64,000 bases of DNA from Cellulomonas palmilytica (lineage in GTDB: Bacteria > Actinomycetota > Actinomycetes > Actinomycetales > Cellulomonadaceae). Position numbers and translations under genes: made by a program. This document shows positions 1 through 64,000 of the stretch, piece by piece (position 1 is the first letter of the stretch; each line of letters begins with the position of its first letter). The notes below the pieces were generated by a model, which was not told the DNA's origin, did not search any database, and saw nothing but the letters and a program-made list of their open reading frames with translations. The stretch lies in contig NZ_CP062221.1 of the NCBI RefSeq assembly GCF_021590045.1, forward strand, positions 868,001 through 932,000, read 5' to 3'.

Positions 1-2
1 TG

Positions 3-899
3 GTCATCACCGACGCCACCCGGCAGCGCGTGCTCGACGCGGCGGCGCGGCTCGGCTACACGCCGTCGGCCGCGGCGCGGGCCCTGCGCTCGGGGCGCAG
101 CGACCTGGTGCTGTGCGTGCTGCCCGACTGGACGGTCGGCCCGCTGCTGGACTCGCTGATCGACCACGTGACCACGTCGCTGCACCAGCACGGTCTGTCG
201 GTGCTCGTGCACATCAGCCGGGGGACGCGGCCGCTCGACGACCTGTGGCGCGCCGTGACGCCGTGCGCGGTGCTGGGGCTGCTGCCGTTCGGGGAGGCCG
301 AGGCGCGCGCGATGACGCGGGCGGGGATCGTCGTCGTGGACGCCGCGCTCGACGAGGACCCGCACCCGCAGACGTTCTCCGTTCCGCAGTCGGCGATCGG
401 CCAGCTCCAGGTGGACCACCTGGTGCAGCGCGGTCACCGTGCGCTCGGGTACGCGGCCACGGCGGACGAGCGCCTGACGGCGTTCGCGCAGCGGCGCATC
501 GCGGGCGTGCGCGCGGCGTGCGAGCGGCTGGGGCTGCCGGAGCCGCACGTCGCCGAGGTCGACCTGACGGTCGAGTCCGCGGCCGCGGCGCTCGCTCGGT
601 GGCGTGAGGGCGACGAGCCCGTGACGGCCGTCGCCGCGTACAACGACGAGGTGGCGCTCGCGGTCCTGGCCGCGGCGCACGGCCTGGGGCTGCGCGTGCC
701 GGAGGACCTCGCGGTCATCGGCGTGGACGACATCCCGGTCGCGCGGCTGGCGACCCCCGCCCTGACCACCGTGTGGCAGGCGATCGACGCGCAGGCGGAC
801 TACCTGGCCGAGGCGGTGCTCGCCGCGCTGGACCCGTCGCGTCCGCGCCCGACGCGGCCGGACGACGTGTTCCACGTCGTGCAGCGCGCGTCGACCTGA
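3..899 (+). CDS. LacI-family transcriptional regulator (5' truncated by window edge)
   Basis: Sugar-responsive repressor of the LacI/GalR family. The reading frame is open from base 3, so the true start lies left of the window. The first visible residues (VITDATRQRVLDAAARLGYT) are the end of the LacI DNA-binding headpiece, including the RVLDAAARLGYTPS hinge-side helix. The rest is a periplasmic-binding-protein-like effector and dimerisation domain, ending with the family-typical stretch around VIGVDDIPVARLATPALTTV. The ligand cannot be read from sequence. The neighbouring beta-1,3-glucanase points loosely to glucan oligosaccharides, but the two genes converge on a shared hairpin, so no operon link is shown. 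Confidence 0.9.
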   Translation, partial: VITDATRQRVLDAAARLGYTPSAAARALRSGRSDLVLCVLPDWTVGPLLDSLIDHVTTSLHQHGLSVLVHISRGTRPLDDLWRAVTPCAVLGLLPFGEAEARAMTRAGIVVVDAALDEDPHPQTFSVPQSAIGQLQVDHLVQRGHRALGYAATADERLTAFAQRRIAGVRAACERLGLPEPHVAEVDLTVESAAAALARWREGDEPVTAVAAYNDEVALAVLAAAHGLGLRVPEDLAVIGVDDIPVARLATPALTTVWQAIDAQADYLAEAVLAALDPSRPRPTRPDDVFHVVQRAST

Positions 900-981
900 C
901 GCGCACGCTCGTCGGGACGACGAGCCGAGGGCGACGAGCCGACGACGAAGAGCCGGCGCACGACGCCCGAGGTGCGACGTG

Positions 982-1021
982 CAGCGGGGCCCGGCCGGGT
1001 GCGATCGGCCGGGCCCCGCTG
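982..1021. terminator. Bidirectional hairpin between lacI-like gene and GH81 gene
   Basis: A perfect 15-bp stem (982-996 with 1007-1021, arm CAGCGGGGCCCGGCC) closes a 10-base loop between two convergent 3' ends. There is no U-tract, as is common in high-GC actinobacterial terminators. Confidence 0.75.
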
Positions 1022-1062
1022 TCTCACCGCCGTCCCGTTCCCCCCGTCGGCGGCGGTCGTGC

Positions 1063-4014
1063 TCACCCGAAGGTGAGCCAGTTGACGTTCACGAAGTTCG
1101 CCGGCTGACCGGAGTCGAACGTGATGTAGACGGTGTGCTTGCCGGTGGTCCCGACGATGTTCGCCGGGACGGTCCGCCACTGCTGCCAGCCGCCGGTGTT
1201 CGCGATCGCGAAGCTGCCGATCGGCGCGGCGGTCAGCGAGTCGAGCCGCACCTGCACGAGGCCGCTGGCCCCGCCCTCGGCACCGGACGCGACGCGCGCG
1301 ATGAACTGCGTGCGCGGCGTGCTGCCGAAGTCCACGCCGTCGAACCGCAGCCAGTCGCCGTTCGCGATCCAGCCGACGTTCTCCCCGCCGTCCACGTCGG
1401 ACGTGGCCTGCGTGTCGACGCCCGAGGCCGCGCTGTACGCCTCGGCCTGGATGCGCGACGTCGCCGGGATGCCCGTGCCGGTGGTCGGCGTGGGGCTCGG
1501 GGTCGGCGTCGGGCTCGTCGTGGGCGTGGGCGTGGGCGTGGGCGTGGGTGTCGGCGTGGCCGTGGGAGTCGGCGTCGGGGTGACCGTCGGCGTCGGGGTC
1601 GGCGTGGGGTTCGTCGTCGAGCCGTCGCCCGTCGTCGCGGCCACCGAACGGGCCGGGACGGCGAGCGTGACGCCGTCGGAGAACCGCACGGTGGTGGCCG
1701 AGCCGCTCATGTTCGCGGCCTGGTAGGTGCGCACGCCGTTCTTGAGGAACACCGCGTGCAGCGGGGTGTTCGCCGTGACGGACCGGTCGACCGTCCCGAG
1801 ACCCGCGAGGCTCTTCAGCCAGTAGAACGTGTGCGCCCGGGACTCGCCCTCCTCGACGGGGTACGACAAGGCCTGCGCGCGGAACTGCGACAGCGCCTTC
1901 GGGGCGTCGGCCAGGGCCTGGAACTCCCAGATGATGTCCTGCCACACCGTGGCGGGCCCGCCGTTGTTGCGTTCGAGCTCGGCGATGTTCCGCGTGATGT
2001 ACGCCGGGTCGTAGCCCAGGTACAGGTGGCCGGCCGTCGAGGGCAGCAGGTTGATGCCCTGGATCATCTCGGGCTCGGCGGAGAACCACGTGGCGTACGC
2101 ACCGCCGTCGCCCCAGACCATGCCGACCGTGGAGTGGCCGAACGCGGCGGGGAACGCCTCGTCGTCGTCGTCGAACCAGTAGTTCTCGATCGCGGACGCC
2201 TGCGTCGTGTACAGGTAGATGCCCAGGTCGCGCACGGCGGTGTTGCCCGTGGCCTGGCCCCACTGGATGAGGCCGGACGCGAAGTTCATGCCCTCCGACG
2301 ACGACTCCTGGTTGTTGCCCGCGCCGAACGCACCGTGCCCGGACGCCCAGTCGTGGCCCGCGTAGATGTCGAAGTCACGCAGGAACGGGAAGCGGGTGTC
2401 GCTGCGGTCCCAGTTCGCCGCGTCCTTGATGACGGTGTTCACCATCGAGCCGTACGCCGAGCTCGCGGCCCACGACGGATCGAACTGCGCGACGGTCGCG
2501 GCCCCGACGACGTAGTAGCCGTAGTGGAAGTGGTGGTCGTTGAGGTCGACGTCCGAGCCGTAGGAGGCGGGGTAGCCGATGAGGGTGCCCCACTGCGAGT
2601 CGTACGCGAACAGGCGCTGCGTCTCGCCGGGCGACGCGGTCATCCAGTCGGTCAGGCGTGCCTTGACCTTGGACAGCAGCGCGTCGCGCGCGGACGTGTT
2701 GCCCGTGAGGTTCGCGATCTGGATGACCTGCGTGGCGCGGCCGATGGCCTTGCCGGTCCAGTACGTGTCCTCGCCGAAGCCCGCGAACGGGTCCTTCGAG
2801 GCGACGTCGTTCACGTAGCCGTTGAGCTGGGTGAGGTCCGCGCCCGACGAGAAGCCCGTGTTGGCCAGCTGCGGCAGGACGCCGTTGAACGCGGTGACCG
2901 TGCGGAACTGCGACGCCCCGACGACGACGCGCATCGGGCCGCGCGGCGAGACGTAGGAGTAGCTGCTCGGCGTGACGCCCGTGAGGTTGTCGCGCTGGTG
3001 CGGGTAGAGCGCGAAGACGGTGCCCGTGCCGGAGCCCTGCTTCGCGGTCGTCGTGAACGCGTACGTCGCGGTCATCTTCGCCGAGGCCTCGTCGTACGAC
3101 CAGGAGACCTTGGTGCCCGTGACGTGGTTGTGCGCGTACGGCGCGTACGCGGCGAGCGCGGCGGCGCGGCCGGACGCGCTGCCCGTGGACGGCAGCACCG
3201 CCACGGAGAAGAAGTCACGGTTGTAGAGCGACGAGCGGATCGAGGTGCCGGAGACCGTCCACGTCGAGCCGGTGGGCGCGTACGCGGCGTAGTCGTGGCC
3301 GTTGACCGTGAAGCCGATCGCGCCGCCGGTGTTGCTCCACACCGTGGGGGTGCCGTTGGTCGTCAGGGTCGCGTCGCCCGAGCCGGTCTTCGTCGCGTAC
3401 ACGAACGGCAGGCCGTGCCCGAACGTGGTGCGCAGGCTGCTCGAGCCGTTGCTCCACAGCTCGCTGACGGTCCAGTCGGAGTAGCCGTCGACCTTGCCGT
3501 CGGCGCTCAGGCCGGCGACGCCGATGCGCACGTCCTCGGCGTAGGAGTAGTGGTACTCGGAGACGCCCGTGGCCGTGCCGGAGATCGACGGGGTCGTCGG
3601 GTAGCTCACGCCCAGGCCGTCGGTGAACGCCTGGAACACCGCGGGGTGGGCCGCGAGCGCCGCGGAGACCGCGGAGCAGTCGAACTTGCGCCACAGCAGC
3701 GACGTCCACCAGTCGTTCGTCGGGATCGCGCCCGACGGGAAGCTCGACGTGACGTGCGCGCGCGGGTTGGTGATGGGCCGGTCGTTGCACTCGGTGGGCA
3801 CCGCGCCGCCGGCGGGGGTGCTGTCGGCGTAGCTGCCCGACCCGACGGTCGCGGCCTGCGCGCGGTCGGGGGCGAGCGCGACGGCCTGGAGCAGCGACAC
3901 GACGAGGGCGGCGGCTGCGGCGAGCGCGACGACCGTGCGGCGGGTCGGCAGGGCTCGCTGGTCCGGCGCGGGGCGCGGCACCCCGGTCCGTGACGGGTGG
4001 GCGAGGGGAGGCAT
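1063..4014 (-). CDS. Secreted GH81 endo-beta-1,3-glucanase with C-terminal CBM6
   Basis: Extracellular laminarinase-type hydrolase attacking beta-1,3-glucans such as fungal walls, callose and curdlan. Of 983 residues, about 1-50 form a signal peptide (twin Arg near TRRTVVALAAA, hydrophobic core, AQA-A cleavage). The GH81 body runs to about residue 790 and carries the family's acidic cluster ESSSEGMNFASG near 567-578. A linker of about 50 residues rich in Pro-Thr pairs follows, then a carbohydrate-binding module of family 6 (about 130 residues, starting near IPATSRIQAEAYS). I chose the ATG at 4014 because GGAGA lies 7 bases upstream and the signal peptide follows directly; the longer frame to 4164 adds a non-secretory N-terminus. 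The linker DNA (about 1485-1620) is a degenerate hexanucleotide repeat. Confidence 0.93.
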   Translation of the reverse strand: MPPLAHPSRTGVPRPAPDQRALPTRRTVVALAAAAALVVSLLQAVALAPDRAQAATVGSGSYADSTPAGGAVPTECNDRPITNPRAHVTSSFPSGAIPTNDWWTSLLWRKFDCSAVSAALAAHPAVFQAFTDGLGVSYPTTPSISGTATGVSEYHYSYAEDVRIGVAGLSADGKVDGYSDWTVSELWSNGSSSLRTTFGHGLPFVYATKTGSGDATLTTNGTPTVWSNTGGAIGFTVNGHDYAAYAPTGSTWTVSGTSIRSSLYNRDFFSVAVLPSTGSASGRAAALAAYAPYAHNHVTGTKVSWSYDEASAKMTATYAFTTTAKQGSGTGTVFALYPHQRDNLTGVTPSSYSYVSPRGPMRVVVGASQFRTVTAFNGVLPQLANTGFSSGADLTQLNGYVNDVASKDPFAGFGEDTYWTGKAIGRATQVIQIANLTGNTSARDALLSKVKARLTDWMTASPGETQRLFAYDSQWGTLIGYPASYGSDVDLNDHHFHYGYYVVGAATVAQFDPSWAASSAYGSMVNTVIKDAANWDRSDTRFPFLRDFDIYAGHDWASGHGAFGAGNNQESSSEGMNFASGLIQWGQATGNTAVRDLGIYLYTTQASAIENYWFDDDDEAFPAAFGHSTVGMVWGDGGAYATWFSAEPEMIQGINLLPSTAGHLYLGYDPAYITRNIAELERNNGGPATVWQDIIWEFQALADAPKALSQFRAQALSYPVEEGESRAHTFYWLKSLAGLGTVDRSVTANTPLHAVFLKNGVRTYQAANMSGSATTVRFSDGVTLAVPARSVAATTGDGSTTNPTPTPTPTVTPTPTPTATPTPTPTPTPTPTTSPTPTPSPTPTTGTGIPATSRIQAEAYSAASGVDTQATSDVDGGENVGWIANGDWLRFDGVDFGSTPRTQFIARVASGAEGGASGLVQVRLDSLTAAPIGSFAIANTGGWQQWRTVPANIVGTTGKHTVYITFDSGQPANFVNVNWLTFG

Positions 4015-4337
4015 CCGGTCATCTCCGTTCTCGGCTGCCCCGCCAGGGGGGCATCGGGCAGCGCGGGTCACCGGCGACCGCGGCGGGACGCCGGACGGGG
4101 CAGTGCCAGGGCGTCGTCGCCCGGGAGCTGCCCGCACAAGGAAGCGGCGGTGAGGGTGGGTCACCGTGGTGCGGCACGAGTGGTGGACGGCTCCACGTCG
4201 AGGCGTCCGAGCCCCCGGGGAAATGTCCGTTGACTCGTGTCACCAGTGCTGTGTCCAGGGTGCGGCCGGGTGAACTCAAAGTCAAGCCAGGGTGAAATCG
4301 CAGGCCAGAGCGCCACCCGTCTGGGGGAGGATGAGGC
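4015..4337. other. Divergent intergenic region, no gene
   Basis: A 323-bp gap between the divergent GH81 and phosphatase genes. I see no coding frame with a ribosome binding site and no clear CelR/CebR-type palindrome. Short TTGACT boxes occur near 4229 on the plus strand and near 4280 on the minus strand, but neither has a convincing -10 element at the right distance. Confidence 0.5.
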
Positions 4338-4856
4338 GTGACCTATCGCGTGATGACCGTGTGCACGGGCAACATCTGCCGCTCACCCATGGCCGAGATC
4401 GTGCTGCGGGACCGGCTCGAGGCCGCCGGCCTGGGCGACCTCGTCGTCGTCGACTCCTCCGGCGTGTCCGACGAGGAGCACGGCAACCCCGTCGACCGTC
4501 GCGCCCGCTCCGTGCTCGCCGCCCACGGCTACCCGACCGGCGACGGCCACCGCGCGCACCGCATCACCGCGAGCGAGCTCACCTCCCGCGACCTGATCCT
4601 GCCCGCGACCGCGCAGCACGCCCGCGCGCTGCGCCGGCTCGCCCCCGCCGAGGTCGCCGACCGCATCGTCTTGCTCCGGCGCTTCGACCCCGCCGCGCCC
4701 GTCGTCGCACCCGGGGAGCCCGAGCACGTCCTCGACATCGACGACCCCTGGTACGGCGGCATGCAGGACTTCGAGGACTGCCTCGCGCAGATCGAGGCCG
4801 CCGCCGACGGCGTCGTCGCCCACGTCCGCGCGGCCCTGGCGACGTCCACCCCCTGA
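4338..4856 (+). CDS. Low-molecular-weight protein tyrosine phosphatase
   Basis: Cytosolic LMW phosphatase that dephosphorylates phosphotyrosine (or arginine, in some bacteria). The catalytic loop CTGNICRS spans residues 9-16, with nucleophile Cys9 and Arg15 in the CX5R pattern. The general-acid Asp sits in the C-terminal DIDDPWYGG motif. Its 172 residues are slightly longer than the usual 150-160. The GTG start is supported by GGGGGAGG 7 bases upstream. The gene stands 53 bp ahead of the aminotransferase and may be co-transcribed with it. No partner tyrosine kinase is visible in the window, so the substrate is unknown. Confidence 0.92.
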   Translation: MTYRVMTVCTGNICRSPMAEIVLRDRLEAAGLGDLVVVDSSGVSDEEHGNPVDRRARSVLAAHGYPTGDGHRAHRITASELTSRDLILPATAQHARALRRLAPAEVADRIVLLRRFDPAAPVVAPGEPEHVLDIDDPWYGGMQDFEDCLAQIEAAADGVVAHVRAALATSTP

Positions 4857-4909
4857 CCACCGCGCGGCCCACCGGGGTGCGCAGGGGCGCCGGCGGGCAG
4901 GATGGGGGT

Positions 4910-6076
4910 GTGAAGGTTGCCACCCGGGCCCACGTCCCCCCGTTCGCGGTCATGGAGATCATCGCCGCGGCCAACGCGCGCCGCGCCGCGGGCGAGCACG
5001 TGCTCAACCTGTGCGCGGGCGAACCGGCCACGGGAGCGTCCGACGTGGTGCGCCGGCGCGCCGTCGAGCTGCTGACCTCCGGCGACCTCGGCTACACCGA
5101 GGCGCTCGGCGCCCCCGGGCTGCGCGCCGCGATCGCCGCGCACTACGGCGACTGGTACGGCGTGGACCTCGACCCCGCGCGGATCGCCGTGACCACGGGC
5201 TCGTCGGGCGGGTTCATGCTGACGTTCCTCGCGGCGTTCGACGTGGGCGACCGCGTCGCGCTCGCCCGCCCCGGGTACCCCGCGTACACGAACATCCTCG
5301 CGGCGCTCGGGTGCGAGGTCGTCGAGCTGCCCGCCGGCCCCACGACGCGGTTCCAGCCGACCGTCGCGATGCTCGAGGAGGCGCACGCGGTCCGCCCGCT
5401 CGACGGGCTCGTCGTCGCGTCGCCCGCCAACCCGACCGGAACGATGATCGAGGCCGCCGAGCTCGAGGCGCTCGCGCAGTGGTGCGGCGCGCACGGCGTG
5501 CGCCTCGTGAGCGACGAGATCTACCACGGCATCACGTACACCGACGCCGAGGTCGCGACCGCCGCGCGCAACCTGGACGCCGGCGCGGTCGTCGTGAACT
5601 CGTTCTCCAAGTACTGGGCGATGACCGGCTGGCGGCTCGGGTGGCTCGTCCTGCCCGACGACCTCGTCGCACCCGTCGACGCGCTCGCGGGCAACGTCGC
5701 GCTGTGCCCGCCCGCGCTCGCGCAGCACGCGGGTGTCGCCGCGTTCTCGCCCGACGGCATGGCCGCCGCGCGCGAGAACGTCGAACGCTACGCGGGATCA
5801 CGCGCCCTCCTGCTGGAGCGGCTGCCCGAGCTCGGGTGGACGCACGTCGCCCCCGCCGACGGCGCGTTCTACCTGTACGGCGACGTGTCCGCGTCGGGCC
5901 TCGACTCCGTGACGTGGTGCGCGCGGCTGCTCGACGAGGCCGGCGTCGCGCTCACGCCCGGCACGGACTTCGACCCCGTGGACGGGTCCCGGTACGTGCG
6001 GCTGTCGTTCGCGTCGTCGCCCGACGTGGTGCGCGAGGCGGTCGACCGGATCGTCGCCTGGCAGCGCACGCTCTGA
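4910..6076 (+). CDS. Class I/II pyridoxal-phosphate aminotransferase
   Basis: Fold-type I PLP aminotransferase (aspartate aminotransferase superfamily), 388 residues. The Schiff-base lysine is Lys234 in NSFSKYWAMTGWRLGW. Other family landmarks are SPANPTGT (Asn contacting PLP), SDEIYHG (Asp and Tyr contacting the ring) and the C-terminal YVRLSFA (carboxylate-binding Arg). The GTG at 4910 is chosen because AGGA lies 7 bases upstream and the N-terminus then begins at the conserved RAHVPPFAVMEI. Substrate specificity among Asp, Tyr, Ala and others cannot be set from motifs. A longer in-frame extension upstream has no homologous character. Confidence 0.9.
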   Translation: MKVATRAHVPPFAVMEIIAAANARRAAGEHVLNLCAGEPATGASDVVRRRAVELLTSGDLGYTEALGAPGLRAAIAAHYGDWYGVDLDPARIAVTTGSSGGFMLTFLAAFDVGDRVALARPGYPAYTNILAALGCEVVELPAGPTTRFQPTVAMLEEAHAVRPLDGLVVASPANPTGTMIEAAELEALAQWCGAHGVRLVSDEIYHGITYTDAEVATAARNLDAGAVVVNSFSKYWAMTGWRLGWLVLPDDLVAPVDALAGNVALCPPALAQHAGVAAFSPDGMAAARENVERYAGSRALLLERLPELGWTHVAPADGAFYLYGDVSASGLDSVTWCARLLDEAGVALTPGTDFDPVDGSRYVRLSFASSPDVVREAVDRIVAWQRTL

Positions 6077-6179
6077 CTCCCTCCGACGCGACCGTGCACG
6101 ATCTCGGACGAACCGGGCACCGTTGCGTCGGTTCGCTCGTTGGGGTGAGGTCAGGCACCCGAACCCCGAGGAGCGCGCC

Positions 6180-6572
6180 ATGAAGTGCCCCGTCGACCAG
6201 GCCGAGCTCGTGATGTCCGAGCGGCAGGGCGTCGAGATCGACTACTGCCCGACCTGCCGCGGCGTGTGGCTCGACCGCGGCGAGCTGGACAAGATCCTCG
6301 ACCGCGCGGCCGCCCAGGCCGTCCCCGGGGCCGCGCCGACGACCGCCGCGCCCGCGCCCGTGTACGGCACGCCTCCGCAGGACGCCCGCCCGTCCCGGTA
6401 CGACGAGCCCCGGTACGACGAGCGCCGGCACGACGAGCCCCGGTACGACGAGCGCCGCGACGACGACCGCGCACGCTACGGCTCGTCGTACGACCCCCGC
6501 TACGGCGACCCGCGCTACCGCCGCAAGAAGAAGCGCGACTCGTGGCTGGGCGACCTCCTCGACTTCGACTGA
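6180..6572 (+). CDS. Zinc-ribbon (TFIIB-type) small acidic/basic protein
   Basis: A 130-residue protein with an N-terminal zf-TFIIB-like zinc ribbon (about residues 1-42: MKCPVDQAEL, then DYCPTCRGVWLDRGELDKIL). The first knuckle is CPxD rather than CxxC, so only three canonical cysteines are present. The middle is a low-complexity run of repeated RYDE/RHDE units, and the end is basic then acidic (RRKKKRDSWLGDLLDFD). Such proteins are common and poorly characterised; no enzymatic motif is seen. The ATG follows a GAGGAGCG segment. Confidence 0.8.
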   Translation: MKCPVDQAELVMSERQGVEIDYCPTCRGVWLDRGELDKILDRAAAQAVPGAAPTTAAPAPVYGTPPQDARPSRYDEPRYDERRHDEPRYDERRDDDRARYGSSYDPRYGDPRYRRKKKRDSWLGDLLDFD

Positions 6573-6642
6573 CCCGCGGCCCCCGATTTTCACCGCCCGG
6601 TCGGCAGGGCGCCCGCCGCGGGCGGGGACGTAGGTTGGGCGG

Positions 6643-7800
6643 GTGCGGATCGAGGCGCTCGTGGAGCCGGTGGCGGAGCTCGACGACGAGCAGCGGGTGC
6701 GCAGCGCCCGGCACCTGCTGCTGCCGGGCATCGGCCTGACCGGGCAGCGGCGGCTGCGGTCCGCGCGCGTGTGCGTGGTCGGCGCGGGCGGGCTCGGTGC
6801 GCCGGTGCTGCAGTACCTCGCCGCGGCGGGCGTCGGGACGCTGGGGATCGTGGACGACGACGTCGTCGACCTGACGAACCTGCAGCGCCAGGTCGTCCAC
6901 GGCTCGCCGGACGTCGGCCGTCGCAAGGTCGACTCGGCGCGCGACGCGGTCGCGGCGATCGACCCGAGCGTCGTCGTCGTGGCGCACGACGTGCGCCTCA
7001 CGCGCGAGACCGCCGCGGACGTGCTCGCGGGCTACGACGTGGTGGTCGACGGGACCGACAACTTCCCGACGCGCTACCTGGTCTCCGACACCGCCGCCGC
7101 GCTCGGCGTGCCCGTGGTGTGGGGGTCGGTGCTGCGGTTCGACGCGCAGGTCAGCGTGTTCTGGTCCGCGGCGCCCGGTGGCGGGGTGACGCTGCGCGAC
7201 CTGTTCCCGCGCGAGCCCGCGCCCGACGAGGTGCCGTCGTGCGCCGAGGCCGGCGTGCTCGGTGCGCTGTGCGGGCAGGTCGGGTCGCTCATGGCGACCG
7301 AGGTCGTCAAGCTCGTGTGCGGCGTGGGGGAGCCGCTGCTGGGGCGCGTGCTGGTGCTCGACGCGCTGCGCGCGCGCTGGTCGCAGGTGCCGCTCGCCCC
7401 CCACCCGGAGCCTGCGGGCGTCGCCACCCGCCCGGAGACGGATGCTGTGCCGGAGCCCGGCGCGCCCGCGGGTCCCGTGCCGCCCGACGACGTCCCGACC
7501 GTCAGCGCCGACGCCCTCGCCGCGCGCCTCGCGGACCCGGCCGACCCGGTCGTCGTCGTGGACGTGCGCGAGCCGCACGAGCTCGAGGCCCTGCCGTTCC
7601 CGGGCGCCGCGCACGTGCCGCTGGCCCGCGTGCTCGACGGGTCGGCGCTGCGCGCGTGGGAGCACGGCGACGACGTCGTCGTCGTGTGCCACGCGGGCGC
7701 GCGCTCGCACGCCGCCGCGCAGGTGCTGCGCGCCGCGGGGGTCGACGCCGCGAACCTCGCGGGCGGGATCGTCGCCTGGCGGGCACGGACACCCGCCTGA
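6643..7800 (+). CDS. moeZ: MoeZ-type adenylyltransferase/sulfurtransferase (MoeB-rhodanese fusion)
   Basis: Activates the C-terminal glycine of MoaD by adenylation and then loads sulfur for molybdopterin synthase. Residues about 20-250 are the ThiF/MoeB domain: GAGGLGAPVLQYLAAAGVG nucleotide loop, DNFPTRY, and the presumed active-site Cys200 in PSCAEAGVLG. Residues about 285-385 form a rhodanese domain with Cys349 in the CHAGARS loop. The two CxxC zinc-binding pairs of E. coli MoeB are absent; I see only five isolated cysteines. It opens the plus-strand Moco arm. GTG start; the upstream sequence GGACGTAGGTTGGGCGG gives a weak ribosome binding site. Confidence 0.92.
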   Translation: MRIEALVEPVAELDDEQRVRSARHLLLPGIGLTGQRRLRSARVCVVGAGGLGAPVLQYLAAAGVGTLGIVDDDVVDLTNLQRQVVHGSPDVGRRKVDSARDAVAAIDPSVVVVAHDVRLTRETAADVLAGYDVVVDGTDNFPTRYLVSDTAAALGVPVVWGSVLRFDAQVSVFWSAAPGGGVTLRDLFPREPAPDEVPSCAEAGVLGALCGQVGSLMATEVVKLVCGVGEPLLGRVLVLDALRARWSQVPLAPHPEPAGVATRPETDAVPEPGAPAGPVPPDDVPTVSADALAARLADPADPVVVVDVREPHELEALPFPGAAHVPLARVLDGSALRAWEHGDDVVVVCHAGARSHAAAQVLRAAGVDAANLAGGIVAWRARTPA

Positions 7801-7844
7801 CCTGCGCGATGGCAGGATCGGGCGACGACGACAGGGAGGGCATC

Positions 7845-9122
7845 GTGCGAGGTCTCGACGAGCACCGCGCGGCCGCGCTCGCGCTCGCGGCGCCCCTGCC
7901 GCCCGTGCTGGTGCCGCTGCTCGAGGCGCTCGGCCAGGTGCTCGCGCAGGACGTGACCACCGACGGCCCGCTGCCGCGCTGGGACAACTCCGCGATGGAC
8001 GGCTACGCGGTGCGCGCGGCGGACGTCGCCGCGGCCACCGCCGAGAGCCCGGTCGCGCTGCGCGTCGTCGGGGACGTCGCGGCGGGGTCCGACGACGAGC
8101 CCGCGGTCACGCCCGGCACCGCGGTGCGGATCATGACCGGTGCCCCCGTGCCCCCGGGCGCGGACGCCGTGGTGCCCGTCGAGCTCACCGCGCCGCGCGC
8201 CGGCGGGCAGGCCGCGGGCGACCACGCGTGGGCGACGACCGGCGGCGAGGTCGAGGTCCGCGCGGCCGTCACCCCGGGTCAGCACGTGCGCCGCGCGGGG
8301 GAGGACGCCGCCGCGGGCGACGTCGTGCTGCGGGCGGGCGACGTCGTCGGACCCGCGCACGTGGCTGCCGCCGCGTCGGTCGGCCGCGCGACGCTCGTCG
8401 TGCACCGCCGCCCGCGCATCGCCGTCGTGTCGACCGGCGACGAGCTCGTGCCGCCCGGGTCGCCGCTGCGGCGCGGCCAGATCCCGGACTCCAACTCGTG
8501 GCTGCTCGCCGCCGCGGTGCAGGACGCGGGCGCCGACGCGCTGCGCCTCGGCCCCGTGGGCGACGACCCGGCCGCGCTGCGCCGCCTCCTGCACGAGCTC
8601 GACGCGGGCGGGCACGGCACCGTCGACGGCGTCGTGACGTCCGGCGGGGTCAGCGCGGGCGCGTTCGACGTGGTCAAGGCCGCGCTGGCCGACGAGCCCG
8701 GCGTCCAGCTCGTGCCCGTCGCCGTGCAGCCCGGCAAGCCGCAGGGGCTCGGCCGGCTGCCGTCCGGCACGCCGGTGTGGACGCTGCCCGGCAACCCGGT
8801 GAGCGCGTTCGCGTCGTTCGAGATGTTCGTGCGGCCCGCCGTGCGGCGCATGCTCGGCGCCGAACCCGAGCGCCCGCGCGTCGCCGCCGTCGCCGACGAG
8901 GGCTGGCGCACGCCGCCCGGCCGCGCGCAGCTCATGCCCGTGCGCCGCGTCCCGACCAGGGACACCGGCACCGGTGCCGACGTCCACGTGCGTCGCGCCA
9001 CCGCGCGCGGCTCCGGCTCGCACCTCGTCGCGCGGCTCGCCGTCGCCGACGGCCTGGCCGTCATCCCCGCCGACGTGGACGAGGTCCGCGCCGGCGACAC
9101 CCTGGAGGTCCTCTGGACATGA
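7845..9122 (+). CDS. moeA: Molybdopterin molybdenumtransferase MoeA
   Basis: Inserts molybdate into adenylylated molybdopterin with release of AMP. At 425 residues it has normal family length. Visible landmarks are DNSAMDGYAVR, RIMTGAPVPPGADAVVPVE, the MoCF domain signatures VVSTGDELV and SGGVSAGAFDVV, and LPGNPVSAFASFE. GTG at 7845 is preferred because GGGAGGG ends 5 bases upstream; an in-frame ATG at 7809 lacks such a site. The stop overlaps the moaC ATG (ATGA), implying translational coupling. Confidence 0.93.
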   Translation: MRGLDEHRAAALALAAPLPPVLVPLLEALGQVLAQDVTTDGPLPRWDNSAMDGYAVRAADVAAATAESPVALRVVGDVAAGSDDEPAVTPGTAVRIMTGAPVPPGADAVVPVELTAPRAGGQAAGDHAWATTGGEVEVRAAVTPGQHVRRAGEDAAAGDVVLRAGDVVGPAHVAAAASVGRATLVVHRRPRIAVVSTGDELVPPGSPLRRGQIPDSNSWLLAAAVQDAGADALRLGPVGDDPAALRRLLHELDAGGHGTVDGVVTSGGVSAGAFDVVKAALADEPGVQLVPVAVQPGKPQGLGRLPSGTPVWTLPGNPVSAFASFEMFVRPAVRRMLGAEPERPRVAAVADEGWRTPPGRAQLMPVRRVPTRDTGTGADVHVRRATARGSGSHLVARLAVADGLAVIPADVDEVRAGDTLEVLWT

Positions 9123-9628
9123 CCGACCCCACCCAGCCGCCCACCCAGCCGCTCACGCAGCCGCTCACGCACCTCGACGCGCGCGGGCAGGCCCGCATGG
9201 TCGACGTCACCGCGAAGCAGCCGACCATCCGCTCCGCGACCGCCACGGGGCTGGTCGCGTGCCCGCCCGCCGTGGTCGCCGCGCTGCGCGACGAGTCCTT
9301 GCCCAAGGGCGACGTGCTCGCGGTCGCGCGGATCGCGGGCATCGCCGCCGCCAAGCGCACCCCCGAGCTGCTGCCGCTCGCGCACGTCATCGGCGTGCAC
9401 GGGGCGGTCGTGGACCTCGTCGTCGACGACGACGGCGTGCGCATCATCGCGACCGTGCGCACCGCCGACCGCACGGGGGTCGAGATGGAGGCGCTCACCG
9501 CCGTGTCGGTGGCGGCGCTCGCGGTGGTCGACATGGTCAAGGGGCTCGACAAGTCCGTGCACATCGCGGACGTGCGGCTCGAGGCGAAGACGGGCGGCAA
9601 GTCGGGTGACTGGCACCGCAACCCCTGA
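9119..9628 (+). CDS. moaC: Cyclic pyranopterin monophosphate synthase MoaC
   Basis: Converts the MoaA product to cyclic pyranopterin monophosphate, the first stable Moco intermediate. The 169-residue protein has all family blocks: MVDVTAK, KGDVLAVARIAGIAAAKRT, LLPLAHVIGVHG, GVEMEALTAVSVAALAVVDM and the lysine-rich end KTGGKSGDW. Its N-terminus is unusual in repeating a short QPLTQPLT-type sequence over the first 20 residues. Start overlaps the moeA stop; mobA begins inside its 3' end in another frame. Confidence 0.94.
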   Translation: MTDPTQPPTQPLTQPLTHLDARGQARMVDVTAKQPTIRSATATGLVACPPAVVAALRDESLPKGDVLAVARIAGIAAAKRTPELLPLAHVIGVHGAVVDLVVDDDGVRIIATVRTADRTGVEMEALTAVSVAALAVVDMVKGLDKSVHIADVRLEAKTGGKSGDWHRNP

Positions 9629-10559
9629 CGCCGCGAGCCCTGACGCCGCGAGCCCTGACGCCGCGAGCCCTGACGCCGCGAGCCTTGACGTCGCGAGCCC
9701 TGACGCCGTCGGCGTCCGGCCCGACGCGGACGCCACGGGTCCCGACGAGCGTGCCGTGGTCTTCGACGCGGTCGTGCTGGCGGGTGGCGCTGCACGACGA
9801 CTGGGTGGAGAGCGGCCCGGGGACGTGAAACCGGGGCTCGTCGTCGCGGGGCTGCCGCTGGTCGACCACGCGCTCGCGGCGGTCGCCGGTGCCCGCCGGC
9901 GGGTGCTCGTCGCACCGCCCGAGCTCGCGCGACCGGGCGTGGCGACGACCCTGGAGGACCCGCCGCTGGGCGGTCCGGTCGCGGGGCTGGCCGCGGGCCT
10001 CGCACTGCTGACGGAGCCGGGCGACGACTCCGGCCGGGACCCGCGCCGCGAGCGGGGCGACGAGCCGGGTGACGGGCGCGCCGCGGTCGTCGTCGTGCTC
10101 GCGTGCGACGTGCCGCGCGCGGGGGAGGTGGTGGACGCGCTGGTGGCGGCCGCGTGCCGGCCGGGCGTGGACGGCGCGCGGCTCGTGGACGACGAGGGCG
10201 CGCCGCAGCACCTGGTCGCGGCCTATCGCCGGGACGCGCTCGACTCGGCGGTCGCGGCGCTCGGCCCCGGCACGCACGGCGCGTCCGTGCGCCGCCTGGT
10301 CGCGGACCTCACGCTGGTCGACGTGCCCGACCCGGGCGGCGCCTCCGCGGACGCCGACACCTGGCCGTCGGTCCGCGCCCTGTCCGCCGCGCTCACGGCT
10401 CGGAGGGCGACGCCGTCGGACACAGGCTCGTCGGCCGCGCGCTCGTCGGACGCCCGCTCGTCGGACACCGCCGGGCGTGCCGCCGAGACGCCCGCGGGTG
10501 GGACGATCGAGGCCGAGCACGCCGACCACGCCGCCGACCACGGACGGAGCCCGTCATGA
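9606..10559 (+). CDS. mobA: MobA-like molybdenum cofactor nucleotidyltransferase
   Basis: Predicted to attach GMP (or CMP) to molybdopterin. The NTP-transferase glycine loop VLAGGAARRLGG starts near residue 56, and VVVLACDVPRAGEVVDAL carries the metal-binding Asp. The protein ends in a Ser/Asp/Ala-rich tail of about 60 residues with no homology. The first about 35 residues are pentapeptide repeats (SPDAA) encoded by a 15-bp tandem repeat that begins exactly at the moaC stop codon. A GTG near 9753, just before the conserved domain, is an alternative start. The usual lysine after the glycine loop may be the one in GDVKPGL. MobA is the best call from context; a CoxI/MocA-type enzyme is less likely. 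Confidence 0.72.
   Translation: MTGTATPDAASPDAASPDAASPDAASLDVASPDAVGVRPDADATGPDERAVVFDAVVLAGGAARRLGGERPGDVKPGLVVAGLPLVDHALAAVAGARRRVLVAPPELARPGVATTLEDPPLGGPVAGLAAGLALLTEPGDDSGRDPRRERGDEPGDGRAAVVVVLACDVPRAGEVVDALVAAACRPGVDGARLVDDEGAPQHLVAAYRRDALDSAVAALGPGTHGASVRRLVADLTLVDVPDPGGASADADTWPSVRALSAALTARRATPSDTGSSAARSSDARSSDTAGRAAETPAGGTIEAEHADHAADHGRSPS
9626..9708 (+). repeat. 15-bp tandem repeat at the moaC-mobA junction
   Basis: Five full copies plus a partial one of TGACGCCGCGAGCCC, starting at the moaC TGA. Each unit carries a TGA in the moaC frame and encodes SPDAA in the mobA frame. Two copies have single-base changes (9685, 9691). Confidence 0.95.
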
Positions 10560-10819
10560 CCGACCCTCGCCGCGCCCCCGGCGCCGACCTGCCGCTGTGG
10601 GTCGAGCACCTCACGTCCCGCCTCGGCGTGGACCCGGCGCTCGTCGACGTGGACCGCATCCTCGACCTGTCGAGCGGGGTGGCGCACTCGGTCGCGCGCC
10701 CGGCGGTGCCGGTGTCGATGTTCGTCGCGGGCCTCGCGGCTGCGGGTCGCTCGCCCGACGAGATCGCGGCGCTGCTCGCGGAGGTCGACGAGGCCGCCGC
10801 GGCGTGGGACGTGCCGTGA
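10556..10819 (+). CDS. DUF6457-type small protein in Moco operon
   Basis: An 87-residue acidic protein (WVEHLTSRLGVDPALVDVDRI, then a helical region ending in EVDEAAAAWDVP). It matches from memory the actinobacterial DUF6457 family that sits beside or fused to MobA/Moco genes; I know no biochemical function. Its ATG overlaps the mobA stop (ATGA) and its stop overlaps the moaD start (GTGA), so it is translated as part of the operon. Confidence 0.8.
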   Translation: MTDPRRAPGADLPLWVEHLTSRLGVDPALVDVDRILDLSSGVAHSVARPAVPVSMFVAGLAAAGRSPDEIAALLAEVDEAAAAWDVP

Positions 10820-11049
10820 TCACCGTCCGCTACTTCGCGGCCGCCGCGGAGGCCGCGGGGGTCGACGCGGAACAGGTGCCCGCCGGCTCGGGCGCCGCGG
10901 TGCGCGCCGACCTGCTGGCGCGTCATCCCGCGCTGGCGCCGGTGCTCGACCGGTGCGCGCTGCTCGCCGACGGCCGCCGCCTCGAGGCGTCCGACGAGGT
11001 CGCGGCGGGGGTGACGCTCGACGTCCTGCCCCCGTTCGCGGGCGGCTGA
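10816..11049 (+). CDS. moaD: Molybdopterin synthase small subunit MoaD
   Basis: Ubiquitin-fold sulfur carrier of 77 residues (ITVRYFAAAAEAAGV beta-grasp start) ending in the obligatory Gly-Gly (LPPFAGG) that MoeZ adenylates and thiocarboxylates. It partners with MoaE, encoded on the opposite converging arm. GTG start overlaps the preceding stop (GTGA). It closes the plus-strand arm; a CCGGCC/GGCCGG imperfect hairpin (11054-11086) separates it from moaA. Confidence 0.92.
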   Translation: MITVRYFAAAAEAAGVDAEQVPAGSGAAVRADLLARHPALAPVLDRCALLADGRRLEASDEVAAGVTLDVLPPFAGG

Positions 11050-11091
11050 CGAACCGGCCGCGCCCGCCGCGCGTGCGGCTGGCCGGCTGGG

Positions 11092-12141
11092 TCAGCCGCC
11101 GATCGCGCTCATCGGGCGGCGCGGCTGCAGGAACGTCGGGTCGTCGATGTCGTGGCCGGCCTTCTTGCCGGCCAGGCACGTGCGGTACGCGGCGGCGAGG
11201 CCCTCGTCGACGCTCTCCGCGGGCTCGTCGGACCGCAGGACCTCGCGCGTGTCGACCTCGGACTGCGAGAACAGGCACGCGCGCAGCTGCCCGTCCGCGG
11301 TGAGGCGCAGCCGGTCGCACGCGCCGCAGAACGGCGCGGACACCGACGCGATGACGCCGACGGTGGCCGGCCCGCCGTCGACGGTCCACAGCTCGGCGGG
11401 CGCGGCGCCGCGGCCCGGGACCTCCTCGAGCCGGAACGCTCCCCGCAGGCGCTCGAGGATCTCGGTCTGCGTGACCATCTCCTTGCGGTCCCACGTGTGC
11501 CCGCCGTCGAGCGGCATCTGCTCGATGAACCGCATCTGGTAGCCGCGCTCCACGGCGAACCGCGTGAGTGCGACGACCTCGTCGTCGTTGACGCCGCGCA
11601 TCGCGACGGCGTTGATCTTCACGGGGTGCAGCCCGGCGGCGTCGGCGGCCGCGATGCCGGCGAGCGTCTCGACGAGCTTGTCGCGGCGCGTGAGCTCGAG
11701 GAACCGCGCGCGGTCGAGCGTGTCGAGGCTGACGTTGACGCGGCGCAGTCCCGCGTCGCGCAGGGGAGTGGCGAGCGCGGGCAGCCGCAGCGCGTTGGTG
11801 GTGAGGGAGACCTCGACGGGTGCGCCGTCGGGCGTGGTCATCGCGGCGAGGCGGCGCACGACGTCGACCACGTCGACCCGCAGCAGCGGCTCGCCGCCGG
11901 TCAGCCGGATCTCCCGGATCCCGAGCTCGACGCCGACGCGCGCGACGCGCACGATCTCGTCGGTCGACAGCATCGTCGAGCGGGCGAGCCACGGGACGCC
12001 CTCGGCGGGCATGCAGTACGTGCAGCGCAGCGAGCAGCGGTCGGTCAGGGAGATGCGCAGGTCGTGGTGCGCGCGGCCGAACCGGTCGACGAGCTGCCCG
12101 CTCGTCGTCGTCCCGCCGGTCTCGGCGGCCCCGCCGCTCAC
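11092..12141 (-). CDS. moaA: GTP 3',8-cyclase MoaA (radical SAM)
   Basis: First committed Moco enzyme, rearranging GTP through a radical SAM reaction. Cys36, Cys40 and Cys43 (CSLRCTYC) bind the SAM-coordinating 4Fe-4S cluster; a second cluster is marked by FCGACDRLRL and RACLFS near the C-terminus. The conserved terminal Gly-Gly is present (SAIGG). GTG at 12141 is chosen because it overlaps the moaE stop as GTGA; the frame continues upstream into moaE without a homologous extension. Length 349 residues is typical. Confidence 0.95.
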   Translation of the reverse strand: MSGGAAETGGTTTSGQLVDRFGRAHHDLRISLTDRCSLRCTYCMPAEGVPWLARSTMLSTDEIVRVARVGVELGIREIRLTGGEPLLRVDVVDVVRRLAAMTTPDGAPVEVSLTTNALRLPALATPLRDAGLRRVNVSLDTLDRARFLELTRRDKLVETLAGIAAADAAGLHPVKINAVAMRGVNDDEVVALTRFAVERGYQMRFIEQMPLDGGHTWDRKEMVTQTEILERLRGAFRLEEVPGRGAAPAELWTVDGGPATVGVIASVSAPFCGACDRLRLTADGQLRACLFSQSEVDTREVLRSDEPAESVDEGLAAAYRTCLAGKKAGHDIDDPTFLQPRRPMSAIGG

Positions 12142-12551
12142 AGCCCGACCCAGTGGTGCGTGCCGTTCGCGAGCAGCTCGCGCTTCCAGACGGGCAGCTC
12201 GGCCTTGACGGTCTCGACGAGCCGGCGGCACGCGTCGAACGCCTCGGCCCGGTGCGCGGCGGCGACGGCGACGACGATCGCGGCCTCGCCCACGCGCAGG
12301 TGCCCGACCCGGTGGCTCACGGCCACGCCGAGCACGTCGTCGTCCGCGGCCACCTCGTCGGCGATCCGTCGCAGGACCGCCTCCGCGTCCGGGTGGGCGC
12401 TGTACTCGAGCCCGACGACCTCGCCCGTGACCGACGGGTCGTGGTCGCGGACCAGCCCGACGAACGTCGCGACGGCGCCGGCGCGGGGGCTCTCGACATG
12501 TTCCACGTGAAACAGCAGGTCAAGGGGGGTGTCGCAGATCCGCGTGATCAT
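12138..12551 (-). CDS. moaE: Molybdopterin synthase catalytic subunit MoaE
   Basis: Transfers sulfur from MoaD thiocarboxylate to cyclic pyranopterin monophosphate. 137 residues, with GAVATFVGLVRDH, LEYSAHPDAEAVL, HRVGHLRVGEAAIVVAVAAAHR and the active-site region VKAELPVWKREL. The ATG overlaps the stop of mog and the stop overlaps the start of moaA, so the three minus-strand genes form one coupled unit. Confidence 0.94.
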   Translation of the reverse strand: MITRICDTPLDLLFHVEHVESPRAGAVATFVGLVRDHDPSVTGEVVGLEYSAHPDAEAVLRRIADEVAADDDVLGVAVSHRVGHLRVGEAAIVVAVAAAHRAEAFDACRRLVETVKAELPVWKRELLANGTHHWVGL

Positions 12552-13072
12552 CAGTGATCACCGCCCTCGACCTGGCTGAGCAGGTGCGGCAGGAGCGGGA
12601 GCAGGACGCCGAGCCCCTCGCGCACGCCGCCGGGGGAGCCGGGCAGGTTGGCCACGACGACCCCGCCCGCGGTGACGCCGACGAGCCCGCGGCTGAGCAC
12701 CGCGGTGGGCACGTCCGACGAGCGCCGCAGCAGCTCGGGGAGGCCGGGCAGCTCCTTGGCGAGCAGGGGGCGGGTGCCCTCGGGCGTCTCGTCGCGCGGT
12801 CCCACGCCCGTGCCGCCGGACGTGACGACGAGCCGCGCGCCGCCCGCCATCGCGTCCTCGAGCGCCCCGCGCACCGACGCCGCCCCGTCCGGCACGACCG
12901 CCGCGTCCGGCACGTCGAAGCCCGCGTCGCGCAGCGCCGCGACCGCCGCGGGGCCCGACCGGTCCTCGCGCGCGCCGGCCGCGCTCCGGTCCGAGACCAC
13001 GACCACCGCGGCCCGCACGGGAGCCGCCGCACCGGCGCTCGTCGCGCTCGGCCCCTCGGGGTGCAGGCTCAC
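12551..13072 (-). CDS. mog: Molybdopterin adenylyltransferase MogA/MoaB family
   Basis: Adenylylates molybdopterin before MoeA inserts molybdate. A 173-residue single MoCF-type domain with VVVSDRSAAGAREDRSGP, the signature TSGGTGVGPRDETPEGT and NLPGSPGGVREGL. MoaB and MogA cannot be separated by motif alone. GTG start at 13072 has only a weak upstream purine stretch. It heads the minus-strand arm and is divergent from the glycine riboswitch. Confidence 0.9.
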   Translation of the reverse strand: MSLHPEGPSATSAGAAAPVRAAVVVVSDRSAAGAREDRSGPAAVAALRDAGFDVPDAAVVPDGAASVRGALEDAMAGGARLVVTSGGTGVGPRDETPEGTRPLLAKELPGLPELLRRSSDVPTAVLSRGLVGVTAGGVVVANLPGSPGGVREGLGVLLPLLPHLLSQVEGGDH

Positions 13073-13195
13073 CGCGCCAGGCTAACCACGCCTCGTCCGG
13101 ATCTGCCCACCGTCTCGCCGTGGGAAACCCCGCACCGGGTGCTGCGGTGGGTGGGGGAGCCGGTAGCCTGGGGCGGTAGGTCAACTGAACATGCT

Positions 13196-13422
13196 GCTCG
13201 AACCGTGGCGGGAGAGTCCCGCGAAGCGGGCGCCGAAGGAGCAACCCTCCCCGGGAATCTCTCAGGCCCCCTGTACCGCCACGGCGAGGCAACTCTGGAA
13301 AGCGGCCACCCGCGCGGTGGCCCACCGACGGTGCAAGCCGGCGCGCCCCGGGCTGGGTTCAACGGCCAAGGCGGACCGGCAAAACTCTCAGGTCGTCGTA
13401 CGCGGCGGATGACAGAGCGGGG
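13196..13422 (+). ncRNA. Tandem glycine riboswitch upstream of gcvP
   Basis: Two consecutive glycine aptamers. The first has GCGGGAGAGTCC, CGCCGAAGGAGCAA, the GGGAATCTCTCAGGCCCC block and AACTCTGGAAAGCGG, closed by a 9-bp stem (13203-13211 CCGTGGCGG with 13276-13284). The second repeats the pattern with GACGGTGCAAGCCG, GCCAAGGCGGACCGG, AAAACTCTCAGGT and GATGACAGAGCGG. The two-aptamer form is the classic glycine sensor, and the downstream glycine cleavage genes confirm the ligand. In most known cases glycine turns expression on. Confidence 0.95.
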
Positions 13423-13470
13423 AGCCCACCGCCCGTCCCGGCCGACGCCGGGCGACCCCCGGAGCAGCCC

Positions 13471-16455
13471 GTGTCGAAGTCCAGCCACCAGCCGCCGGTC
13501 CCCCTCGGATCGGCCCCCGCCGCGCGTGAGTTCGCCGACCGTCACGTCGGTCCGCGCGGCACCGAGGTCGACCGGATGCTCGCCGCCGTCGGGTACGAGC
13601 GGCTCGACGACCTCATCGACGCGGCCGTCCCGGCGTCGATCCGCACGGGCCGCCCGCTGGACCTGCCCGAGGCGCTGGGCGAGGCCGAGGTGCAGACGGC
13701 GCTGCGACGCATCGCGGACCGGAACCGCGTGCTGCGCCCGATGATCGGCCAGGGCTACTACGGCACGACGACGCCACCGGTGATCCGCCGCAACGTGCTG
13801 GAGTCCCCGGCCTGGTACACGGCGTACACGCCGTACCAGCCGGAGATCAGCCAGGGCCGGCTCGAGGCGCTGCTGAACTTCCAGACGATGGTCGAGGACC
13901 TCACGGGCCTGCCGGTGGCGAACGCGAGCCTGCTCGACGAGGCGACGGCGGTCGCCGAGGCCGTGGCGCTCATGTGGCGCGCGCAGCGCGGCAAGGCGGG
14001 CACGGTCGTGCTCGACGACCAGCTGTTCGGCCAGTCGCTCGCGGTGACCGTGGGCCGCGCGGAGGCGATCGGCCTGCCGGTGGTCGTGGCGGACCTGTCG
14101 CAGGGGCTGCCCGAGGTCGAGGGTGACCTCATCGGGCTCGTCGTGCAGCAGGTGGCCGCGTCCGGGCAGGTCCGGGACCTGCGGGACGTGATCGCGACGA
14201 CGAAGGAGCGCGGCGGCCTGGTGACGGTCGCGGCGGACCTCCTGGCGCTCACGCTGCTGACGTCCCCGGGCACGCTCGGCGCGGACGTCGCGGTGGGCTC
14301 GGCGCAGCGCTTCGGTGTCCCGCTGTTCGGCGGCGGTCCGCACGCGGCGTTCATGGCGGTGCGCTCGGGCCTCGAGCGGATGCTGCCGGGCCGGCTCGTC
14401 GGGGTGTCGGTCGACGCCGACGGTGCGCCCGCGTACCGCCTCGCGCTGCAGACCCGGGAGCAGCACATCCGCCGCGAGAAGGCGACGAGCAACATCTGCA
14501 CCGCGCAGGCGCTGCTCGCGATCGTCGCGTCGATGTACGCGGTCCACCACGGCCCCGACGGCCTGCGGGAGATCGCGACGCGCGTGCACCACCGTGCCGT
14601 CTCGCTCGCGGCGTTCCTGCGTGACCTGGGCGTCGAGGTCGAGCACGAGGTCGTGTTCGACACGGTGCGCGCGGTCGTCCCGGGCCGCGCGGCGGACGTC
14701 GTCGCGGCGGGGGTGCAGCAGGGGGTGAACCTGTGGGCGCCGGACGCGGACCACGTGCAGGCGAGCGTCGACGAGACGACCGACGACGGCGACGTGATGT
14801 CCGTGGTGCTGGCGTTCTTCGCGGCGGGCGTCACGGACGCGCCGTTCGGCACGGACGACGAGCAGTGGACGTCGCCGAGCGAGTCGTTCACCGTTCGCGG
14901 GGAGGCGTTCGCCTACAGCCCGATCGCCGCGTCGCCGACGCTGCCGGACTGGGCGCTGCGCACCGACGGCTACCTGACGCACCCGGTGTTCCAGCTGTAC
15001 CGCTCGGAGACCGCGATGCTGCGCTACCTGCGCCGCCTGTCCGACCAGGACCTCGCGCTGGACCGCACGATGATCCCGCTGGGCTCGTGCACCATGAAGC
15101 TCAACGCGACCGCGGAGATGGAGCCCATCTCGTGGCCGCAGTTCGCGGACGTGCACCCGTACGCGCCGGCGGACCAGACGGCCGGCTACGCCGAGCTCGT
15201 CACGCAGCTGCAGGACTGGCTCGCGGAGATCACGGGGTACGCGGCGGTCTCGGTGCAGCCGAACGGCGGTTCGCAGGGCGAGTTCGCGGGGCTGCTCGCG
15301 ATCAAGGAGTACCACGGCGCCCGCGGCGAGGCGCAGCGCGACATCTGCCTCATCCCGGCCTCGGCGCACGGCACGAACGCGGCGTCGGCGGCGCTCGCCG
15401 GCCTGCGCGTGGTCGTCGTCGCGACCGCCGAGGACGGCGAGATCCTGCTCGACGACCTGCGCGCGAAGCTCGAGCAGCACGGCCCGCAGGTCGCGGCGAT
15501 CATGATCACCTACCCCTCGACGCACGGCGTGTACGAGGCGCACGTGCGCGAGGTGTGCGACCTGGTGCACGACGCGGGCGGTCAGGTCTACATCGACGGC
15601 GCGAACCTCAACGCGCTCGTCGGCCTGGCCCGACCGGGCGAGATGGGCGGCGACGTCTCCCACCTCAACCTGCACAAGACGTTCTGCATCCCGCACGGCG
15701 GCGGCGGCCCGGGCGTCGGCCCGGTCGCGGTGGCGGCGCACCTCGCGCCGTACCTGCCGGGCAACCCGACGACGAGCCCTCGCACGCCCGACGCCGCGGC
15801 GCACGCGTCGCACGTGCCGCCGGTCTCCGCGGCGCCGTGGGGCTCGGCGGGCATCCTGCCGATCTCGTGGGCGTACGTCGCGCTCATGGGCCCCGACGGC
15901 CTGCGCCGCGCGACCGAGGTCGCGGTGCTCGCCGCGAACTACCTGGCCACGCGCCTGCGCGAGCACTTCCCGATCCTCTACACGGGACCGAACGGGCTGG
16001 TCGCGCACGAGTGCATCCTCGACCTGCGCGAGATCACCAAGCGCACCGGCGTGACCGCGGAGGACGTGGCCAAGCGGCTCATGGACTACGGGTTCCACGC
16101 GCCGACGCTCGCGTTCCCCGTGCCCGGCACGCTCATGGTCGAGCCGACCGAGAGCGAGGACCTGGCCGAGCTCGACCGGTTCGTCGACGCGATGGTCGCG
16201 ATCCGCGCGGAGATCGACGAGGTCGCGGCGGGCACGTGGCCGCTCGAGGACTCGCCGCTGCGCAACGCCCCGCACACGGCGCAGTCCGTCAGCGTGGACG
16301 AGTGGACGCACGCGTACCCGCGCGAGCGCGCCGCGTTCCCGCTCGCGAGCCTGCGCCGCGGCAAGTACTGGCCGCCCGTGCGCCGCATCGACGGCGCGCG
16401 GGGCGACCGCAACCTGGTCTGCTCGTGCCCGCCCGTCGAGGCGTTCGCCGAGTGA
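13471..16455 (+). CDS. gcvP: Glycine dehydrogenase (decarboxylating), P-protein
   Basis: PLP-dependent P-protein of the glycine cleavage system; decarboxylates glycine and passes the aminomethyl group to lipoylated GcvH. The 994-residue single-chain (alpha-beta fused) form starts with the conserved FADRHVGP block and carries the cofactor lysine at Lys736 in [20 protein letters not shown]. The GTG start has GGAG 8 bases upstream and lies about 50 bp after the second glycine aptamer. First gene of a gcvP-gcvT-gcvH operon; the L-protein is not encoded here. Confidence 0.96.
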
Positions 16456-16534
16456 CCCCCGTGAGCCCCGTGACTTCCGCGACCCCGGCGGGCCGCACGG
16501 CCCGGACGACACCCGCACGACGAGAGGACCGAGC

Positions 16535-17692
16535 ATGAGCGACCGGCCGGCACGACTGTCCCCGCTGCACGACGAGCACGTCGCGCTGGGCGCGGCGCTC
16601 ACCGACTTCGCGGGCTGGCAGATGCCCCTGCGGTACGGCTCGGACGTCGCGGAGCACACCGCGGTGCGCACCGCCGCCGGTCTGTTCGACCTGTCGCACA
16701 TGGGCGAGCTGTGGGTCGAGGGCCCGGGTGCGGGCGACGCGCTCGACCGCGCGCTCGTCGGGAACCTCTCGGCGCTCGCGGTGGGCCGCGCGCGCTACAC
16801 GATGATCTGCCAGGACGACGGCGGCGTGCTCGACGACCTCGTCGTGTACCGGCTCGCCGCCGACGGGGCGGACGAGCGTTACCTCGTCGTCGCGAACGCC
16901 TCGAACGTGGACGTGGTGCGCGACGCGCTCGCGGAGCGGTTCGCGGGCCGCGACGACGTGACGCTCACGGACCGCTCGGAGCTGACCGCGCTGGTCGCGG
17001 TGCAGGGACCGCGCGCCGAGGAGATCGTCGTCGGCCTCGTCGCCGACCCCGCCGAGGCGGACGCGGTGCGCGCCCTGAAGTACTACGCGTCCGTGCCCGC
17101 CCGGGTCGCGGGGCTCGACGCGCTCGTCGCGCGGACCGGCTACACGGGCGAGGACGGCTTCGAGCTGTTCGTCCCCGCGGGTGACGCGCCGACGCTGTGG
17201 CGCGCGCTGCTCGAGGCCGGCAGCCCGCTCGGCCTGGTCCCCGCGGGCCTGTCCGCGCGCGACTCGCTGCGCCTCGAGGCCGGCATGCCGCTGTACGGCA
17301 ACGAGCTCGACACCACGACCGCGCCGCACGACGCGGGCCTCGGCCGGGTCGTGAAGCTCGACAAGGTCGACGCCTCGGGCCAGCCGCTGCCGTTCGTCGG
17401 GCGCGCGGCGCTCGAGTCGCGCGCGCACGCCGTCCCCGCCCGCACGCTCGTCGGGCTGCAGGGCCTGTCGCGCCGCGCGGCCCGGCACGGCTACCCCGTG
17501 GTCACGACCAGCGGCGCGGTCGTCGGGACCGTGACGTCGGGCGCACCGTCGCCCACGCTCGGCCACCCCGTCGCGATGGCGTACGTGACGCCCGAGGTGT
17601 CCGCCGAGGGCACCGACCTCGCGGTCGACGTGCGCGGCCGGCACGAGCCGGTGCGTGTCGTCCCTCTTCCCTTCTACCGTCGTCCCCGGTAG
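16535..17692 (+). CDS. gcvT: Aminomethyltransferase, T-protein
   Basis: Transfers the methylene unit from aminomethyl-GcvH to tetrahydrofolate, releasing ammonia. 385 residues with [57 protein letters not shown] and the C-terminal GCV_T barrel domain ([12 protein letters not shown]). The ATG has GAGAGGA about 7 bases upstream. It follows gcvP by 79 bp and precedes gcvH by 35 bp in the glycine-riboswitch operon. Confidence 0.95.
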
Positions 17693-17727
17693 ACCCTTCA
17701 CCAGAGACACCAGAGCGGAGCACCTTC

Positions 17728-18099
17728 ATGACCGACCTTCCCGCCGCCCTCAAGTACACCCTCGAGCACGAGTGGCTCTCCGACGACGCACCCGCGACCG
17801 TCGGCATCACGTCCGTCGCCGCCGAGGCGCTGGGTGACATCGTCTACCTCGAGCTCCCCGCGGTCGGCGAGACCGTCACCGCCGGCACCGTGATCGGCGA
17901 GATCGAGTCCACGAAGTCGGTGTCCGAGCTGTTCTCGCCCGTGACCGGCACGGTCGTCGAGGTCAACACCGCGGCCGTGGACGACCCGTCGGTCGTCAAC
18001 TCCGACCCGTTCGGCGCGGGTTGGCTCCTCAAGGTCGACGTCGCCGAGGCGGGCCCGCTGCTCACCGCGGAGGAGTACGCCGCGCACGCGGCGGGTTGA
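17728..18099 (+). CDS. gcvH: Glycine cleavage system H protein
   Basis: Lipoyl carrier of the glycine cleavage complex, 123 residues. Lipoylation site Lys63 in [17 protein letters not shown]. Begins with the conserved [10 protein letters not shown] and has the [11 protein letters not shown] block. ATG with GCGGAG upstream. Third and last gene of the operon, followed at once by a hairpin. Confidence 0.96.
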
Positions 18100-18104
18100 G
18101 CGGA

Positions 18105-18131
18105 CCGCCGGTCGGGAGGACCCTCCGGCGG
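18105..18131 (+). terminator. Hairpin after gcvH
   Basis: CCGCCGG (18105-18111) pairs with CCGGCGG (18125-18131) starting 5 bases past the gcvH stop. No U-tract. Confidence 0.55.
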
Positions 18132-18409
18132 GTGTCGACAAGGGCGCTGACTCCAGCGCCGACGTGGTCGCCATCCGGCGACATACGGGGCCGAACGGGT
18201 GAAAGCCGGACGGCTCCGGGGGACCGGGTGTATCAGGCAGCCGGTTCCGCGTTCATTGTGGGCACAGCAGGACGACCGTGGGGTGCGGAACACGGTGAGA
18301 AGAAGTCGGACGAAACGGCGTCATAGTGCCGTGTCTGCGCGCTCTCATCCTCCGAACGCCCCGCGGCACCCGGTCTTCGACCGGGGCCGTGCACCGATCG
18401 GAGGACAGA
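18132..18409 (+). other. Leader region of the LuxR-type gene
   Basis: About 280 bp without a convincing gene. It holds a tight hairpin, CCCGGTC-TTC-GACCGGG (18369-18385), 13 bases before the ribosome binding site of the next gene. The stretch 18180-18240 looks capable of folding but matches no riboswitch class I know. Confidence 0.4.
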
Positions 18410-18640
18410 ATGAGCATGCTCGAGACCACCGCCCCCCTCACGGGCGCGGAGACTCTCACCCGACGTGAGCGCGTGGTGCTCGCCGAGCTCGCCGAGGACG
18501 TCACCCTCGAGGAGATCGCGACCCGCCTCTTCGTCACCCGCAACACGGTCAAGTCGCAGGTCCGCAGCGTCTACCGGAAGATCGGCGTCTCCACGCGCGC
18601 CGAGGCAGTGGCGTGGGCGGAGGCGCACGGCATCCGCTGA
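18410..18640 (+). CDS. Stand-alone LuxR-type HTH protein
   Basis: A 76-residue protein that is almost only a LuxR/NarL C-terminal DNA-binding domain: LTRRERVVLAELAEDVTLEEIATRLFVTRNTVKSQVRSVYRKIGV. There is no receiver or ligand domain. The ATG is well set by GGAGGA 6 bases upstream. It stands alone between the gcv operon and the Nudix gene, with hairpins on both sides. Such single-domain regulators are known in actinobacteria; its target is not evident. Confidence 0.88.
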   Translation: MSMLETTAPLTGAETLTRRERVVLAELAEDVTLEEIATRLFVTRNTVKSQVRSVYRKIGVSTRAEAVAWAEAHGIR

Positions 18641-18704
18641 CCCACACCCGTCACGCGCCGCTCGACGACGAACGGCTGTCCCCGCCGCGAGGCGGGCACC
18701 CGAC

Positions 18705-18730
18705 CGGCTCGCCCTGACGAGGGCGGGCCG
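18705..18730 (+). terminator. Hairpin after LuxR-type gene
   Basis: A 10-bp stem (18705-18714 with 18721-18730, one G-U pair) around a 6-base loop, 64 bases after the stop codon. Confidence 0.55.
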
Positions 18731-18814
18731 TCGTCGTCTCCGGACGTTCCTCCGAGGGTCGGTCGGCGGCGCCGACGACGATCTCCTCGCCCACCGGCCT
18801 GGCAGACTCACCGC

Positions 18815-19231
18815 ATGGCTCCCGTGCTCGTCGTCGCCGCTGCGATCGTCGACGACCTCGACAACCCGTACGCGCTGCTCGCGGCGCGCCGTGCGACCCC
18901 CGCGAGCCTGGCCGGCCGGTGGGAGTTCCCCGGCGGCAAGGTCGACCCGGGCGAGACGCCCGTGGACGCGCTGCACCGCGAGCTGCGCGAGGAGCTCGGC
19001 GTGCGCGTCACGCTCGGCGACGAGGTCGTCGGGCCCGACGACGGCGCGTGGCGGCTGTCCGAGACGTACGCGATGCGCCTCTGGTACGCCGAGGTGAGCG
19101 CCGGGACGCCCGAGCCGCTCGTCGAGCACGACGAGCTGCGGTGGCTGCCGCGCACGCACTGGCTCGGCGTGCCGTGGCTCGACGCCGACGTGCGGATCGT
19201 CGAGCACCTCGTCGGTGCACGTCTGCCCTGA
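18815..19231 (+). CDS. Nudix hydrolase, MutT/8-oxo-dGTP diphosphatase type
   Basis: A 138-residue Nudix enzyme with the full Nudix box ([18 protein letters not shown] then REELGV, residues about 42-65), preceded by GRWEFPG as in MutT. Predicted to hydrolyse oxidised or other nucleoside triphosphates to monophosphates. The C-terminal [17 protein letters not shown] fits MutT-like proteins. The ATG at 18815 has no strong ribosome binding site; CCTGGCAGACTCACCGC lies upstream. Confidence 0.88.
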
Positions 19232-19242
19232 GCGAACTCGAG

Positions 19243-19269
19243 TTAGCACTCTCCGTAGCAGAGTGCTAG
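19243..19269 (+). promoter_or_regulatory. CIRCE operator (HrcA-type) upstream of hsp20
   Basis: TTAGCACTC - 9 bases - GAGTGCTAG. This matches the CIRCE consensus TTAGCACTC-N9-GAGTGCTAA at 17 of 18 arm positions with the exact spacer length. It lies 90 bp before the hsp20 ATG. Known role: HrcA repressor site for heat-shock genes. Confidence 0.93.
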
Positions 19270-19359
19270 AACTGGAGGCGTAGCCCACCGGGCCGCGCGC
19301 CCGGTACGTACCCGAGGCGCCGGACGGTCCGGCACCTCGTCGTCGAGGAGGTGAGGGGT

Positions 19360-19806
19360 ATGGCTACGCGCATCGACCCGTTCCGTGAGATGGACCGGCT
19401 CCTGACGTCCGTCCTGACCGCCGACCGCACCGCCGCGCTCGCGCAGGCGATGCCGATGGACCTGTACCGCTCGGGCGACCACTACGTCCTGCACGTCGAC
19501 CTGCCGGGCGCCGACCCGGGCACGATCGACGTCAACGTCGAGGACCGCACGCTGACCATCCGCGCGCAGCGCTCCCCGCGCACCGAGGACGACGTGCAGT
19601 GGCTCGCCAAGGAGCGCCCGTCCGGCACGTACGCACGCCAGCTCACGCTCGGCCGCGGGCTCGCGCTCGACGCGATCAGCGCGACCTACACCGACGGCGT
19701 CCTCACGCTGACGATCCCCGTCGCCGAGGAGGCCAAGCCGCGGCGCGTCGAGGTGCAGCACGGCACGGCCGGCTCGACGCCGGAGATCACGGCCGCCTCG
19801 GCCTGA
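19360..19806 (+). CDS. Hsp20/alpha-crystallin small heat-shock protein
   Basis: ATP-independent holdase chaperone of 148 residues. It has the N-terminal DPFREMDRLL, the alpha-crystallin domain from about residue 27 to 125 (HVDLPGADPGTIDVNVEDRTLTI, then the GVLTLTIPV edge strand) and a short tail. ATG at 19360 is chosen because the strong site GAGGAGGTG ends about 6 bases upstream; the GTG at 19351 overlaps that site. A CIRCE operator precedes the gene, so HrcA control and heat induction are likely. Confidence 0.93.
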   Translation: MATRIDPFREMDRLLTSVLTADRTAALAQAMPMDLYRSGDHYVLHVDLPGADPGTIDVNVEDRTLTIRAQRSPRTEDDVQWLAKERPSGTYARQLTLGRGLALDAISATYTDGVLTLTIPVAEEAKPRRVEVQHGTAGSTPEITAASA

Positions 19807-19829
19807 CCCGACGCACCACCCACCGACGA

Positions 19830-19857
19830 CCGGCCCGCGCCCGACCGCGCGGGCCGG
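19830..19857. terminator. Hairpin between hsp20 and patB-like gene
   Basis: CCGGCCCGCG (19830-19839) pairs with CGCGGGCCGG (19848-19857), loop of 8, between convergent genes. Confidence 0.65.
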
Positions 19858-19908
19858 CCGACGCGGCTCGGCCGGTCGCACGCGGCCGCCGGGCCGGTCG
19901 AACGGTCG

Positions 19909-21051
19909 TCAGGCGCGCAGGCTGCGCACCACGCGCCCGACCGCCTCGGTGAGGACCGCGCGCGACGTCGCGAAGTTGAGGCGTGCGAACCCCGCACCCG
20001 GGCGGCCGAAGCTCGGGCCCGGGTTGAGCGCGACACGCGCGTCGCGCAGCAGGCGCGCCGCCGGGTCGTCGTCGTCCGGGATCTCGTCACGCAGGTCCAG
20101 CCACGCGAAGTACGTGGCCGCGCCCGCGGTCCAGCGCGTGCGGGGCAGGTGCTCGTCGAGGAGCGCTCGCAGGTGGGCGCGCGAGTCGCGCAGCGAGTCG
20201 AGCAGGGCGTCGAGCCACGCGTCGCCGTGCGTGAGGGCCGCCGTGTGCGCCAGGACGGGGACGTGGCCGACCTCGGACAGGATCGTGGCCGGCAGGCGGT
20301 CGAGGTGCGCGGCGGCGTCCGGGCCCGGGACGGCCAGCGCCGCCTTGAGGCCCGCGAGGTGGAACGCCTTGGACGCCGAGTGCAGCGCGACGGCGTCAGG
20401 GACCACCGTCGTCGCGGAGACGAACGGCACGTCCGGGTCGAGCACGAGCGGCGCGTGGACCTCGTCCGAGACGACCCGCACCCCGTGCCGCACCGCGAGC
20501 TCGCCGAGCGCGCGCAGCTCGTCGGGCGTGTGCACCGCGCCCGTCGGGTTCTGCGGGTGGCACAGCAGGTACGCGGCGCTGCGTCCGCCGGCCCGCGCCC
20601 GCGTGAACGCCTCGTCGAGCGCCGCGAGGTCCAGGCGGCCGTCGGCGCCCAGATCCGCGGTCTCGACGCGACGGCCCGTGCGCCGGACGAACGCACGGAA
20701 CGGCGGGTAGACCGGCGGGTTGATGACGACCGCGCCGTCGGCGTCCGTGAGCAGGCGCACCAGCTCCGCGACGCCCTGCATGACGTCCGGCATCAGCACC
20801 GCCGTCGCCGGGTCGACCGACCAGCCCCAGCGGCGCTCCGCGAACCCCGCGAACGCCTCCTGGTAGGGGCGGCCGTCGACGTAGCCCGTGTCGCCGCGGT
20901 GCAGCGCGTGCATCACCGCCGTGACCACCGGCTCGCACACGCGCACGTCCATCTCCGCGACGAACAGCGGCAGCACGTCCGGCGGGTACCGCCGCCACTT
21001 CTGGCTCGTGCGCGTCCGCAGCTCGTCCAGGTCGACGTCGAACAGGCTCAT
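19909..21051 (-). CDS. MalY/PatB-type cystathionine beta-lyase/aminotransferase
   Basis: Fold-type I PLP enzyme of the MalY/PatB group, 380 residues, predicted C-S lyase acting on cystathionine or cysteine conjugates. The family opening is clear (DELRTRTSQKWRRYPPDVLPLFVAEMD), as are NPTGAVHTPDEL, SDEVHAPLVL and the PLP lysine in LHSASKAFHLAGLK. Start ATG at 21051 fits the family; a longer frame upstream runs through a terminator and is rejected. Location beside metE suits a role in sulfur amino acid metabolism, but a strong hairpin separates the two genes. Confidence 0.9.
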   Translation of the reverse strand: MSLFDVDLDELRTRTSQKWRRYPPDVLPLFVAEMDVRVCEPVVTAVMHALHRGDTGYVDGRPYQEAFAGFAERRWGWSVDPATAVLMPDVMQGVAELVRLLTDADGAVVINPPVYPPFRAFVRRTGRRVETADLGADGRLDLAALDEAFTRARAGGRSAAYLLCHPQNPTGAVHTPDELRALGELAVRHGVRVVSDEVHAPLVLDPDVPFVSATTVVPDAVALHSASKAFHLAGLKAALAVPGPDAAAHLDRLPATILSEVGHVPVLAHTAALTHGDAWLDALLDSLRDSRAHLRALLDEHLPRTRWTAGAATYFAWLDLRDEIPDDDDPAARLLRDARVALNPGPSFGRPGAGFARLNFATSRAVLTEAVGRVVRSLRA

Positions 21052-21066
21052 CTGACGACCGTAACG

Positions 21067-21106
21067 CGGCGGCGGCCGGCTCCCCGAGGGGAACCGGCCG
21101 CCGCCG
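21067..21106 (-). terminator. Strong hairpin downstream of metE
   Basis: Perfect 13-bp stem CGGCGGCGGCCGG/CCGGCCGCCGCCG (21067-21079 with 21094-21106), with a further CCCC/GGGG pairing inside. Ends the metF-metE transcript 22 bases after the metE stop. Confidence 0.75.
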
Positions 21107-21127
21107 TGGTGCGTGCTGCGAGACGCG

Positions 21128-23458
21128 TCAGAGCGTCGCGCGGACCGCCTGCGTCGCCGCGAGCATGTGCTCGAGGCTCGGCGTCGTCTCGTCGTACCGG
21201 CGGGTCTTGAGGCCGCAGTCCGGGTTGACCCACAGCTGGTCGAGCGCGATGGCCTTGACCGCACCCGTGAGCAGCTCGGTGATCTCGTCGACCGACGGCA
21301 CGCGCGGCGAGTGGATGTCGTACACGCCCGGGCCCACCGCGCGCGGGTAGCCCGCCGCCGCGATGTCCTCGACGATCTCCATCTTCGAACGCGCGGCCTC
21401 GATGGACGTCACGTCGGCGTCCAGGCCGTCGATCGCACCCATGATCTGGCCGAACTCCGAGTAGCACAGGTGCGTGTGGATCTGCGTGTCGGGGCGCACG
21501 CCCGAGGTCGCCAGGCGGAACGACCTGACCGACCAGTCGAGGTAGTCGGCGTGGTCCGCCTCGCGCAGCGGCAGCAGCTCGCGCAGCGCGGGCTCGTCGA
21601 CCTGGATCACCGCGATGCCCGCGGCCTCGAGGTCCGCGATCTCGTCGCGCAGCGCCAGGGCCACCTGGTTCGCGGTCTCGCGCAGCGGCTGGTCGTCGCG
21701 CACGAAGCTCCACGCGAGGATCGTCACCGGGCCCGTGAGCATGCCCTTGACCGGCTTGCTCGTGAGCGACTGCGTGTACGTCGTCCAGTCGACCGTGATC
21801 GGCTTCGGCCGCGACACGTCGCCCCACAGGATCGACGGGCGCGTGCAGCGCGAGCCGTACGACTGCACCCAGCCGTTCTCCGTGACCGCGAAGCCGTCCA
21901 GGTTCTCCGCGAAGTACTGGACCATGTCGTTGCGCTCGGGCTCGCCGTGCACCAGCACGTCCAGGCCGATGCGCTCCTGCAGCTCGACGACGCGGCGGAT
22001 CTCCGCCTTCATCTCCTCGACGTACTGCTCGGCGGTCAGCTCGCCCTTGCCGTGCGCCGCGCGGGCCTTGCGGATCTCCGGCGTCTGCGGGAACGAGCCG
22101 ATGGTCGTCGTCGGCAGCGGCGGGAGGTTGAGGCGGGCCGCCTGCGCCTCCTTGCGCTCGTCGAACGAGCCGCGCGCGAACGCGTCGTCGGACAGCGCAC
22201 CCGTGCGCTCGCGCACCTCGAGACGGACCACGCCCGGCGCGGTGCGACGCGACGCGACCGCGTCGGACGCCTCGAGCAGCTGCTCGTGGATCGCCTCGCG
22301 ACCCTCGGACAGGCCCTCGGCGAGCGTGACGACCTCGGTGACCTTCTGGTCCGCGAACGCGAGCCACGAGCGCAGCGTCGGGTCGAGGTTCGGCTCGTCG
22401 GCCGTGTCGTGCGGGACGTGGAACAGCGACGTCGACGTGCCGACCGCGACCGCGCCCGCGCCGATGACCTCGAGCTGCTCGAGGACCTGGAGCTTCGCGT
22501 CCAGGTCCGCGCGCCAGATGTTGTGGCCGTCGATCACGCCCGCGACGAGCGTCTTCGACTCCAGGCCCGCGACCGCCTCGGTGGGCGCGGAGCCCTTGAC
22601 CAGGTCCAGGCCGATCGCCTCGACGTCGCTCGCCGCGAGCACCGGCAGCGCCGCGCCCAGGTCCCCGTACGGGGCGGCGACGAACAGCGCGGGGCGCTGC
22701 GGGCGCGCGAGCTCGGTCGACAGCACGCGGTAGGCGTCCGCGGTCGCCGCGAGCAGCCGCTCGACGGGCACGTCGATGCTCTCCGAGACGAGCGCCGGCT
22801 CGTCGAGCTGCACCCACGTCGCGCCCGCGGCCGCGAGGTCGCGCAGCAGGTCCGCGTACACCGGCAGCAGGTCGTGCAGGCGGTCGATCGGGGAGAAGTC
22901 CGCGGGCGAGCCCTCGGTCGCCTTCGCGAGCGCCAGGTACGTCACGGGGCCGACGACGACCGGGCGGGTCAGCACGCCGTCGGCGAGCGCCTCGACGAAC
23001 TCCGCGACCGGGCGCGTGCCCACGTACGAGAACGTCGTCTCGGGGCCGATCTCCGGGACCAGGTAGTGGTAGTTCGTGTCGAACCACTTGGTCATCTCGA
23101 GCGGCAGGTCGTCGCCGCGGCCGCGCGCGACCGTCGAGTAGCCCGCGAGGTCGAGCGTGCCGTCCTCGCCGACGAGGTCCGCGAACCGGGCCGGGATCGC
23201 GCCGACGACCGCGGTCGCGTCGAGCACCTGGTCGTAGAACGAGAACGCGCTCGGGATCGCCGGGACGTCCGTCGGCAGGCCGAGCTCGACGAGCCGGTCA
23301 CGCGTGCGCTTGCGCAGCGCCGCGGCGGTCGCCTCGACCTCGTCGGCCGTGGACCTCCCGGCCCAGAAGGCCTCGATGGCCTTCTTGAGCTCGCGGCGCG
23401 GCCCGATGCGCGGGTAGCCCAGCACGGAGCCGGTCGGGAACTGCGGGGTCTCGCTCAT
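21128..23458 (-). CDS. metE: Cobalamin-independent methionine synthase
   Basis: 5-methyltetrahydropteroyltriglutamate-homocysteine methyltransferase, 776 residues, full length. The N-terminal domain starts GYPRIGPRRELKKAIEAFWAG. Zinc ligands are visible in the C-terminal barrel: THLCYSEFGQI (His and Cys) and VNPDCGLKTR (Cys). It takes the methyl group made by MetF, whose gene lies 60 bp upstream on the same strand, so the two form an operon behind the SAM riboswitch. No cobalamin riboswitch is present. Confidence 0.96.
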   Translation of the reverse strand: MSETPQFPTGSVLGYPRIGPRRELKKAIEAFWAGRSTADEVEATAAALRKRTRDRLVELGLPTDVPAIPSAFSFYDQVLDATAVVGAIPARFADLVGEDGTLDLAGYSTVARGRGDDLPLEMTKWFDTNYHYLVPEIGPETTFSYVGTRPVAEFVEALADGVLTRPVVVGPVTYLALAKATEGSPADFSPIDRLHDLLPVYADLLRDLAAAGATWVQLDEPALVSESIDVPVERLLAATADAYRVLSTELARPQRPALFVAAPYGDLGAALPVLAASDVEAIGLDLVKGSAPTEAVAGLESKTLVAGVIDGHNIWRADLDAKLQVLEQLEVIGAGAVAVGTSTSLFHVPHDTADEPNLDPTLRSWLAFADQKVTEVVTLAEGLSEGREAIHEQLLEASDAVASRRTAPGVVRLEVRERTGALSDDAFARGSFDERKEAQAARLNLPPLPTTTIGSFPQTPEIRKARAAHGKGELTAEQYVEEMKAEIRRVVELQERIGLDVLVHGEPERNDMVQYFAENLDGFAVTENGWVQSYGSRCTRPSILWGDVSRPKPITVDWTTYTQSLTSKPVKGMLTGPVTILAWSFVRDDQPLRETANQVALALRDEIADLEAAGIAVIQVDEPALRELLPLREADHADYLDWSVRSFRLATSGVRPDTQIHTHLCYSEFGQIMGAIDGLDADVTSIEAARSKMEIVEDIAAAGYPRAVGPGVYDIHSPRVPSVDEITELLTGAVKAIALDQLWVNPDCGLKTRRYDETTPSLEHMLAATQAVRATL

Positions 23459-23518
23459 GGGGTCCAGCCTTCGTCTCGTGGTGGTGCGGGGTTCGGGGGG
23501 ACGACGAGGGGTGCGGCC

Positions 23519-24490
23519 TCAGCGGGCCTTGCCGTCCAGCTGCGCGCCCTCGAGCAGGTCGAGCGCGGCCTCGTGCTTGTTGTAGGTGTAGACGTGCACG
23601 CCGGGCGCGCCGCCGTCGAGGATGCCCTTGACGAGGTCGACGCCCGCGCGCGTGCCGATGCGGTGCCGCGCCAGCGGGTCGTCCGCCGCGCCCAGCGCGT
23701 CCAGCAGGTCCCGCGGCACCGGGACACCCGTGAGCTCCTGCGTGCGCAGCAGCCGGGCCGGGTCGGTGAGCGGGATGATCCCGGGGATGATCGGGATCAC
23801 GACGCCCGCGTCACGTGCCTCGGCCACCAGGCCCAGGTACGCCTCGGCGTCGTAGAACACCTGCGTGATCGCGAAGTCCGCGCCCGCCTGCTGCTTGGCC
23901 AGCAGGGAGGCGACGTCCTGCGCGCGCGTGCCGCCGGTGGCCGCGTTGCCGCGCGGGAACGCCGCGACCGCGACCGACAGCGGACGCACGCGAGCGCGCA
24001 CGGCCTGCGCGGGGCTCGCGCCGCAGCGGCGCGACTCGATGTCCCGCAGGAGCCCGACGAGCTCGCTCGCCGTCTCCAGGCCCTCGGGGTGCGCCTGCCA
24101 GTCGGTCTGCCCCGCGGGCGGGTCGCCGCGCAGCGCGAGGAACGAGCGCACGCCCTCGTCGAGGAACTCCTCGACGATCGTCGTGATCTCGTCGCGGCTC
24201 GTCCCCACGCACGTGAGGTGCGCGATGGGGGACAGCGACGTCTCGCGCAGCAGGCGGGACACGAACGCGCGCGACGTCTCGCGCGTCTTGCCCGACGCGC
24301 CGTACGTCACCGAGACGAAGTCCGGGTGCAGCGACTCCAGCTGACGGACCGTCTCCCACAGCCGGGGCGCGGCCTGCGGGTTGCGGGGCGGGAAGAACTC
24401 GAACGAGAGCGTCGGGCGGTCGAGCGTGCCCAGCGGGCGCGGCTCGGGCGCCACGTGCGCCGCGGGCGGGTTCACGGTTGCCGCGCTCAC
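23519..24490 (-). CDS. metF: Methylenetetrahydrofolate reductase
   Basis: Reduces 5,10-methylene-THF to 5-methyl-THF for MetE. 323 residues with the MetF opening LSFEFFPPRN, then FVSVTYGASGKTRE, LTCVGTSRDEI, LALRGDPPAG and FAITQVFYDAEAY. The GTG at 24490 forms a GTGA overlap with the stop of a 12-codon leader ORF that has a strong ribosome binding site; metF itself has no good site. The frame stays open upstream through the riboswitch, but that stretch is non-coding in character. Control is expected through SAM (see the riboswitch). Confidence 0.93.
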   Translation of the reverse strand: MSAATVNPPAAHVAPEPRPLGTLDRPTLSFEFFPPRNPQAAPRLWETVRQLESLHPDFVSVTYGASGKTRETSRAFVSRLLRETSLSPIAHLTCVGTSRDEITTIVEEFLDEGVRSFLALRGDPPAGQTDWQAHPEGLETASELVGLLRDIESRRCGASPAQAVRARVRPLSVAVAAFPRGNAATGGTRAQDVASLLAKQQAGADFAITQVFYDAEAYLGLVAEARDAGVVIPIIPGIIPLTDPARLLRTQELTGVPVPRDLLDALGAADDPLARHRIGTRAGVDLVKGILDGGAPGVHVYTYNKHEAALDLLEGAQLDGKAR

Positions 24491-24525
24491 GCCAGCGGTC
24501 CGTTCAGACACAGGGTCTGCGACAT
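24487..24525 (-). CDS. 12-codon leader ORF coupled to metF
   Basis: MSQTLCLNGPLA, starting at ATG 24525 with GGAG 5 bases upstream (24534-24531). Its TGA overlaps the metF GTG as GTGA. The Shine-Dalgarno partly lies in the 3' strand of the riboswitch P1 stem. Its length, placement and signals suggest a translated coupling leader rather than a functional peptide. It is too short for homology support. Confidence 0.6.
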   Translation of the reverse strand: MSQTLCLNGPLA

Positions 24526-24532
24526 GTCGACT

Positions 24533-24623
24533 CCATCGGTCCTGGCGGAAGCACCCACACCCTCGTCGCGGAGGGGGGTTGCTGCGGCGTCGACGAGCCA
24601 GGTCTCTCGGCCGCTCTGGATGG
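24533..24623 (-). ncRNA. S-box (SAM-I type) riboswitch upstream of metF-metE
   Basis: Read on the minus strand: P1 5' strand CCATC (24623-24619), then CAGAGCGG, CGAGAGACCTGGCTCGTCGA, the invariant GCAACC (24582-24577), a CCCTC/GAGGG P3, GGTGCTTCC and the P1 3' strand GATGG (24537-24533). Order and identity match the SAM-I core (AGAGaGG, GAGGGA, TGGCCC, GAtGA, GCAACC, GGTGCtaattCC). The following genes make methionine. P1 overlaps the leader Shine-Dalgarno, so SAM binding should block initiation. SAM-IV is the main alternative. Confidence 0.88.
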
Positions 24624-24631
24624 TTGGCGTG

Positions 24632-24637
24632 ATCGTA
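24632..24637 (-). promoter_or_regulatory. Candidate -10 box for metF-metE
   Basis: TACGAT on the minus strand, about 8 bases before the riboswitch P1 stem. The -35 region is weak (GGTCAG at 17-bp spacing). The predicted transcript would begin almost at the first aptamer base. Confidence 0.4.
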
Positions 24638-24870
24638 GGCCGGGAGCCCACATGCTGACCACGACTTCTCACTTACCGAGACGGTCGGATCGTCCAGCGG
24701 ACGGCCGGACGACGAGCCGCAGATCAGACGGGGTCGCGGCGGCGGAGGGCCGCGGGACGGGCGCGGGACTCGCGCGGGACGGTGCGGCCGCCGCGGGTCC
24801 CGGGACAGGGCCGCCACGGCACCGGCCGGAGTCCGGTCACGGCTCGCCGGAGCGGTCGGGGGAGTGCAGG

Positions 24871-25056
24871 TCAGGCGAGGGGGCGAGGCCGCTGGTGCGG
24901 GATCTCGCCCCACGGCGGGGTCCCCGTCACCGTCGACAGCAGACCGGCCTCGACCGCCTGCAGGACCTGCGCGTCCGGCGGGACCGACCCGCCCAGGGCG
25001 TCCCGCGCGCCGCGGACGGCGTCCAGGCCGCCTTCGGGGTCGGGCATCTCGGTCAT
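24871..25056 (-). CDS. Small hypothetical protein
   Basis: 61 residues: MTEMPDPEGGLDAVRGARDA, then a short helical middle and a Pro-rich end (PPWGEIPHQRPRPLA). I do not recognise the family, though similar short proteins with a terminal GTPPWG motif occur in actinobacteria. No ribosome binding site is seen, but a TACAGT -10 box ends 7 bases before the ATG, the layout of a leaderless transcript. It lies between metF and tag on the same strand. Confidence 0.5.
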   Translation of the reverse strand: MTEMPDPEGGLDAVRGARDALGGSVPPDAQVLQAVEAGLLSTVTGTPPWGEIPHQRPRPLA

Positions 25057-25287
25057 GCGCGGAACTGTAATCGCCGCGCACGATCAGGCGAAGCCCCGAC
25101 GGGCGGATCACCCGAGGGGAGCACGCACGGGGGTCATCCGTGCGGGCGGCACCTCGACGGACGGACGCCGCGGGCAATCGCGTGACACCGGCCGACGAGC
25201 ACGCGCTGACCTGCGACTCCGTCCGCCCGGACCGTCACCCGAACGCCACACGCGGCCCACCCGCGTCAGCGCCGCCGTTCGGACACT

Positions 25288-25914
25288 TCACCCGCGGGCG
25301 GACGGGCAGGTCGCCAGGTGGTCGTCGACGAGCCCGCACGCCTGCATCGCCGCGTACGCGGTGGTCGGCCCGACGAACCGGAACCCCAGCGACTTCAGCT
25401 CGCGCGCCAGCGCGCGCGACTCCGGGGTCACGGCGGGGACGTCCGCCCAGGACGCGGGGCGCACGTGCTGCGTGCGGTCCGGCGCGAACGACCAGAGCAG
25501 CGCGTCGAGCGTGCGGCCCGACTCGTGCAGCGCGAGCAGGGCGCGCGCGTTGGCGATCGTCGCCTCGATCTTCTGCCGGTTGCGCACGATCCCCGCGTCC
25601 GCGAGCAGCCGCTCCACGTCGTGCTCGTCGTACCCCGCGACGACCTGCGGGTCGAACCCCGCGAACGCCGCCCGGAACGACTCGCGCTTGCGCAGCACCG
25701 TGATCCACGCGAGCCCCGACTGGAAGCCCTCGAGCGCGATCCGCTCGAACAGCGCCTCCTCCCCGTGCACCGCCACGCCCCACTCTTCGTCGTGGTAGCG
25801 CTCGTAGAGCGGGTCCCCGTCCCCGAAGCACCGCCCGGTCACAGGGCCGGCTGTCGGGTCGGCGGGGCCCGCAGGGGCGTCGACCGTGCTGTCGACCGTC
25901 GCGGTGTCGTCCAT
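25288..25914 (-). CDS. tag: DNA-3-methyladenine glycosylase I
   Basis: Base-excision repair enzyme removing 3-methyladenine. The Tag core is complete: RCFGDGDPLYERYHDEEWG (zinc-site Cys and His), FERIALEGFQSGLAWITVL with the catalytic-pocket Glu, VRNRQKIEATIANARA, LGFRFVGPTTAYAAMQACG and the closing DDHLATC. About 20 residues precede the core. The start is uncertain: ATG 25914 and ATG 25944 are both in frame and neither has a clear ribosome binding site; a leaderless start is possible. Confidence 0.92.
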   Translation of the reverse strand: MDDTATVDSTVDAPAGPADPTAGPVTGRCFGDGDPLYERYHDEEWGVAVHGEEALFERIALEGFQSGLAWITVLRKRESFRAAFAGFDPQVVAGYDEHDVERLLADAGIVRNRQKIEATIANARALLALHESGRTLDALLWSFAPDRTQHVRPASWADVPAVTPESRALARELKSLGFRFVGPTTAYAAMQACGLVDDHLATCPSARG

Positions 25915-26060
25915 GCGGGGGAGTCTGCCGTGCCGCGCCGACATGCGGGAGTCCCGCGGCGTCGACCTGTGGACGACGAGGCGTCAGCCTGGGCCGACGC
26001 GCGCGCGCGACCGCCGCGTTCCTGCCCAGCAGCAGTCCCGCGCCGAGACCCCCGGCCCGA

Positions 26061-26157
26061 AGCCGGAGCAACCACGGTCTCGACGATGCGAGCCCGACGA
26101 GCCCGTCCTTCCTCCGGCTCCGGCCGCCGAGAGCCGGAGCAACCACGGTCTCGACGA
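26061..26157 (-). repeat. Pair of 26-bp intergenic repeats
   Basis: AGCCGGAGCAACCACGGTCT plus CGACGA occurs identically at 26061-26086 and 26132-26157, offset 71 bp. The 13-bp core (GTGGTTGCTCCGG on the minus strand) recurs as another pair at 39191 and 39264, offset 73 bp. Here the copies lie just downstream of the hrpA 3' end. Confidence 0.85.
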
Positions 26158-26184
26158 GGGGAGCCGGCTCGCGGGGGCGGGGCG

Positions 26185-29100
26185 TCAGGTCAGGGTGGCG
26201 AGGGTCTTGCGGATGCGCTGGGCCGAGACCGGGGTGGGCGTGCCGAGCTGCTGGGCGAACAGGCTCACGCGCAGCTCCTCGAGCTGCCACCGCACGGCCG
26301 CGACCTGCGCCGGGTCCGCGCCGGGGGCCGCCGCGAGCGCGTTCTCCAGGTCGTGCACCTGCCAGGCCAGGTCCGCGTCGCGCGCCGGGTTCTCGGCGGC
26401 CTTGGCCAGCCGGTGCCGCGCCGCGCGCAGGTACCGCACCAGGTGCACCAGCCGCTCCGCGCCGGTCTCGACGACGAAGCCCGCGTGCACCAGGCGCGCC
26501 GACTGCTCGCGCACGTCGGACGCGGTGGCCAGCAGCGCGAGGCTGGACGTCCCCTTGAGCTCGACCTCCAGCTCGCGCCACGCGGTGAGCACCTGCACCA
26601 GTACCCCGACGAGCGCGTGCACCCGGTCCTCGAGCCGGTCGCGCAGGTACGCGCGCAGCGCGGCGTAGTCCTCGGGCGTGCGGACGTCGGCGGGGGTGCG
26701 GCCCGCGTCCGCGGGGCGGGTGCGCAGGTGCTCGTCGACGAGCGCGTCGACCGCGGCGAGCTGCACGTCCTCGACGAGCGCCTCGCGGCTCGGGTACGGG
26801 TTGGCGGCGAGCGCGAGCGCCTGCGCGCCCGTCCAGCGGGAGGTCACGCGGGCCGGGGCGAGCCCGACGTCGAGCAGCAGCAACCGGCGCAGGCCGGCGC
26901 GCGCGGCGGCGGGGCGCGCGGACGCGTCGGCGAGGGTGCGCACCGAGACGCTCGTGCGTGCGTCGACGAGCGTCGGGTAGGCGCGCACGACGGTCGCACC
27001 CGAGCGGACCTCGACGACCTCCGGGAGCGTGAGGTCGTCGGGCCAGGCCGTGAGGCCCCCTCGCGTCACGGACTCGGCGGGTTCGGTCGCGGCCTGCCCC
27101 GACGAGCGCGCGTCCGACGACCCGCCCGGGGAGCGGGCACCGCGCCGGTCCTGACGCGCTCGCGGACCGGGCCGTGCGGGCTCGTCGGCCGCGAGGCCCG
27201 CCTCGCGCATCGCCTGCCGCAGCGCCGCCTTCACGGCGGTGTCGACGGCGTCCTGCGCGCGGTCCGCGAGCCGGTGCTGCAGAGCCGCGAGGTCCTTGCC
27301 CTCGTCGACCACGCCGCCGCGGTCGCCCACGACGCGGAACGTCATGCGCAGGTGCGCGGGCAGGCGGTCGTCGTCGAACGCGTCGGCGGGCACGTCCATG
27401 TCCCGCACGGCGCGCACCGCGGAGCGGAACGCGTCGTGGAACGAGGGCGCGGCGTCACCGGCGCGCACGGTGTCCGCCCAGGACGCGGTGTTCGACCGCA
27501 GCCACGCGGCCACGGCGCGGCCCACGTCGGGCGCGGGGACGAGCTGCACGCGCACGGGCTTGGGCAGCGCGCGGATGGTCGCGACGACGAGCTCGTCGAG
27601 CAGCCCCGGCACCATCCAGCCGAACCCGTCGGGCGTGAGCCGCGGCAGCTGGGGGAGCGGGATGTGCACGGTGACGCCGTCCGCCTCGGTGCCCGGCTCG
27701 AACTGGTACGTCAGCGGGAGCGACAGGTCGCCCTGCGGCCAGCGCGACGGGAACGACGACTCGTCGATCGCGTCCGCGTCGGACGAGACGAGCAGCTCGC
27801 GCGAGTACGTCAGCAGGTCGGGGTCGCGGCGCCGCGCGGACTTCCACCACTGGTCGAAGTGCCGTGCGGAGACGACGTCCGCGGGGACACGCTCGTCGTA
27901 GAAGTCGAACAGCGCGTCCTCGTCGGCCAGCAGGTCCGCGCGGCGGGCGCGTGCCGCGAGCTCGGACGCCTCGGCGAGCAGGCGGCGGTTCTCGTGGAAG
28001 AACTGGTGGTGCGTGGTCCACTCGCCCTGCACGAGCGCGTGCCGCAGGAACAGCTCGCGCGCGGCCTCCGGGTCGACCTTCGCGTACAGCACGCGCCGCC
28101 CGGCCACCACGGGCAGGCCGTACAGCAGCACGCGCTCGGTGCACGTCGCGGCGCCCTGCTTGGTGGACCACGCCGGGTCGGAGTACGTGCGCTTGACCAG
28201 GTGCGCACCGAGCTCCTCGGCCCATGCCGGGTCGATGCGGGCCGCGTCGCGCGCCCACAGCCGCGACGTCTCGACGAGCTCGGCGGCCATGACCCACGCC
28301 GGCGGCTTCCTGGCCAGGCCCGAGCCGGGGAAGACCGCGAACCGCGCGCCGCGCGCGCCCAGGTACTCGTTGCGGCCGCGCCGGTCGGGCCGCGCCGGGC
28401 GCTTGTCGCCACGACGAGCGGGCGCGGCGACCTCGGTGGCCTCCTGCATCCCGACGTGCGAGAGCAGGCCGGACAGCACCGACTGGTGGATCGCGTCGGA
28501 GTCCCAGTCGCGGCGCAGCTCGCCGCGGCGCGGGCCGCCACCGGCCTCGGCGTCCTCGTCGGGACCCTGCGCGAGCGCGGGCCACCCGCCACCGTCGTCG
28601 GCGTGCGCGCGGTTCTCGTCGGGACCCCTGCCCTTGGTCCCCGGCAGACCCTTCGCGAGTTCCTTGAGCTGCGTGACCACGTCCTGCCACTCGCGCACCC
28701 GCAGGTAGTTGAGGTGCTCGGCGCGGCACGCACGGCGGAACGCGTTGCCGGACAGCTCGCGGCGCTGCTCACGCAGGTACGTCCACAGGTTCAGGTAGGA
28801 CAGCAGGTCCGACGACGGGTCGGCGAACCGTGCGTGCAGCGCGTCCGCCTTCTCACGCTCCTCGGCGGGCCGCTCGCGCGGGTCCTGGATCGACAGGGCG
28901 GCGGCGACGACGACGACCTCGCGCAGCACGCCGCGGCGCGACGCCTCGACCACCATGCGCGCGAGCCGTGGGTCCACCGGCAGCTGCGCGAGCGCGCGCC
29001 CCGTGTCGGTCAGCCGCGTGCCGTCCGGGCCGGACTCGATCGCGCCGAGCTCGGTCAGCAGCTGCACGCCGTCACGCACCGCGCGCACGTCCGGCGGGTC

Positions 29101-30534
29101 GACGAACGGGAAGTCGACCACGTCCTGCGGCGAGGCCGCGACGCCCACCGCGATCATCTGCAGGATCACCGAGGCCAGCGAGGTGCGCAGGATCTCCGGC
29201 TCGGTGAACCGGTCGCGCCGCTCGAAGTCCTCCTGCGAGTACAGGCGGATCGCGATGCCGTCCGCCACGCGCCCGCACCGGCCCGAGCGCTGGTTCGCGG
29301 ACGCCTGGCTGATCGGCTCGATCGGCAGCCGCTGCACCTTGGTCGCCTTCGACCACCGGCTGATGCGCGCCGTGCCCGGGTCCACGACGTACCGGATGCC
29401 CGGCACGGTCAGCGACGTCTCCGCGACGTTCGTCGCGAGGACGATGCGCCGCCCCGGGTGCGACGAGAACACACGGTGCTGCTCCGCGGCCGACAGGCGC
29501 GAGTACAGCGGCAGCAGCTCCACGGCCTGCGGGTGGCGCGGGTCGCTCACGCGTGCGCCCAGCGACGCGCGCAGCGCGTCCGTCGCGTCGCGGATCTCCC
29601 GCTCGCCGGACAGGAACACCAGCACGTCGCCCGGACCCTCGGCGCACAGCTCGTCGACCGCCTCGGTGATCCCCGTCATGAGGTCGCGCTCGCGGACCGG
29701 CTGACGGGCCGGGGGCGGGGTGCGGCGCGCCGGGCGCTCGTCGTCCAGCTCGTCGTCGTCCACGCCCAGCGCGTCCGGCGACAACGGGCGGTACCGGATC
29801 TCGACCGGGTACGTGCGGCCCGTGACCTCGACGACCGGCGCCGGGACACCGTCCGGGTGCTCGGGCGTCGGCGGGCCCGCGAAGTGCCGCGCGAAGCGCT
29901 GCGAGTCGATCGTCGCGGACGTGATGACCAGCTTGAGGTCCGGCCGCCGCGGCAGCAGACGCGTCAGGTAGCCGAGCAGGAAGTCGATGTTGAGCGAGCG
30001 CTCGTGCGCCTCGTCGATGATCAGCGTGTCGTACTGGCGCAGCAGCGGGTCCCGCTGGATCGCCGCGAGCAGGATGCCGTCCGTCATGACCTTGACGAGC
30101 GTGTGCTCGCTCGAGGTGTCCGTGAACCGCACCTGGTACCCGACGAGCTCGCCCAGCGGCGTGCCGATCTCCTGCGCGATCCGCTCCGCGACCGACCGGG
30201 CCGCGATGCGCCGCGGCTGCGTGTGGCCGATCTGCCCCGCGCGCCCCCGGCCGAGCTCGAGCGCGATCTTCGGCAGCTGCGTCGTCTTGCCCGAGCCGGT
30301 CTCACCCGCGACGACGACGACCTGGTGGTCCCGGATCGCGGCGGCGATGTCCGCGCGCCGCGCGCTGACCGGCAGCTCCTCGGGATACGTGAGGGGCGGC
30401 AGCACCGCCGCCTCACGAGCCGCGGCCGCGCGTGCGCGCCGGGCCTCGCCCGTGCCCCGTGCCTCGCCCGTGCCCCGTGCGCGGTCGCGACCCCGGCGGG
30501 GCGGGCGGCGCTCGTCGCGCTGGTCGGTGGTCAC
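26185..30534 (-). CDS. hrpA: ATP-dependent RNA helicase HrpA
   Basis: DEAH-box helicase of 1449 residues, full HrpA length; in E. coli it rescues stalled ribosomes and processes mRNA. A low-complexity basic N-terminus (1-45) precedes the P-loop GETGSGKTTQLPK (about 76), HTQPRRIAARSVAERIA, the DEAH motif IIDEAHERSLN, SATID, VATNVAETSLTVPGI and the QRSGRCGRV motif VI. HA2/OB domains and the large HrpA-specific C-terminal region follow. GTG start at 30534; GGGAGG lies 10 bases upstream, slightly far. It is monocistronic, with intergenic repeats after its 3' end. Confidence 0.94.
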   Translation of the reverse strand: MTTDQRDERRPPRRGRDRARGTGEARGTGEARRARAAAAREAAVLPPLTYPEELPVSARRADIAAAIRDHQVVVVAGETGSGKTTQLPKIALELGRGRAGQIGHTQPRRIAARSVAERIAQEIGTPLGELVGYQVRFTDTSSEHTLVKVMTDGILLAAIQRDPLLRQYDTLIIDEAHERSLNIDFLLGYLTRLLPRRPDLKLVITSATIDSQRFARHFAGPPTPEHPDGVPAPVVEVTGRTYPVEIRYRPLSPDALGVDDDELDDERPARRTPPPARQPVRERDLMTGITEAVDELCAEGPGDVLVFLSGEREIRDATDALRASLGARVSDPRHPQAVELLPLYSRLSAAEQHRVFSSHPGRRIVLATNVAETSLTVPGIRYVVDPGTARISRWSKATKVQRLPIEPISQASANQRSGRCGRVADGIAIRLYSQEDFERRDRFTEPEILRTSLASVILQMIAVGVAASPQDVVDFPFVDPPDVRAVRDGVQLLTELGAIESGPDGTRLTDTGRALAQLPVDPRLARMVVEASRRGVLREVVVVAAALSIQDPRERPAEEREKADALHARFADPSSDLLSYLNLWTYLREQRRELSGNAFRRACRAEHLNYLRVREWQDVVTQLKELAKGLPGTKGRGPDENRAHADDGGGWPALAQGPDEDAEAGGGPRRGELRRDWDSDAIHQSVLSGLLSHVGMQEATEVAAPARRGDKRPARPDRRGRNEYLGARGARFAVFPGSGLARKPPAWVMAAELVETSRLWARDAARIDPAWAEELGAHLVKRTYSDPAWSTKQGAATCTERVLLYGLPVVAGRRVLYAKVDPEAARELFLRHALVQGEWTTHHQFFHENRRLLAEASELAARARRADLLADEDALFDFYDERVPADVVSARHFDQWWKSARRRDPDLLTYSRELLVSSDADAIDESSFPSRWPQGDLSLPLTYQFEPGTEADGVTVHIPLPQLPRLTPDGFGWMVPGLLDELVVATIRALPKPVRVQLVPAPDVGRAVAAWLRSNTASWADTVRAGDAAPSFHDAFRSAVRAVRDMDVPADAFDDDRLPAHLRMTFRVVGDRGGVVDEGKDLAALQHRLADRAQDAVDTAVKAALRQAMREAGLAADEPARPGPRARQDRRGARSPGGSSDARSSGQAATEPAESVTRGGLTAWPDDLTLPEVVEVRSGATVVRAYPTLVDARTSVSVRTLADASARPAAARAGLRRLLLLDVGLAPARVTSRWTGAQALALAANPYPSREALVEDVQLAAVDALVDEHLRTRPADAGRTPADVRTPEDYAALRAYLRDRLEDRVHALVGVLVQVLTAWRELEVELKGTSSLALLATASDVREQSARLVHAGFVVETGAERLVHLVRYLRAARHRLAKAAENPARDADLAWQVHDLENALAAAPGADPAQVAAVRWQLEELRVSLFAQQLGTPTPVSAQRIRKTLATLT

Positions 30535-30567
30535 GGGGTCCCATCCTCCCAGGTCCCCCCGGAAGAT

Positions 30568-30604
30568 CGCGCGCTCATTCCGGTCGAGGCCCGACGAGCG
30601 CGCG
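30568..30604 (-). terminator. Hairpin downstream of ybaK-like gene
   Basis: CGCGCGCTC (30568-30576) pairs with GAGCGCGCG (30596-30604); 9-bp stem with a 19-base loop. Confidence 0.45.
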
Positions 30605-30613
30605 GACGGGACG

Positions 30614-31096
30614 TCAGCGCTCCGACGCGTCCTGCGTCACGTCCGCGACCGTCGCGTCCAGCGCCGCGACCAGGGCGTCACCGTCGACCGTCGCCGCGAC
30701 CCCGTGCGCGCCGGCGCCGATCGACACGCGCCGCCCGCGCACGCGCTCGTCGGCCACCACGGGCCAGGCCGTGAGCGACCCGAACGGCGTGATCGTCCCG
30801 CGCTCGTACCCGGTGACCTCGAGCGCGGTCGACGCGTCCGGCAGCGACAGCCGGGACACGCCCAGCAGCGCGCGCAGCTTCGGCCACGAGATCGCGCGGT
30901 CGCCCGTCACCAGCACGAACAGGAAGTCGTCGTCACCGCGCCGCACCACGAGCGACTTCACGACGTCGCCCGGCGAGACGCCGCGCGCCGCGGCCGCCTC
31001 CTCGAGCGAGCCGACCCGGCCGTGCCGGGTCACCGTGAACTCGACCCCCGACGCCTCCAGCGCCGCGACCGCCCGCCGCTCCCCGTCGCTCGTCAT
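30614..31096 (-). CDS. YbaK/ProX-type aminoacyl-tRNA editing domain protein
   Basis: A 160-residue single-domain deacylase fold, predicted to clear mischarged tRNA (Cys-tRNA-Pro in the YbaK group). Landmarks are VEFTVTRHGRVGSLEEAAAARGV, the catalytic-lysine region VVKSLVVRRGDDDFLFVLVTGD and GYERGTITPFGS, where GxxxPFG is typical. The substrate cannot be fixed from sequence. ATG start; no clear operon partner. Confidence 0.87.
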   Translation of the reverse strand: MTSDGERRAVAALEASGVEFTVTRHGRVGSLEEAAAARGVSPGDVVKSLVVRRGDDDFLFVLVTGDRAISWPKLRALLGVSRLSLPDASTALEVTGYERGTITPFGSLTAWPVVADERVRGRRVSIGAGAHGVAATVDGDALVAALDATVADVTQDASER

Positions 31097-31135
31097 GCGC
31101 CCACCTCACCACATGCCGGCCCGCGGCGGGTACGG

Positions 31136-31173
31136 CGACGGGGGCCGCGACGCTGTGGTCGCGACCCCCGTCG
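31136..31173 (-). terminator. Strong hairpin downstream of secreted peptidase gene
   Basis: CGACGGGGG (31136-31144) pairs with CCCCCGTCG (31165-31173), extended by CGCGAC/GTCGCG across one mismatch, loop of 6. Confidence 0.7.
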
Positions 31174-31229
31174 GGTCGTTCCGGCACCCGGCAGACGCAC
31201 CCGGCTGACGTACCCGGGTGCGGCGCCGG

Positions 31230-33050
31230 TCAGAGCGAGGGGACCTCGCCCGGGACCGGGATGGTGATGGGCGCACGGCCCTTCTGCGGCGTGATCGACA
31301 GCGACTCGTACCCGGAGGAGTCGAGCTTCTGCGTGAACGGCTGCTGACCGACGCAGCTACGCGTCGCGCCCTTCGTCGCCTTGCCCGTCAGCAGGTAGTT
31401 CGTGATCGCGTTGTCGACGCAGGTCGACGACCCGAACGCGGTGTGGCCCCAGCTGTTGCTCGACACGAACGACGAGTTCGGCAGCAGCTTCGCCGCGGCC
31501 TTGGCGCCGTTGTAGTTCGTCGCCGGGTCCCACCAGTTGCCGACGACGAGCACCGGCGCGGACGTCACGTGGTCGAACGTCCCGCGGTACGCGTCCTCGT
31601 CCACGGCCTTCCACGTCCACGACGCGCACGGCGCCGAGGCCCAGGTCCACATCTGGCCGAAGGCGTCACCGGTCTTGGCGGCCGTGTTGCCCGCCGCGAC
31701 CCAGCTGGCCGCGTTGCCCGGGTTGAGGCTGTCGGAGCACATGACCGACTGGTACGCCTCGGGCGAGTTGTCGTACGGGAACGCGAAGCCCGGGACCTTC
31801 GCGGCGAGCTGCTGCTTCTGCGCGTCCTGGTCCGCCGCGAACTGCTTGTACTCCTTCAGGCGGGCCTTGAACTTCTTGGCCGCCGCGTTCCACTGCTTGC
31901 GCTCCGTCGCGTTCGTCGGGGTCTCCTGGAGCTCCATGAACATGTCGAGGTCCATGTCGACCCACGCACCCGCCTCGAACTGGTACAGGTCGGACAGAAG
32001 GAACGACATCACGAGGCCGTAGTCGATCTCGAAGTCGTCGTCGAAGACGATCGGGTTCTGCTTGAGCTCCTTGGCGAACTTGTCGAACTTCTTCGACGGG
32101 TTCGAGCTGCGCTTGGCCAGGTAGCAGTAGTCCGGGCCCTTCTGGCCGCACTTCGTCAGGATCGAGCGCAGAGCCTTCAGCGCGCCGTCACCCGACGCGA
32201 TGCGCTGCGTCTGCGGGACGGCCTTGTTCGCCTCGGTGCCGGCCCAGCCCTCGGGGTCGAGGACGCCGTCGAGCACGATCGCCCGCACGCGGTCCGGGAA
32301 CAGGTTCGCGTAGACGTTGCCGAGGTACGTGCCGTACGAGAAGCCCAGGTAGGAGAGCTTCTCGTCGCCGAGGGTGCGGCGCAGGACGTCCATGTCACGC
32401 GCGACGTTCGCGGTGGACATCGACGCCGACAGCGGCTGGCCGAGGGTGGTGCACGCCTGGCCGTACTTCTTCGCGGAGTTCACGAAGTCGGTGCGCTGCG
32501 CGGTCGTCCGCGGGTAGGCGGTCTCCCAGGTGGGCAGCAGCGTGTCGGTCTGCTCGCCGATGTTGCGGAAGCAGGCGACGTTGTCCGAGAAGTTCGTGCC
32601 GCGCGGGTCGACGCCGATCAGGTCGAAGCGCTGGACGATGTCCTTGGGCAGGAAGTACGGGGCGTTGATGGCGATGTTCACGCCCGAGCCGCCGGGGCCG
32701 CCGGGGTTGAGGAACAGCGAGCCGAGCTTGGCGGTCGGCTTCGTCGCGGGCACGCGGACGAGCGCGACGCTCGTCGTCGGGCCCTCGGGGTCGTCGTAGT
32801 CGAGCGGGAGGTCGACGGTGCCGCACTGCACACCCTTGTCGACGACGTTGGAACAGTCGAACCAGTCGATGTCCGCGACGACGGAGTCGACCCGGGCCGC
32901 CTCGGCCGGGTCGGTGATGTCGGGGACGGTCACGGCGCTCGGTGTGGTGGCCGTGGGCTCGGCGGCGTGGGCCGCGGCGGTCGTGGATCCTGCGAGGGCG
33001 ACCGCGACGACGAGCGTCGCGAACGCGGACGCGCGAGGTCGAGTGTGCAT
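31230..33050 (-). CDS. Secreted alpha/beta-hydrolase, TAP-like (tripeptidyl) peptidase
   Basis: Exported serine peptidase of the SlpD/E and tripeptidyl aminopeptidase family, 606 residues. It has a signal peptide (about 1-29, AAAHA-AEP), the oxyanion region NPGGPGGSG, nucleophile Ser in GFSYGTYLGNVYA, and a C-terminal TAP-like domain with Asp in GNWWDPATNY and His in SWGHTAFGSS. Start ATG 33050 is set by the signal peptide and GGGGG 9 bases upstream; the frame extends further 5' without secretory character. Predicted to release N-terminal peptides from extracellular proteins. Monocistronic. Confidence 0.91.
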   Translation of the reverse strand: MHTRPRASAFATLVVAVALAGSTTAAAHAAEPTATTPSAVTVPDITDPAEAARVDSVVADIDWFDCSNVVDKGVQCGTVDLPLDYDDPEGPTTSVALVRVPATKPTAKLGSLFLNPGGPGGSGVNIAINAPYFLPKDIVQRFDLIGVDPRGTNFSDNVACFRNIGEQTDTLLPTWETAYPRTTAQRTDFVNSAKKYGQACTTLGQPLSASMSTANVARDMDVLRRTLGDEKLSYLGFSYGTYLGNVYANLFPDRVRAIVLDGVLDPEGWAGTEANKAVPQTQRIASGDGALKALRSILTKCGQKGPDYCYLAKRSSNPSKKFDKFAKELKQNPIVFDDDFEIDYGLVMSFLLSDLYQFEAGAWVDMDLDMFMELQETPTNATERKQWNAAAKKFKARLKEYKQFAADQDAQKQQLAAKVPGFAFPYDNSPEAYQSVMCSDSLNPGNAASWVAAGNTAAKTGDAFGQMWTWASAPCASWTWKAVDEDAYRGTFDHVTSAPVLVVGNWWDPATNYNGAKAAAKLLPNSSFVSSNSWGHTAFGSSTCVDNAITNYLLTGKATKGATRSCVGQQPFTQKLDSSGYESLSITPQKGRAPITIPVPGEVPSL

Positions 33051-33358
33051 ACGAACAAACCCCCTGTCTGGGTCGCGCGCCGCCCCTGGTCCGGTCGACC
33101 TGGATACCCCCGGCACGCAGGGCCACCCTTTCGAAGCCGTCGCCGCCGTGGGGTCCACCTGGGGGATGAACTTCTCGAACGGCGCACCTCCACGAATCAA
33201 CCCAGGGGCCGACAACCTTCGGCGAGCAGGCCGGTGCGCAGGTCGGACGCGGTGCGCCGGCCTGCTGCGCGGCCCGGGCGGCCGGTGGGGGAAAACGTGC
33301 GGCGCGGGTCCCGGCCTGTCCCGCGGGGTGTGTCGGCGCCGCCGGATACGGTCCGGGC
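33051..33358. other. Divergent intergenic region, no gene
   Basis: 308 bp between the divergent peptidase and sbcD genes. No coding frame, strong repeat or recognised operator is seen. Confidence 0.5.
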
Positions 33359-34540
33359 ATGCGGATCCTGCACACCTCCGACTGGCACCTGGGCCGGTCG
33401 CTGCACGGGGTCGACCTGCTCGACCACCAGGCGGCGTACCTGGAACACCTGGTCGACGTGGTGCGCTCCGAGCAGGTCGACGCGGTCGTCGTCGCGGGCG
33501 ACGTGTACGACCGCGCGATCCCGCCCGTGGAGGCCGTGACTCTGCTGTCCGAGACGCTCGCGCGGCTCGCCGAGCGCACCACCGTGGTCCTCACGTCCGG
33601 CAACCATGACTCCGCGACGCGCCTCGGGTTCGGCGCCGCCCTCATGCGCGAGCGCGTGCAGCTGCGCACGCGTGTCGCGACGCTCGACCGTCCCGTCGAG
33701 GTGGCCGACGACGAGGGACGCACGCTGCTCGTGTACGGCCTGCCCTACCTCGACCCGGACACGGTCCGCACCGAGCTCACCGCGCCGGGTGCGGCACCGC
33801 TCGCGCGCTCGCACGAGGCGGTCACCGCCGCCGCGATGGCGCGCGTGCGGGCCGACGTGGCCGCGCGCTCGACGAGGCTGTCGGGCGGCACCCGGCCGCG
33901 CAGCCTGGTCGCGGCGCACGCGTTCGTCGTCGGCGGGGTCGCGAGCGAGTCCGAGCGGGACATCCGGGTCGGCGGCGTCGACCACGTGCCCTCGCACGTG
34001 CTGGGCGGCGTGGACTACGTCGCGCTCGGGCACCTGCACGGGCCGCAGGCCGTGAGCGGACCCGCGGGCACGACGATGCGGTACAGCGGCTCGCCCCTGG
34101 CGTACTCGTTCTCCGAGCAGCGGCACACCAAGTCGAGCGTGCTCGTCGACCTGTCGTCCGACGAGGTGCGCACCGAGCTGGTGCCCGCGCCCGTGCCGCG
34201 GCGGCTCGCGGACGTGACGGGCGCGCTCGCGGACCTGCTCGGCGCCGCGGGCGAGGCGCACGTGGACGACTGGGTGCGGGTCGTCGTGACCGACGAGCGC
34301 CGCCCTGACGACCTGTACGCGCGCGTGCGCGCCCGGTTCCCGCACGCGCTCGTCGTGCAGCACCGGCCGCCGCAGACGGAGCAGGGTGCCGTGCTGCGCG
34401 CGGTCACGGCCGCGGCCGACCCGGTGGAGGTCGCGTGCGACTTCGTCGCGCACGTCAGCGGCGCACGCCCGGACGACGACGAGCTCGCGGTGCTGCGCGC
34501 CGCGTACGAGCACGCCGCCGCGGCGGAGCGGAGCGCCTGA
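33359..34540 (+). CDS. sbcD: Exonuclease SbcD (Mre11-type nuclease)
   Basis: Metallophosphoesterase nuclease subunit of SbcCD, which cuts DNA hairpins and processes ends. 393 residues with the phosphoesterase motifs: TSDWHLGRSL (Asp, His), VVAGDVYDRAIPP (Asp), LTSGNHDSATRLG (Asn, His) and YVALGHLHGPQ (His-x-His). ATG at 33359. Its TGA overlaps the sbcC ATG (TGATG), so subunits are made together. Confidence 0.95.
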   Translation: MRILHTSDWHLGRSLHGVDLLDHQAAYLEHLVDVVRSEQVDAVVVAGDVYDRAIPPVEAVTLLSETLARLAERTTVVLTSGNHDSATRLGFGAALMRERVQLRTRVATLDRPVEVADDEGRTLLVYGLPYLDPDTVRTELTAPGAAPLARSHEAVTAAAMARVRADVAARSTRLSGGTRPRSLVAAHAFVVGGVASESERDIRVGGVDHVPSHVLGGVDYVALGHLHGPQAVSGPAGTTMRYSGSPLAYSFSEQRHTKSSVLVDLSSDEVRTELVPAPVPRRLADVTGALADLLGAAGEAHVDDWVRVVVTDERRPDDLYARVRARFPHALVVQHRPPQTEQGAVLRAVTAAADPVEVACDFVAHVSGARPDDDELAVLRAAYEHAAAAERSA

Positions 34541-37500
34541 TGCGGCTGCTGTCCCTGACCCTGCAGGCCGTCGGGCCGTTCGCGGGCCGGCACACCGTGG
34601 ACTTCGCCGAGCTCGGCGCGTCGGGGCTGTTCCTGCTCGAGGGCCCCACGGGCGCCGGCAAGTCGACGCTCATCGACGCCGTCGTGTTCGCGCTGTACGG
34701 CAAGGTCGCCTCGGCGGACGCGAGCGGCGACCGCGTGCGCTCGGCGTACGCGGACGACGACACCGAGACGTTCGTCGACCTCGTGTTCGAGGTCGCGGCC
34801 GGGCGGTACCGCGTGCGCCGGACGCCCGCGTTCGACCGCGCCAAGAAGCGCGGGACCGGGACGGTGCGGCAGCAGGCGTCGGTGCGGCTGTGGCGGTTGA
34901 CGGGCGACGGCGGTGCCGGGACGACCGGGGCCGACGACGAGCCCGCGGGGGAGATGCTCTCGACGCGGCTCGACGAGGTGGGCGTCGAGATCCAGCGGCT
35001 CGTCGGGCTGGACCGTGCGCAGTTCGTCCAGACGATCGTGCTGCCGCAGGGCGAGTTCGCCCGGTTCCTCAAGGCCGACCCCGAGGACCGGCGCAGCCTG
35101 CTGCAGAAGATCTTCGGCACCGAGGTGTACGAGCGCATGCAGGCGCGGCTCGTCGAGATGCGCCGCGAGGCCGACCGGGCGACCGAGGCGACGCGTCGGA
35201 CGGTCGCCGAGCGCGTCGCGCAGCTCGCGGGTGCGGCCCGGCTGGACGACGAGCTCGCCGAGGCGCGGGACGTCGTGACGCGCGTGCTCGCCGGGCACGG
35301 CGGAGCGGACGAGGTGGAGCGCGCGCTCGCGGCTCCGCTCGCGGCGCTCGCGGCCGAGGCGGAGCGCGACCGCGCCGAGGCCGACCGGCTGGCCGCCGCG
35401 CTCGAGGCAGCGCGCACGGCGGCGGAGGTCGGGCGGCGCACGGTGCGGCTCGCCGAGCGGCGCCGCGGGCTGCGCGCCGAGCTCGTGGCGCTCGAGGCCG
35501 GTCAGGACGCGTACCGCCAGGCGACGCAGCGACTGGCCTCGGCGCGCGCCGCGCGGGCGGTGCGCCCGCTGCTGCGGGCCGTCGACGCCGCGTCGTCCGC
35601 GTGGGACGCGGCGGCCAAGGCGTTCGTCGCGGCGCGGGACGTCGCGCCCGCGGACCTCGCGGCGCTCGTCGGCGACGGCGAGCCCGTGCCGGGCGTGGCC
35701 GGCCCCGCGGTCGACCGCCTCGTGGCCGCGCGCGACGACGCGGTGCGCGCCGCGGCCGGCCTGGAGCACGTCGTGGCGACGGAGGCGTCGCTGCAGTCGC
35801 TGCGCGCCGAGGTGACCCGCGCGCGCGGCGCCGTCGAGGACCGCGAGACCGAGATCGCCGCGCACGACGCGTGGCTCGCGGACCGCCCCGCCGAGGCGAC
35901 CGCGCTCGCGGCTGCCCTCGAGGAGGCCCGGACGCAGGCCGCGCTCGAGGCGGCCGCCGCGGTGACCCTCGAGGGCGCCCGCCAGCGTGTGGAGGGGCAC
36001 GAGCGGCTCGCGACGCTGCTGGTCCGCGAGGAGCGCGCCGAGGCGGAGGCGGAGAGCGCGAGACGCGACGCGGAGGCGGCCGTCGGCGCCGCGGCGGCGG
36101 CCCGGCTCGCGCGCATCGCGGGGCTCGCGGGCGAGCTCGCGGGCAAGCTGGTGGCCGGAGAGGACTGCCCCGTCTGCGGGAGCGTCGAGCACCCGCGGCC
36201 AGCCGCGCTCGGCGCGGACCACGTGACGGCCGACGAGGTCGCCGCCGCCGAGGCCGCGCTGTCGCGCGCCGACACGGTGTTCGTGGCGGCGAGCGAGGCG
36301 CTCGCCCGCGTCCGGGCGGAGGTCGCCGCCGCGCGCGAGACGACCGACGGCACCACGCCGGACGAGGCGCGCGACGCGCTGGTGCGGGCGCAGGCGGCGC
36401 TCGAGGCGGCGCGGGCCGCCGGCACCGAGGCGGACGTCCTGGCCGCCCGGCTCGCGACGTACGACGAGGAGACCGAGGCGCGGCGCCGCGCACGGGCGCT
36501 CGCGGTCGCCGGTCGGGAGAGCGCCGCGATGCTCGTCGACGTGCAGACGGTCGCGGTCGAGGCCGCCGAGGCCGAGGTCGCGCTCGCACGCGGCGAGCAC
36601 CCGACGGTCGCCGCACGGTTCGCCGCGCTCAAGGAGCGCGCCGGGATCGCGGCCGACCTGCGCGACGCGCTCCGTTCCGTGGCCGACGCGGGTGCCGAGC
36701 TCGTGCGCCGCACGCGTGAGCTCGAGGTCGCGCTCGCCGAGCACGGGTTCGCGGACGTCGACGCGGCGCGGGCGGCCGACCTCGCCGACGACCAGGCCGA
36801 CGCGCGGGACCGGCTGGTCCGCACGCACGAGGCCGAGACCGCGCGCGTGCAGACGGGCCTCGCGGAGCTCGCGGACGAACCGCTGCTGGCGGACGTACCC
36901 GAGGGAGCGGTCCCGGACATCGGCGCGGTGCTGGCCGCCGAGCAGGCGGCCGCCGAGGCCGCCCAGGCGGCGACCGCCGGCGCCGGGGTGTCCCGGGCCC
37001 GCGCGGAGGCCGCCCAGGACGCGGTCGGCGGCGTGCTCGCCGCACTCGACGAGCACATGCGACGCCTGGGGGACGCCGCACCCGTGCTGCGGCTCGCCGG
37101 GCTCGCGTCGGGCACCGGCTCGGACAACGACCACGCGCTGTCGCTCGCGACGTACGTGCTCGTGCGGCGGTTCGAGGACGTCGTCGCCGCCGCGAACGCG
37201 CGGCTCGTCGCGATGTCCGACGGCCGCTACGAGCTCGTGCGCAGCGACGCCAAGGAGGACGTGAGCTCACGCCGCCGCGGACTGGCCATGCGCGTGCTCG
37301 ACCACCACACCGAGCAGCAGCGCGACCCGCGCACCCTGTCCGGCGGCGAGACGTTCTACGTCTCGCTGTGCCTCGCGCTCGGCATGGCCGACGTGGTCAC
37401 CGCCGAGGCCGGCGGCATCGACCTGGGCACGCTGTTCGTCGACGAGGGCTTCGGGTCGCTCGACCCGCACACGCTCGACCAGGTGCTCGCGGAGCTCGAC

Positions 37501-37632
37501 CGGCTGCGCGCTGGCGGGCGGGTCGTCGGCGTGGTGTCGCACGTCGACGCGCTCAAGCAGACGATCGCGGACCGCGTCGAGGTGCGGCGCACGGCGGCCG
37601 GGCCGAGCACCCTCACCGTCAGGGCGGGCTGA
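34540..37632 (+). CDS. sbcC: Exonuclease SbcC (Rad50-type ATPase)
   Basis: SMC-like ATPase partner of SbcD, 1030 residues. Walker A GPTGAGKST near residue 38; Q-loop region ETFVDLVFEV; two long Ala/Glu/Arg-rich coiled-coil arms; the zinc hook CPVC near residue 543-546, midway between them as expected; ABC signature LSGGETFYVSLCLALG; and Walker B LGTLFVDEGFGSLD. Start overlaps the sbcD stop. Confidence 0.95.
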   Translation: MRLLSLTLQAVGPFAGRHTVDFAELGASGLFLLEGPTGAGKSTLIDAVVFALYGKVASADASGDRVRSAYADDDTETFVDLVFEVAAGRYRVRRTPAFDRAKKRGTGTVRQQASVRLWRLTGDGGAGTTGADDEPAGEMLSTRLDEVGVEIQRLVGLDRAQFVQTIVLPQGEFARFLKADPEDRRSLLQKIFGTEVYERMQARLVEMRREADRATEATRRTVAERVAQLAGAARLDDELAEARDVVTRVLAGHGGADEVERALAAPLAALAAEAERDRAEADRLAAALEAARTAAEVGRRTVRLAERRRGLRAELVALEAGQDAYRQATQRLASARAARAVRPLLRAVDAASSAWDAAAKAFVAARDVAPADLAALVGDGEPVPGVAGPAVDRLVAARDDAVRAAAGLEHVVATEASLQSLRAEVTRARGAVEDRETEIAAHDAWLADRPAEATALAAALEEARTQAALEAAAAVTLEGARQRVEGHERLATLLVREERAEAEAESARRDAEAAVGAAAAARLARIAGLAGELAGKLVAGEDCPVCGSVEHPRPAALGADHVTADEVAAAEAALSRADTVFVAASEALARVRAEVAAARETTDGTTPDEARDALVRAQAALEAARAAGTEADVLAARLATYDEETEARRRARALAVAGRESAAMLVDVQTVAVEAAEAEVALARGEHPTVAARFAALKERAGIAADLRDALRSVADAGAELVRRTRELEVALAEHGFADVDAARAADLADDQADARDRLVRTHEAETARVQTGLAELADEPLLADVPEGAVPDIGAVLAAEQAAAEAAQAATAGAGVSRARAEAAQDAVGGVLAALDEHMRRLGDAAPVLRLAGLASGTGSDNDHALSLATYVLVRRFEDVVAAANARLVAMSDGRYELVRSDAKEDVSSRRRGLAMRVLDHHTEQQRDPRTLSGGETFYVSLCLALGMADVVTAEAGGIDLGTLFVDEGFGSLDPHTLDQVLAELDRLRAGGRVVGVVSHVDALKQTIADRVEVRRTAAGPSTLTVRAG

Positions 37633-37685
37633 CCCGCGCCCGTCGCGCTCGTCCTCCGCGCTCGTCACGACAGCCCGTCGGCGTC

Positions 37686-37701
37686 GGCCGTCGAGACGGC
37701 C
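37686..37701. terminator. Short hairpin between sbcC and a convergent gene
   Basis: GGCCGT-CGAG-ACGGCC, one of several self-complementary ACGGCCCGTC-like runs at 37680-37730. Confidence 0.35.
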
Positions 37702-37736
37702 CGTCGGGACGGCCCGTCCGGACGGGGCGCGTCAGG

Positions 37737-38162
37737 TCACCACGACCAGCCGCGGGACGTGAGCTCGACCTCCTCGCGGAAGCGCTCGGCCGGGTCGCCC
37801 AGCGGGCTCTCCTCGACCTCGACCCCCGCGAGGTCGCACGCCTTCGCGAGCAGCTGGTCGTACGCGAGCTGTGACGCGATGATCCGCTCCGCTCGGGCGT
37901 AGCCGCGCGTGTCGAGCTCGAGCCGGCGCACGTGGTCCGCGACCTTGGTCAGACGGTCCTGCACCCACAGCGCGTCGAACGGGTTCGCCGGGGGCGGCTC
38001 GGGCGGGGCCGGGCGCCGCAGCGCGTGCGCCCAGCGCTCGAACGTCCGGGCGAGGGCCGTGCGCCATCGCGGCGGCTCGTCCTCCCCGGGGAACAACGAG
38101 AGCATCGCCCCGAAGAGCATGGCCGGGAGCAGAACGCTGATCAGCAGCAGAACCCACATCAT
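37737..38162 (-). CDS. Small membrane-anchored hypothetical protein
   Basis: 141 residues. An N-terminal membrane segment (MMWVLLLISVLLPAMLFGAM) is followed by a Pro-rich stretch (RRPAPPEPPPANPF) and a mostly helical cytoplasmic domain ending in EVELTSRGWSW. I do not recognise the family. AAGGA lies 7 bases before the ATG at 38162; a second ATG is the next codon. Divergent from the LmeA-like gene. The frame is open far upstream, but no start signal or homologous content supports a longer protein. Confidence 0.75.
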   Translation of the reverse strand: MMWVLLLISVLLPAMLFGAMLSLFPGEDEPPRWRTALARTFERWAHALRRPAPPEPPPANPFDALWVQDRLTKVADHVRRLELDTRGYARAERIIASQLAYDQLLAKACDLAGVEVEESPLGDPAERFREEVELTSRGWSW

Positions 38163-38425
38163 CGGGCGTCCTTCGTCACGGTCCCTTCGGTCCAAGGCTA
38201 GGTGCGCGCCGTGACGTGCGCCACACAAATGACCCGCGCCGCAGGCGGTCCGCGCCGCTCCCGCAGCGGTCGTGGCGCTCGAGTGGTGCGGGTGAAGCTG
38301 CTGGTGGCGTACGCGGTGGGCGGCCCGGGCGAGATGTCGGACATGTGTCCATCTCCGAGGTCCGTGGGAGGGTCGCGCGGTGGCCGCGCCCGGGCCCTCG
38401 TCGCGGTGCTGCGACAGACAGCGCT

Positions 38426-38431
38426 TAGCGT
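38426..38431 (+). promoter_or_regulatory. Candidate -10 box, leaderless layout, for lmeA-like gene
   Basis: TAGCGT ends 7 bases before the ATG at 38439, and no ribosome binding site is present. The -35 element is not recognisable. Confidence 0.35.
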
Positions 38432-38438
38432 GAAGCGC

Positions 38439-39152
38439 ATGCGTGCAAGGCGGGGGGCCCGGTGGGCGGTCGTGACGGGCGGCCTGCTCGTCCTGCTGCT
38501 CGCGCTCGTCGTCGTCGACCGCGTGGTGGCCGCGCGGGTGCGGCAGGCCGTCGCCGACGCCTTCACCGCGCGCGTCGAGCAGCCCGTCGGGGAGCCGCAC
38601 GTCGAGGTCGGTGGCTTCCCGCTCCTGGGGCAGCTCGTCTCCGGCGAGGTCGACGACGTCGATCTGAGACTCGACGGGGCGACGCTCGGCGGTGTCGTGA
38701 TGACGGACCTGTCCGTCGACGCGCAGGGCGTGTCCACCACCGGCCCTCACGCGATGCACACGCTCGACGTGCAGGCCACCGTCCCGGTCGCCTCCGTGCA
38801 GGACGTCGTCACGCAGCGCACCGACCTCGACGTGGAGGTGGGTGTCGAGGGCGGCGAGCTGCAGCTGAGCGGCACGGCGCTCGGGCTCCCGCTCGTCGCG
38901 ACGCTCGTGCCGCACGTCGTCGACGGGCGTCTGCTGGTCGACCTCGCGAGCGTGTCGGTCGGCGGGGTCGGCCTCGACCCGTCGCTCCTGCCCGCCGACC
39001 TCGCGGGCCGGCTCACCGACCTCGCGGTCCCGATCAAGGGCCTCCCGGAGGGTCTGGTGCTCACCGACGCCGTCGTCCACCCCGACGGCCTGCGCATCAC
39101 CGCCTCCGGCACCGACGTCACGGTCACCCCGGCCCCCACCCCGGCCCCCTGA
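38439..39152 (+). CDS. LmeA-like phospholipid-binding protein (DUF2993)
   Basis: A 237-residue envelope protein: basic N-terminus, one membrane segment (VVTGGLLVLLLALVVVDRVV) and an extracytoplasmic DUF2993 domain starting RVRQAVADAFTARV with VEVGGFPLLGQLVSGEVDDV. In mycobacteria the family member LmeA binds phospholipid and supports lipomannan elongation; the role here is inferred only from that. It ends in a short Pro-Thr tail. The ATG at 38439 is preferred; a GTG at 38430 is in frame. Confidence 0.82.
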   Translation: MRARRGARWAVVTGGLLVLLLALVVVDRVVAARVRQAVADAFTARVEQPVGEPHVEVGGFPLLGQLVSGEVDDVDLRLDGATLGGVVMTDLSVDAQGVSTTGPHAMHTLDVQATVPVASVQDVVTQRTDLDVEVGVEGGELQLSGTALGLPLVATLVPHVVDGRLLVDLASVSVGGVGLDPSLLPADLAGRLTDLAVPIKGLPEGLVLTDAVVHPDGLRITASGTDVTVTPAPTPAP

Positions 39153-39190
39153 CCCGCCCCGCTCCTTCCCTCCCGCCCGGTCCCGACCCC

Positions 39191-39310
39191 GTGGTTGCTC
39201 CGGCTTTGGCCCCCGATACCGCGAGGGATGGCGGTCTCGGCGGTGGTGGTTCCCGACGACCCTGTGGTTGCTCCGGGAATGGGGCTGGATTCCGCGAGTG
39301 ATGGCGGGGT
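39191..39310 (+). repeat. Second pair of intergenic GTGGTTGCTCCGG repeats
   Basis: GTGGTTGCTCCGG at 39191 and 39264 (offset 73 bp), each followed by a second shared block, CCGCGAG-GATGGCGG with one variable base (near 39218 and 39291). Same core as the pair at 26061-26157. Located between convergent gene ends. Confidence 0.8.
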
Positions 39311-39346
39311 CGACGAGGGGGTGGGGGTCGACGCTCGGGGGGAGGG

Positions 39347-40156
39347 TCAGGGGGTGGTGGTGCAGGTGGTGAGGGCCGTGGCCAGGGCGGCGCGCTCGGG
39401 GGGTGTGACGCTCAGGGCGTAGGCGGACTTCACGCGGATCTGGCGCAGCGCGTACACGCACGCGTAGCCGGGGTCGGGCGGGAGCCAGCCGGACGCGTCG
39501 GCGGCGCCCTTGTCCTGGTTGGCCGCGCCGTCGACGGCGAGCAGGTTGGCGGGGTCGTTCGCGAACCGCTCGCGCGCCCGCGGGTCCCACGCGAACGCGC
39601 CGCTCGCCCACGCGTCGGCGAGCGCGACGACGTGGTCGACCTGCACGTCGGCCGAGCCGGGCCCGCGCCGGAAGGGGATACGACGCCCGGTGTACGGGTC
39701 GGCGAGCACGCCGGCCAGGACGGTGCACCGGTCGGTGTCGAGCCGCACGGCGGTCAGGTCACGGCGCAGCACGTCGTCGCGCGTGGAGCACCCGTTGCGG
39801 TCGACGTCCGCCCACGCGGTCCCGAAGCGCGCGCGGTCGTACGGCGGCACGTCCAGGACGGTCCCGACGTCGAGCGCGTCGAGCGCCGTGCGCCCGGCGG
39901 CGAGGTCCGCGGCGGTGACGGGCCAGCGCGCGGACGCCCGTTCGCGCAGCAGCACGGGCACGCCGAGCCCGACGACGAGCCCGAGCACGACGACGGCGGC
40001 CCACCCGGTCCACCACGGCCACCCGGTCCACCACGGCCACCCGCCACGCACGCGCGGCAGCCTCGCGGCGCGGTGGCGACGAGCACGGGCGGCCCGGCAC
40101 CTTCGGTGGACGACCACGACGCCGCAGGGGGCTGGGGTCGGGTCGCGGCGGGACAC
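39347..40156 (-). CDS. Membrane-anchored or secreted HNH nuclease (DUF1524)
   Basis: A 269-residue protein: basic N-terminus, one membrane segment (AAVVVLGLVVGLGVPVLL) and a C-terminal DUF1524/HNH domain with the core DVQVDHVVALADAW, NLLAVDGAANQDKG and SGWLPP. This group is annotated as extracellular endonucleases in actinobacteria. Just before the membrane segment, an 18-bp tandem duplication gives GWPWWTGWPWWTGW. The GTG start at 40156 has no clear ribosome binding site, so the N-terminus is uncertain. Overlaps nothing; divergent from the aquaporin gene. Confidence 0.83.
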   Translation of the reverse strand: MSRRDPTPAPCGVVVVHRRCRAARARRHRAARLPRVRGGWPWWTGWPWWTGWAAVVVLGLVVGLGVPVLLRERASARWPVTAADLAAGRTALDALDVGTVLDVPPYDRARFGTAWADVDRNGCSTRDDVLRRDLTAVRLDTDRCTVLAGVLADPYTGRRIPFRRGPGSADVQVDHVVALADAWASGAFAWDPRARERFANDPANLLAVDGAANQDKGAADASGWLPPDPGYACVYALRQIRVKSAYALSVTPPERAALATALTTCTTTP

Positions 40157-40206
40157 GACCGTCGTGCCGCGTGACCGCGCACCCGTCCGCCTGCCAGGCT
40201 GGGCAC

Positions 40207-40944
40207 GTGGACCCCTCCTACGACCTCATGACGCGCGTGGCCTGCGAGTTCATCGGCACCGCGATCCTCATCATCCTCGGCAACGGGACGGTCGCGAACG
40301 TCCACCTCAAGGGCTCGAAGGGGTACCGCGGTGGCTGGTCGCTCATCGCGATGGGCTACGGCTTCGGCGTGATGATCCCGGCGCTGATGTTCGGCGGGAT
40401 CAGCGGCAACCACATCAACCCCGCGTTCACGGTGGGTCTCGCGTCGTGGGGGCTGTTCCCGTGGTCGGAGGTCGCCCCGTACGTGGTGGCGCAGGTGCTG
40501 GGCGCGATGGCCGGTCAGGTCGCGATCGTCGCGACCCACAAGCCGTACTACGACCTGACCGAGGACCCGGACGACATCCTCGCGACGTTCTCCACGGTCA
40601 ACGCGGCGAGGTCGCGGCTGAACGGCTTCGCGAACGAGCTGCTCGGGTCGGTCGTGCTGTTCTCGTGCGCGCTAGCGATCGTGCGCTCGCCGCTCACGGC
40701 GACCGAGCCGGGGCTCGCGCACCTCGCGCTCGGCTTCCTGGTGTGGGGCCTGGTCGCGGGGCTCGGCGGTCCGACGGGTCCGGCGCTCAACCCCGCGCGT
40801 GACCTGGGTCCGCGCATCGTGCACAGCCTGCTGCCGCTGAGGCACAAGGGCGGCTCGGACTGGCGCTACGGCTGGGTGCCGGTCGCGGCGCCGATGCTCG
40901 CGGGCCTGATCGGCGTGGGCGGCTGGAAGCTGCTGCTCGGCTGA
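40207..40944 (+). CDS. MIP/aquaglyceroporin family channel
   Basis: Six-helix membrane channel of 245 residues. Both pore half-helix signatures are present: GNHINPAFTVG and GPALNPARDLGPR; the Asp after the second NPAR is the mark of glycerol-conducting (GlpF-type) members, so glycerol or another small solute is likelier than water alone. It starts at VACEFIGTAILIILGNGTVAN. I prefer GTG 40207; ATG 40228 at MTRVACEF is possible. No glpK or glpD is nearby. Confidence 0.9.
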   Translation: MDPSYDLMTRVACEFIGTAILIILGNGTVANVHLKGSKGYRGGWSLIAMGYGFGVMIPALMFGGISGNHINPAFTVGLASWGLFPWSEVAPYVVAQVLGAMAGQVAIVATHKPYYDLTEDPDDILATFSTVNAARSRLNGFANELLGSVVLFSCALAIVRSPLTATEPGLAHLALGFLVWGLVAGLGGPTGPALNPARDLGPRIVHSLLPLRHKGGSDWRYGWVPVAAPMLAGLIGVGGWKLLLG

Positions 40945-40959
40945 GGGACCGGGCCGGCG

Positions 40960-41397
40960 TCAGTCGACGGGCTCGAGCACGAACACCGGGATGGTGCGCG
41001 AGGTCCGCGTGACGTAGACGTCGTAGTCGGGCCACACCTCGACGGCGCGCTCCCACCACTCGTCGCGCTCGGCGCCGGTCGCCTCGTGCGCGACGTAGTC
41101 CTTGCGGACCGGGCCGTCCTGCAGCTCGACCAGCGGGTTCGCGACGACGTTGTGGTACCAGGCGGGGTGCTGCGGCGCACCGCCCATGGACGCGACGACG
41201 GCGTAGCGGCCGTCGTGCTCGACGCGCATGAGGGCGTTCTTGCGCAGCCTGCCCGACGACGCGCCGACGGTCGTGAGGATGACGACGGGCTTGCCGTTGA
41301 GCGTCGTGCCCTGGGTCCCTCCGCTCGACTCGTACAGCTCGACCTGGCGACGCGTGCGGTCCGACGTGCTGGGCTCGTACTCTCCGGTCAGCGGCAT
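40960..41397 (-). CDS. Deazaflavin-dependent nitroreductase family protein (DDN-like)
   Basis: 145 residues of the split-barrel F420H2-dependent DDN family: [28 protein letters not shown] is interrupted by little before [29 protein letters not shown], then [12 protein letters not shown] and the [22 protein letters not shown] end. Typical members reduce enoates, quinones or nitro compounds with F420H2. The physiological substrate is unknown. ATG at 41397 fits the family N-terminus; the upstream site is weak. Confidence 0.87.
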
Positions 41398-41558
41398 GCC
41401 AGCGGCAACGACCGGTCCGGCCCCGGGTATTCCAGGCGGGCCCGGCGCGCGGCGCGGTGCACAATGGACGGCGCCGCGCAGGGCGGCAGGTGCCGACGAG
41501 CACCACGACGAGCGAGCGCGCGAGGCGCGACGGTCGCACGCACGACGAGGAGACGCGG

Positions 41559-41636
41559 ATGCACGGCATCGCAGGCTGCGAGGTGGCCGCTGCGGCCTGC
41601 TCGGGCCACGGCGCCCCGCGCGTCGCCCCCGCCTGA
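41559..41636 (+). CDS. Putative 25-codon small ORF
   Basis: [20 protein letters not shown] followed by RVAPA, with a good ribosome binding site (GAGGAG about 7 bases upstream). It contains two cysteines and sits between the DDN-like and FBP genes. No homology can be claimed; the ribosome binding site is the main support. Confidence 0.3.
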
Positions 41637-41642
41637 CCCCCT

Positions 41643-41706
41643 CGTCGTCCCGCCCGTTCGTCGTCCCGCCCGTTCGTCGGACAGCCGGTTCGTCGGACAG
41701 CCAGGT
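41643..41706 (+). repeat. Four 16-bp tandem repeats of two types
   Basis: CGTCGTCCCGCCCGTT twice (41643, 41659), then CGTCGGACAGCCGGTT and a variant (41675, 41691). Placed 90 bp before the FBP gene start. Non-coding in any supported frame. Confidence 0.85.
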
Positions 41707-41795
41707 CAGGACCCGGGCGGCGCACTGTCGTCGTGCCCACCCTCGCCCGCCGTGACCCACGCACGCGTCCGGCGGGAGCCTGACCGGAGATCCCC

Positions 41796-42302
41796 ATGGA
41801 ACCCCTGACCGAGAAGCAGATCCGCGCGTCCTTCGTGAACGCGTCGCGCCGGGAGTCGGCCCAGGCCGTGCTGCCCGTGCTCGACGAGCTCGACTGGGAC
41901 CGCCTCGACTACCTGGGCTGGCGTGACCGCAAGGCGCCGCTCGTCGCGTACGCGGTGGTGCCGGTGGACGGCGCGCCCGTCGGCGTGCTGCTGCGCTCGA
42001 CCGACGCCAAGGAGCGCATCCGCCGCCGCGCGGTGTGCGCGTGGTGCGAGGACGTCGTCGTGACGGACGACGTGAGCCTGTACGTGGCCCGACGAGCGGG
42101 CGCGTCCGGTCGCCGCGGCAACACGATCGGCACGCTCATCTGCACGCACTTCACGTGCTCGGCGAACGTGCGGCGCCCACCGACCCGCACGGAGGCGGGC
42201 GACGACGCGGAGGAGCGCCGTGAGCAGATCCGCGCCGCGCGCGTCGCGGGCCTGCGCGAGCGGTCGGCGCGGTTCGTCGCGGAGGTGCTGCGCGACTCGT
42301 GA
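41796..42302 (+). CDS. FBP-domain zinc-finger protein (EF-G C-terminal type, FusB-related)
   Basis: A 168-residue protein of the treble-clef FBP family (fibronectin-binding / EF-G-associated zinc domain). A helical N-terminal part is followed by the zinc site CAWCEDV and [16 protein letters not shown] (four Cys). Relatives such as FusB bind EF-G and help it leave the ribosome, giving fusidic acid tolerance; whether this one does is unknown. ATG with GGAGA 5 bases upstream. An EF-G paralogue lies 5.5 kb away. Confidence 0.8.
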
Positions 42303-42308
42303 GCGCGG

Positions 42309-42327
42309 CGTGACCGCAGCGGTCACG
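42309..42327. terminator. Hairpin between FBP and VOC genes
   Basis: CGTGACC (42309-42315) pairs with GGTCACG (42321-42327) around a 5-base loop between two convergent genes. Confidence 0.55.
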
Positions 42328-42335
42328 TCCCCGGG

Positions 42336-42800
42336 TCAGCTGGTCTGGCCCGGGGACAGCGCGGCCTCGGCGGAGTCGTCGTCGACCGGGTGCATCCACG
42401 GCGTGTGCGAGACGCCGACCAGCAGCCCCTCGGGGCTCTGCAGCCGCGCGGTGGTCTGGCCCCACGGCTCGAGGTGCGCGCCGCGCAGCAGCTCGTGGCC
42501 CGCCGCGACGAGCTCGGCGGCGAACTCCTCGACGGCCTCGTGCGACGCGACGTCGAGCTCGACCCACGCCTGCGGCACGGGCCGGTCGGCGGGCCACCGC
42601 GGCGTGCCGAACGTGGACTCGGCGGCCTGCTCGAGCGGCCACAGCGCGAACGCCTTGACGCCGGCGAGCGTGTCGTTGGTGAGGTACCCGGGCGCGGGCT
42701 CCTCGAGGGGGATGCCGAGCCCGCCGGTGGACCAGAAGGCCCGGGCGGCGCTCGGGTCACGCGTGATGGGCCCGAAGCCCGCGACGAACGAGATCTCCAT
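42336..42800 (-). CDS. VOC/glyoxalase-fold protein
   Basis: A 154-residue vicinal-oxygen-chelate fold protein (MEISFVAGFGPITRDPSAAR, then FWSTGGLGIPLEE; C-terminal HEAVEEFAAELVAAGHELL and TTARLQSPEGLLVGVSHTPW). Such proteins include glyoxalases, dioxygenases and antibiotic-binding proteins; a defined metal triad is not obvious, so no reaction is assigned. Start ATG 42800 fits the fold; the extra 11 codons upstream look random. Confidence 0.82.
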   Translation of the reverse strand: MEISFVAGFGPITRDPSAARAFWSTGGLGIPLEEPAPGYLTNDTLAGVKAFALWPLEQAAESTFGTPRWPADRPVPQAWVELDVASHEAVEEFAAELVAAGHELLRGAHLEPWGQTTARLQSPEGLLVGVSHTPWMHPVDDDSAEAALSPGQTS

Positions 42801-42839
42801 GCGGCCAGCCTGCCCCTGCGCGCCGACAGGCACCAGGGG

Positions 42840-43637
42840 TCAGGCCGCGAGGTCACGGGCGCGCAGCAGCACCGCGTCCAGCATCGCCGGCGTGAGGCGG
42901 CCGGTGAAGGTGTTCTGCTGGCTGACGTGGAAGCACCCGAGCAGCGTGAGCGCACGCTCGTCGCGCGTCACGACGACCTCGGTGCCGTGCGCGAACCGCG
43001 GCGCGGGCCGCGGCGCGGCCCACCCGAGGTCGCGCAGCGTGTCGAGCAGCGCGGCCCAGCCGAACGCGCCGAGCACGACGACGACGCGCGGGTCGACCGC
43101 GGCGATCTCGCGCGCGAGGAACGGCGCGCACGCGCGGCGCTCGTCGGACGTGGGCGCGTTGGCGGGCGGCGCGCAGCGCACGGGCGCGGTGGTGCGTACC
43201 CCGGTGAGCCGCAGGCCGTCGTCCGCGCTCACGGACGTCGGCTGGTTCGCCATGCCGACGCGGTGCATCGCGGCGAACAGGAAGTCGCCCGAGCGGTCGC
43301 CGGTGAACATCCGGCCGGTGCGGTTGGCGCCGTGCGCGGCGGGCGCGAGGCCGACGACGAGGATGCGCGCGTGCGCGTCGCCGAACCCCGGCACGGGCCG
43401 GGCCCAGTACTCCTGGTCGCGGAACGCGGCGCGGCGCTCGCGGCCGACCTGCTCGCGCCACGCGACGAGCCGCGGGCAGCGGCGGCACACGACGACGTCG
43501 GCGTCGAGCGCGGCGAGCGCGGGGGAGCGGGCGGCGTCCGGGTCGCCCGGCGGCACGGCGGCGCCGGGCGGGCCGTCGGGGACCGGCACCCCGACCGGTC
43601 CTCCGGCCGGGCCGACCGGGCCGGCCGGTCCCGTCAC
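42840..43637 (-). CDS. Uracil-DNA glycosylase, family 4/5 (UdgB-like)
   Basis: Iron-sulfur uracil-DNA glycosylase of 265 residues. A Gly/Pro-rich N-terminus (about 35 residues) precedes cluster cysteines in [12 protein letters not shown], motif [23 protein letters not shown] (split here: [13 protein letters not shown] and RMFTGDRSG), [11 protein letters not shown] and motif [11 protein letters not shown]. Motif A points to family 5 (UDGb), which removes uracil and other deaminated bases. GTG start overlaps the stop of the YrdC-like gene (GTGA), so both are co-translated. Confidence 0.9.
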
Positions 43638-44254
43638 CGGAACCGGTCGGGGTCCCCCGCGCCCTCGCGGACGACCTCGGGGGACCCGGACGTCCAGTCG
43701 ACGACCGTGGTGGGCGTGGTGCCGCAGTCGCCCGCGTCGACGACGGCGTCGAGCTCGTGGTCGAGCTCGTCCTTGATCTGCCAGCCCTCGGTCAGGGGCC
43801 AGTCGTGGCCGGGCATGAGCAGCGAGGACGACAGGATCGGCTCGCCGAGCTCGCGGACGATCGCGAGCGCGACGTGGTGGTCGGGGATGCGCACGCCCAC
43901 GGACCGCTTCTTGGCGTGCGCGAGCCGCCGCGGCACCTCGGGCGTGGCCTGCAGGATGAACGTGTAGGGCCCGGGGGTCGCGGCCTTGATCGCGCGGAAC
44001 GCGGTGTTGGGCAGGACGACGAGCTGGCCGAGCTGTGCGAAGTCCGAGCACACGAGCGTGAGGTGGTGCTTGTCGTCGAGGTGCCGCAGGCGTCGGATGC
44101 GCTCGGCGCCCTGCGCGGAGCCCATGGTCGTGCCGAGCGCGTAGCAGGAGTCGGTGGGGTAGGCGATGACGCCGCCGTCGCGCAGGACGTCGGCCGCCTG
44201 CGCGACGAGGCGCGGCTGCGGGTCGTCGGGGTGCACGTCGAGGTACCGGGCCAT
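43634..44254 (-). CDS. YrdC/Sua5-family protein (YciO-like)
   Basis: 206 residues of the YrdC fold: [35 protein letters not shown] (KRxxxxP region altered), [26 protein letters not shown] and [10 protein letters not shown]. Sua5/TsaC makes threonylcarbamoyl-AMP for tRNA t6A; the YciO subgroup, which this resembles, has uncertain activity. ATG at 44254 gives the conserved N-terminus. Upstream gene of a two-gene unit with the uracil-DNA glycosylase. Confidence 0.85.
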
Positions 44255-44334
44255 GCGGCCACCGTAGCCCTGGGCCGTCCGGCCCGCCGGTCGGCCGGGA
44301 CGGTCGCCGTGGCCCTGACCAGGACCTTCGTCAT

Positions 44335-44383
44335 CCGGGTGGCACCCTGAGGGATCCGTGGGGTGGCTCAGGGGTACACCCGG
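44335..44383. promoter_or_regulatory. 49-bp nested dyad upstream of ABC/FtsX genes
   Basis: Two inverted-repeat pairs share one centre (44359): outer CCGGGTG/CACCCGG (44335-44341, 44377-44383) and inner CCCTGAG/CTCAGGG (44345-44351, 44367-44373). It lies 50 bp before the ABC gene start and 81 bp before the divergent yrdC-like start. It resembles CCTGAG/CTCAGG sites seen before envelope-stress genes in actinobacteria, a comparison made from memory. Confidence 0.6.
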
Positions 44384-44432
44384 GGGGAAACCCGATCGAC
44401 TCGGGGCCGGGCGCGGGGCCAGGATCGTCGTC

Positions 44433-45212
44433 GTGACAACTGCGATGCTTCCCCCCGACCCGGCCCGCGTGATCGCGTCCGCTCGGGGCCTGACCAAGAC
44501 GTACGGCCGCGGCGACACCGCCGTGCACGCGCTCGCGGGCATCGACGTCGACTTCGAGCGCGGTCGGCTGACCGCGACGATGGGCCCCTCGGGCTCCGGC
44601 AAGTCGACGCTCATGCACTGCATGGCCGGCCTCGACAAGCCCACCGCCGGGACGGTGACGGTCGACGGCGAGGCCGTCTCCGCTATGTCGGAGCGGCGCC
44701 TGACGAAGCTGCGCCGCGACCGCCTCGGGTTCGTGTTCCAGGCGTTCAACCTGGTCCCGACGCTCACGGCGCTCGAGAACATCCTGCTGCCGCTGGACAT
44801 CGCGCGGCGTCCGGTCGACAAGGACCACCTGGACGCGGTCGTGCGCGCGGTCGGTCTGCAGGACCGTCTGGGCCACAAGCCGGCCGAGCTGTCGGGCGGC
44901 CAGCAGCAGCGCGTCGCGTGCGCGCGCGCCCTGGTGACGCGCCCCGCGGTGGTGTTCGCCGACGAGCCCACGGGCAACCTCGACTCGACGTCCGCGCGTG
45001 ACGTGCTGGGCTTCCTGCGCCGCAGCGTCGACGACCTGGGCCAGTCGGTCGTCATGGTGACGCACGACCCGGTCGCCGCGTCCTACGCGGACCGGGTGCT
45101 GTTCCTCGCCGACGGCCGGATCGTCGACGAGCTGCTCGCGCCCACGCCCGAGTCGGTCCTGGAGCGCCTCGGCCGGCTCACGCGGCAGGCCGCCCCCGCC
45201 GAGGTGGTGTGA
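44433..45212 (+). CDS. ABC transporter ATP-binding protein (MacB/LolD type)
   Basis: 259-residue ATPase of the FtsX-permease class of ABC systems. Walker A GPSGSGKST, Q-loop FVFQAFNLVPTLTALENI, signature LSGGQQQRVACARAL, Walker B VVFADEPTGNLDS, H-loop VMVTHDP. The DEPTGNLDS motif marks the MacB/LolD group. GTG at 44433 has AGGA 8 bases upstream. Its stop overlaps the permease ATG (TGATG). Confidence 0.93.
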   Translation: MTTAMLPPDPARVIASARGLTKTYGRGDTAVHALAGIDVDFERGRLTATMGPSGSGKSTLMHCMAGLDKPTAGTVTVDGEAVSAMSERRLTKLRRDRLGFVFQAFNLVPTLTALENILLPLDIARRPVDKDHLDAVVRAVGLQDRLGHKPAELSGGQQQRVACARALVTRPAVVFADEPTGNLDSTSARDVLGFLRRSVDDLGQSVVMVTHDPVAASYADRVLFLADGRIVDELLAPTPESVLERLGRLTRQAAPAEVV

Positions 45213-47782
45213 TGCTGCGCGTCACGTTGCGCGGGGTCCGGGCGCACGCCGTCCGGTTCCTGCTCTCGGTGCTGGCCGTGGCGCTGGGGGTCGCGTTCGT
45301 CGCGGGCACGTTCAGCCTGCGCACGATGATGTCGAGCACCTTCGACGGGATCGTCGAGGCGTCCGCCCCCGCGGACGCGTACGTGCAGGGCGCCACCCAG
45401 GTGGCGGGCGGGAGCGCGGACTTCAGCGTGGGCGAGACCCGCAACCCGGTGCCGATCACGCTCGCGGACGAGCTCGCCGCGGTCGACGGCGTGCGCCTCG
45501 CGCTGCCGGAGATCACGGGCACGGTCGTGCTGGTCGGCGCGGACGGCACGGCCGTGCAGTCCACGCAGGCGCCGTCGTTCGCGGTCGCGTTCGACGAGCG
45601 CGACCCGGACCTGCACCTCGTGGCCGGCGACGTGCCCCGGGGGGACGACGAGGTCGCGCTGGAGTCGGCGACGCTCGAGTCGTCGGGGCTCGCGCTGGGC
45701 GACACGACCCGCATGGTGGTGACCGGCGAGGTCCGCGAGGTGACGGTCGTCGGCCAGGTCGACCTCGGTGGGCCCATGGCGGGCGCGACGATCGTCCTGA
45801 TCGACTCCGCGGCCGCGCAGGCCGCGTTCGCCCCGGACGGTGAGGTCTCGCAGATCGCGGTGTACGCCGCGCCCGGGTACGACGAGGCCGCGGTGACGTC
45901 CGCGGTGAGCGACGCGCTGCCCACGCTCGCGGGCGGCGACGACGCGCGGGTCGTGACGGGCTCGGAGCTGCGCGCGACGCTGCAGTCGGACATCGACGAG
46001 ATGCTCGGCTTCGTCACGACGTTCCTGCTGATCTTCGCGGTGATCGCGCTGTTCGTCGGCGCGTTCATCATCGCCAACACGTTCGCGATGTCGGTACGCC
46101 AGCGCGTGCGGGAGTTCGCGCTCCTGCGGGCCGTGGGCGCCTCGCCCGCGCAGGTGTTCACGGTCGTCGTCGGGCAGGCCGCTCTCGTCGGCCTCGTGGG
46201 TGCGGCGCTCGGCGTGCTGGGCGGGCTGGGGCTCGTCTCGGCGCTGCGCGTGGTGTTCGCGCAGGTGGGCATGGACCTCACGGCCGACGTGCCGCTGTCG
46301 ACGACGAACGTCGTCGGCTGCCTCGTGCTCGGCACGGTCGTGTCCGCGGTGGCGTCCGCGTTCCCCGCCCGCACGGCCGCGCTGGTGGCGCCCGTCGAGG
46401 CGATGCGCGGCGACATCACGGTGCACGAGCGCTCGCTGCGGCTGCGCGCGGTGCTGGGCGTGGCGGTCGTCGCCGCCGGCGCGGCCGCGGTCGTCGCGGC
46501 GGTCCTGCGGCCCGAGGCGGACGCGGCCGACGCGCTGCTCGGCACGGGTGCGGCGCTCGTCCTCGTCGGCGTGCTGATGGCGTCCCCGACGCTCGCGCGC
46601 GCCTCGATGCGGGTGCTCGCGGCACCGTTCGTCGCGCTGCTCAGGCCCGTGGGCCGGCTCGCGCGCGGCAACGTGGTGCGCAACCCGCGCCGCACCGCGA
46701 ACACCGCGGGTGCGCTGACGATCGGCATGGCGCTCGTCGGTGCCGTGTCGGTCATCGCGGCGTCCGCGCAGGCGTCGCTCGCGAGCATCGTCGAGAGCTC
46801 GACCGACGCAGACCTGGTGCTGCGTTCCGCGACGTTCGTCATCCCGGAGGGCGCCGCGGACGACGTGGCCGCCCTGCCCGAGGTGGGACGCACCGTCGTC
46901 GTCGCGTTCACGCTCGCGGGCGTGTCCCCGGCCCCGGGCGTCGCGCCGACCCCGCAGGACGCGGGTGGCGTGGTCGCGCTCGAGGACGGCGTGCTCGGCA
47001 CGACGCTCAAGGTCGACGTGTCCGCGGGTGACACCGCGGCGCTCGCGGACGACACCGCGCTGCTCAACACGGACTTCGCGGGCGAGGACTGGTCGGTCGG
47101 CGACACCGTCACGGTGTCCACGGCGACGGGGTCGCGCGACCTGCGGGTCGGCGGGCTGTTCGAGAGCCAGGTCGTCGGCTCGTCGGTGGTCGTCACGCCC
47201 GCGGTGCTCGACGAGCTCGCGCCCGGTGAGGCGCAGCAGATCGACACCGTGTTCGTCGACGCCGCCGCGGGCGTCTCGGCGACCGACCTGCGGTCCGCGG
47301 TGACGGCGGCCGTCGCGCCGTACGTCGTGGTGTCGGTGCAGGACCAGGACGAGTTCGTGGACCAGATGGCCGCGGAGGTCGACCAGCTGCTGGTGATCCT
47401 CTACGCGCTGCTCGGCCTGTCGCTCGTCATCGCGGTGCTGGGCATCGTCAACACGCTCGCGCTGTCCGTGATCGAGCGGACCCGGGAGATCGGGCTGCTG
47501 CGGGCCGTCGGGCTCGGGCGCCTGCAGCTCGCGGGGACGGTCACCGTGGAGTCGGTGCTCACCGCGGTGTTCGGGACGGTCGTCGGCCTCGTCGTCGGGG
47601 TCGGGCTCGCGTCCGCGCTGCCGACCGTCTACGCCGAGGACGGGCTGGACCAGCTCGTCGTCCCGTGGGGCGGGCTGGTGACGATGGTCGTGCTGGCCGT
47701 GGTCGTGGGGGTCGTCGCGGCGCTGTGGCCCGCGACGCGCGCGGCCCGCATGCGTGCGCTCGAGGCGATCGCCTCCGAGTGA
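45212..47782 (+). CDS. FtsX-like ABC permease, duplicated-domain type
   Basis: 856-residue membrane protein with an N-terminal helix (VRFLLSVLAVALGVAFVAGT), a large extracytoplasmic domain, a three-helix FtsX block (TFLLIFAVIALFVGAFIIAN onward), a central helix pair near residues 410-450, a second helix/periplasmic domain, and a C-terminal FtsX block (LLVILYALLGLSLVIAVLGIV; ALSVIERTREIGLLRAVG). Pairs with the upstream ATPase. Such systems move lipids or lipoproteins, export peptides or sense antibiotics; no substrate is shown. ATG with GAGGTGG upstream. Confidence 0.92.
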   Translation: MLRVTLRGVRAHAVRFLLSVLAVALGVAFVAGTFSLRTMMSSTFDGIVEASAPADAYVQGATQVAGGSADFSVGETRNPVPITLADELAAVDGVRLALPEITGTVVLVGADGTAVQSTQAPSFAVAFDERDPDLHLVAGDVPRGDDEVALESATLESSGLALGDTTRMVVTGEVREVTVVGQVDLGGPMAGATIVLIDSAAAQAAFAPDGEVSQIAVYAAPGYDEAAVTSAVSDALPTLAGGDDARVVTGSELRATLQSDIDEMLGFVTTFLLIFAVIALFVGAFIIANTFAMSVRQRVREFALLRAVGASPAQVFTVVVGQAALVGLVGAALGVLGGLGLVSALRVVFAQVGMDLTADVPLSTTNVVGCLVLGTVVSAVASAFPARTAALVAPVEAMRGDITVHERSLRLRAVLGVAVVAAGAAAVVAAVLRPEADAADALLGTGAALVLVGVLMASPTLARASMRVLAAPFVALLRPVGRLARGNVVRNPRRTANTAGALTIGMALVGAVSVIAASAQASLASIVESSTDADLVLRSATFVIPEGAADDVAALPEVGRTVVVAFTLAGVSPAPGVAPTPQDAGGVVALEDGVLGTTLKVDVSAGDTAALADDTALLNTDFAGEDWSVGDTVTVSTATGSRDLRVGGLFESQVVGSSVVVTPAVLDELAPGEAQQIDTVFVDAAAGVSATDLRSAVTAAVAPYVVVSVQDQDEFVDQMAAEVDQLLVILYALLGLSLVIAVLGIVNTLALSVIERTREIGLLRAVGLGRLQLAGTVTVESVLTAVFGTVVGLVVGVGLASALPTVYAEDGLDQLVVPWGGLVTMVVLAVVVGVVAALWPATRAARMRALEAIASE

Positions 47783-47789
47783 CGCGCGT

Positions 47790-47870
47790 CGAGCCGGGTC
47801 GTGGCGTGCGGAGGGGCCGCCGCGACCCGGCTCGCAGACCTCGTCCCGAGCGGTCAGCTCGGGACGAGGT
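47790..47870. terminator. Two back-to-back hairpins at convergent gene ends
   Basis: First: 12-bp stem CGAGCCGGGTCG/CGACCCGGCTCG (47790-47801, 47823-47834). Second: perfect 14-bp stem (47838-47851 with 47857-47870) whose 5-base loop contains the EF-G-like stop codon on the minus strand. Confidence 0.75.
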
Positions 47871-49911
47871 GGTCCGGGCACACCTCGTAGGTGCCCGGTG
47901 CGACGGCCAGCTCCGCGCGTCCGCCGGTGAGCGAGCGCAGGTCCAGCACGTACCGCGTGAGCTCCGACTGAGGCACGTCGGCCTCGATCACCACGCGGCC
48001 GTCGTCGAGCGTCGTCGTGGTCGTGATGCGACCCCGGCGGCCCGACAGGTCTCCCATGACGTCGCCCTGCACCGACGGCGGGACCGTCACCGACACGTGG
48101 TCGATGGGTTCCAGCACCACGGTGCCCGCGGCGGCGAGCGCGTCGCGCAGGCCGTTCCCGGCGGCCGTGCGGAACGCCATGTCGGACGAGTCGACCGAGT
48201 GCGCCTTGCCGTCGTAGACCTCGACGCGCAGGTCGACCACGGGGTACCCGTGCGGCCCGCCGTGCGCCATCGCCTCGAGGACGCCGCGCTCCACCGCCGG
48301 CAGGTAGTTGCGCGGGATCGCCCCGCCCACCACGGAGTCCACGAACTCGAACCCCGTACCGTGCGGCGCGGGCGACACCCGCAGGTGCGCGACCGCGAAC
48401 TGCCCGTGCCCGCCCGACTGCTTCTTGATCTTGCCCTCGGCCTCCACCGGCCGGCGGATCGTCTCCCGGTACGCCACGGGCACGGGCGACGTCGTCACGT
48501 GCACGCCGAACACGCGCGCCAGGCGCTCGAGCGCGACCGCGAGGTGCGTGTCGCCGAGACCGCGCAGCACCTGGCGGTCCGACGAGCGGTCGACGACGAG
48601 CGTGGGGTCCTCGGCCACGAGGCGCGTCAGCGCCGCGGACAGGCGGTCGTCGTCGGACTGCGTGACCGGCTCCAGGACGAGCCCGTACACGCCCTGCCGC
48701 GGACGCAGACCGGGCGCCGACATCGCGGCGCCCGGTCCGTTCCGGTCGGCCAGCAGCGAGCCGCTGGGCGTCCCGGCGAGCTTCGCCACCGCGACCACGT
48801 GGCCCGCCTGCGCCTCCTCGAGCGGCAGGTGCTCCTTGCCGCGCAGCCGGAACACCCCGGAGATGCGCTCCTCGGTGCGGGTCGTCGTGTTGACGAGCTT
48901 GTCGCCCGCCCGCAGCGTCCCCGACAGCACGCGCAGCAGCGTGACCTGCCCGACGAACGGGTCGGCGACCGTGCGGAACGCGTGCACCAGCACCGGTCCG
49001 ACCGGGTCGACCTGCACCTCGACCGGGGTGTCGCCCGCGACCACGTGCGCGGGCCGGTCGCTGGGTGCCGGGCCGAGCTCGCACAGCAGGTCCGCGAGCC
49101 GGTCGACGCCCACCTCGGTGACGCCGGAGACGACGAGCACCGGGAACGCCTCGCCGTCCCGCACCTCGTGCGCGAGCGTGTGCTCCAGCTCGTCGGCCGT
49201 GGGCTCGTCGCCGCTCAGGTACCGCTCGAGGGCGTCGTCGTCGTGCGACACGATCTCCTCGGTGACCTCGTCGTGCAGGCGGTGCTCCTCGTCGGCCACG
49301 TCGTCGGGGACGGGCACCGTGGAGTGCCGGCCGTCGGGCGTGTACTCCAGCCCCTCCTGCGCGAGCACGTCCGCGATGCCGTGGAACGCCTGCTCCTCGC
49401 CGAGCGGCAGCTCGATGGGCACGAAGCCGTCGCCGAACGCGGCACGCAGGTCGTCGAGCACGTGGTGGAAGTCCGCGCGCGCCTTGTCCTCCTTGGTCAC
49501 GACGACCATGCGCGGCACGCCCGCGGCCTCGGCGAGCCGCCACGCGACGTGCGTCCCCGCCTGCACCCCGTCGACCGCGGACACGACGACGAGCGCGAGG
49601 TCCGCGACCGCGAGCGCCGCGTCGACCGCCCCCACGAAGTCCGCCGAGCCGGGGGTGTCGAGCAGCGTCACGTCGTGCAGCGCCCCGTCCGGGGTGGTCC
49701 ACGTGAACGGCAGCGAGGACAGGGTGAGCGAGATCCCGCGTGCGATCTCCTCGGGCTCGTGGTCGCTGACCGTCGAGCCGTCCTCGACCTTCCCGGGTCT
49801 CGGGATCACGCCGGCGCGGTGCAGCAGCGCCTCGGCGAGGGTCGTCTTGCCCGCGCCCGAGGCTCCCACCAGGGCCACGGTGCGGATCCTGGGCGTCGTT
49901 GCCTGGTCCAT
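47854..49911 (-). CDS. EF-G paralogue (EF-G2/FusA2-like)
   Basis: 685-residue translational GTPase-like protein with all EF-G domains (domain IV near RNYLPAVERGVLEAMAHGGP; C-terminal GRRGRITTTTTLDDG). The P-loop is GASGAGKTT (16-24), but G3 reads DTPGSAD, with Ser89 where canonical EF-G has the catalytic His, and G4 reads TKED (139-142) instead of NKxD. This matches the divergent EF-G2/FusA2 paralogues of actinobacteria, at least one of which was reported to lack ribosome-dependent GTPase activity. ATG with GGGGAG upstream. Probably regulatory rather than the housekeeping elongation factor. Confidence 0.88.
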   Translation of the reverse strand: MDQATTPRIRTVALVGASGAGKTTLAEALLHRAGVIPRPGKVEDGSTVSDHEPEEIARGISLTLSSLPFTWTTPDGALHDVTLLDTPGSADFVGAVDAALAVADLALVVVSAVDGVQAGTHVAWRLAEAAGVPRMVVVTKEDKARADFHHVLDDLRAAFGDGFVPIELPLGEEQAFHGIADVLAQEGLEYTPDGRHSTVPVPDDVADEEHRLHDEVTEEIVSHDDDALERYLSGDEPTADELEHTLAHEVRDGEAFPVLVVSGVTEVGVDRLADLLCELGPAPSDRPAHVVAGDTPVEVQVDPVGPVLVHAFRTVADPFVGQVTLLRVLSGTLRAGDKLVNTTTRTEERISGVFRLRGKEHLPLEEAQAGHVVAVAKLAGTPSGSLLADRNGPGAAMSAPGLRPRQGVYGLVLEPVTQSDDDRLSAALTRLVAEDPTLVVDRSSDRQVLRGLGDTHLAVALERLARVFGVHVTTSPVPVAYRETIRRPVEAEGKIKKQSGGHGQFAVAHLRVSPAPHGTGFEFVDSVVGGAIPRNYLPAVERGVLEAMAHGGPHGYPVVDLRVEVYDGKAHSVDSSDMAFRTAAGNGLRDALAAAGTVVLEPIDHVSVTVPPSVQGDVMGDLSGRRGRITTTTTLDDGRVVIEADVPQSELTRYVLDLRSLTGGRAELAVAPGTYEVCPDHLVPS

Positions 49912-49990
49912 GCTCGTCTCCCCGGCCGCCGGGCGGGTGCGAGGGCGGTTCCCACGGTGATCGTCGGCGACCTGGGCCCACGATAACGAC

Positions 49991-50036
49991 GCACCCCCGG
50001 TGCCGTCAGGACAAGGGTCCCGGGCGCCGGGGGTGC
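49991..50036 (-). terminator. Hairpin downstream of FKBP lipoprotein gene
   Basis: GCACCCCCGG (49991-50000) pairs with CCGGGGGTGC (50027-50036), 26-base loop. Confidence 0.5.
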
Positions 50037-50070
50037 GCGATGGTGCAGGTGGTGCTGGTGGTCGACCGGG

Positions 50071-51051
50071 TCAGGAGGCCCACAGGACGTCGACGACGAA
50101 CACGAGCGTCGAGTTCGCGGGGATCTTCTCGCTGGCCTGGTCCTTGTAGCCCAGCTCCGGCGGGATCACGAGGAGCACCTGGTCGCCCACGTGCGTGCCG
50201 ACGAGGCCCTGGTTCCAGCCGTCGATGACCTGCGCGGAGCCGATCGAGGTGACCGGGAACGGCTGGCCGTTGGCCCAGCTCGAGTCGAAGACCGTGCCGT
50301 CCCACAGCGCCCCGTGGTACTGCACGAGGATGTTGTCGCCCTCCTCGACCTCCTTGCCGGTGCCCTGGATGAGGGGCTGCACGACGAGGTCGGCGGGCGC
50401 GTCCCCGGTCGCGGCGGTGAGCGTCGGGGCGCCGTCCTCCGCGAGCGTGACGGTCGGCAGGCCCTCGACGGGGGCGACGGCCTCACCCTCGGCGCGCGAG
50501 CCGATCTTCTGCACGGGCTCGAGCACGTAGACCTGCGTGGTCTCGCCCGAGACGAGCGCGAACACGACCTGGGCGCCGAGCTTCGTGGTGACCAGCACCT
50601 CGTCGAGCGCGGGGATGCCGCTGCCGTCGCCGGAGACCGTCCACGTGCCCGTGGCCTCGTCCTGGTACGTGCTGCCGATGACCTTGCCGTCCTCGCCGTT
50701 CACGGCGGTCAGCTGGATCTCGAGCGTGTCACCCTCGGCGACCGCGTCACCGTCGCCGGGCGTCACGACGCGCGCGACGGCCGCACCGACGGAGAACGGC
50801 GTGCTGGGGAGCGTGATCGTGGGCTCGCTGCCCGGGTCGCCCTCGACCTTGACCTTCTCGAGCGCGGCGACGTCCTCCGCGGACGCGGTCGCGGGGCCGG
50901 TGGGGTCGGCGGTCGCGGCGGGGTCGGCCGTCGTGGTCGCGGTCGGCGTGGCGGCCGAGCCGCTGTCGTCGTCGCTGCACGCGGCGAGCGTCAGGGCGAG
51001 CGCCGCCGCGATCGCGGCGGCGGCCAGGCGGCGGTGGGGCGTGCGGCGCAC
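50071..51051 (-). CDS. FKBP-type peptidyl-prolyl isomerase lipoprotein
   Basis: 326-residue surface lipoprotein: signal peptide with lipobox LAAC (Cys25), a Ser/Thr/Ala/Asp linker to about 75, a degenerate FKBP-like module (ITLPSTPFSVGAAV to VVFAL), then a complete FKBP domain at the C-terminus (VEEGDNILVQYHGALWDGTVFDSSW split as VQYHGALWDGTVFDSS; VIDGWNQGLVGTHVGDQVLL; IPPELGYKD; LVFVVDVL). Predicted to speed proline isomerisation in exported proteins. GTG 51051 is fixed by GGAG 7 bases upstream and the signal peptide. Confidence 0.92.
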   Translation of the reverse strand: MRRTPHRRLAAAAIAAALALTLAACSDDDSGSAATPTATTTADPAATADPTGPATASAEDVAALEKVKVEGDPGSEPTITLPSTPFSVGAAVARVVTPGDGDAVAEGDTLEIQLTAVNGEDGKVIGSTYQDEATGTWTVSGDGSGIPALDEVLVTTKLGAQVVFALVSGETTQVYVLEPVQKIGSRAEGEAVAPVEGLPTVTLAEDGAPTLTAATGDAPADLVVQPLIQGTGKEVEEGDNILVQYHGALWDGTVFDSSWANGQPFPVTSIGSAQVIDGWNQGLVGTHVGDQVLLVIPPELGYKDQASEKIPANSTLVFVVDVLWAS

Positions 51052-51186
51052 GGTGAGCTCCGGGGGTCGGGGAGCCGCCGCAACGGCGACGACCCACGCA
51101 CGGTACGCGACTTGTCTGGGAGGTGTCTGGACGTTCCGCCCCGAAAACGGTTCGGATGCCCGTCCGTTCACGCGTCTTCGTGCAGG

Positions 51187-51816
51187 TCAGGTGGTCGTCG
51201 GGACCGGGGAGCCGAGGATCGCGTGCTTCGGCAGGCGCCGGTCGAGCAGGATGACGACCAGCCCCAGCCCGGCGAACCCCACGCCGTAGAGCAGCACGTT
51301 GAGCAGCAGCCCGCCCCACCCGAGCTCGCCCAGGTCGATGAAGCCGTACGGGTAGTCGAGGTCCCAGACCGTGCCGCGCACCGTCGTGAACACCACGTAC
51401 GCGACGAGATAGGTGAGCCACCACCACGCGTACCGCCAGCGCATCCGGCGGTGCGGGTCGAGCAGCAGGAAGTCGAGGAACGCGAGCACGGGGTTGAGCT
51501 GGTGCTCGATCTGCCCGGCCGTGAGCCCGAGCGTGAGCGTCGGCGTGCCCGCCGCCTCGGGGTCGAGGACGAACGTCGCGACGAGGCCCGTGATCATCAG
51601 GAACAGCGTCACGCCGCCCTTGAACCACCCCGGTGGCTGCCGCTTGTGCAGCAGGGACGCGATGCCCGCCCACGTCATCACGACCGCGAGCAGGAAGCCC
51701 GACTGGTTCGTGAAGTACAGGAGGCCGTCGACCTCACCGTGCAGCCAGATCTCGCGCGTCCCGATGAGGGCGAGGTACACGACGAAGAACCGGAACAGGG
51801 CGACGACGACGTCCAC
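51187..51816 (-). CDS. Pr6Pr-family membrane protein
   Basis: A 209-residue protein with six predicted membrane helices, matching the Pr6Pr family from memory: REIWLHGEVDGLLYFTNQSG, LNPVLAFLDFLLLDPHRRMRW, YPYGFIDLGELGWGGLLLNV. Function unknown. GTG start with AGGAGG only 4 bases upstream. The upstream region carries an 11-bp tandem repeat. Confidence 0.82.
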   Translation of the reverse strand: MDVVVALFRFFVVYLALIGTREIWLHGEVDGLLYFTNQSGFLLAVVMTWAGIASLLHKRQPPGWFKGGVTLFLMITGLVATFVLDPEAAGTPTLTLGLTAGQIEHQLNPVLAFLDFLLLDPHRRMRWRYAWWWLTYLVAYVVFTTVRGTVWDLDYPYGFIDLGELGWGGLLLNVLLYGVGFAGLGLVVILLDRRLPKHAILGSPVPTTT

Positions 51817-51837
51817 GTGACCTCCTGGGTGGCTCCT

Positions 51838-51899
51838 GGTCGGCTGCTGGTCGGCTGCTGGTCGGCTGCTGGTCGGCTGCTGCTCGGCTGCTGCTCGGC
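51838..51899. repeat. 11-bp tandem repeat (VNTR-like)
   Basis: GGTCGGCTGCT repeated four times, then GCTCGGCTGCT and a partial copy. It begins 22 bp upstream of the Pr6Pr start codon and lies in the shared region with the divergent oxidoreductase gene. Confidence 0.9.
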
Positions 51900-52042
51900 A
51901 GGGTCGGAGCCGACGCGGAGGTCAGCGTGCCATCGTCGGCCGGACGGGTGCACCGCGCCGCGCCGCCGGTGGTGCGACGAGCCGTCGTCGCCCCCGGTTC
52001 GTAGGGTGGGCCACGGCTGAGGCCACGGGTCGAGGAGGACGG

Positions 52043-53122
52043 ATGGCGGCGCTGCGGTTCGGGATCGTCGGGAGCGGGTGGCGGTCGGGGTTCTTCGTGC
52101 GGGCGGCGCGGGAGCTGCCGGAGCTGTTCGCGGTGACGGGCGTGGTGACGCGCTCGGCGGAGCGCGGCGCGCAGGTCGAGCGCGAGTGGGGCGTGCCCAC
52201 GGTGCGGAGCATCGCGGAGCTGCTGGCCGCGCCGGAGCGTCCCGAGCTCGTCGTGGTGTCCGTGCCGTGGCCCGTGACGCCCGAGGCGACGCGCGAGCTC
52301 GTCGCCGCCGGTGTGCCCGTGCTGGCCGAGACCCCGCCCGCGCCGGACGTCGCGGGGCTCGAGAGCCTGTGGGCGGACGTCGGCGCGTCCGGGCTCGTGC
52401 AGGTCGCCGAGCACTCCGTGTTCATGCCCGCGCACCAGGCGCGGCGCGCGGTCGTCGAGGCCGGGCTCATCGGCGAGCCGACGAGCGTGCAGGTCTCGTC
52501 CACGCACCTCTACCACGCGGTCGGCCTGGTCCGGTGGCTGCTCGACGTGGGCCGTGGGCCCGTCGTCGTGCGTGCGCAGCGGTTCACCGCACCCCTGCTC
52601 GACCCCGTCTCGCGCGACGGCTGGACCGGCGCGACCGAGCCCACGCCCGCCGGCACGACCCTCGCGACGCTCGACCTCGGCGAGGGCCGCAGCGCGCTGT
52701 ACGACTTCACCGACAACCAGTGGCACAACCCGCTGCGCACCAACCGGATCGTCGTGCGCGGGTCGCACGGCGAGATCGTCGGCGACGACGTCACGTGGTG
52801 GGGCGCCGACCGCGCCGTGCTGACGAGCCGCATCGACCGGCGCACGAGCGGCGTCGAGCAGGACCTGGACGGCTTCGACCTCGCGCACCTGAGCCTGGGG
52901 GAGCGGCTGCTGTACCGGAACCCGTACGTCGGGACGCGGTTCGCCGACGACGAGCTCGCGGTCGCCCACCTGCTCGCCGCGTGCTCGTCGTGGCTGCACG
53001 ACGGCGGCCCGGAGCCCTACCCGCTCGCGGACGGCATCCACGACCACCGACTGGGACTGGCGATCGGCGAGGCGGCCGAGACCGGTGCGGCGGTGACCGT
53101 CCCGGCGCCGCCCTGGGCGTGA
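52043..53122 (+). CDS. Gfo/Idh/MocA-family oxidoreductase
   Basis: 359-residue NAD(P)-binding protein with the Rossmann start LRFGIVGSGWRSGFFVRAA and the family's second alpha/beta domain (GEPTSVQVSSTHLYHAVG). The usual EKP motif with the catalytic lysine reads AETPPAP here, so lysine is missing, and dehydrogenase activity is doubtful. His-rich HLYHAVG might still serve in the active site. ATG with GAGGAGG about 6 bases upstream. No sugar-use genes adjoin it. Confidence 0.85.
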   Translation: MAALRFGIVGSGWRSGFFVRAARELPELFAVTGVVTRSAERGAQVEREWGVPTVRSIAELLAAPERPELVVVSVPWPVTPEATRELVAAGVPVLAETPPAPDVAGLESLWADVGASGLVQVAEHSVFMPAHQARRAVVEAGLIGEPTSVQVSSTHLYHAVGLVRWLLDVGRGPVVVRAQRFTAPLLDPVSRDGWTGATEPTPAGTTLATLDLGEGRSALYDFTDNQWHNPLRTNRIVVRGSHGEIVGDDVTWWGADRAVLTSRIDRRTSGVEQDLDGFDLAHLSLGERLLYRNPYVGTRFADDELAVAHLLAACSSWLHDGGPEPYPLADGIHDHRLGLAIGEAAETGAAVTVPAPPWA

Positions 53123-53216
53123 CCCGGCGCCTGGAGATGCGCGTCCGACGAGCCGGTGCGAGCGTCGGAGGTCGGGCCGGTCGTCGTGCGACGCCCGCGA
53201 CCCACCGGGAGGTGCG

Positions 53217-53582
53217 ATGGCTGTCACCGCGTTCGGGGACCTTCCCCTGGCCGACCGCGACCGCGAGTGGGACGGCGCGGCCGCCGAGAAGCGCGTGCGG
53301 GAGTGGGCGAAGGCGCAGGACGGACCCAACGAGCGGTACCGCGACGCGCACGTCTGGTACGACGCGGAGTCCAAGGAGAACTTCACCGCGTACAAGCTGC
53401 TGATCGCGGACGTCGTCGACGGGCGGCTGAAGGCCGTCCCGCGCGGGGTGTTCGCCGCGGCGGCGGTGATGCAGGGCTCGCGCGGCGGCGTGGACGTGCC
53501 CGCGAAGGACGTCGACCGCATCAAGAGCCACCTGGCCAAGTACTACGCGAAGCTCGACGAGACGCCGCCCTGGGAGTCCTGA
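53217..53582 (+). CDS. Small orphan protein, phage-protease-associated module?
   Basis: 121 residues. The N-terminal part is charged (DREWDGAAAEKRVREWAKAQ); the second half (YKLLIADVVDGRLKAVPRG, FAAAAVMQGSRGG, DRIKSHLAKYYAKLDETPPW) recalls, from memory, a module found on phage head-maturation protease proteins. Here it stands alone, with no other phage genes. Good ribosome binding site (GGGAGG, 5 bases). It may be a domesticated phage piece; function unknown. Confidence 0.7.
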   Translation: MAVTAFGDLPLADRDREWDGAAAEKRVREWAKAQDGPNERYRDAHVWYDAESKENFTAYKLLIADVVDGRLKAVPRGVFAAAAVMQGSRGGVDVPAKDVDRIKSHLAKYYAKLDETPPWES

Positions 53583-53681
53583 CCGGCGGTCCGGCGTGGG
53601 CGGCCACGGGCGTCCGGACCTGCGGATTCGGGTCGGCGAACTCGCGCCGAAGTCCGCGATGCCCGTTTCCCGGCTGTCAGT

Positions 53682-54788
53682 ATGGAGGCCGTGACCACCC
53701 CGACCTCCCCATCCCGTGCCCAGGTCCGCAGGTGGCGTCAGTACCTCGCGGACGAGCGTGCCGAGGCCGCCGCGTACCGCGACCTCGCCTCGCGCCGCAC
53801 CGGTGAGGAACGCGAGATCCTGCTCGCGCTCGCCGAGGCCGAGGGCCGCCACGAGCAGCACTGGCTCGACCTGCTCGGCGACCAGGTCGGCAGGCCGCTG
53901 CGCGGCGACTGGCGCACGCGCACCCTCGGGTGGCTCGCCCGCCGGTTCGGGTCGGTGTTCGTCCTCGCGCTCGCACAGCGCGCGGAGGCGCGCTCGGCGT
54001 ACGACGAGGACGACGACGCGACCCCGCAGATGGCGGCCGACGAGCGCATCCACGAGGAGGTCGTGCGCGGCCTCGCGATGCGCGGGCGCAACCGCATGTC
54101 CGGCACGTTCCGCGCCGCGGTGTTCGGCGCCAACGACGGGCTCGTCTCGAACCTCGCGCTCGTCATGGGCATCGGCGCGTCCGGCGTCGCGCAGCAGACC
54201 GTCCTGCTGTCCGGCCTCGCGGGCCTGCTCGCGGGTGCGCTGTCGATGGGTGCTGGGGAGTACGTGTCCGTGCGCTCGCAGCGCGAGCTGCTCGAGGCGT
54301 CCCGCCCCGGCCCGCACGCGCGCGCCGCGCTGCCGCACCTCGACGTCGACGCCAACGAGCTCGCGCTCGTCTACCGGGCGCGCGGCATGGCGCCCGCCGA
54401 GGCCGGCGAGCACGCGCGCTCGGTCCTGTCGTCGCTCGGGGCGCTGGGCACGGCGCTCGCGGTCCCCGCGCCGGAGGGCGAGGCGCAGGAGGTCGACGAG
54501 CACGAGACCGTGGGCACCGCTGTGGGGGCCGCGCTCGCGAGCTTCTGCTTCTTCGCCTCGGGCGCCGCGATCCCGGTGCTGCCGTACCTGCTCGGCGCCG
54601 AGGGCTGGCACGCGGTGGCGTGGTCGGCGGGGCTCGTCGGGCTCGCGCTGCTGGTGACGGGCGCGGTCGTCGGTCTGCTGTCGGGCACCTCGCCGGCGAA
54701 GCGCGCGCTGCGCCAGCTCGCGATCGGCTGGGGCGCGGCGGCGGTGACGTACCTGCTGGGGCTGGCGTTCGGCACGACCGTCTCCTGA
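53682..54788 (+). CDS. Ferritin-like/VIT1 membrane protein (MbfA-like)
   Basis: A 368-residue fusion. Residues about 15-125 form a rubrerythrin/ferritin-like helical domain with Glu-rich metal-site sequences (YLADERAEAAAYRDLA, LAEAEGRHEQHW, DERIHEE). The C-terminal part is a VIT1/CCC1 transporter with GANDGLVSNLALVMG and several helices. Proteins of this design (MbfA) export iron and protect against peroxide stress in alpha-proteobacteria. It precedes a siderophore-interacting reductase, supporting an iron role. Start ATG 53682 or GTG 53691; no strong ribosome binding site. Confidence 0.88.
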   Translation: MEAVTTPTSPSRAQVRRWRQYLADERAEAAAYRDLASRRTGEEREILLALAEAEGRHEQHWLDLLGDQVGRPLRGDWRTRTLGWLARRFGSVFVLALAQRAEARSAYDEDDDATPQMAADERIHEEVVRGLAMRGRNRMSGTFRAAVFGANDGLVSNLALVMGIGASGVAQQTVLLSGLAGLLAGALSMGAGEYVSVRSQRELLEASRPGPHARAALPHLDVDANELALVYRARGMAPAEAGEHARSVLSSLGALGTALAVPAPEGEAQEVDEHETVGTAVGAALASFCFFASGAAIPVLPYLLGAEGWHAVAWSAGLVGLALLVTGAVVGLLSGTSPAKRALRQLAIGWGAAAVTYLLGLAFGTTVS

Positions 54789-54828
54789 CGTGTGACGTAC
54801 CACGCACCCGCGTGTGACGGACACCGCC

Positions 54829-54857
54829 TTGTTTGGTAAGGCTTGCCTGCCTAGAGT
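54829..54857 (+). promoter_or_regulatory. Iron-box-regulated leaderless promoter of SIP gene
   Basis: -35 TTGTTT (54829-54834), 17-bp spacer, -10 TAGAGT (54852-54857), then 6 bases to the GTG start. Between the two boxes lies a DtxR/IdeR-like site at 54832-54850 (TTTGGTAAGGCTTGCCTGC), matching 13 of 19 bases of TTAGGTTAGGCTAACCTAA. Iron-loaded regulator bound here would block polymerase. Confidence 0.75.
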
Positions 54858-54863
54858 GGCGCC

Positions 54864-55811
54864 GTGACCGTGACCCAGACCGAGGCGCCCGCCGCCGCCC
54901 CGTTCCGCACGTTCCACGTCCGGGTCCGGGCCGTCGAGCGCGTCTGCCCCAGCCTCCTGCGTGTCACGTTCACCGGCGACGACCTGCACAAGTTCGCCGA
55001 CAACGGCTTCGACCAGCGCATCAAGTTCTTCCTGCCGCTCGACTGCGGCTACGAGGGCCTGCTCGACCTCACGCAGAGCGGCGACTGGTACGGCCGCTGG
55101 CGCGCTCTGCCCGACGACCGGCGCCACCCCATCCGCACCTACACCGCCCGCGGCGTGCGCCAGGAGGCGCGCGAGCTCGACGTCGACATCGTCCTGCACG
55201 GCGACGCGGGCCCCGCGTCCCGCTGGGCGACCGGCGCGCAGGTCGGCGACGAGCTCGTGGTGCTCGGCCCCAACGCGGACGCGACCGGCCCGCACGGCGG
55301 CGTCGACTTCGTCCCGCCCCTGCACGCCGAGGCGTTCCTCATCGCGGGCGACGAGACCGCGCTGCCCGCCATCGCGAACATCCTCGAGCGCCTGCCGCGC
55401 GACGCGCGCGGCGAGGCCCTCGTCGAGATGCCGCTGTCCGCCGACCGCGTCCACATCGACGCCCCCGCCGGCGTGACGATCCACTGGCTCGGCCGCGACG
55501 GCGCCCCGCACGGCTCGCTCCTCGACCCCGCCGTGCGCGAGGCCGCCGCCCGCGTCCTGCCCCATGGCTCCGCGACCGACCTCGACGCCGTCCCGTGGGC
55601 GTACGACACCGACGACATGCTGTGGGAGGTGCCCGTCGACCCCGCGACCGGCGTCCCCATGCGCCAGGAGTCCCCCGTCTACGCGTGGCTCGCCGGCGAG
55701 TCCGCCGTCATCCGCGGCCTGCGCCGCCACCTCGTCACCGAGCTCGGCATCGACCGCAAGTCGGTGGCCTTCATGGGCTACTGGCGCCACGGCAGGTCCG
55801 AGACCAGCTGA
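54864..55811 (+). CDS. Siderophore-interacting protein / NAD(P)H ferric-siderophore reductase
   Basis: A 315-residue SIP-family flavoprotein that reduces imported ferric siderophores in the cytosol. FAD-binding barrel with HPIRTYTARGVR; NAD(P)-side motifs FLIAGDETALPAIANILE and VYAWLAGESAVIRGLRRHL; family end GYWRHGR. The GTG start has no ribosome binding site, consistent with the leaderless promoter. An iron box overlaps the promoter, so expression should rise when iron is scarce. Confidence 0.93.
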   Translation: MTVTQTEAPAAAPFRTFHVRVRAVERVCPSLLRVTFTGDDLHKFADNGFDQRIKFFLPLDCGYEGLLDLTQSGDWYGRWRALPDDRRHPIRTYTARGVRQEARELDVDIVLHGDAGPASRWATGAQVGDELVVLGPNADATGPHGGVDFVPPLHAEAFLIAGDETALPAIANILERLPRDARGEALVEMPLSADRVHIDAPAGVTIHWLGRDGAPHGSLLDPAVREAAARVLPHGSATDLDAVPWAYDTDDMLWEVPVDPATGVPMRQESPVYAWLAGESAVIRGLRRHLVTELGIDRKSVAFMGYWRHGRSETS

Positions 55812-55844
55812 CCCCCGCCGTACCGAGGTGACCACGCCGGGGCA

Positions 55845-56246
55845 CTAGGCGGGCAGTGTCGCGATCTGCGTGAACGCGATCAGTTCCGCGTCCCTGGTGA
55901 CCAGGGTGGCGTTCTCGATGATGGCTTGCGCGACGAGGAACCTGTCGAACGGGTCGCGATGCTCCCAGGCGAGAGAACCTGCGAGGAGAGCGTGCCGCGA
56001 GCTGATCGGCAGCTCCGACGCACGGAGGTCATCCACCCGCTGCGGCCACCCCTGCACGAGCGCCGCATACCCTTCGGGCAGCTTGCCGTGCCGGGTCTTG
56101 GTCGCGACTTCCATCGCGGACGCCGCTGACACGAGCAAGGTGTTGCCCGGGTCGGCCAGCACGTCCCGGGTGGCGGCGACCACGGTGTCCGGTTCGACGA
56201 GCAACCAGAGCATGACGTGGGTGTCGAGCAGGTAGGTCCGGCTCAC
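55845..56246 (-). CDS. PIN-domain toxin (VapC-like)
   Basis: 133-residue PIN ribonuclease of a type II toxin-antitoxin pair. Acidic metal-site residues are seen in YLLDTHVMLWLL (Asp8), SAMEVATK (Glu), HRDPFDRFLVAQA (Asp) and VTRDAEL (Asp). In this family the toxin cuts tRNA or rRNA. Its ATG overlaps the antitoxin stop (ATGA), the usual antitoxin-first order. GC content looks lower than in neighbours. Confidence 0.92.
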   Translation of the reverse strand: MSRTYLLDTHVMLWLLVEPDTVVAATRDVLADPGNTLLVSAASAMEVATKTRHGKLPEGYAALVQGWPQRVDDLRASELPISSRHALLAGSLAWEHRDPFDRFLVAQAIIENATLVTRDAELIAFTQIATLPA

Positions 56247-56467
56247 TCCCAGTCCGCCAGCTCGTCATCGGTCATCGGCTCGAAGAACGAGGCGGGCACC
56301 GGCGGCAGGGACATGATCCCGAACTCGCGCGGCTGTACGTCCAAGGGGACGAGCTGCACGGCGGGCACTCCGGCGCGGGCGATCTTCACGATGCCCCCGT
56401 GCTCCGCGAGTGCGAGGAGCCCGGAGAGCCCCGCCTTCGCGTCCTGCACGTTCACGATCGTCTCCAT
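56243..56467 (-). CDS. Phd/YefM-type antitoxin
   Basis: 74 residues: ETIVNVQDAKAGLSGLLALA is the Phd/YefM dimerisation and DNA-binding start, IVKIARAGVPAVQLVPLD completes the fold, and the C-terminal FFEPMTDDELADWE tail should bind and block the PIN toxin. Start ATG 56467; a TAGTCT -10 box ends 7 bases upstream, so the transcript is probably leaderless. Likely autoregulated through the repeats just upstream. Confidence 0.9.
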   Translation of the reverse strand: METIVNVQDAKAGLSGLLALAEHGGIVKIARAGVPAVQLVPLDVQPREFGIMSLPPVPASFFEPMTDDELADWE

Positions 56468-56474
56468 ACGCCCG

Positions 56475-56533
56475 AGACTACGTGGACCAGACCACATGGA
56501 CCAGACCACATGGACCAGACCACGTAGACCACC
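56475..56533 (-). promoter_or_regulatory. Antitoxin-toxin promoter with 14-bp direct repeats
   Basis: -10 TAGTCT (56480-56475) and a weak -35 TGGTCC at 17 bp. Three exact or near-exact 14-bp units (RTGGACCAGACCAC at 56482, 56496, 56510) and a partial fourth overlap and extend past the -35 region. Such iterated sites commonly serve as operators for toxin-antitoxin complexes. Confidence 0.7.
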
Positions 56534-56993
56534 CGTCCGGTCAGCAGTGTTCGGTGCCGCACGGTGGGGCAGCGACCTCATGGTCCACCGCCTCCGCCTC
56601 CCGCGGCCCTGATCGTCGGCGCACCCGAGCCGGACGCCCGTACCCGGGGGACGGTCGTGCCCGGGCTCGAGCCCGGAGGTGGCGTCGCGCCCGGTGACAC
56701 GCCACCCGGGGGAGTCGTCGACGTGGCTGTTCTTCGTCGGCCATGTGATCGGCCCGCTCGACTGACCGGTCCAGCCCCCGGCGCTCGTCCCCGTCGGTCG
56801 CGGGGGCCGGGGCCCTCGTTGGTAGATTGGGGCAGCCAAGAAGATTGAGGCCGGTGTGGTTATTCCGGCCCCCGGTGTGAACACACTCGCGAACCGGGAT
56901 GAAGTCGCGCACGCGAACCCATGGCGTCTCCACCACTCAACGAGCGGTCGACGGCGCTGCGTGCCGCGTTACCGCAGACAAGGACTGACGTCT
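56534..56993 (+). other. Intergenic region with structured leader
   Basis: 460 bp without a supported gene. A -10-like TAGATT lies at 56822-56827. It is followed by adjoining hairpins: GGCCGG/CCGGCC (about 56849-56871) and CCCGGT/ACCGGG (about 56868-56900) with an inner GTGTG-AA-CACAC. No riboswitch class is recognised. Confidence 0.4.
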
Positions 56994-57245
56994 GTGAACA
57001 AGAAGTTCATCCTGCTGTCCCAGGTCTTCATGACGTTCATGATGGCTGCGTCGATGTCCGGCCTCATGAGCCTGTTCCACTCCGGTCTCACCATGGAGTG
57101 GCTGGCCGCCTGGCCGCTGCAGTTCCTGATCGCGTGGCCGATCGCGTTCTGCCTGACGATGGCCGCGTGGCCCGCGGCGATGAAGCTCGCGGGTGCGACG
57201 CTGCGCGCCCGCTCGACCTCGGCGGCGGCTCCCTCCGAGGGCTGA
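56994..57245 (+). CDS. Small membrane protein, DUF2798 family
   Basis: 83 residues with two membrane helices (FILLSQVFMTFMMAASMSGL; WPLQFLIAWPIAFCLTMAAW) and the DUF2798 pattern NKKFILLSQVFMTFMMA / WPIAF. Function unknown. GTG start with AAGGA 9 bases upstream. Preceded by a long, possibly folded leader and followed by a strong hairpin, so it is monocistronic. Confidence 0.83.
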   Translation: MNKKFILLSQVFMTFMMAASMSGLMSLFHSGLTMEWLAAWPLQFLIAWPIAFCLTMAAWPAAMKLAGATLRARSTSAAAPSEG

Positions 57246-57269
57246 CGGCCCGGAACCCTCTTGACTCGA

Positions 57270-57306
57270 CAGGAGCCGGGACGCTCCCGATGCGTCCCGG
57301 CTCCTG
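57270..57306 (+). terminator. Strong hairpin after DUF2798 gene
   Basis: Perfect 14-bp stem CAGGAGCCGGGACG/CGTCCCGGCTCCTG (57270-57283 with 57293-57306), loop of 9, 25 bases past the stop. Confidence 0.75.
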
Positions 57307-57529
57307 CCGCGTTCGTCGTGCCGCCACGACGCGCCCGTGCCGGTGGGTGCCTGGCTCGTCGCGGCCCGCTCGTCGGGGTCGCCGCTGCGCTGCAGGCGCG
57401 CCGTCTGGTGATCGGGCACAAGCGGAGCACGGTGTGTTTGTGGACGAACCGCCCACGGCGGCGCGGCCTGGGGGTTAGTGTCTCGCCACGGTCCGTCGAC
57501 GACGACGGCTCGGTGCGCGAGGAGGCGTG

Positions 57530-57757
57530 ATGCTGGGGACCCCACTGGCCGGCGGCTGGTACGACATCGCCTGGACGTGTGCCGTGCTCGCGAACCTCGC
57601 GCTGGTCGTCGTCGCGCTGCAGCGACTGGCCGCAGCGCACGACGTCAGCCGGCTCGCGCGAGCCGTCATGGCCGTGGCGGCGGTGTTCGTCCCGTTCCTG
57701 GGCCCCGGGCTGGTCATGCTGCTGACGCCCGCCCCGCAGCGCGCGACGCACCACTGA
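57530..57757 (+). CDS. Small two-helix membrane protein
   Basis: 75 residues. Two membrane segments (WTCAVLANLALVVVALQRLA and AVMAVAAVFVPFLGPGLVML) flank a short basic loop, an arrangement like the phospholipase-D N-terminal (PLDc_N) family, though too short to be sure. ATG 57530 follows GAGGAGG closely (4 bases); a GTG one codon upstream overlaps it. Confidence 0.65.
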   Translation: MLGTPLAGGWYDIAWTCAVLANLALVVVALQRLAAAHDVSRLARAVMAVAAVFVPFLGPGLVMLLTPAPQRATHH

Positions 57758-57774
57758 CGGCCCACCTGCCGCAA

Positions 57775-57815
57775 CGGGTGGAGAACCGCTCACCAGACGA
57801 GCGTTTCTCCACCCG
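57775..57815. terminator. Strong hairpin before I36-like gene
   Basis: CGGGTGGAGAA/TTCTCCACCCG (57775-57785, 57805-57815) plus inner CGCTC/GAGCG; one mismatch between the stems. Confidence 0.7.
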
Positions 57816-58072
57816 CTGACCTGGGCTGCTCGGTGGCCGCGTCGTCGGGCTCGGGAGGTCCGCGGATACCGCGGAGACGAGTGAGGCCGCCGCGGTTCGT
57901 CGCGCCGGAGCGTCCCGTCCCGGCCGATCCCTCTGTCGGGAGGTCACGTCCGCCAGGGGTTGTGGAAGGGACGTTTGGCCCTGAGTCGTCCGGGTGCTCC
58001 CGATACGCTCCGCGGCGTCGACCTCAGGGCCCCGTCGCAGGCGGCGGACCGGAAACGATCCAGGGGGATCAC

Positions 58073-58498
58073 ATGAACAAAGGTGTTCGCGTACTCACTG
58101 CCGCCGTCCTCGCGACGGGTCTTGCTATCCCGCTCGCTACCGCCTCCCATGCCGGCGACGGGTTGTGTGACTCGGGTTTCGCATGCGGCTACGACTCGAC
58201 GAGCTACGACGGCGCGGTCTTCGGTACGGCCAAGAACCTCTCCGACTGGGGGACCCAAGGCTTTGCCAATCGCGCCGAGTCGGTCTCGGTCAACGGGGCG
58301 CAGTGCAAGTACACGGTCTTCTACCGCACGTGGCACTGGTGGGACAGTCGCCCGATTGGCAAGGCGTTCACGCTGTACAGCCGTCAGCTCATGAAGAAGA
58401 ACTACCGTGACCCGAACCTGTCGAACGGCGCGGGCTATGACAGTGACGGCAGTAACGTCAACAACGACATCGAGGCCACCGAGTTCACCGGTTGCTGA
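58073..58498 (+). CDS. Secreted I36-like (beta/gamma-crystallin-type) small protein
   Basis: 141 residues with a signal peptide (cleavage after Ala27, SHA-GDG) and a mature 114-residue domain with four cysteines: GLCDSGFACGYDSTSYDG, then FGTAKNLSDWGTQGFANRAE and AQCKYTVFY. The pattern matches peptidase-inhibitor family I36 (SMPI-like) proteins of actinobacteria. Whether it inhibits a protease is untested. ATG with GGGGG 6 bases upstream; a -10-like TACGCT at 58004. GC is lower than in core genes. It is followed by a strong hairpin and then a four-gene exporter-like operon. Confidence 0.85.
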   Translation: MNKGVRVLTAAVLATGLAIPLATASHAGDGLCDSGFACGYDSTSYDGAVFGTAKNLSDWGTQGFANRAESVSVNGAQCKYTVFYRTWHWWDSRPIGKAFTLYSRQLMKKNYRDPNLSNGAGYDSDGSNVNNDIEATEFTGC

Positions 58499-58502
58499 TC
58501 TC

Positions 58503-58539
58503 CGTTCGGTGTGGGCCATGTGCTGGCCCACACCGAACG
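58503..58539 (+). terminator. Perfect 15-bp hairpin between I36-like and lipoprotein genes
   Basis: CGTTCGGTGTGGGCC (58503-58517) pairs perfectly with GGCCCACACCGAACG (58525-58539), loop of 7. It begins 5 bases after one stop codon and ends 18 bases before the next start. Confidence 0.75.
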
Positions 58540-58557
58540 AGTTCGAGGGGGCATGCT

Positions 58558-59454
58558 TTGAGGAGTTTGCGGTTCCGGCACCGATTGCCGCTCATCGTCG
58601 TCATGGCCGTGGCGACCGTCGCGGGTTGCTCCCAGCGGGGCGCGGCCCCGCCGAAGATGGTGCCGACGGAGGTTCGAGGCATCAGCCTGGCGGCCGAGTT
58701 GAACGTGAAGACCGGTGCCGTGGTGCTGCCGGCGGACCGGTTCACCGAGACGTTCCTCGAGATGGACCTGCTGGCGACGGCCTCGTCCGTCGCGGTGGGC
58801 CTGTGCGCGGCCGAGAAGGGCGTGACGGTCACGCCGCCACAGCCGCTGACGGACCCGGTGTACGTCTCGGAGCAGTACTACGGCCCGTGGACGCAAGACC
58901 AGGCGGAGCGGTTCGGCTTCGTCAAGCCCATGACGCAGGCGGACCTGGCCGCGAACGGGATCGTCGCCGACACGCCGGACCCGGACGACCAGGCGCCGCC
59001 GGACGGTGACCTCACGGCCGCGGACTGGGAGATCGTCGATGCGTGCGGCGCTGCTCCGGAGTCGGCGAGGTTCGACGACGCCTTGCGCCACGTGGGCCCG
59101 TGGTACGCCGAGCTCGAGGCGGTCAAGGACCAGGTTCTCGACGATGCCGAGGCCAAGGGCGCGCTGCGCGACCTCGAGGCGTGCTACGAGCAGGCCGGGC
59201 TCGGAGCGTCGTCGGACGGCAGCCCGGGGTGGCCGCGGGGCGCGAACGGATCGGTGATCGACCAGCAGCAGATCCAGCTCGCGCTCGCGTCGGTCGAGTG
59301 CAAGGAGCAGACGGACTTCACCGCGCGGGTCGCCGCGGTGGAGGCAAGGCTGCAGGCCCCGATCGTCGTGAAGTACGCCGACGAGCTCGTGCAGAAGCGC
59401 GCCGAGATCGACGAGGCGCTCACGGCGGCGCGCGCGCTCCTGGCCGACGCGTGA
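58558..59454 (+). CDS. Orphan lipoprotein in MacAB-like operon
   Basis: 298-residue predicted lipoprotein: Arg-rich n-region (MRSLRFRHR), hydrophobic core and lipobox VAGC (Cys24). The mature part has four more cysteines (GLCAAEKG, VDACGAAP, LEACYEQAG, VECKEQT) and a helical, acidic C-terminus. I do not recognise the family. The best start is TTG 58558, with GAGGGGG 6 bases upstream; no ATG or GTG fits as well. Its stop overlaps the next gene (GTGA). Confidence 0.78.
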   Translation: MRSLRFRHRLPLIVVMAVATVAGCSQRGAAPPKMVPTEVRGISLAAELNVKTGAVVLPADRFTETFLEMDLLATASSVAVGLCAAEKGVTVTPPQPLTDPVYVSEQYYGPWTQDQAERFGFVKPMTQADLAANGIVADTPDPDDQAPPDGDLTAADWEIVDACGAAPESARFDDALRHVGPWYAELEAVKDQVLDDAEAKGALRDLEACYEQAGLGASSDGSPGWPRGANGSVIDQQQIQLALASVECKEQTDFTARVAAVEARLQAPIVVKYADELVQKRAEIDEALTAARALLADA

Positions 59455-60746
59455 CCCGGAGCCCGTCGCGGTCGCGGTGGCTGTGGCTCTGGGCGACAGG
59501 GGCGGTCGTGGCCGTGGTCGTCGCGTTCGTCGTCGGGTCGCAGGTGCGCTCGCCGTGGGAGGTCGCGGTGGCGAACTCTCACTCGAGCCCACTGGTGACG
59601 GCGACCGTCGAGGAGCGCACGCTCGTCGTGGCCGGGCAGGACGTCACGGGGACCGTCACGCTGGGGCGCACCCAGGACGTCCCCGCGCCCGACGGTGAAG
59701 GTGTGCGCGCGGTGGTCACCGCCACGCCCGTCGCCGCGGGGGACCCGGTCGCTCCCGGCGCGGTGCTGGTCGAGGTGTCGGGTCGCCCCGTGATCGGGTG
59801 GGAGCTGCCGTTCCCGATGTACCGGGACCTGCGGGGCGGGGCTGAGGGGCCCGACGTCCGGGCGGTGCAGCAGGCGCTCCTCGACGCCGGCCACTACTCC
59901 GGGTCGGTCGACGGCGAGTACGGGCCGGCGACCGCGCTCGCGGTCGAGGCGCTGTACCGGGCGGCAGGTGCCGAGCCGCATGAGATCCCTGCCGAGGCGG
60001 TCGCTGCGGCCCGAGCCGCTGACCAGGCGGTCGCGGACGCACGCGACGCGGTGTCCTCTGGCCGCGAGGGCGACGACCTCGACGAAGGCGCCACCGGCGG
60101 GCGCGGCGCGCAGGAGGCGCTGGCCGACGCCCGTCAGGCGGCCGCGGACGCGCACACGGCAGCGCTCACGCCCTTGCCGGCTGCCGAGACGTTCGACCTG
60201 GACGGCGCGGACGTGACGCTGGTGCGTGTGTCCCGGGTCGGAACCGTCGTCGAGCCGGGTGGCCCGGTCGCCCAGGTGCGGTCCGGTGCTGCGAGCGTCA
60301 CGGCTCGGGTCGGCGTCGCAGCGGCCGACGCGTACACCGTCGGAGCAGCGGTCTCCGTGTCGGCCCAGGTCGGCGACGCGACGGTCGCGGCGACGGTCAC
60401 GGCGGTCGGCGCGTTCGTCGCCGAGGCGACGCAGGACGGTGCACCACCCGGGTACGACGTCACGATCGAGCTGCCTGAGGATGCGGGGTTCGAGGACGGC
60501 ACGGGCGTCGTCGTGCAGGCCGCGGACGGCGACGAAGCCGCAGGGCTCGCCGTTCCGCTCGTCGCGGTGCGCGAGGACTCGTCGGGCACGTTCGTCCTGC
60601 GTCTGCCTCCTGGTCTGGAGGACCCGCGCGAGCAGGACGCGGACCGGGTGCGGGTCACCGTGACGACGACCGCGGACGGCTATGCGCTGGTCGAGGACAC
60701 CGATCTGACGGTGGGCGACGTGGTCGTCGTCGCGACGAGCCCGTGA
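59451..60746 (+). CDS. Membrane fusion protein with inserted peptidoglycan-binding domain
   Basis: 431 residues: a membrane segment (WLWATGAVVAVVVAFVVGS), an HlyD/MacA-like beta region with the first lipoyl half (VAAGDPVAPGAVLVEVSGRP), a PG_binding_1 domain (GPDVRAVQQALLDAGHYSGS, DGEYGPATALAV), an Ala-rich helical hairpin (about 185-245), then the second half (VGTVVEPGGPVAQV) and a C-terminal barrel. In Gram-positive exporters the wall-binding module could anchor the adaptor where Gram-negative systems use TolC. GTG start overlaps the lipoprotein stop; its stop overlaps the ATPase start. Confidence 0.87.
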   Translation: MTRSPSRSRWLWLWATGAVVAVVVAFVVGSQVRSPWEVAVANSHSSPLVTATVEERTLVVAGQDVTGTVTLGRTQDVPAPDGEGVRAVVTATPVAAGDPVAPGAVLVEVSGRPVIGWELPFPMYRDLRGGAEGPDVRAVQQALLDAGHYSGSVDGEYGPATALAVEALYRAAGAEPHEIPAEAVAAARAADQAVADARDAVSSGREGDDLDEGATGGRGAQEALADARQAAADAHTAALTPLPAAETFDLDGADVTLVRVSRVGTVVEPGGPVAQVRSGAASVTARVGVAAADAYTVGAAVSVSAQVGDATVAATVTAVGAFVAEATQDGAPPGYDVTIELPEDAGFEDGTGVVVQAADGDEAAGLAVPLVAVREDSSGTFVLRLPPGLEDPREQDADRVRVTVTTTADGYALVEDTDLTVGDVVVVATSP

Positions 60747-61423
60747 CCTCCGTCCTGCGTGCGCTCGACGTGCACAAGACGTACCGGACCGACCCGCCCT
60801 TGCCTGTCCTGGCGGGCGTGGACCTCGAGCTGGCGCCGGGGGAGCGGGTCGCGGTGGTCGGCCGCTCGGGGTCGGGGAAGTCGACGTTCCTCAACCTCGT
60901 CGGGCTCCTGGACACCCCGACGAGCGGGCGGGTCGAGCTCCTCGGGCAGGACACCGGGTCGTTGAGCGCGCGGGAGCGCGACCGGCTGCGCGCGCACACG
61001 CTCGGGTTCGTGTTCCAGGAGCACCACGTCCTCGGGCACCGGACCGTGGCGGAGAACCTGGAGATCGCCGCCTCGATCGCAGGGACGCCCCGCACGCAGC
61101 GGCGGACGCTCGTCGACGCGGCGCTCGCGCGAGTCGGTCTGACCGGGCGGCAGCAGGCCCTGGGGCGGTTGCTGTCCGGCGGGGAGAAGCAGCGGCTCGC
61201 GGTGGCGCGCGCCGTGCTGTCGGGGCCGCGGCTCGTCCTCGCCGACGAACCGACGGGGAACCTCGACCCGGAGAACGCCGACAACGTCCTCGCGCTGTTC
61301 GACGAGCAGGCGGCTGCGGGAGTCGCCGTCCTGGTCATCACGCACGACGACCGCATCGCCGCCTGGGCGGACCGCACCGTGCGGCTGTGCGCAGGCCGGC
61401 TCGAGGAAGGGGCGCGGCGGTGA
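60743..61423 (+). CDS. ABC transporter ATP-binding protein (MacB-type)
   Basis: 226-residue ATPase: Walker A GRSGSGKST, Q-loop FVFQEHHVLGHRTVAENLEI, signature LSGGEKQRLAVARAVL, Walker B LVLADEPTGNLDP, H-loop VITHDD. The group pairs with FtsX permeases. GTG start and stop both overlap neighbours (GTGA), so subunits are co-translated. Confidence 0.93.
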   Translation: MTSVLRALDVHKTYRTDPPLPVLAGVDLELAPGERVAVVGRSGSGKSTFLNLVGLLDTPTSGRVELLGQDTGSLSARERDRLRAHTLGFVFQEHHVLGHRTVAENLEIAASIAGTPRTQRRTLVDAALARVGLTGRQQALGRLLSGGEKQRLAVARAVLSGPRLVLADEPTGNLDPENADNVLALFDEQAAAGVAVLVITHDDRIAAWADRTVRLCAGRLEEGARR

Positions 61424-62607
61424 GCCGCTGGGCGACCGTGCGGGACGTGCTCGCCGACGTCGCCGTCGAGATGCACGCTCGTCGCACGCGGACGGCGCTC
61501 ATGATCGCGGCGGTCGCGATGAGCACCGGCACGCTCCTGTCGGCCGTCGGGATCTCGACGGTCGCCGCGCGACAGGTCGACGCGGACATGGCGGCCTCCA
61601 CGCTCGACCTCATCTCGGTCGTCGCGGCCTCGGGCGTGCAGGCCTCGGACGACGACCCGCTGTTCCCCGCGGACGCCTCGGCGCGGGTCGCGGCGGTCGA
61701 CCTCGTGGACGCAGCCGGGCAGCGGCTCGACCCGGGCGACGTCACGACGGTCGCCGTGACCCGAGCGGAGCGCGGCCGGCCGGTCGCCGGGGTGAGCGTC
61801 GCGGGCCTGACCTCCGGCTACCTCGACGCGGTACGGGCTCCCCACCGCGCCGCGTGGATGCTCGACGGAGATGACCGGATCGCCCTGCTCGGCGTGGACG
61901 CCGCGCAGGCGCTCGACGTGCCGGCCACCCTCGACCCCACGGGGTTCACGATCCGCGTGAACGGCGAGCCGTTCCAGGTCGCGGGGTTCCTCGACGACGG
62001 CCCCGATGCGACGCTCTCGGACGTCGTCGCGATCCCCTACCGGGTGGCGGTCGGCATGGCCGGAAGTGACGTCACGGCCGCGATGACAGTGCGGACGGCA
62101 CCGGGCGCGGGCACCGTCGTCGCGGACGTCGTGCGGCTCGCAGTGCGCCCGGACGCACCGCACGACCTCGCGTCGTCGCAGGTCGTCGACGTCTCCGCGC
62201 TCCGCACCGGGGTCTCGACACAGCTCGACCGGCTCGCCGCCTGGGTGGGCGCGCTGCTGCTCGCGCTGACCGTCCTGCTCATCGGGAACGCGATGGTCGT
62301 CTCCGTCATGTCCCGCACGAGCGAGATCGGGCTGCGCCGTGCGATCGGCGCGTCACGCTCACGGGTCGCGGCGATGTTCTGGACCGAGGGCGCGCTGAGC
62401 GGTGCGGTCGGCGGGGTCACCGGCAGCGCGCTGGCGGCCGTCGCCGTCGTCGTCGTGGCCGCGGTGAACGGGTGGACGGCGTCCCTGAGCCCGGTCTGGG
62501 TGCTCCTCGGCCCGACGGTCGGCCTGGCCGCCGGCGTGGTCTCGTCGCTCTACCCGGCCCTGCGCGCCGCCGCGGTCGAACCGGCGCAGGCGGTCCGCGC
62601 CGACTAG
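61420..62607 (+). CDS. FtsX-like ABC permease (MacB-type)
   Basis: 395 residues in MacB topology: one N-terminal helix (RTALMIAAVAMSTGTLLSAV), a large extracytoplasmic domain, and a C-terminal three-helix FtsX block (VGALLLALTVLLIGNAMVVS; MSRTSEIGLRRAIGASRSRV; final helix pair to 380). Completes the adaptor-ATPase-permease set. GTG start overlaps the ATPase stop. Confidence 0.92.
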   Translation: MSRWATVRDVLADVAVEMHARRTRTALMIAAVAMSTGTLLSAVGISTVAARQVDADMAASTLDLISVVAASGVQASDDDPLFPADASARVAAVDLVDAAGQRLDPGDVTTVAVTRAERGRPVAGVSVAGLTSGYLDAVRAPHRAAWMLDGDDRIALLGVDAAQALDVPATLDPTGFTIRVNGEPFQVAGFLDDGPDATLSDVVAIPYRVAVGMAGSDVTAAMTVRTAPGAGTVVADVVRLAVRPDAPHDLASSQVVDVSALRTGVSTQLDRLAAWVGALLLALTVLLIGNAMVVSVMSRTSEIGLRRAIGASRSRVAAMFWTEGALSGAVGGVTGSALAAVAVVVVAAVNGWTASLSPVWVLLGPTVGLAAGVVSSLYPALRAAAVEPAQAVRAD

Positions 62608-62625
62608 CTCCACCCGTTCTCGTGG

Positions 62626-63225
62626 TCAGAGGTGGGTGGGGGTGTAGCCCGTGCGGTCGGCGTTCGTGATGGGGCGCAGGACGCGCGCGGGGACTCCGGC
62701 GGCGACGGTGTTCGCCGGGACGTCGCGCGTGACGACGCTGCCCGAGCCGATCACGGCGCCGTCCCCGATCGTCACGCCCGGGTTGATGGTGACCTGCCCG
62801 CCCACCCACACGCGCGAGCCGATCGTCACGGGCCGCGCGTAGCAGGCGCCCGCGGCGCGCTCGGCGGGGTCGAGCGCGTGGTTGGAGGTGAAGATGCCGA
62901 CGCGCGGGCCGAGCAGCACGTCGTCGCCGATGCTGATGCCGCCGCCGTCGAGCATCACGCAGTCGAAGTTGGCGTAGAAGTTCCGGCCGACGCTGATGTT
63001 GAACCCGAACTCGCACCGGAACGTGGGCTCGAGGTGGGCGCCCTCACCCGCGGCGGCGAGCAGGGCGCGCAGCAGCGCGAGGCGCTCGGGCGCGGGCCGG
63101 CCGAACGCGGCGTTGTACCGGTCGGTGGCGAGCACGGCCTGCTCGCGAGCGGCGACGAGCTCGGGGGTGAGGTCGTCGTACGTCGCGCCGGTGAGCATGT
63201 GGCGGCGCTGCGCGTCGAGGTCCAT
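62626..63225 (-). CDS. Maltose/galactoside O-acetyltransferase family protein
   Basis: 199-residue left-handed beta-helix acetyltransferase of the LacA/Maa type. N-terminal MAT domain (HMLTGATYDDLTPELVAARE) then hexapeptide repeats (ISIGDDVLLGPRVGIFTSNHAL with catalytic His in SNHALDP; VTIGSRVWVGGQVTINPGV). Acetyl-CoA-dependent transfer to sugars. ATG 63225; 17 bp after a PfkB kinase gene on the same strand, so probably one operon for sugar handling. Confidence 0.93.
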   Translation of the reverse strand: MDLDAQRRHMLTGATYDDLTPELVAAREQAVLATDRYNAAFGRPAPERLALLRALLAAAGEGAHLEPTFRCEFGFNISVGRNFYANFDCVMLDGGGISIGDDVLLGPRVGIFTSNHALDPAERAAGACYARPVTIGSRVWVGGQVTINPGVTIGDGAVIGSGSVVTRDVPANTVAAGVPARVLRPITNADRTGYTPTHL

Positions 63226-63241
63226 GACGGTCTCCGGTGGC

Positions 63242-64000
63242 TCAGGGCAGCGGGTCGGCCGGTCCCGGGTAGGACGGCTGCGCGCCGAGGCGGGTCACCG
63301 AGTATGCCGCGACGCGCGTGGCGTGCGCGGACGCCGCGCGCAGGGGCTGACCGGCCGCGAGGCCGGCGGCCAGGGCGCCGACGAACGCGTCGCCCGCGCC
63401 GGTGGTGTCCACCGCCGTGACCGCGGGTGCGGGCAGCGAGAAGGCGCCGTCGTCGTCGTGCCCGACGAGCCCGGCCGCCCCGAGCGTGACGATCGCCGAC
63501 CGGGCGCCGAGGCCGGTGAGCTCGTGCGCGGCGGCTGCGGGGGAGTCGTGGACGCGGCCGAGCAGGACGGCGGCCTCGTGCTCGTTGACGACGAGCGGGT
63601 CGGCGAGGCGCAGCACCGCGCGCGGCAGGGCGGTGGCGGGTGCGGCGTTGAGCAGCACGCGCGTGCCGTGGTGGTGCGCGAGCCGGGCGGCGTGCTCGAC
63701 GGTCGGCAGCGGGATCTCGAGCTGCATCACGCACACCGCGGCCGCGGCGACGACCTCGGTCGCGGTCGCCACGGACGACTCCGTGACCTGCGCGTTCGCG
63801 CCCGGGACGACGACGATCGTGTTCTCGCCCGAGGCGGCGAGCGTGACGACGGCCAGCCCGGTCGCTCCGGTCACCTGCGCGACGTGCGTGAGGTCGACGT
63901 CGGCCGCGCGCAGCGCGGACAGCGCGACGTGCGCGTACGGGTCGTCGCCGACGGCCCCGACGATCGCGACGCGCGCGCCCTGGCGTGCGGCGGCGACGGC
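63242..64000 (-). CDS. PfkB-family carbohydrate kinase, ribokinase-like (5' truncated)
   Basis: C-terminal 252 residues of a ribokinase-type sugar kinase; the start lies right of the window. Visible blocks are VAIVGAVGDDPYAHVALSAL, TGATGLAVVTLAASGENTIV, LEIPLPTVEHAA, NAAPATALPR, NEHEAAVLLG, TLGAAGLV and the catalytic-Asp signature DTTGAGDAFVGALAAGL. Ribose is the likeliest substrate (RbsK-like), other pentoses or nucleosides being possible. The stop is 17 bp before the acetyltransferase start. Confidence 0.92.
   Translation of the reverse strand, partial: AVAAARQGARVAIVGAVGDDPYAHVALSALRAADVDLTHVAQVTGATGLAVVTLAASGENTIVVVPGANAQVTESSVATATEVVAAAAVCVMQLEIPLPTVEHAARLAHHHGTRVLLNAAPATALPRAVLRLADPLVVNEHEAAVLLGRVHDSPAAAAHELTGLGARSAIVTLGAAGLVGHDDDGAFSLPAPAVTAVDTTGAGDAFVGALAAGLAAGQPLRAASAHATRVAAYSVTRLGAQPSYPGPADPLP

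Follow-up and report, generated by a model that had tools for sequence, protein, structure and literature searches.

The metF Locus

The window, that is, the whole stretch of 64,000 nucleotides of Cellulomonas palmilytica DNA that was analyzed, carries on its minus strand a SAM-I (S-box) riboswitch aptamer, a 12-codon mini-ORF, metF, and, after a gap of 60 nt, metE (table 1). The original prediction of a SAM riboswitch ahead of metF is borne out by the covariance search, in which the RF00162 match (E-value of 3e-8 over the window and of 2.4e-10 over a short stretch) passes its cut-off, the class named here being that of the best family of the clan, which is all that such a scan gives, with the scores of SAM-I/IV and SAM-IV lying outside the comparison. 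SAM-I riboswitches are built of P1–P4 around a junction. In the alignment of the window aptamer, P1–P3 are present and the P4 region, at one model pair, is almost absent; P1 has five standard pairs, the three outer model pairs of the RF00162 alignment being non-standard. The product of metF matches PF02219 (cut-off 24), scores 246 bits against NCBIfam TIGR00676, below the equivalog cut-off of 293.7, and has its nearest named relative among the matches listed in C. persica (99%). The predicted metE downstream of metF was likewise recovered.

Table 1. Coordinates of the riboswitch, mini-ORF, and genes at the metF locus of the window.
Feature	Position	Strand	Basis
SAM-I (S-box) riboswitch aptamer	24530..24626	-	RF00162 49.2 bits, gathering cut-off 44.4
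P1 5' strand CCATC	24619..24623	-	sequence and alignment
P1 3' strand GATGG	24533..24537	-	sequence and alignment
Shine–Dalgarno GGAG, two G in common with P1	24531..24534	-	sequence
Mini-ORF (proposed relay ORF) MSQTLCLNGPLA, 12 codons	24487..24525	-	ATG at 24525, TGA 24489-24487
GTGA stop/start overlap of mini-ORF and metF	24487..24490	-	sequence
metF, methylenetetrahydrofolate reductase, GTG start 24490-24488	23519..24490	-	PF02219 240.9 bits
metE, B12-independent methionine synthase	21128..23458	-	NF003556 1049.2 bits, TIGR01371 986.5 bits, both over cut-off
Putative -10 hexamer TACGAT (TANNNT)	24632..24637	-	recurrence upstream of P1 in relatives

The junction between riboswitch and mini-ORF reads as had been described: the aptamer ends in GATGG and the next bases complete GGAG, which stands five bases ahead of the ATG of the mini-ORF. 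The stop of the mini-ORF does overlap the metF start in GTGA, and no GGAG, GAGG, or AGGA is read ahead of the metF GTG in the window, in agreement with the claim that metF has no ribosome binding site of its own. The statement that P1 covers the start site holds for the first two G of the Shine–Dalgarno, which lie in P1, and was too strong beyond that, because these two G are all that P1 takes and the start codon lies 7 nt past it.

Between 23300 and 24900, no intrinsic terminator was found on the minus strand, nor any promoter by a sigma-70 consensus scan. A TANNNT hexamer is nevertheless found within 30 nt upstream of P1 at 132/132 loci, against 16/132 in one shuffle, and lies 13–15 nt ahead of P1 at 119 of the 132; because of this recurrence, the transcript probably starts just ahead of the aptamer. 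Elsewhere in the window, a PatB C-S lyase-like gene (19909-21051, minus strand; TIGR04350 252.5 bits, below the cut-off of 340; also PF00155) lies downstream of metE on the same strand, and a glycine riboswitch aptamer (RF00504, 69.8 bits) is found at 13199-13288 on the plus strand.

Distribution of Mini-ORF and Direct-Start metF Loci

In 79 of the 81 Cellulomonas genomes examined there is a SAM-I match, which passes the cut-off in 77; MetF is found at an E-value of 1e-30 in 78. These gave 79 metF leaders, one genome having two, in which a mini-ORF stands between riboswitch and metF at 51 loci, metF itself starts directly behind the riboswitch at 27, and no aptamer was found at 1 (G052). The 51 overlaps are ATGA in 24 cases and GTGA in 27. 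The rest of the family, covered by 12 of its 24 other genera, gave 60 metF loci among the matches listed: 37 with a mini-ORF (all 37 in frame +1, with ATGA or GTGA), 17 direct, and 6 set aside before counting. Of these 6, two are unclear loci of genus g9 (G152 and G151, the latter showing an ORF of a single residue that opens with GTG), and four belong to genus g24, where the aptamer pattern was not matched. In another family of the same order (f13), SAM-I is present in 24/24 genomes, and 16 of its 30 SAM-I loci precede metF by pattern, all 16 with a mini-ORF (15 ATGA, 1 GTGA); one metF-like locus whose frame is broken in the record (L328/G466) and 13 SAM-I loci ahead of other genes were left out.

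Overall, the two families provide, among the matches listed, 148 clear loci, 104 relayed and 44 direct. All 104 mini-ORFs stand in the same frame (+1) relative to metF and overlap its start codon by RTGA, which is either ATGA or GTGA, and no mini-ORF in frame +2 was found among the 104 loci. Relayed examples include C. persica MSQTLCLIGPLA and C. gelida MSQTSCLNGPSA, as well as C. biazotea, C. humilata, five Oerskovia, and two Luteimicrobium species, and direct starts occur in C. hominis, C. citrea, C. triticagri, and Sanguibacter inulinus. The mini-ORF of the original prediction is thus widely kept in related genomes, with its overlap, and is not universal: the 44 direct loci, where metF itself takes its place, keep riboswitch control, and the relay is therefore not required for that control. 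Two direct metF genes have two Cys in an N-terminal extension (L020 of G013, MTDRPCPDGTDRCPTG, and L179 of G027, MTDRPRCPRGADVCPPG), and these extensions look as if a mini-ORF had been fused to metF.

The search pattern for loci was GATGG with A or G as the next base, and mini-ORF starts were assigned by rule as the first ATG, else GTG or TTG, within about 20 nt past GATGG. Because of this selection, the P1-adjacent Shine–Dalgarno is partly built into the set, and its presence as a 4-mer ahead of the mini-ORF at 88/88 loci (the mini-ORF loci among the matches listed) is nearly a matter of construction; frame and RTGA overlap were not part of the selection. At these same 88 loci, metF has a Shine–Dalgarno 4-mer ahead of its start in 14 and none in 74, an alternative in-frame metF start with a Shine–Dalgarno-like 4-mer exists in 4, and the overlap reads RTGAGC in 71. 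The computed openness of positions -12 to +9, a rough figure drawn from different fold contexts, is lowest at the metF start of these loci (0.34, n = 88), higher at their mini-ORF start (0.47, n = 88), and highest at the direct metF starts of Cellulomonas (0.52, n = 27). By eye, the mini-ORFs of MSQT type also carry a CAGAC-N5-GTCTG inverted repeat, which pairs in the computed fold.

Constraint on Frame, Overlap, and Peptide

The overlap taken singly is not rare by chance: when metF coding sequences are read out of frame, frame +1 RTGA occurs at 1322 of 2800 start points (47%), these points not being independent of each other. For this reason, genomes were not counted as independent, and the case rests instead on repeated changes in length. 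The shortest mini-ORF has 6 codons and the longest 43. Among the 51 of Cellulomonas, length changed at least 21 times on the MetF tree, which was built from 279 nt and has 35 of its 76 inner branches open, and frame and RTGA were kept every time. Only about a third of free indels would keep the frame, and even at the 47% rate, a run of 21 changes that all keep frame and RTGA is very unlikely to arise by chance.

The peptide follows a different regime. Its single changes comprise 36 synonymous and 101 non-synonymous substitutions (27 disjoint pairs), for a neutral expectation of 44.4 ± 5.3 synonymous, and we regard the mini-ORF peptide as neutral and not conserved. Judging from the alignments, then, the peptide itself seems to be of no importance while the overlap is kept, as one would predict for a relay that depends on ribosomes translating the frame and terminating, whatever the product.

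On the same tree, six switches between relayed and direct forms are required, three of them being forced by well supported branches. One direct start (G008) lies within the MSQT clade of mini-ORF genomes, and another (G119), the sole direct one among 13 loci of genus g5, has its first residues in common with the mini-ORFs of its sisters; from these placements, it seems that one state turns into the other when the 5' end of the gene is fused or split.

Proposed Mechanism and Alternative Explanations

On this basis, we consider it likely that the SAM-I riboswitch gates the start of a relay ORF and that metF, together with metE, is fed mainly by ribosomes restarting at the ATGA/GTGA overlap. When SAM is bound, P1 would close and occupy two G of GGAG, hindering initiation at the mini-ORF, and with the mini-ORF unstarted, metF would be left unserved. 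When SAM is lacking, the mini-ORF would be translated, and ribosomes terminating at the overlap would reinitiate at metF. The signal would then be an open frame with its stop on the metF start, and not the peptide. Comparison of the loci establishes, at the level of sequence, the aptamer, its geometry, the kept frame and overlap, the neutral peptide, and the usual lack of a metF Shine–Dalgarno, and the predicted coupling of metF through the stop/start overlap draws its support from the uniformity of the 104 mini-ORFs. From the known behavior of SAM-I and from the ppe2 precedent described below, we infer SAM binding, switching between P1 and Shine–Dalgarno, mini-ORF translation, reinitiation, and dependence of metF on it. 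As in ppe2, the Shine–Dalgarno of the upstream ORF overlaps the riboswitch, here through the two G of GGAG, which would serve in switching.

Could the mini-ORF be an accidental, untranslated frame, the riboswitch acting on metF or its mRNA in some other way? The neutrality of the peptide, the ease with which single overlaps arise, and the 44 loci that do without a mini-ORF would all fit, but an accident does not account for RTGA in frame +1 at 104/104 loci, for the lack of any frame +2, for a frame kept through 21 or more changes of length on the MetF tree of Cellulomonas, or for the 74/88 loci at which metF has no Shine–Dalgarno 4-mer, and we judge it distinctly improbable. A relay through Rho, in which translation of the mini-ORF would shield a C-rich leader and the SAM-bound RNA would be terminated by Rho, is favored by the failure to find an intrinsic terminator in the stretch scanned and by the composition of the 88 mini-ORFs (C 0.37, 0.50, and 0.49, and G 0.34, 0.27, and 0.34 at codon positions 1–3). 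Such termination is compatible with reinitiation as an added layer; acting alone it would not need an exact ATGA/GTGA overlap, and as a replacement for the proposed mechanism it is unlikely. Lastly, frameshifting or stop suppression across the overlap might yield a mini-ORF–MetF fusion protein, in line with the minor uPPE2–PPE2 fusion product mentioned in the accessible text of PMC11260477 and with the direct starts of G008 and G119, whose nearest relatives have mini-ORFs, as if the two had been fused. Purifying selection on the mini-ORF peptides, which this would lead one to expect, is not seen, and production of a fusion protein appears extremely improbable.

The Cys codon of the leader had also been put forward as a possible second sulfur-linked signal, SAM gating the mini-ORF and stalling at one or more Cys codons reporting cysteine. 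In Cellulomonas, Cys does occur in 44/51 mini-ORFs and makes up 66 of 992 residues, against a mean of 19.5 and a maximum of 33 in 500 shuffles; it accounts for 14/130 residues in genus g4 and 4/56 in g17, is found in 6/16 mini-ORFs of family f13, and a true Cys-attenuator leader (NF042934) lies behind SAM-I in family f15. Yet 7 of the 51 Cellulomonas mini-ORFs have no Cys, its frequency is near chance in g5 (10/347 residues) and g15 (7/260), it is lacking from all 7 mini-ORFs of g11, g13, and g16, and across sister comparisons it is retained in 27/43, the same as other residues. Part of the excess may come from the frame itself, as shifted-frame reading yields Cys at 6.1% of residues in the metF core (427/7031) and 4.5% in direct N-terminal extensions (31/695); the extensions of mini-ORF genomes give 2.0% (38/1875), and because these controls are mixed, the frame can account for no more than part of the Cellulomonas excess. 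A cluster-weighted Cys frequency of 0.036 over nine clusters falls within shuffles (mean 0.027, maximum 0.058 of 300), a measure that is uninformative for Cellulomonas itself, all 51 rows of which went into one cluster. Three metF mini-ORF peptides of relatives gave no match to leader-peptide families, NF042934 included, up to an E-value of 1, the 12-mer of the window being too short for a profile scan and not among the three. A cysteine signal at metF thus fails on retention and on most other genera, in which Cys is mostly not enriched, and is quite unlikely, the Cellulomonas excess being not fully explained. The preferred reading remains gating of a relay ORF whose peptide carries no signal.

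Relation to Known Systems

The closest precedent is ppe2 of Mycobacterium tuberculosis, for which the accessible text describes a B12 riboswitch controlling uPPE2, with PPE2 starting on the stop of that uORF at AUGA, lacking a Shine–Dalgarno, and depending on termination–reinitiation shown experimentally (Kipkorir 2024, PMC11260477). As far as that text goes, the order of riboswitch, uORF, and stop/start overlap, with a downstream gene devoid of Shine–Dalgarno, is common to both systems. They differ in that ppe2 involves B12, a class IIb variant, and another gene, whereas here a SAM-I P1 overlaps the Shine–Dalgarno, and in that the metF arrangement spans many genera, offers direct-start relatives as a natural comparison, and is predicted from sequence comparison.

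SAM-I aptamers whose ribosome binding site lies in the 3' side of P1, and which would act on translation, are described in the consulted part of Barrick and Breaker 2007 (PMC2258182), and translational control by SAM-I in Xanthomonas in that of PMC7270179. The metF loci share with the former the aptamer class and the overlap of P1 and ribosome binding site, and with the latter the aptamer class and, as proposed here, translational control; they have in addition a mini-ORF ahead of metF, when the terms "uORF" and "leader peptide" are absent from the available text of PMC2258182, and "uORF", "mini-ORF", "ORF", and "coupl" from that of PMC7270179. In its accessible portion, Korolev 2016 (PMC4833913) reports leader genes, also in Actinobacteria, that raise expression by ribosome reinitiation. 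There too a short leader ORF feeds a structural gene, but the leaders presented are non-overlapping, with a peak at a distance of 10–11 bp, and come without a riboswitch, whereas metF mini-ORFs overlap their gene. In actinobacterial cys operons, Cys leader peptides with successive Cys codons close to their stop (Seliverstov 2005, PMC1262725, in the part available) are likewise short ORFs ahead of sulfur genes (NF042934); unlike them, the metF mini-ORFs that were scanned do not match NF042934, and their peptides are not conserved.

The arrangement had been called unusual. That holds with a qualification: its logic had already been demonstrated by experiment for the ppe2 B12 riboswitch (PMC11260477), and a ribosome binding site in P1 was known (PMC2258182), at least from the accessible texts of both; what appears to be new is SAM-I as the riboswitch class for this relay logic, along with broad comparative evidence. 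No report of the SAM riboswitch/mini-ORF/metF arrangement was found in the literature among the matches listed, often the best 10–20 of more, which took in few subscription papers. If our reading is true, riboswitch control through a disposable relay frame would be no one-off but a lasting arrangement, inherited across dozens of species. Sister species with direct and relayed forms would also open the costs and benefits of the relay to simple swaps, and annotated metF starts behind riboswitches in GC-rich bacteria may mask the start codon that is truly regulated.

SAM-I Leaders ahead of Other Genes

In family f15, a leader ending in VDLLRTASA(A/T)CR is present in 11 of the 12 SAM-I genomes, the SAM-I match itself being over cut-off in 6/12. 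The leader begins at the Shine–Dalgarno adjacent to P1 at L337-L344, L346, L347, and L287, and a similar one is seen at L273 and L278; L336 (G251) was read through L287, and L345 (G359) was left out. Both f15 leaders that were tested against NF042934 (cis_reg_atten) exceed its cut-off, and the one downstream gene tested (L338) has the sulfite/nitrite reductase domains PF01077 and PF03460. L273 matches NF042934 and has no Cys, and L278 falls under its cut-off. The f15 arrangement is possibly a leader responding to two signals, SAM plus cysteine.

From these families, we would tentatively propose, as an idea that we find plausible and fall short of favoring, that the start site next to P1 of SAM-I serves several actinobacterial families as a modular docking point, where a target gene, a relay ORF that passes ribosomes to metF through RTGA whatever its peptide, or the f15 Cys leader may be placed, and that small changes, in-frame or fusing, carried lineages from one state to another with riboswitch control kept. 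If so, the docking of a Cys leader before sulfite/nitrite reductase in f15 would amount to a two-signal gate for SAM and cysteine.

Two further observations concern rhodanese genes. The C. palmilytica genome (G000) has a second RF00162 match (contig C1:80958-81056; L001:1501-1599), which precedes a rhodanese-domain gene (PF00581) with a direct start behind the riboswitch. At two loci of family f13 (L316 and L327, in G344 and G357), a Cys-containing mini-ORF with an ATGA overlap lies ahead of a rhodanese-like gene.

A separate lead comes from the P3 loop of the aptamer. In genera g5, g8, g13, g15, g16, g17, and g22 and in family f13 (metF loci in L206-L265 for the genera and L306-L333 for f13), an AAGCCT motif in this loop (GGAAGCCUCC) is accompanied by AGGC closely following the start codon next to the riboswitch. 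Across the 148 loci, both elements are present in 49, neither in 90, and one only in 9, and none of 78 Cellulomonas loci has the motif. A pseudoknot between the loop and the early ORF, trapping the start codon, is possible, and the motif and AGGC may also simply have been inherited together. A simple complementarity test of loop versus AGGC did not rise above shuffled controls except in genus g22, where the partner is GGCTTCC instead of AGGC.
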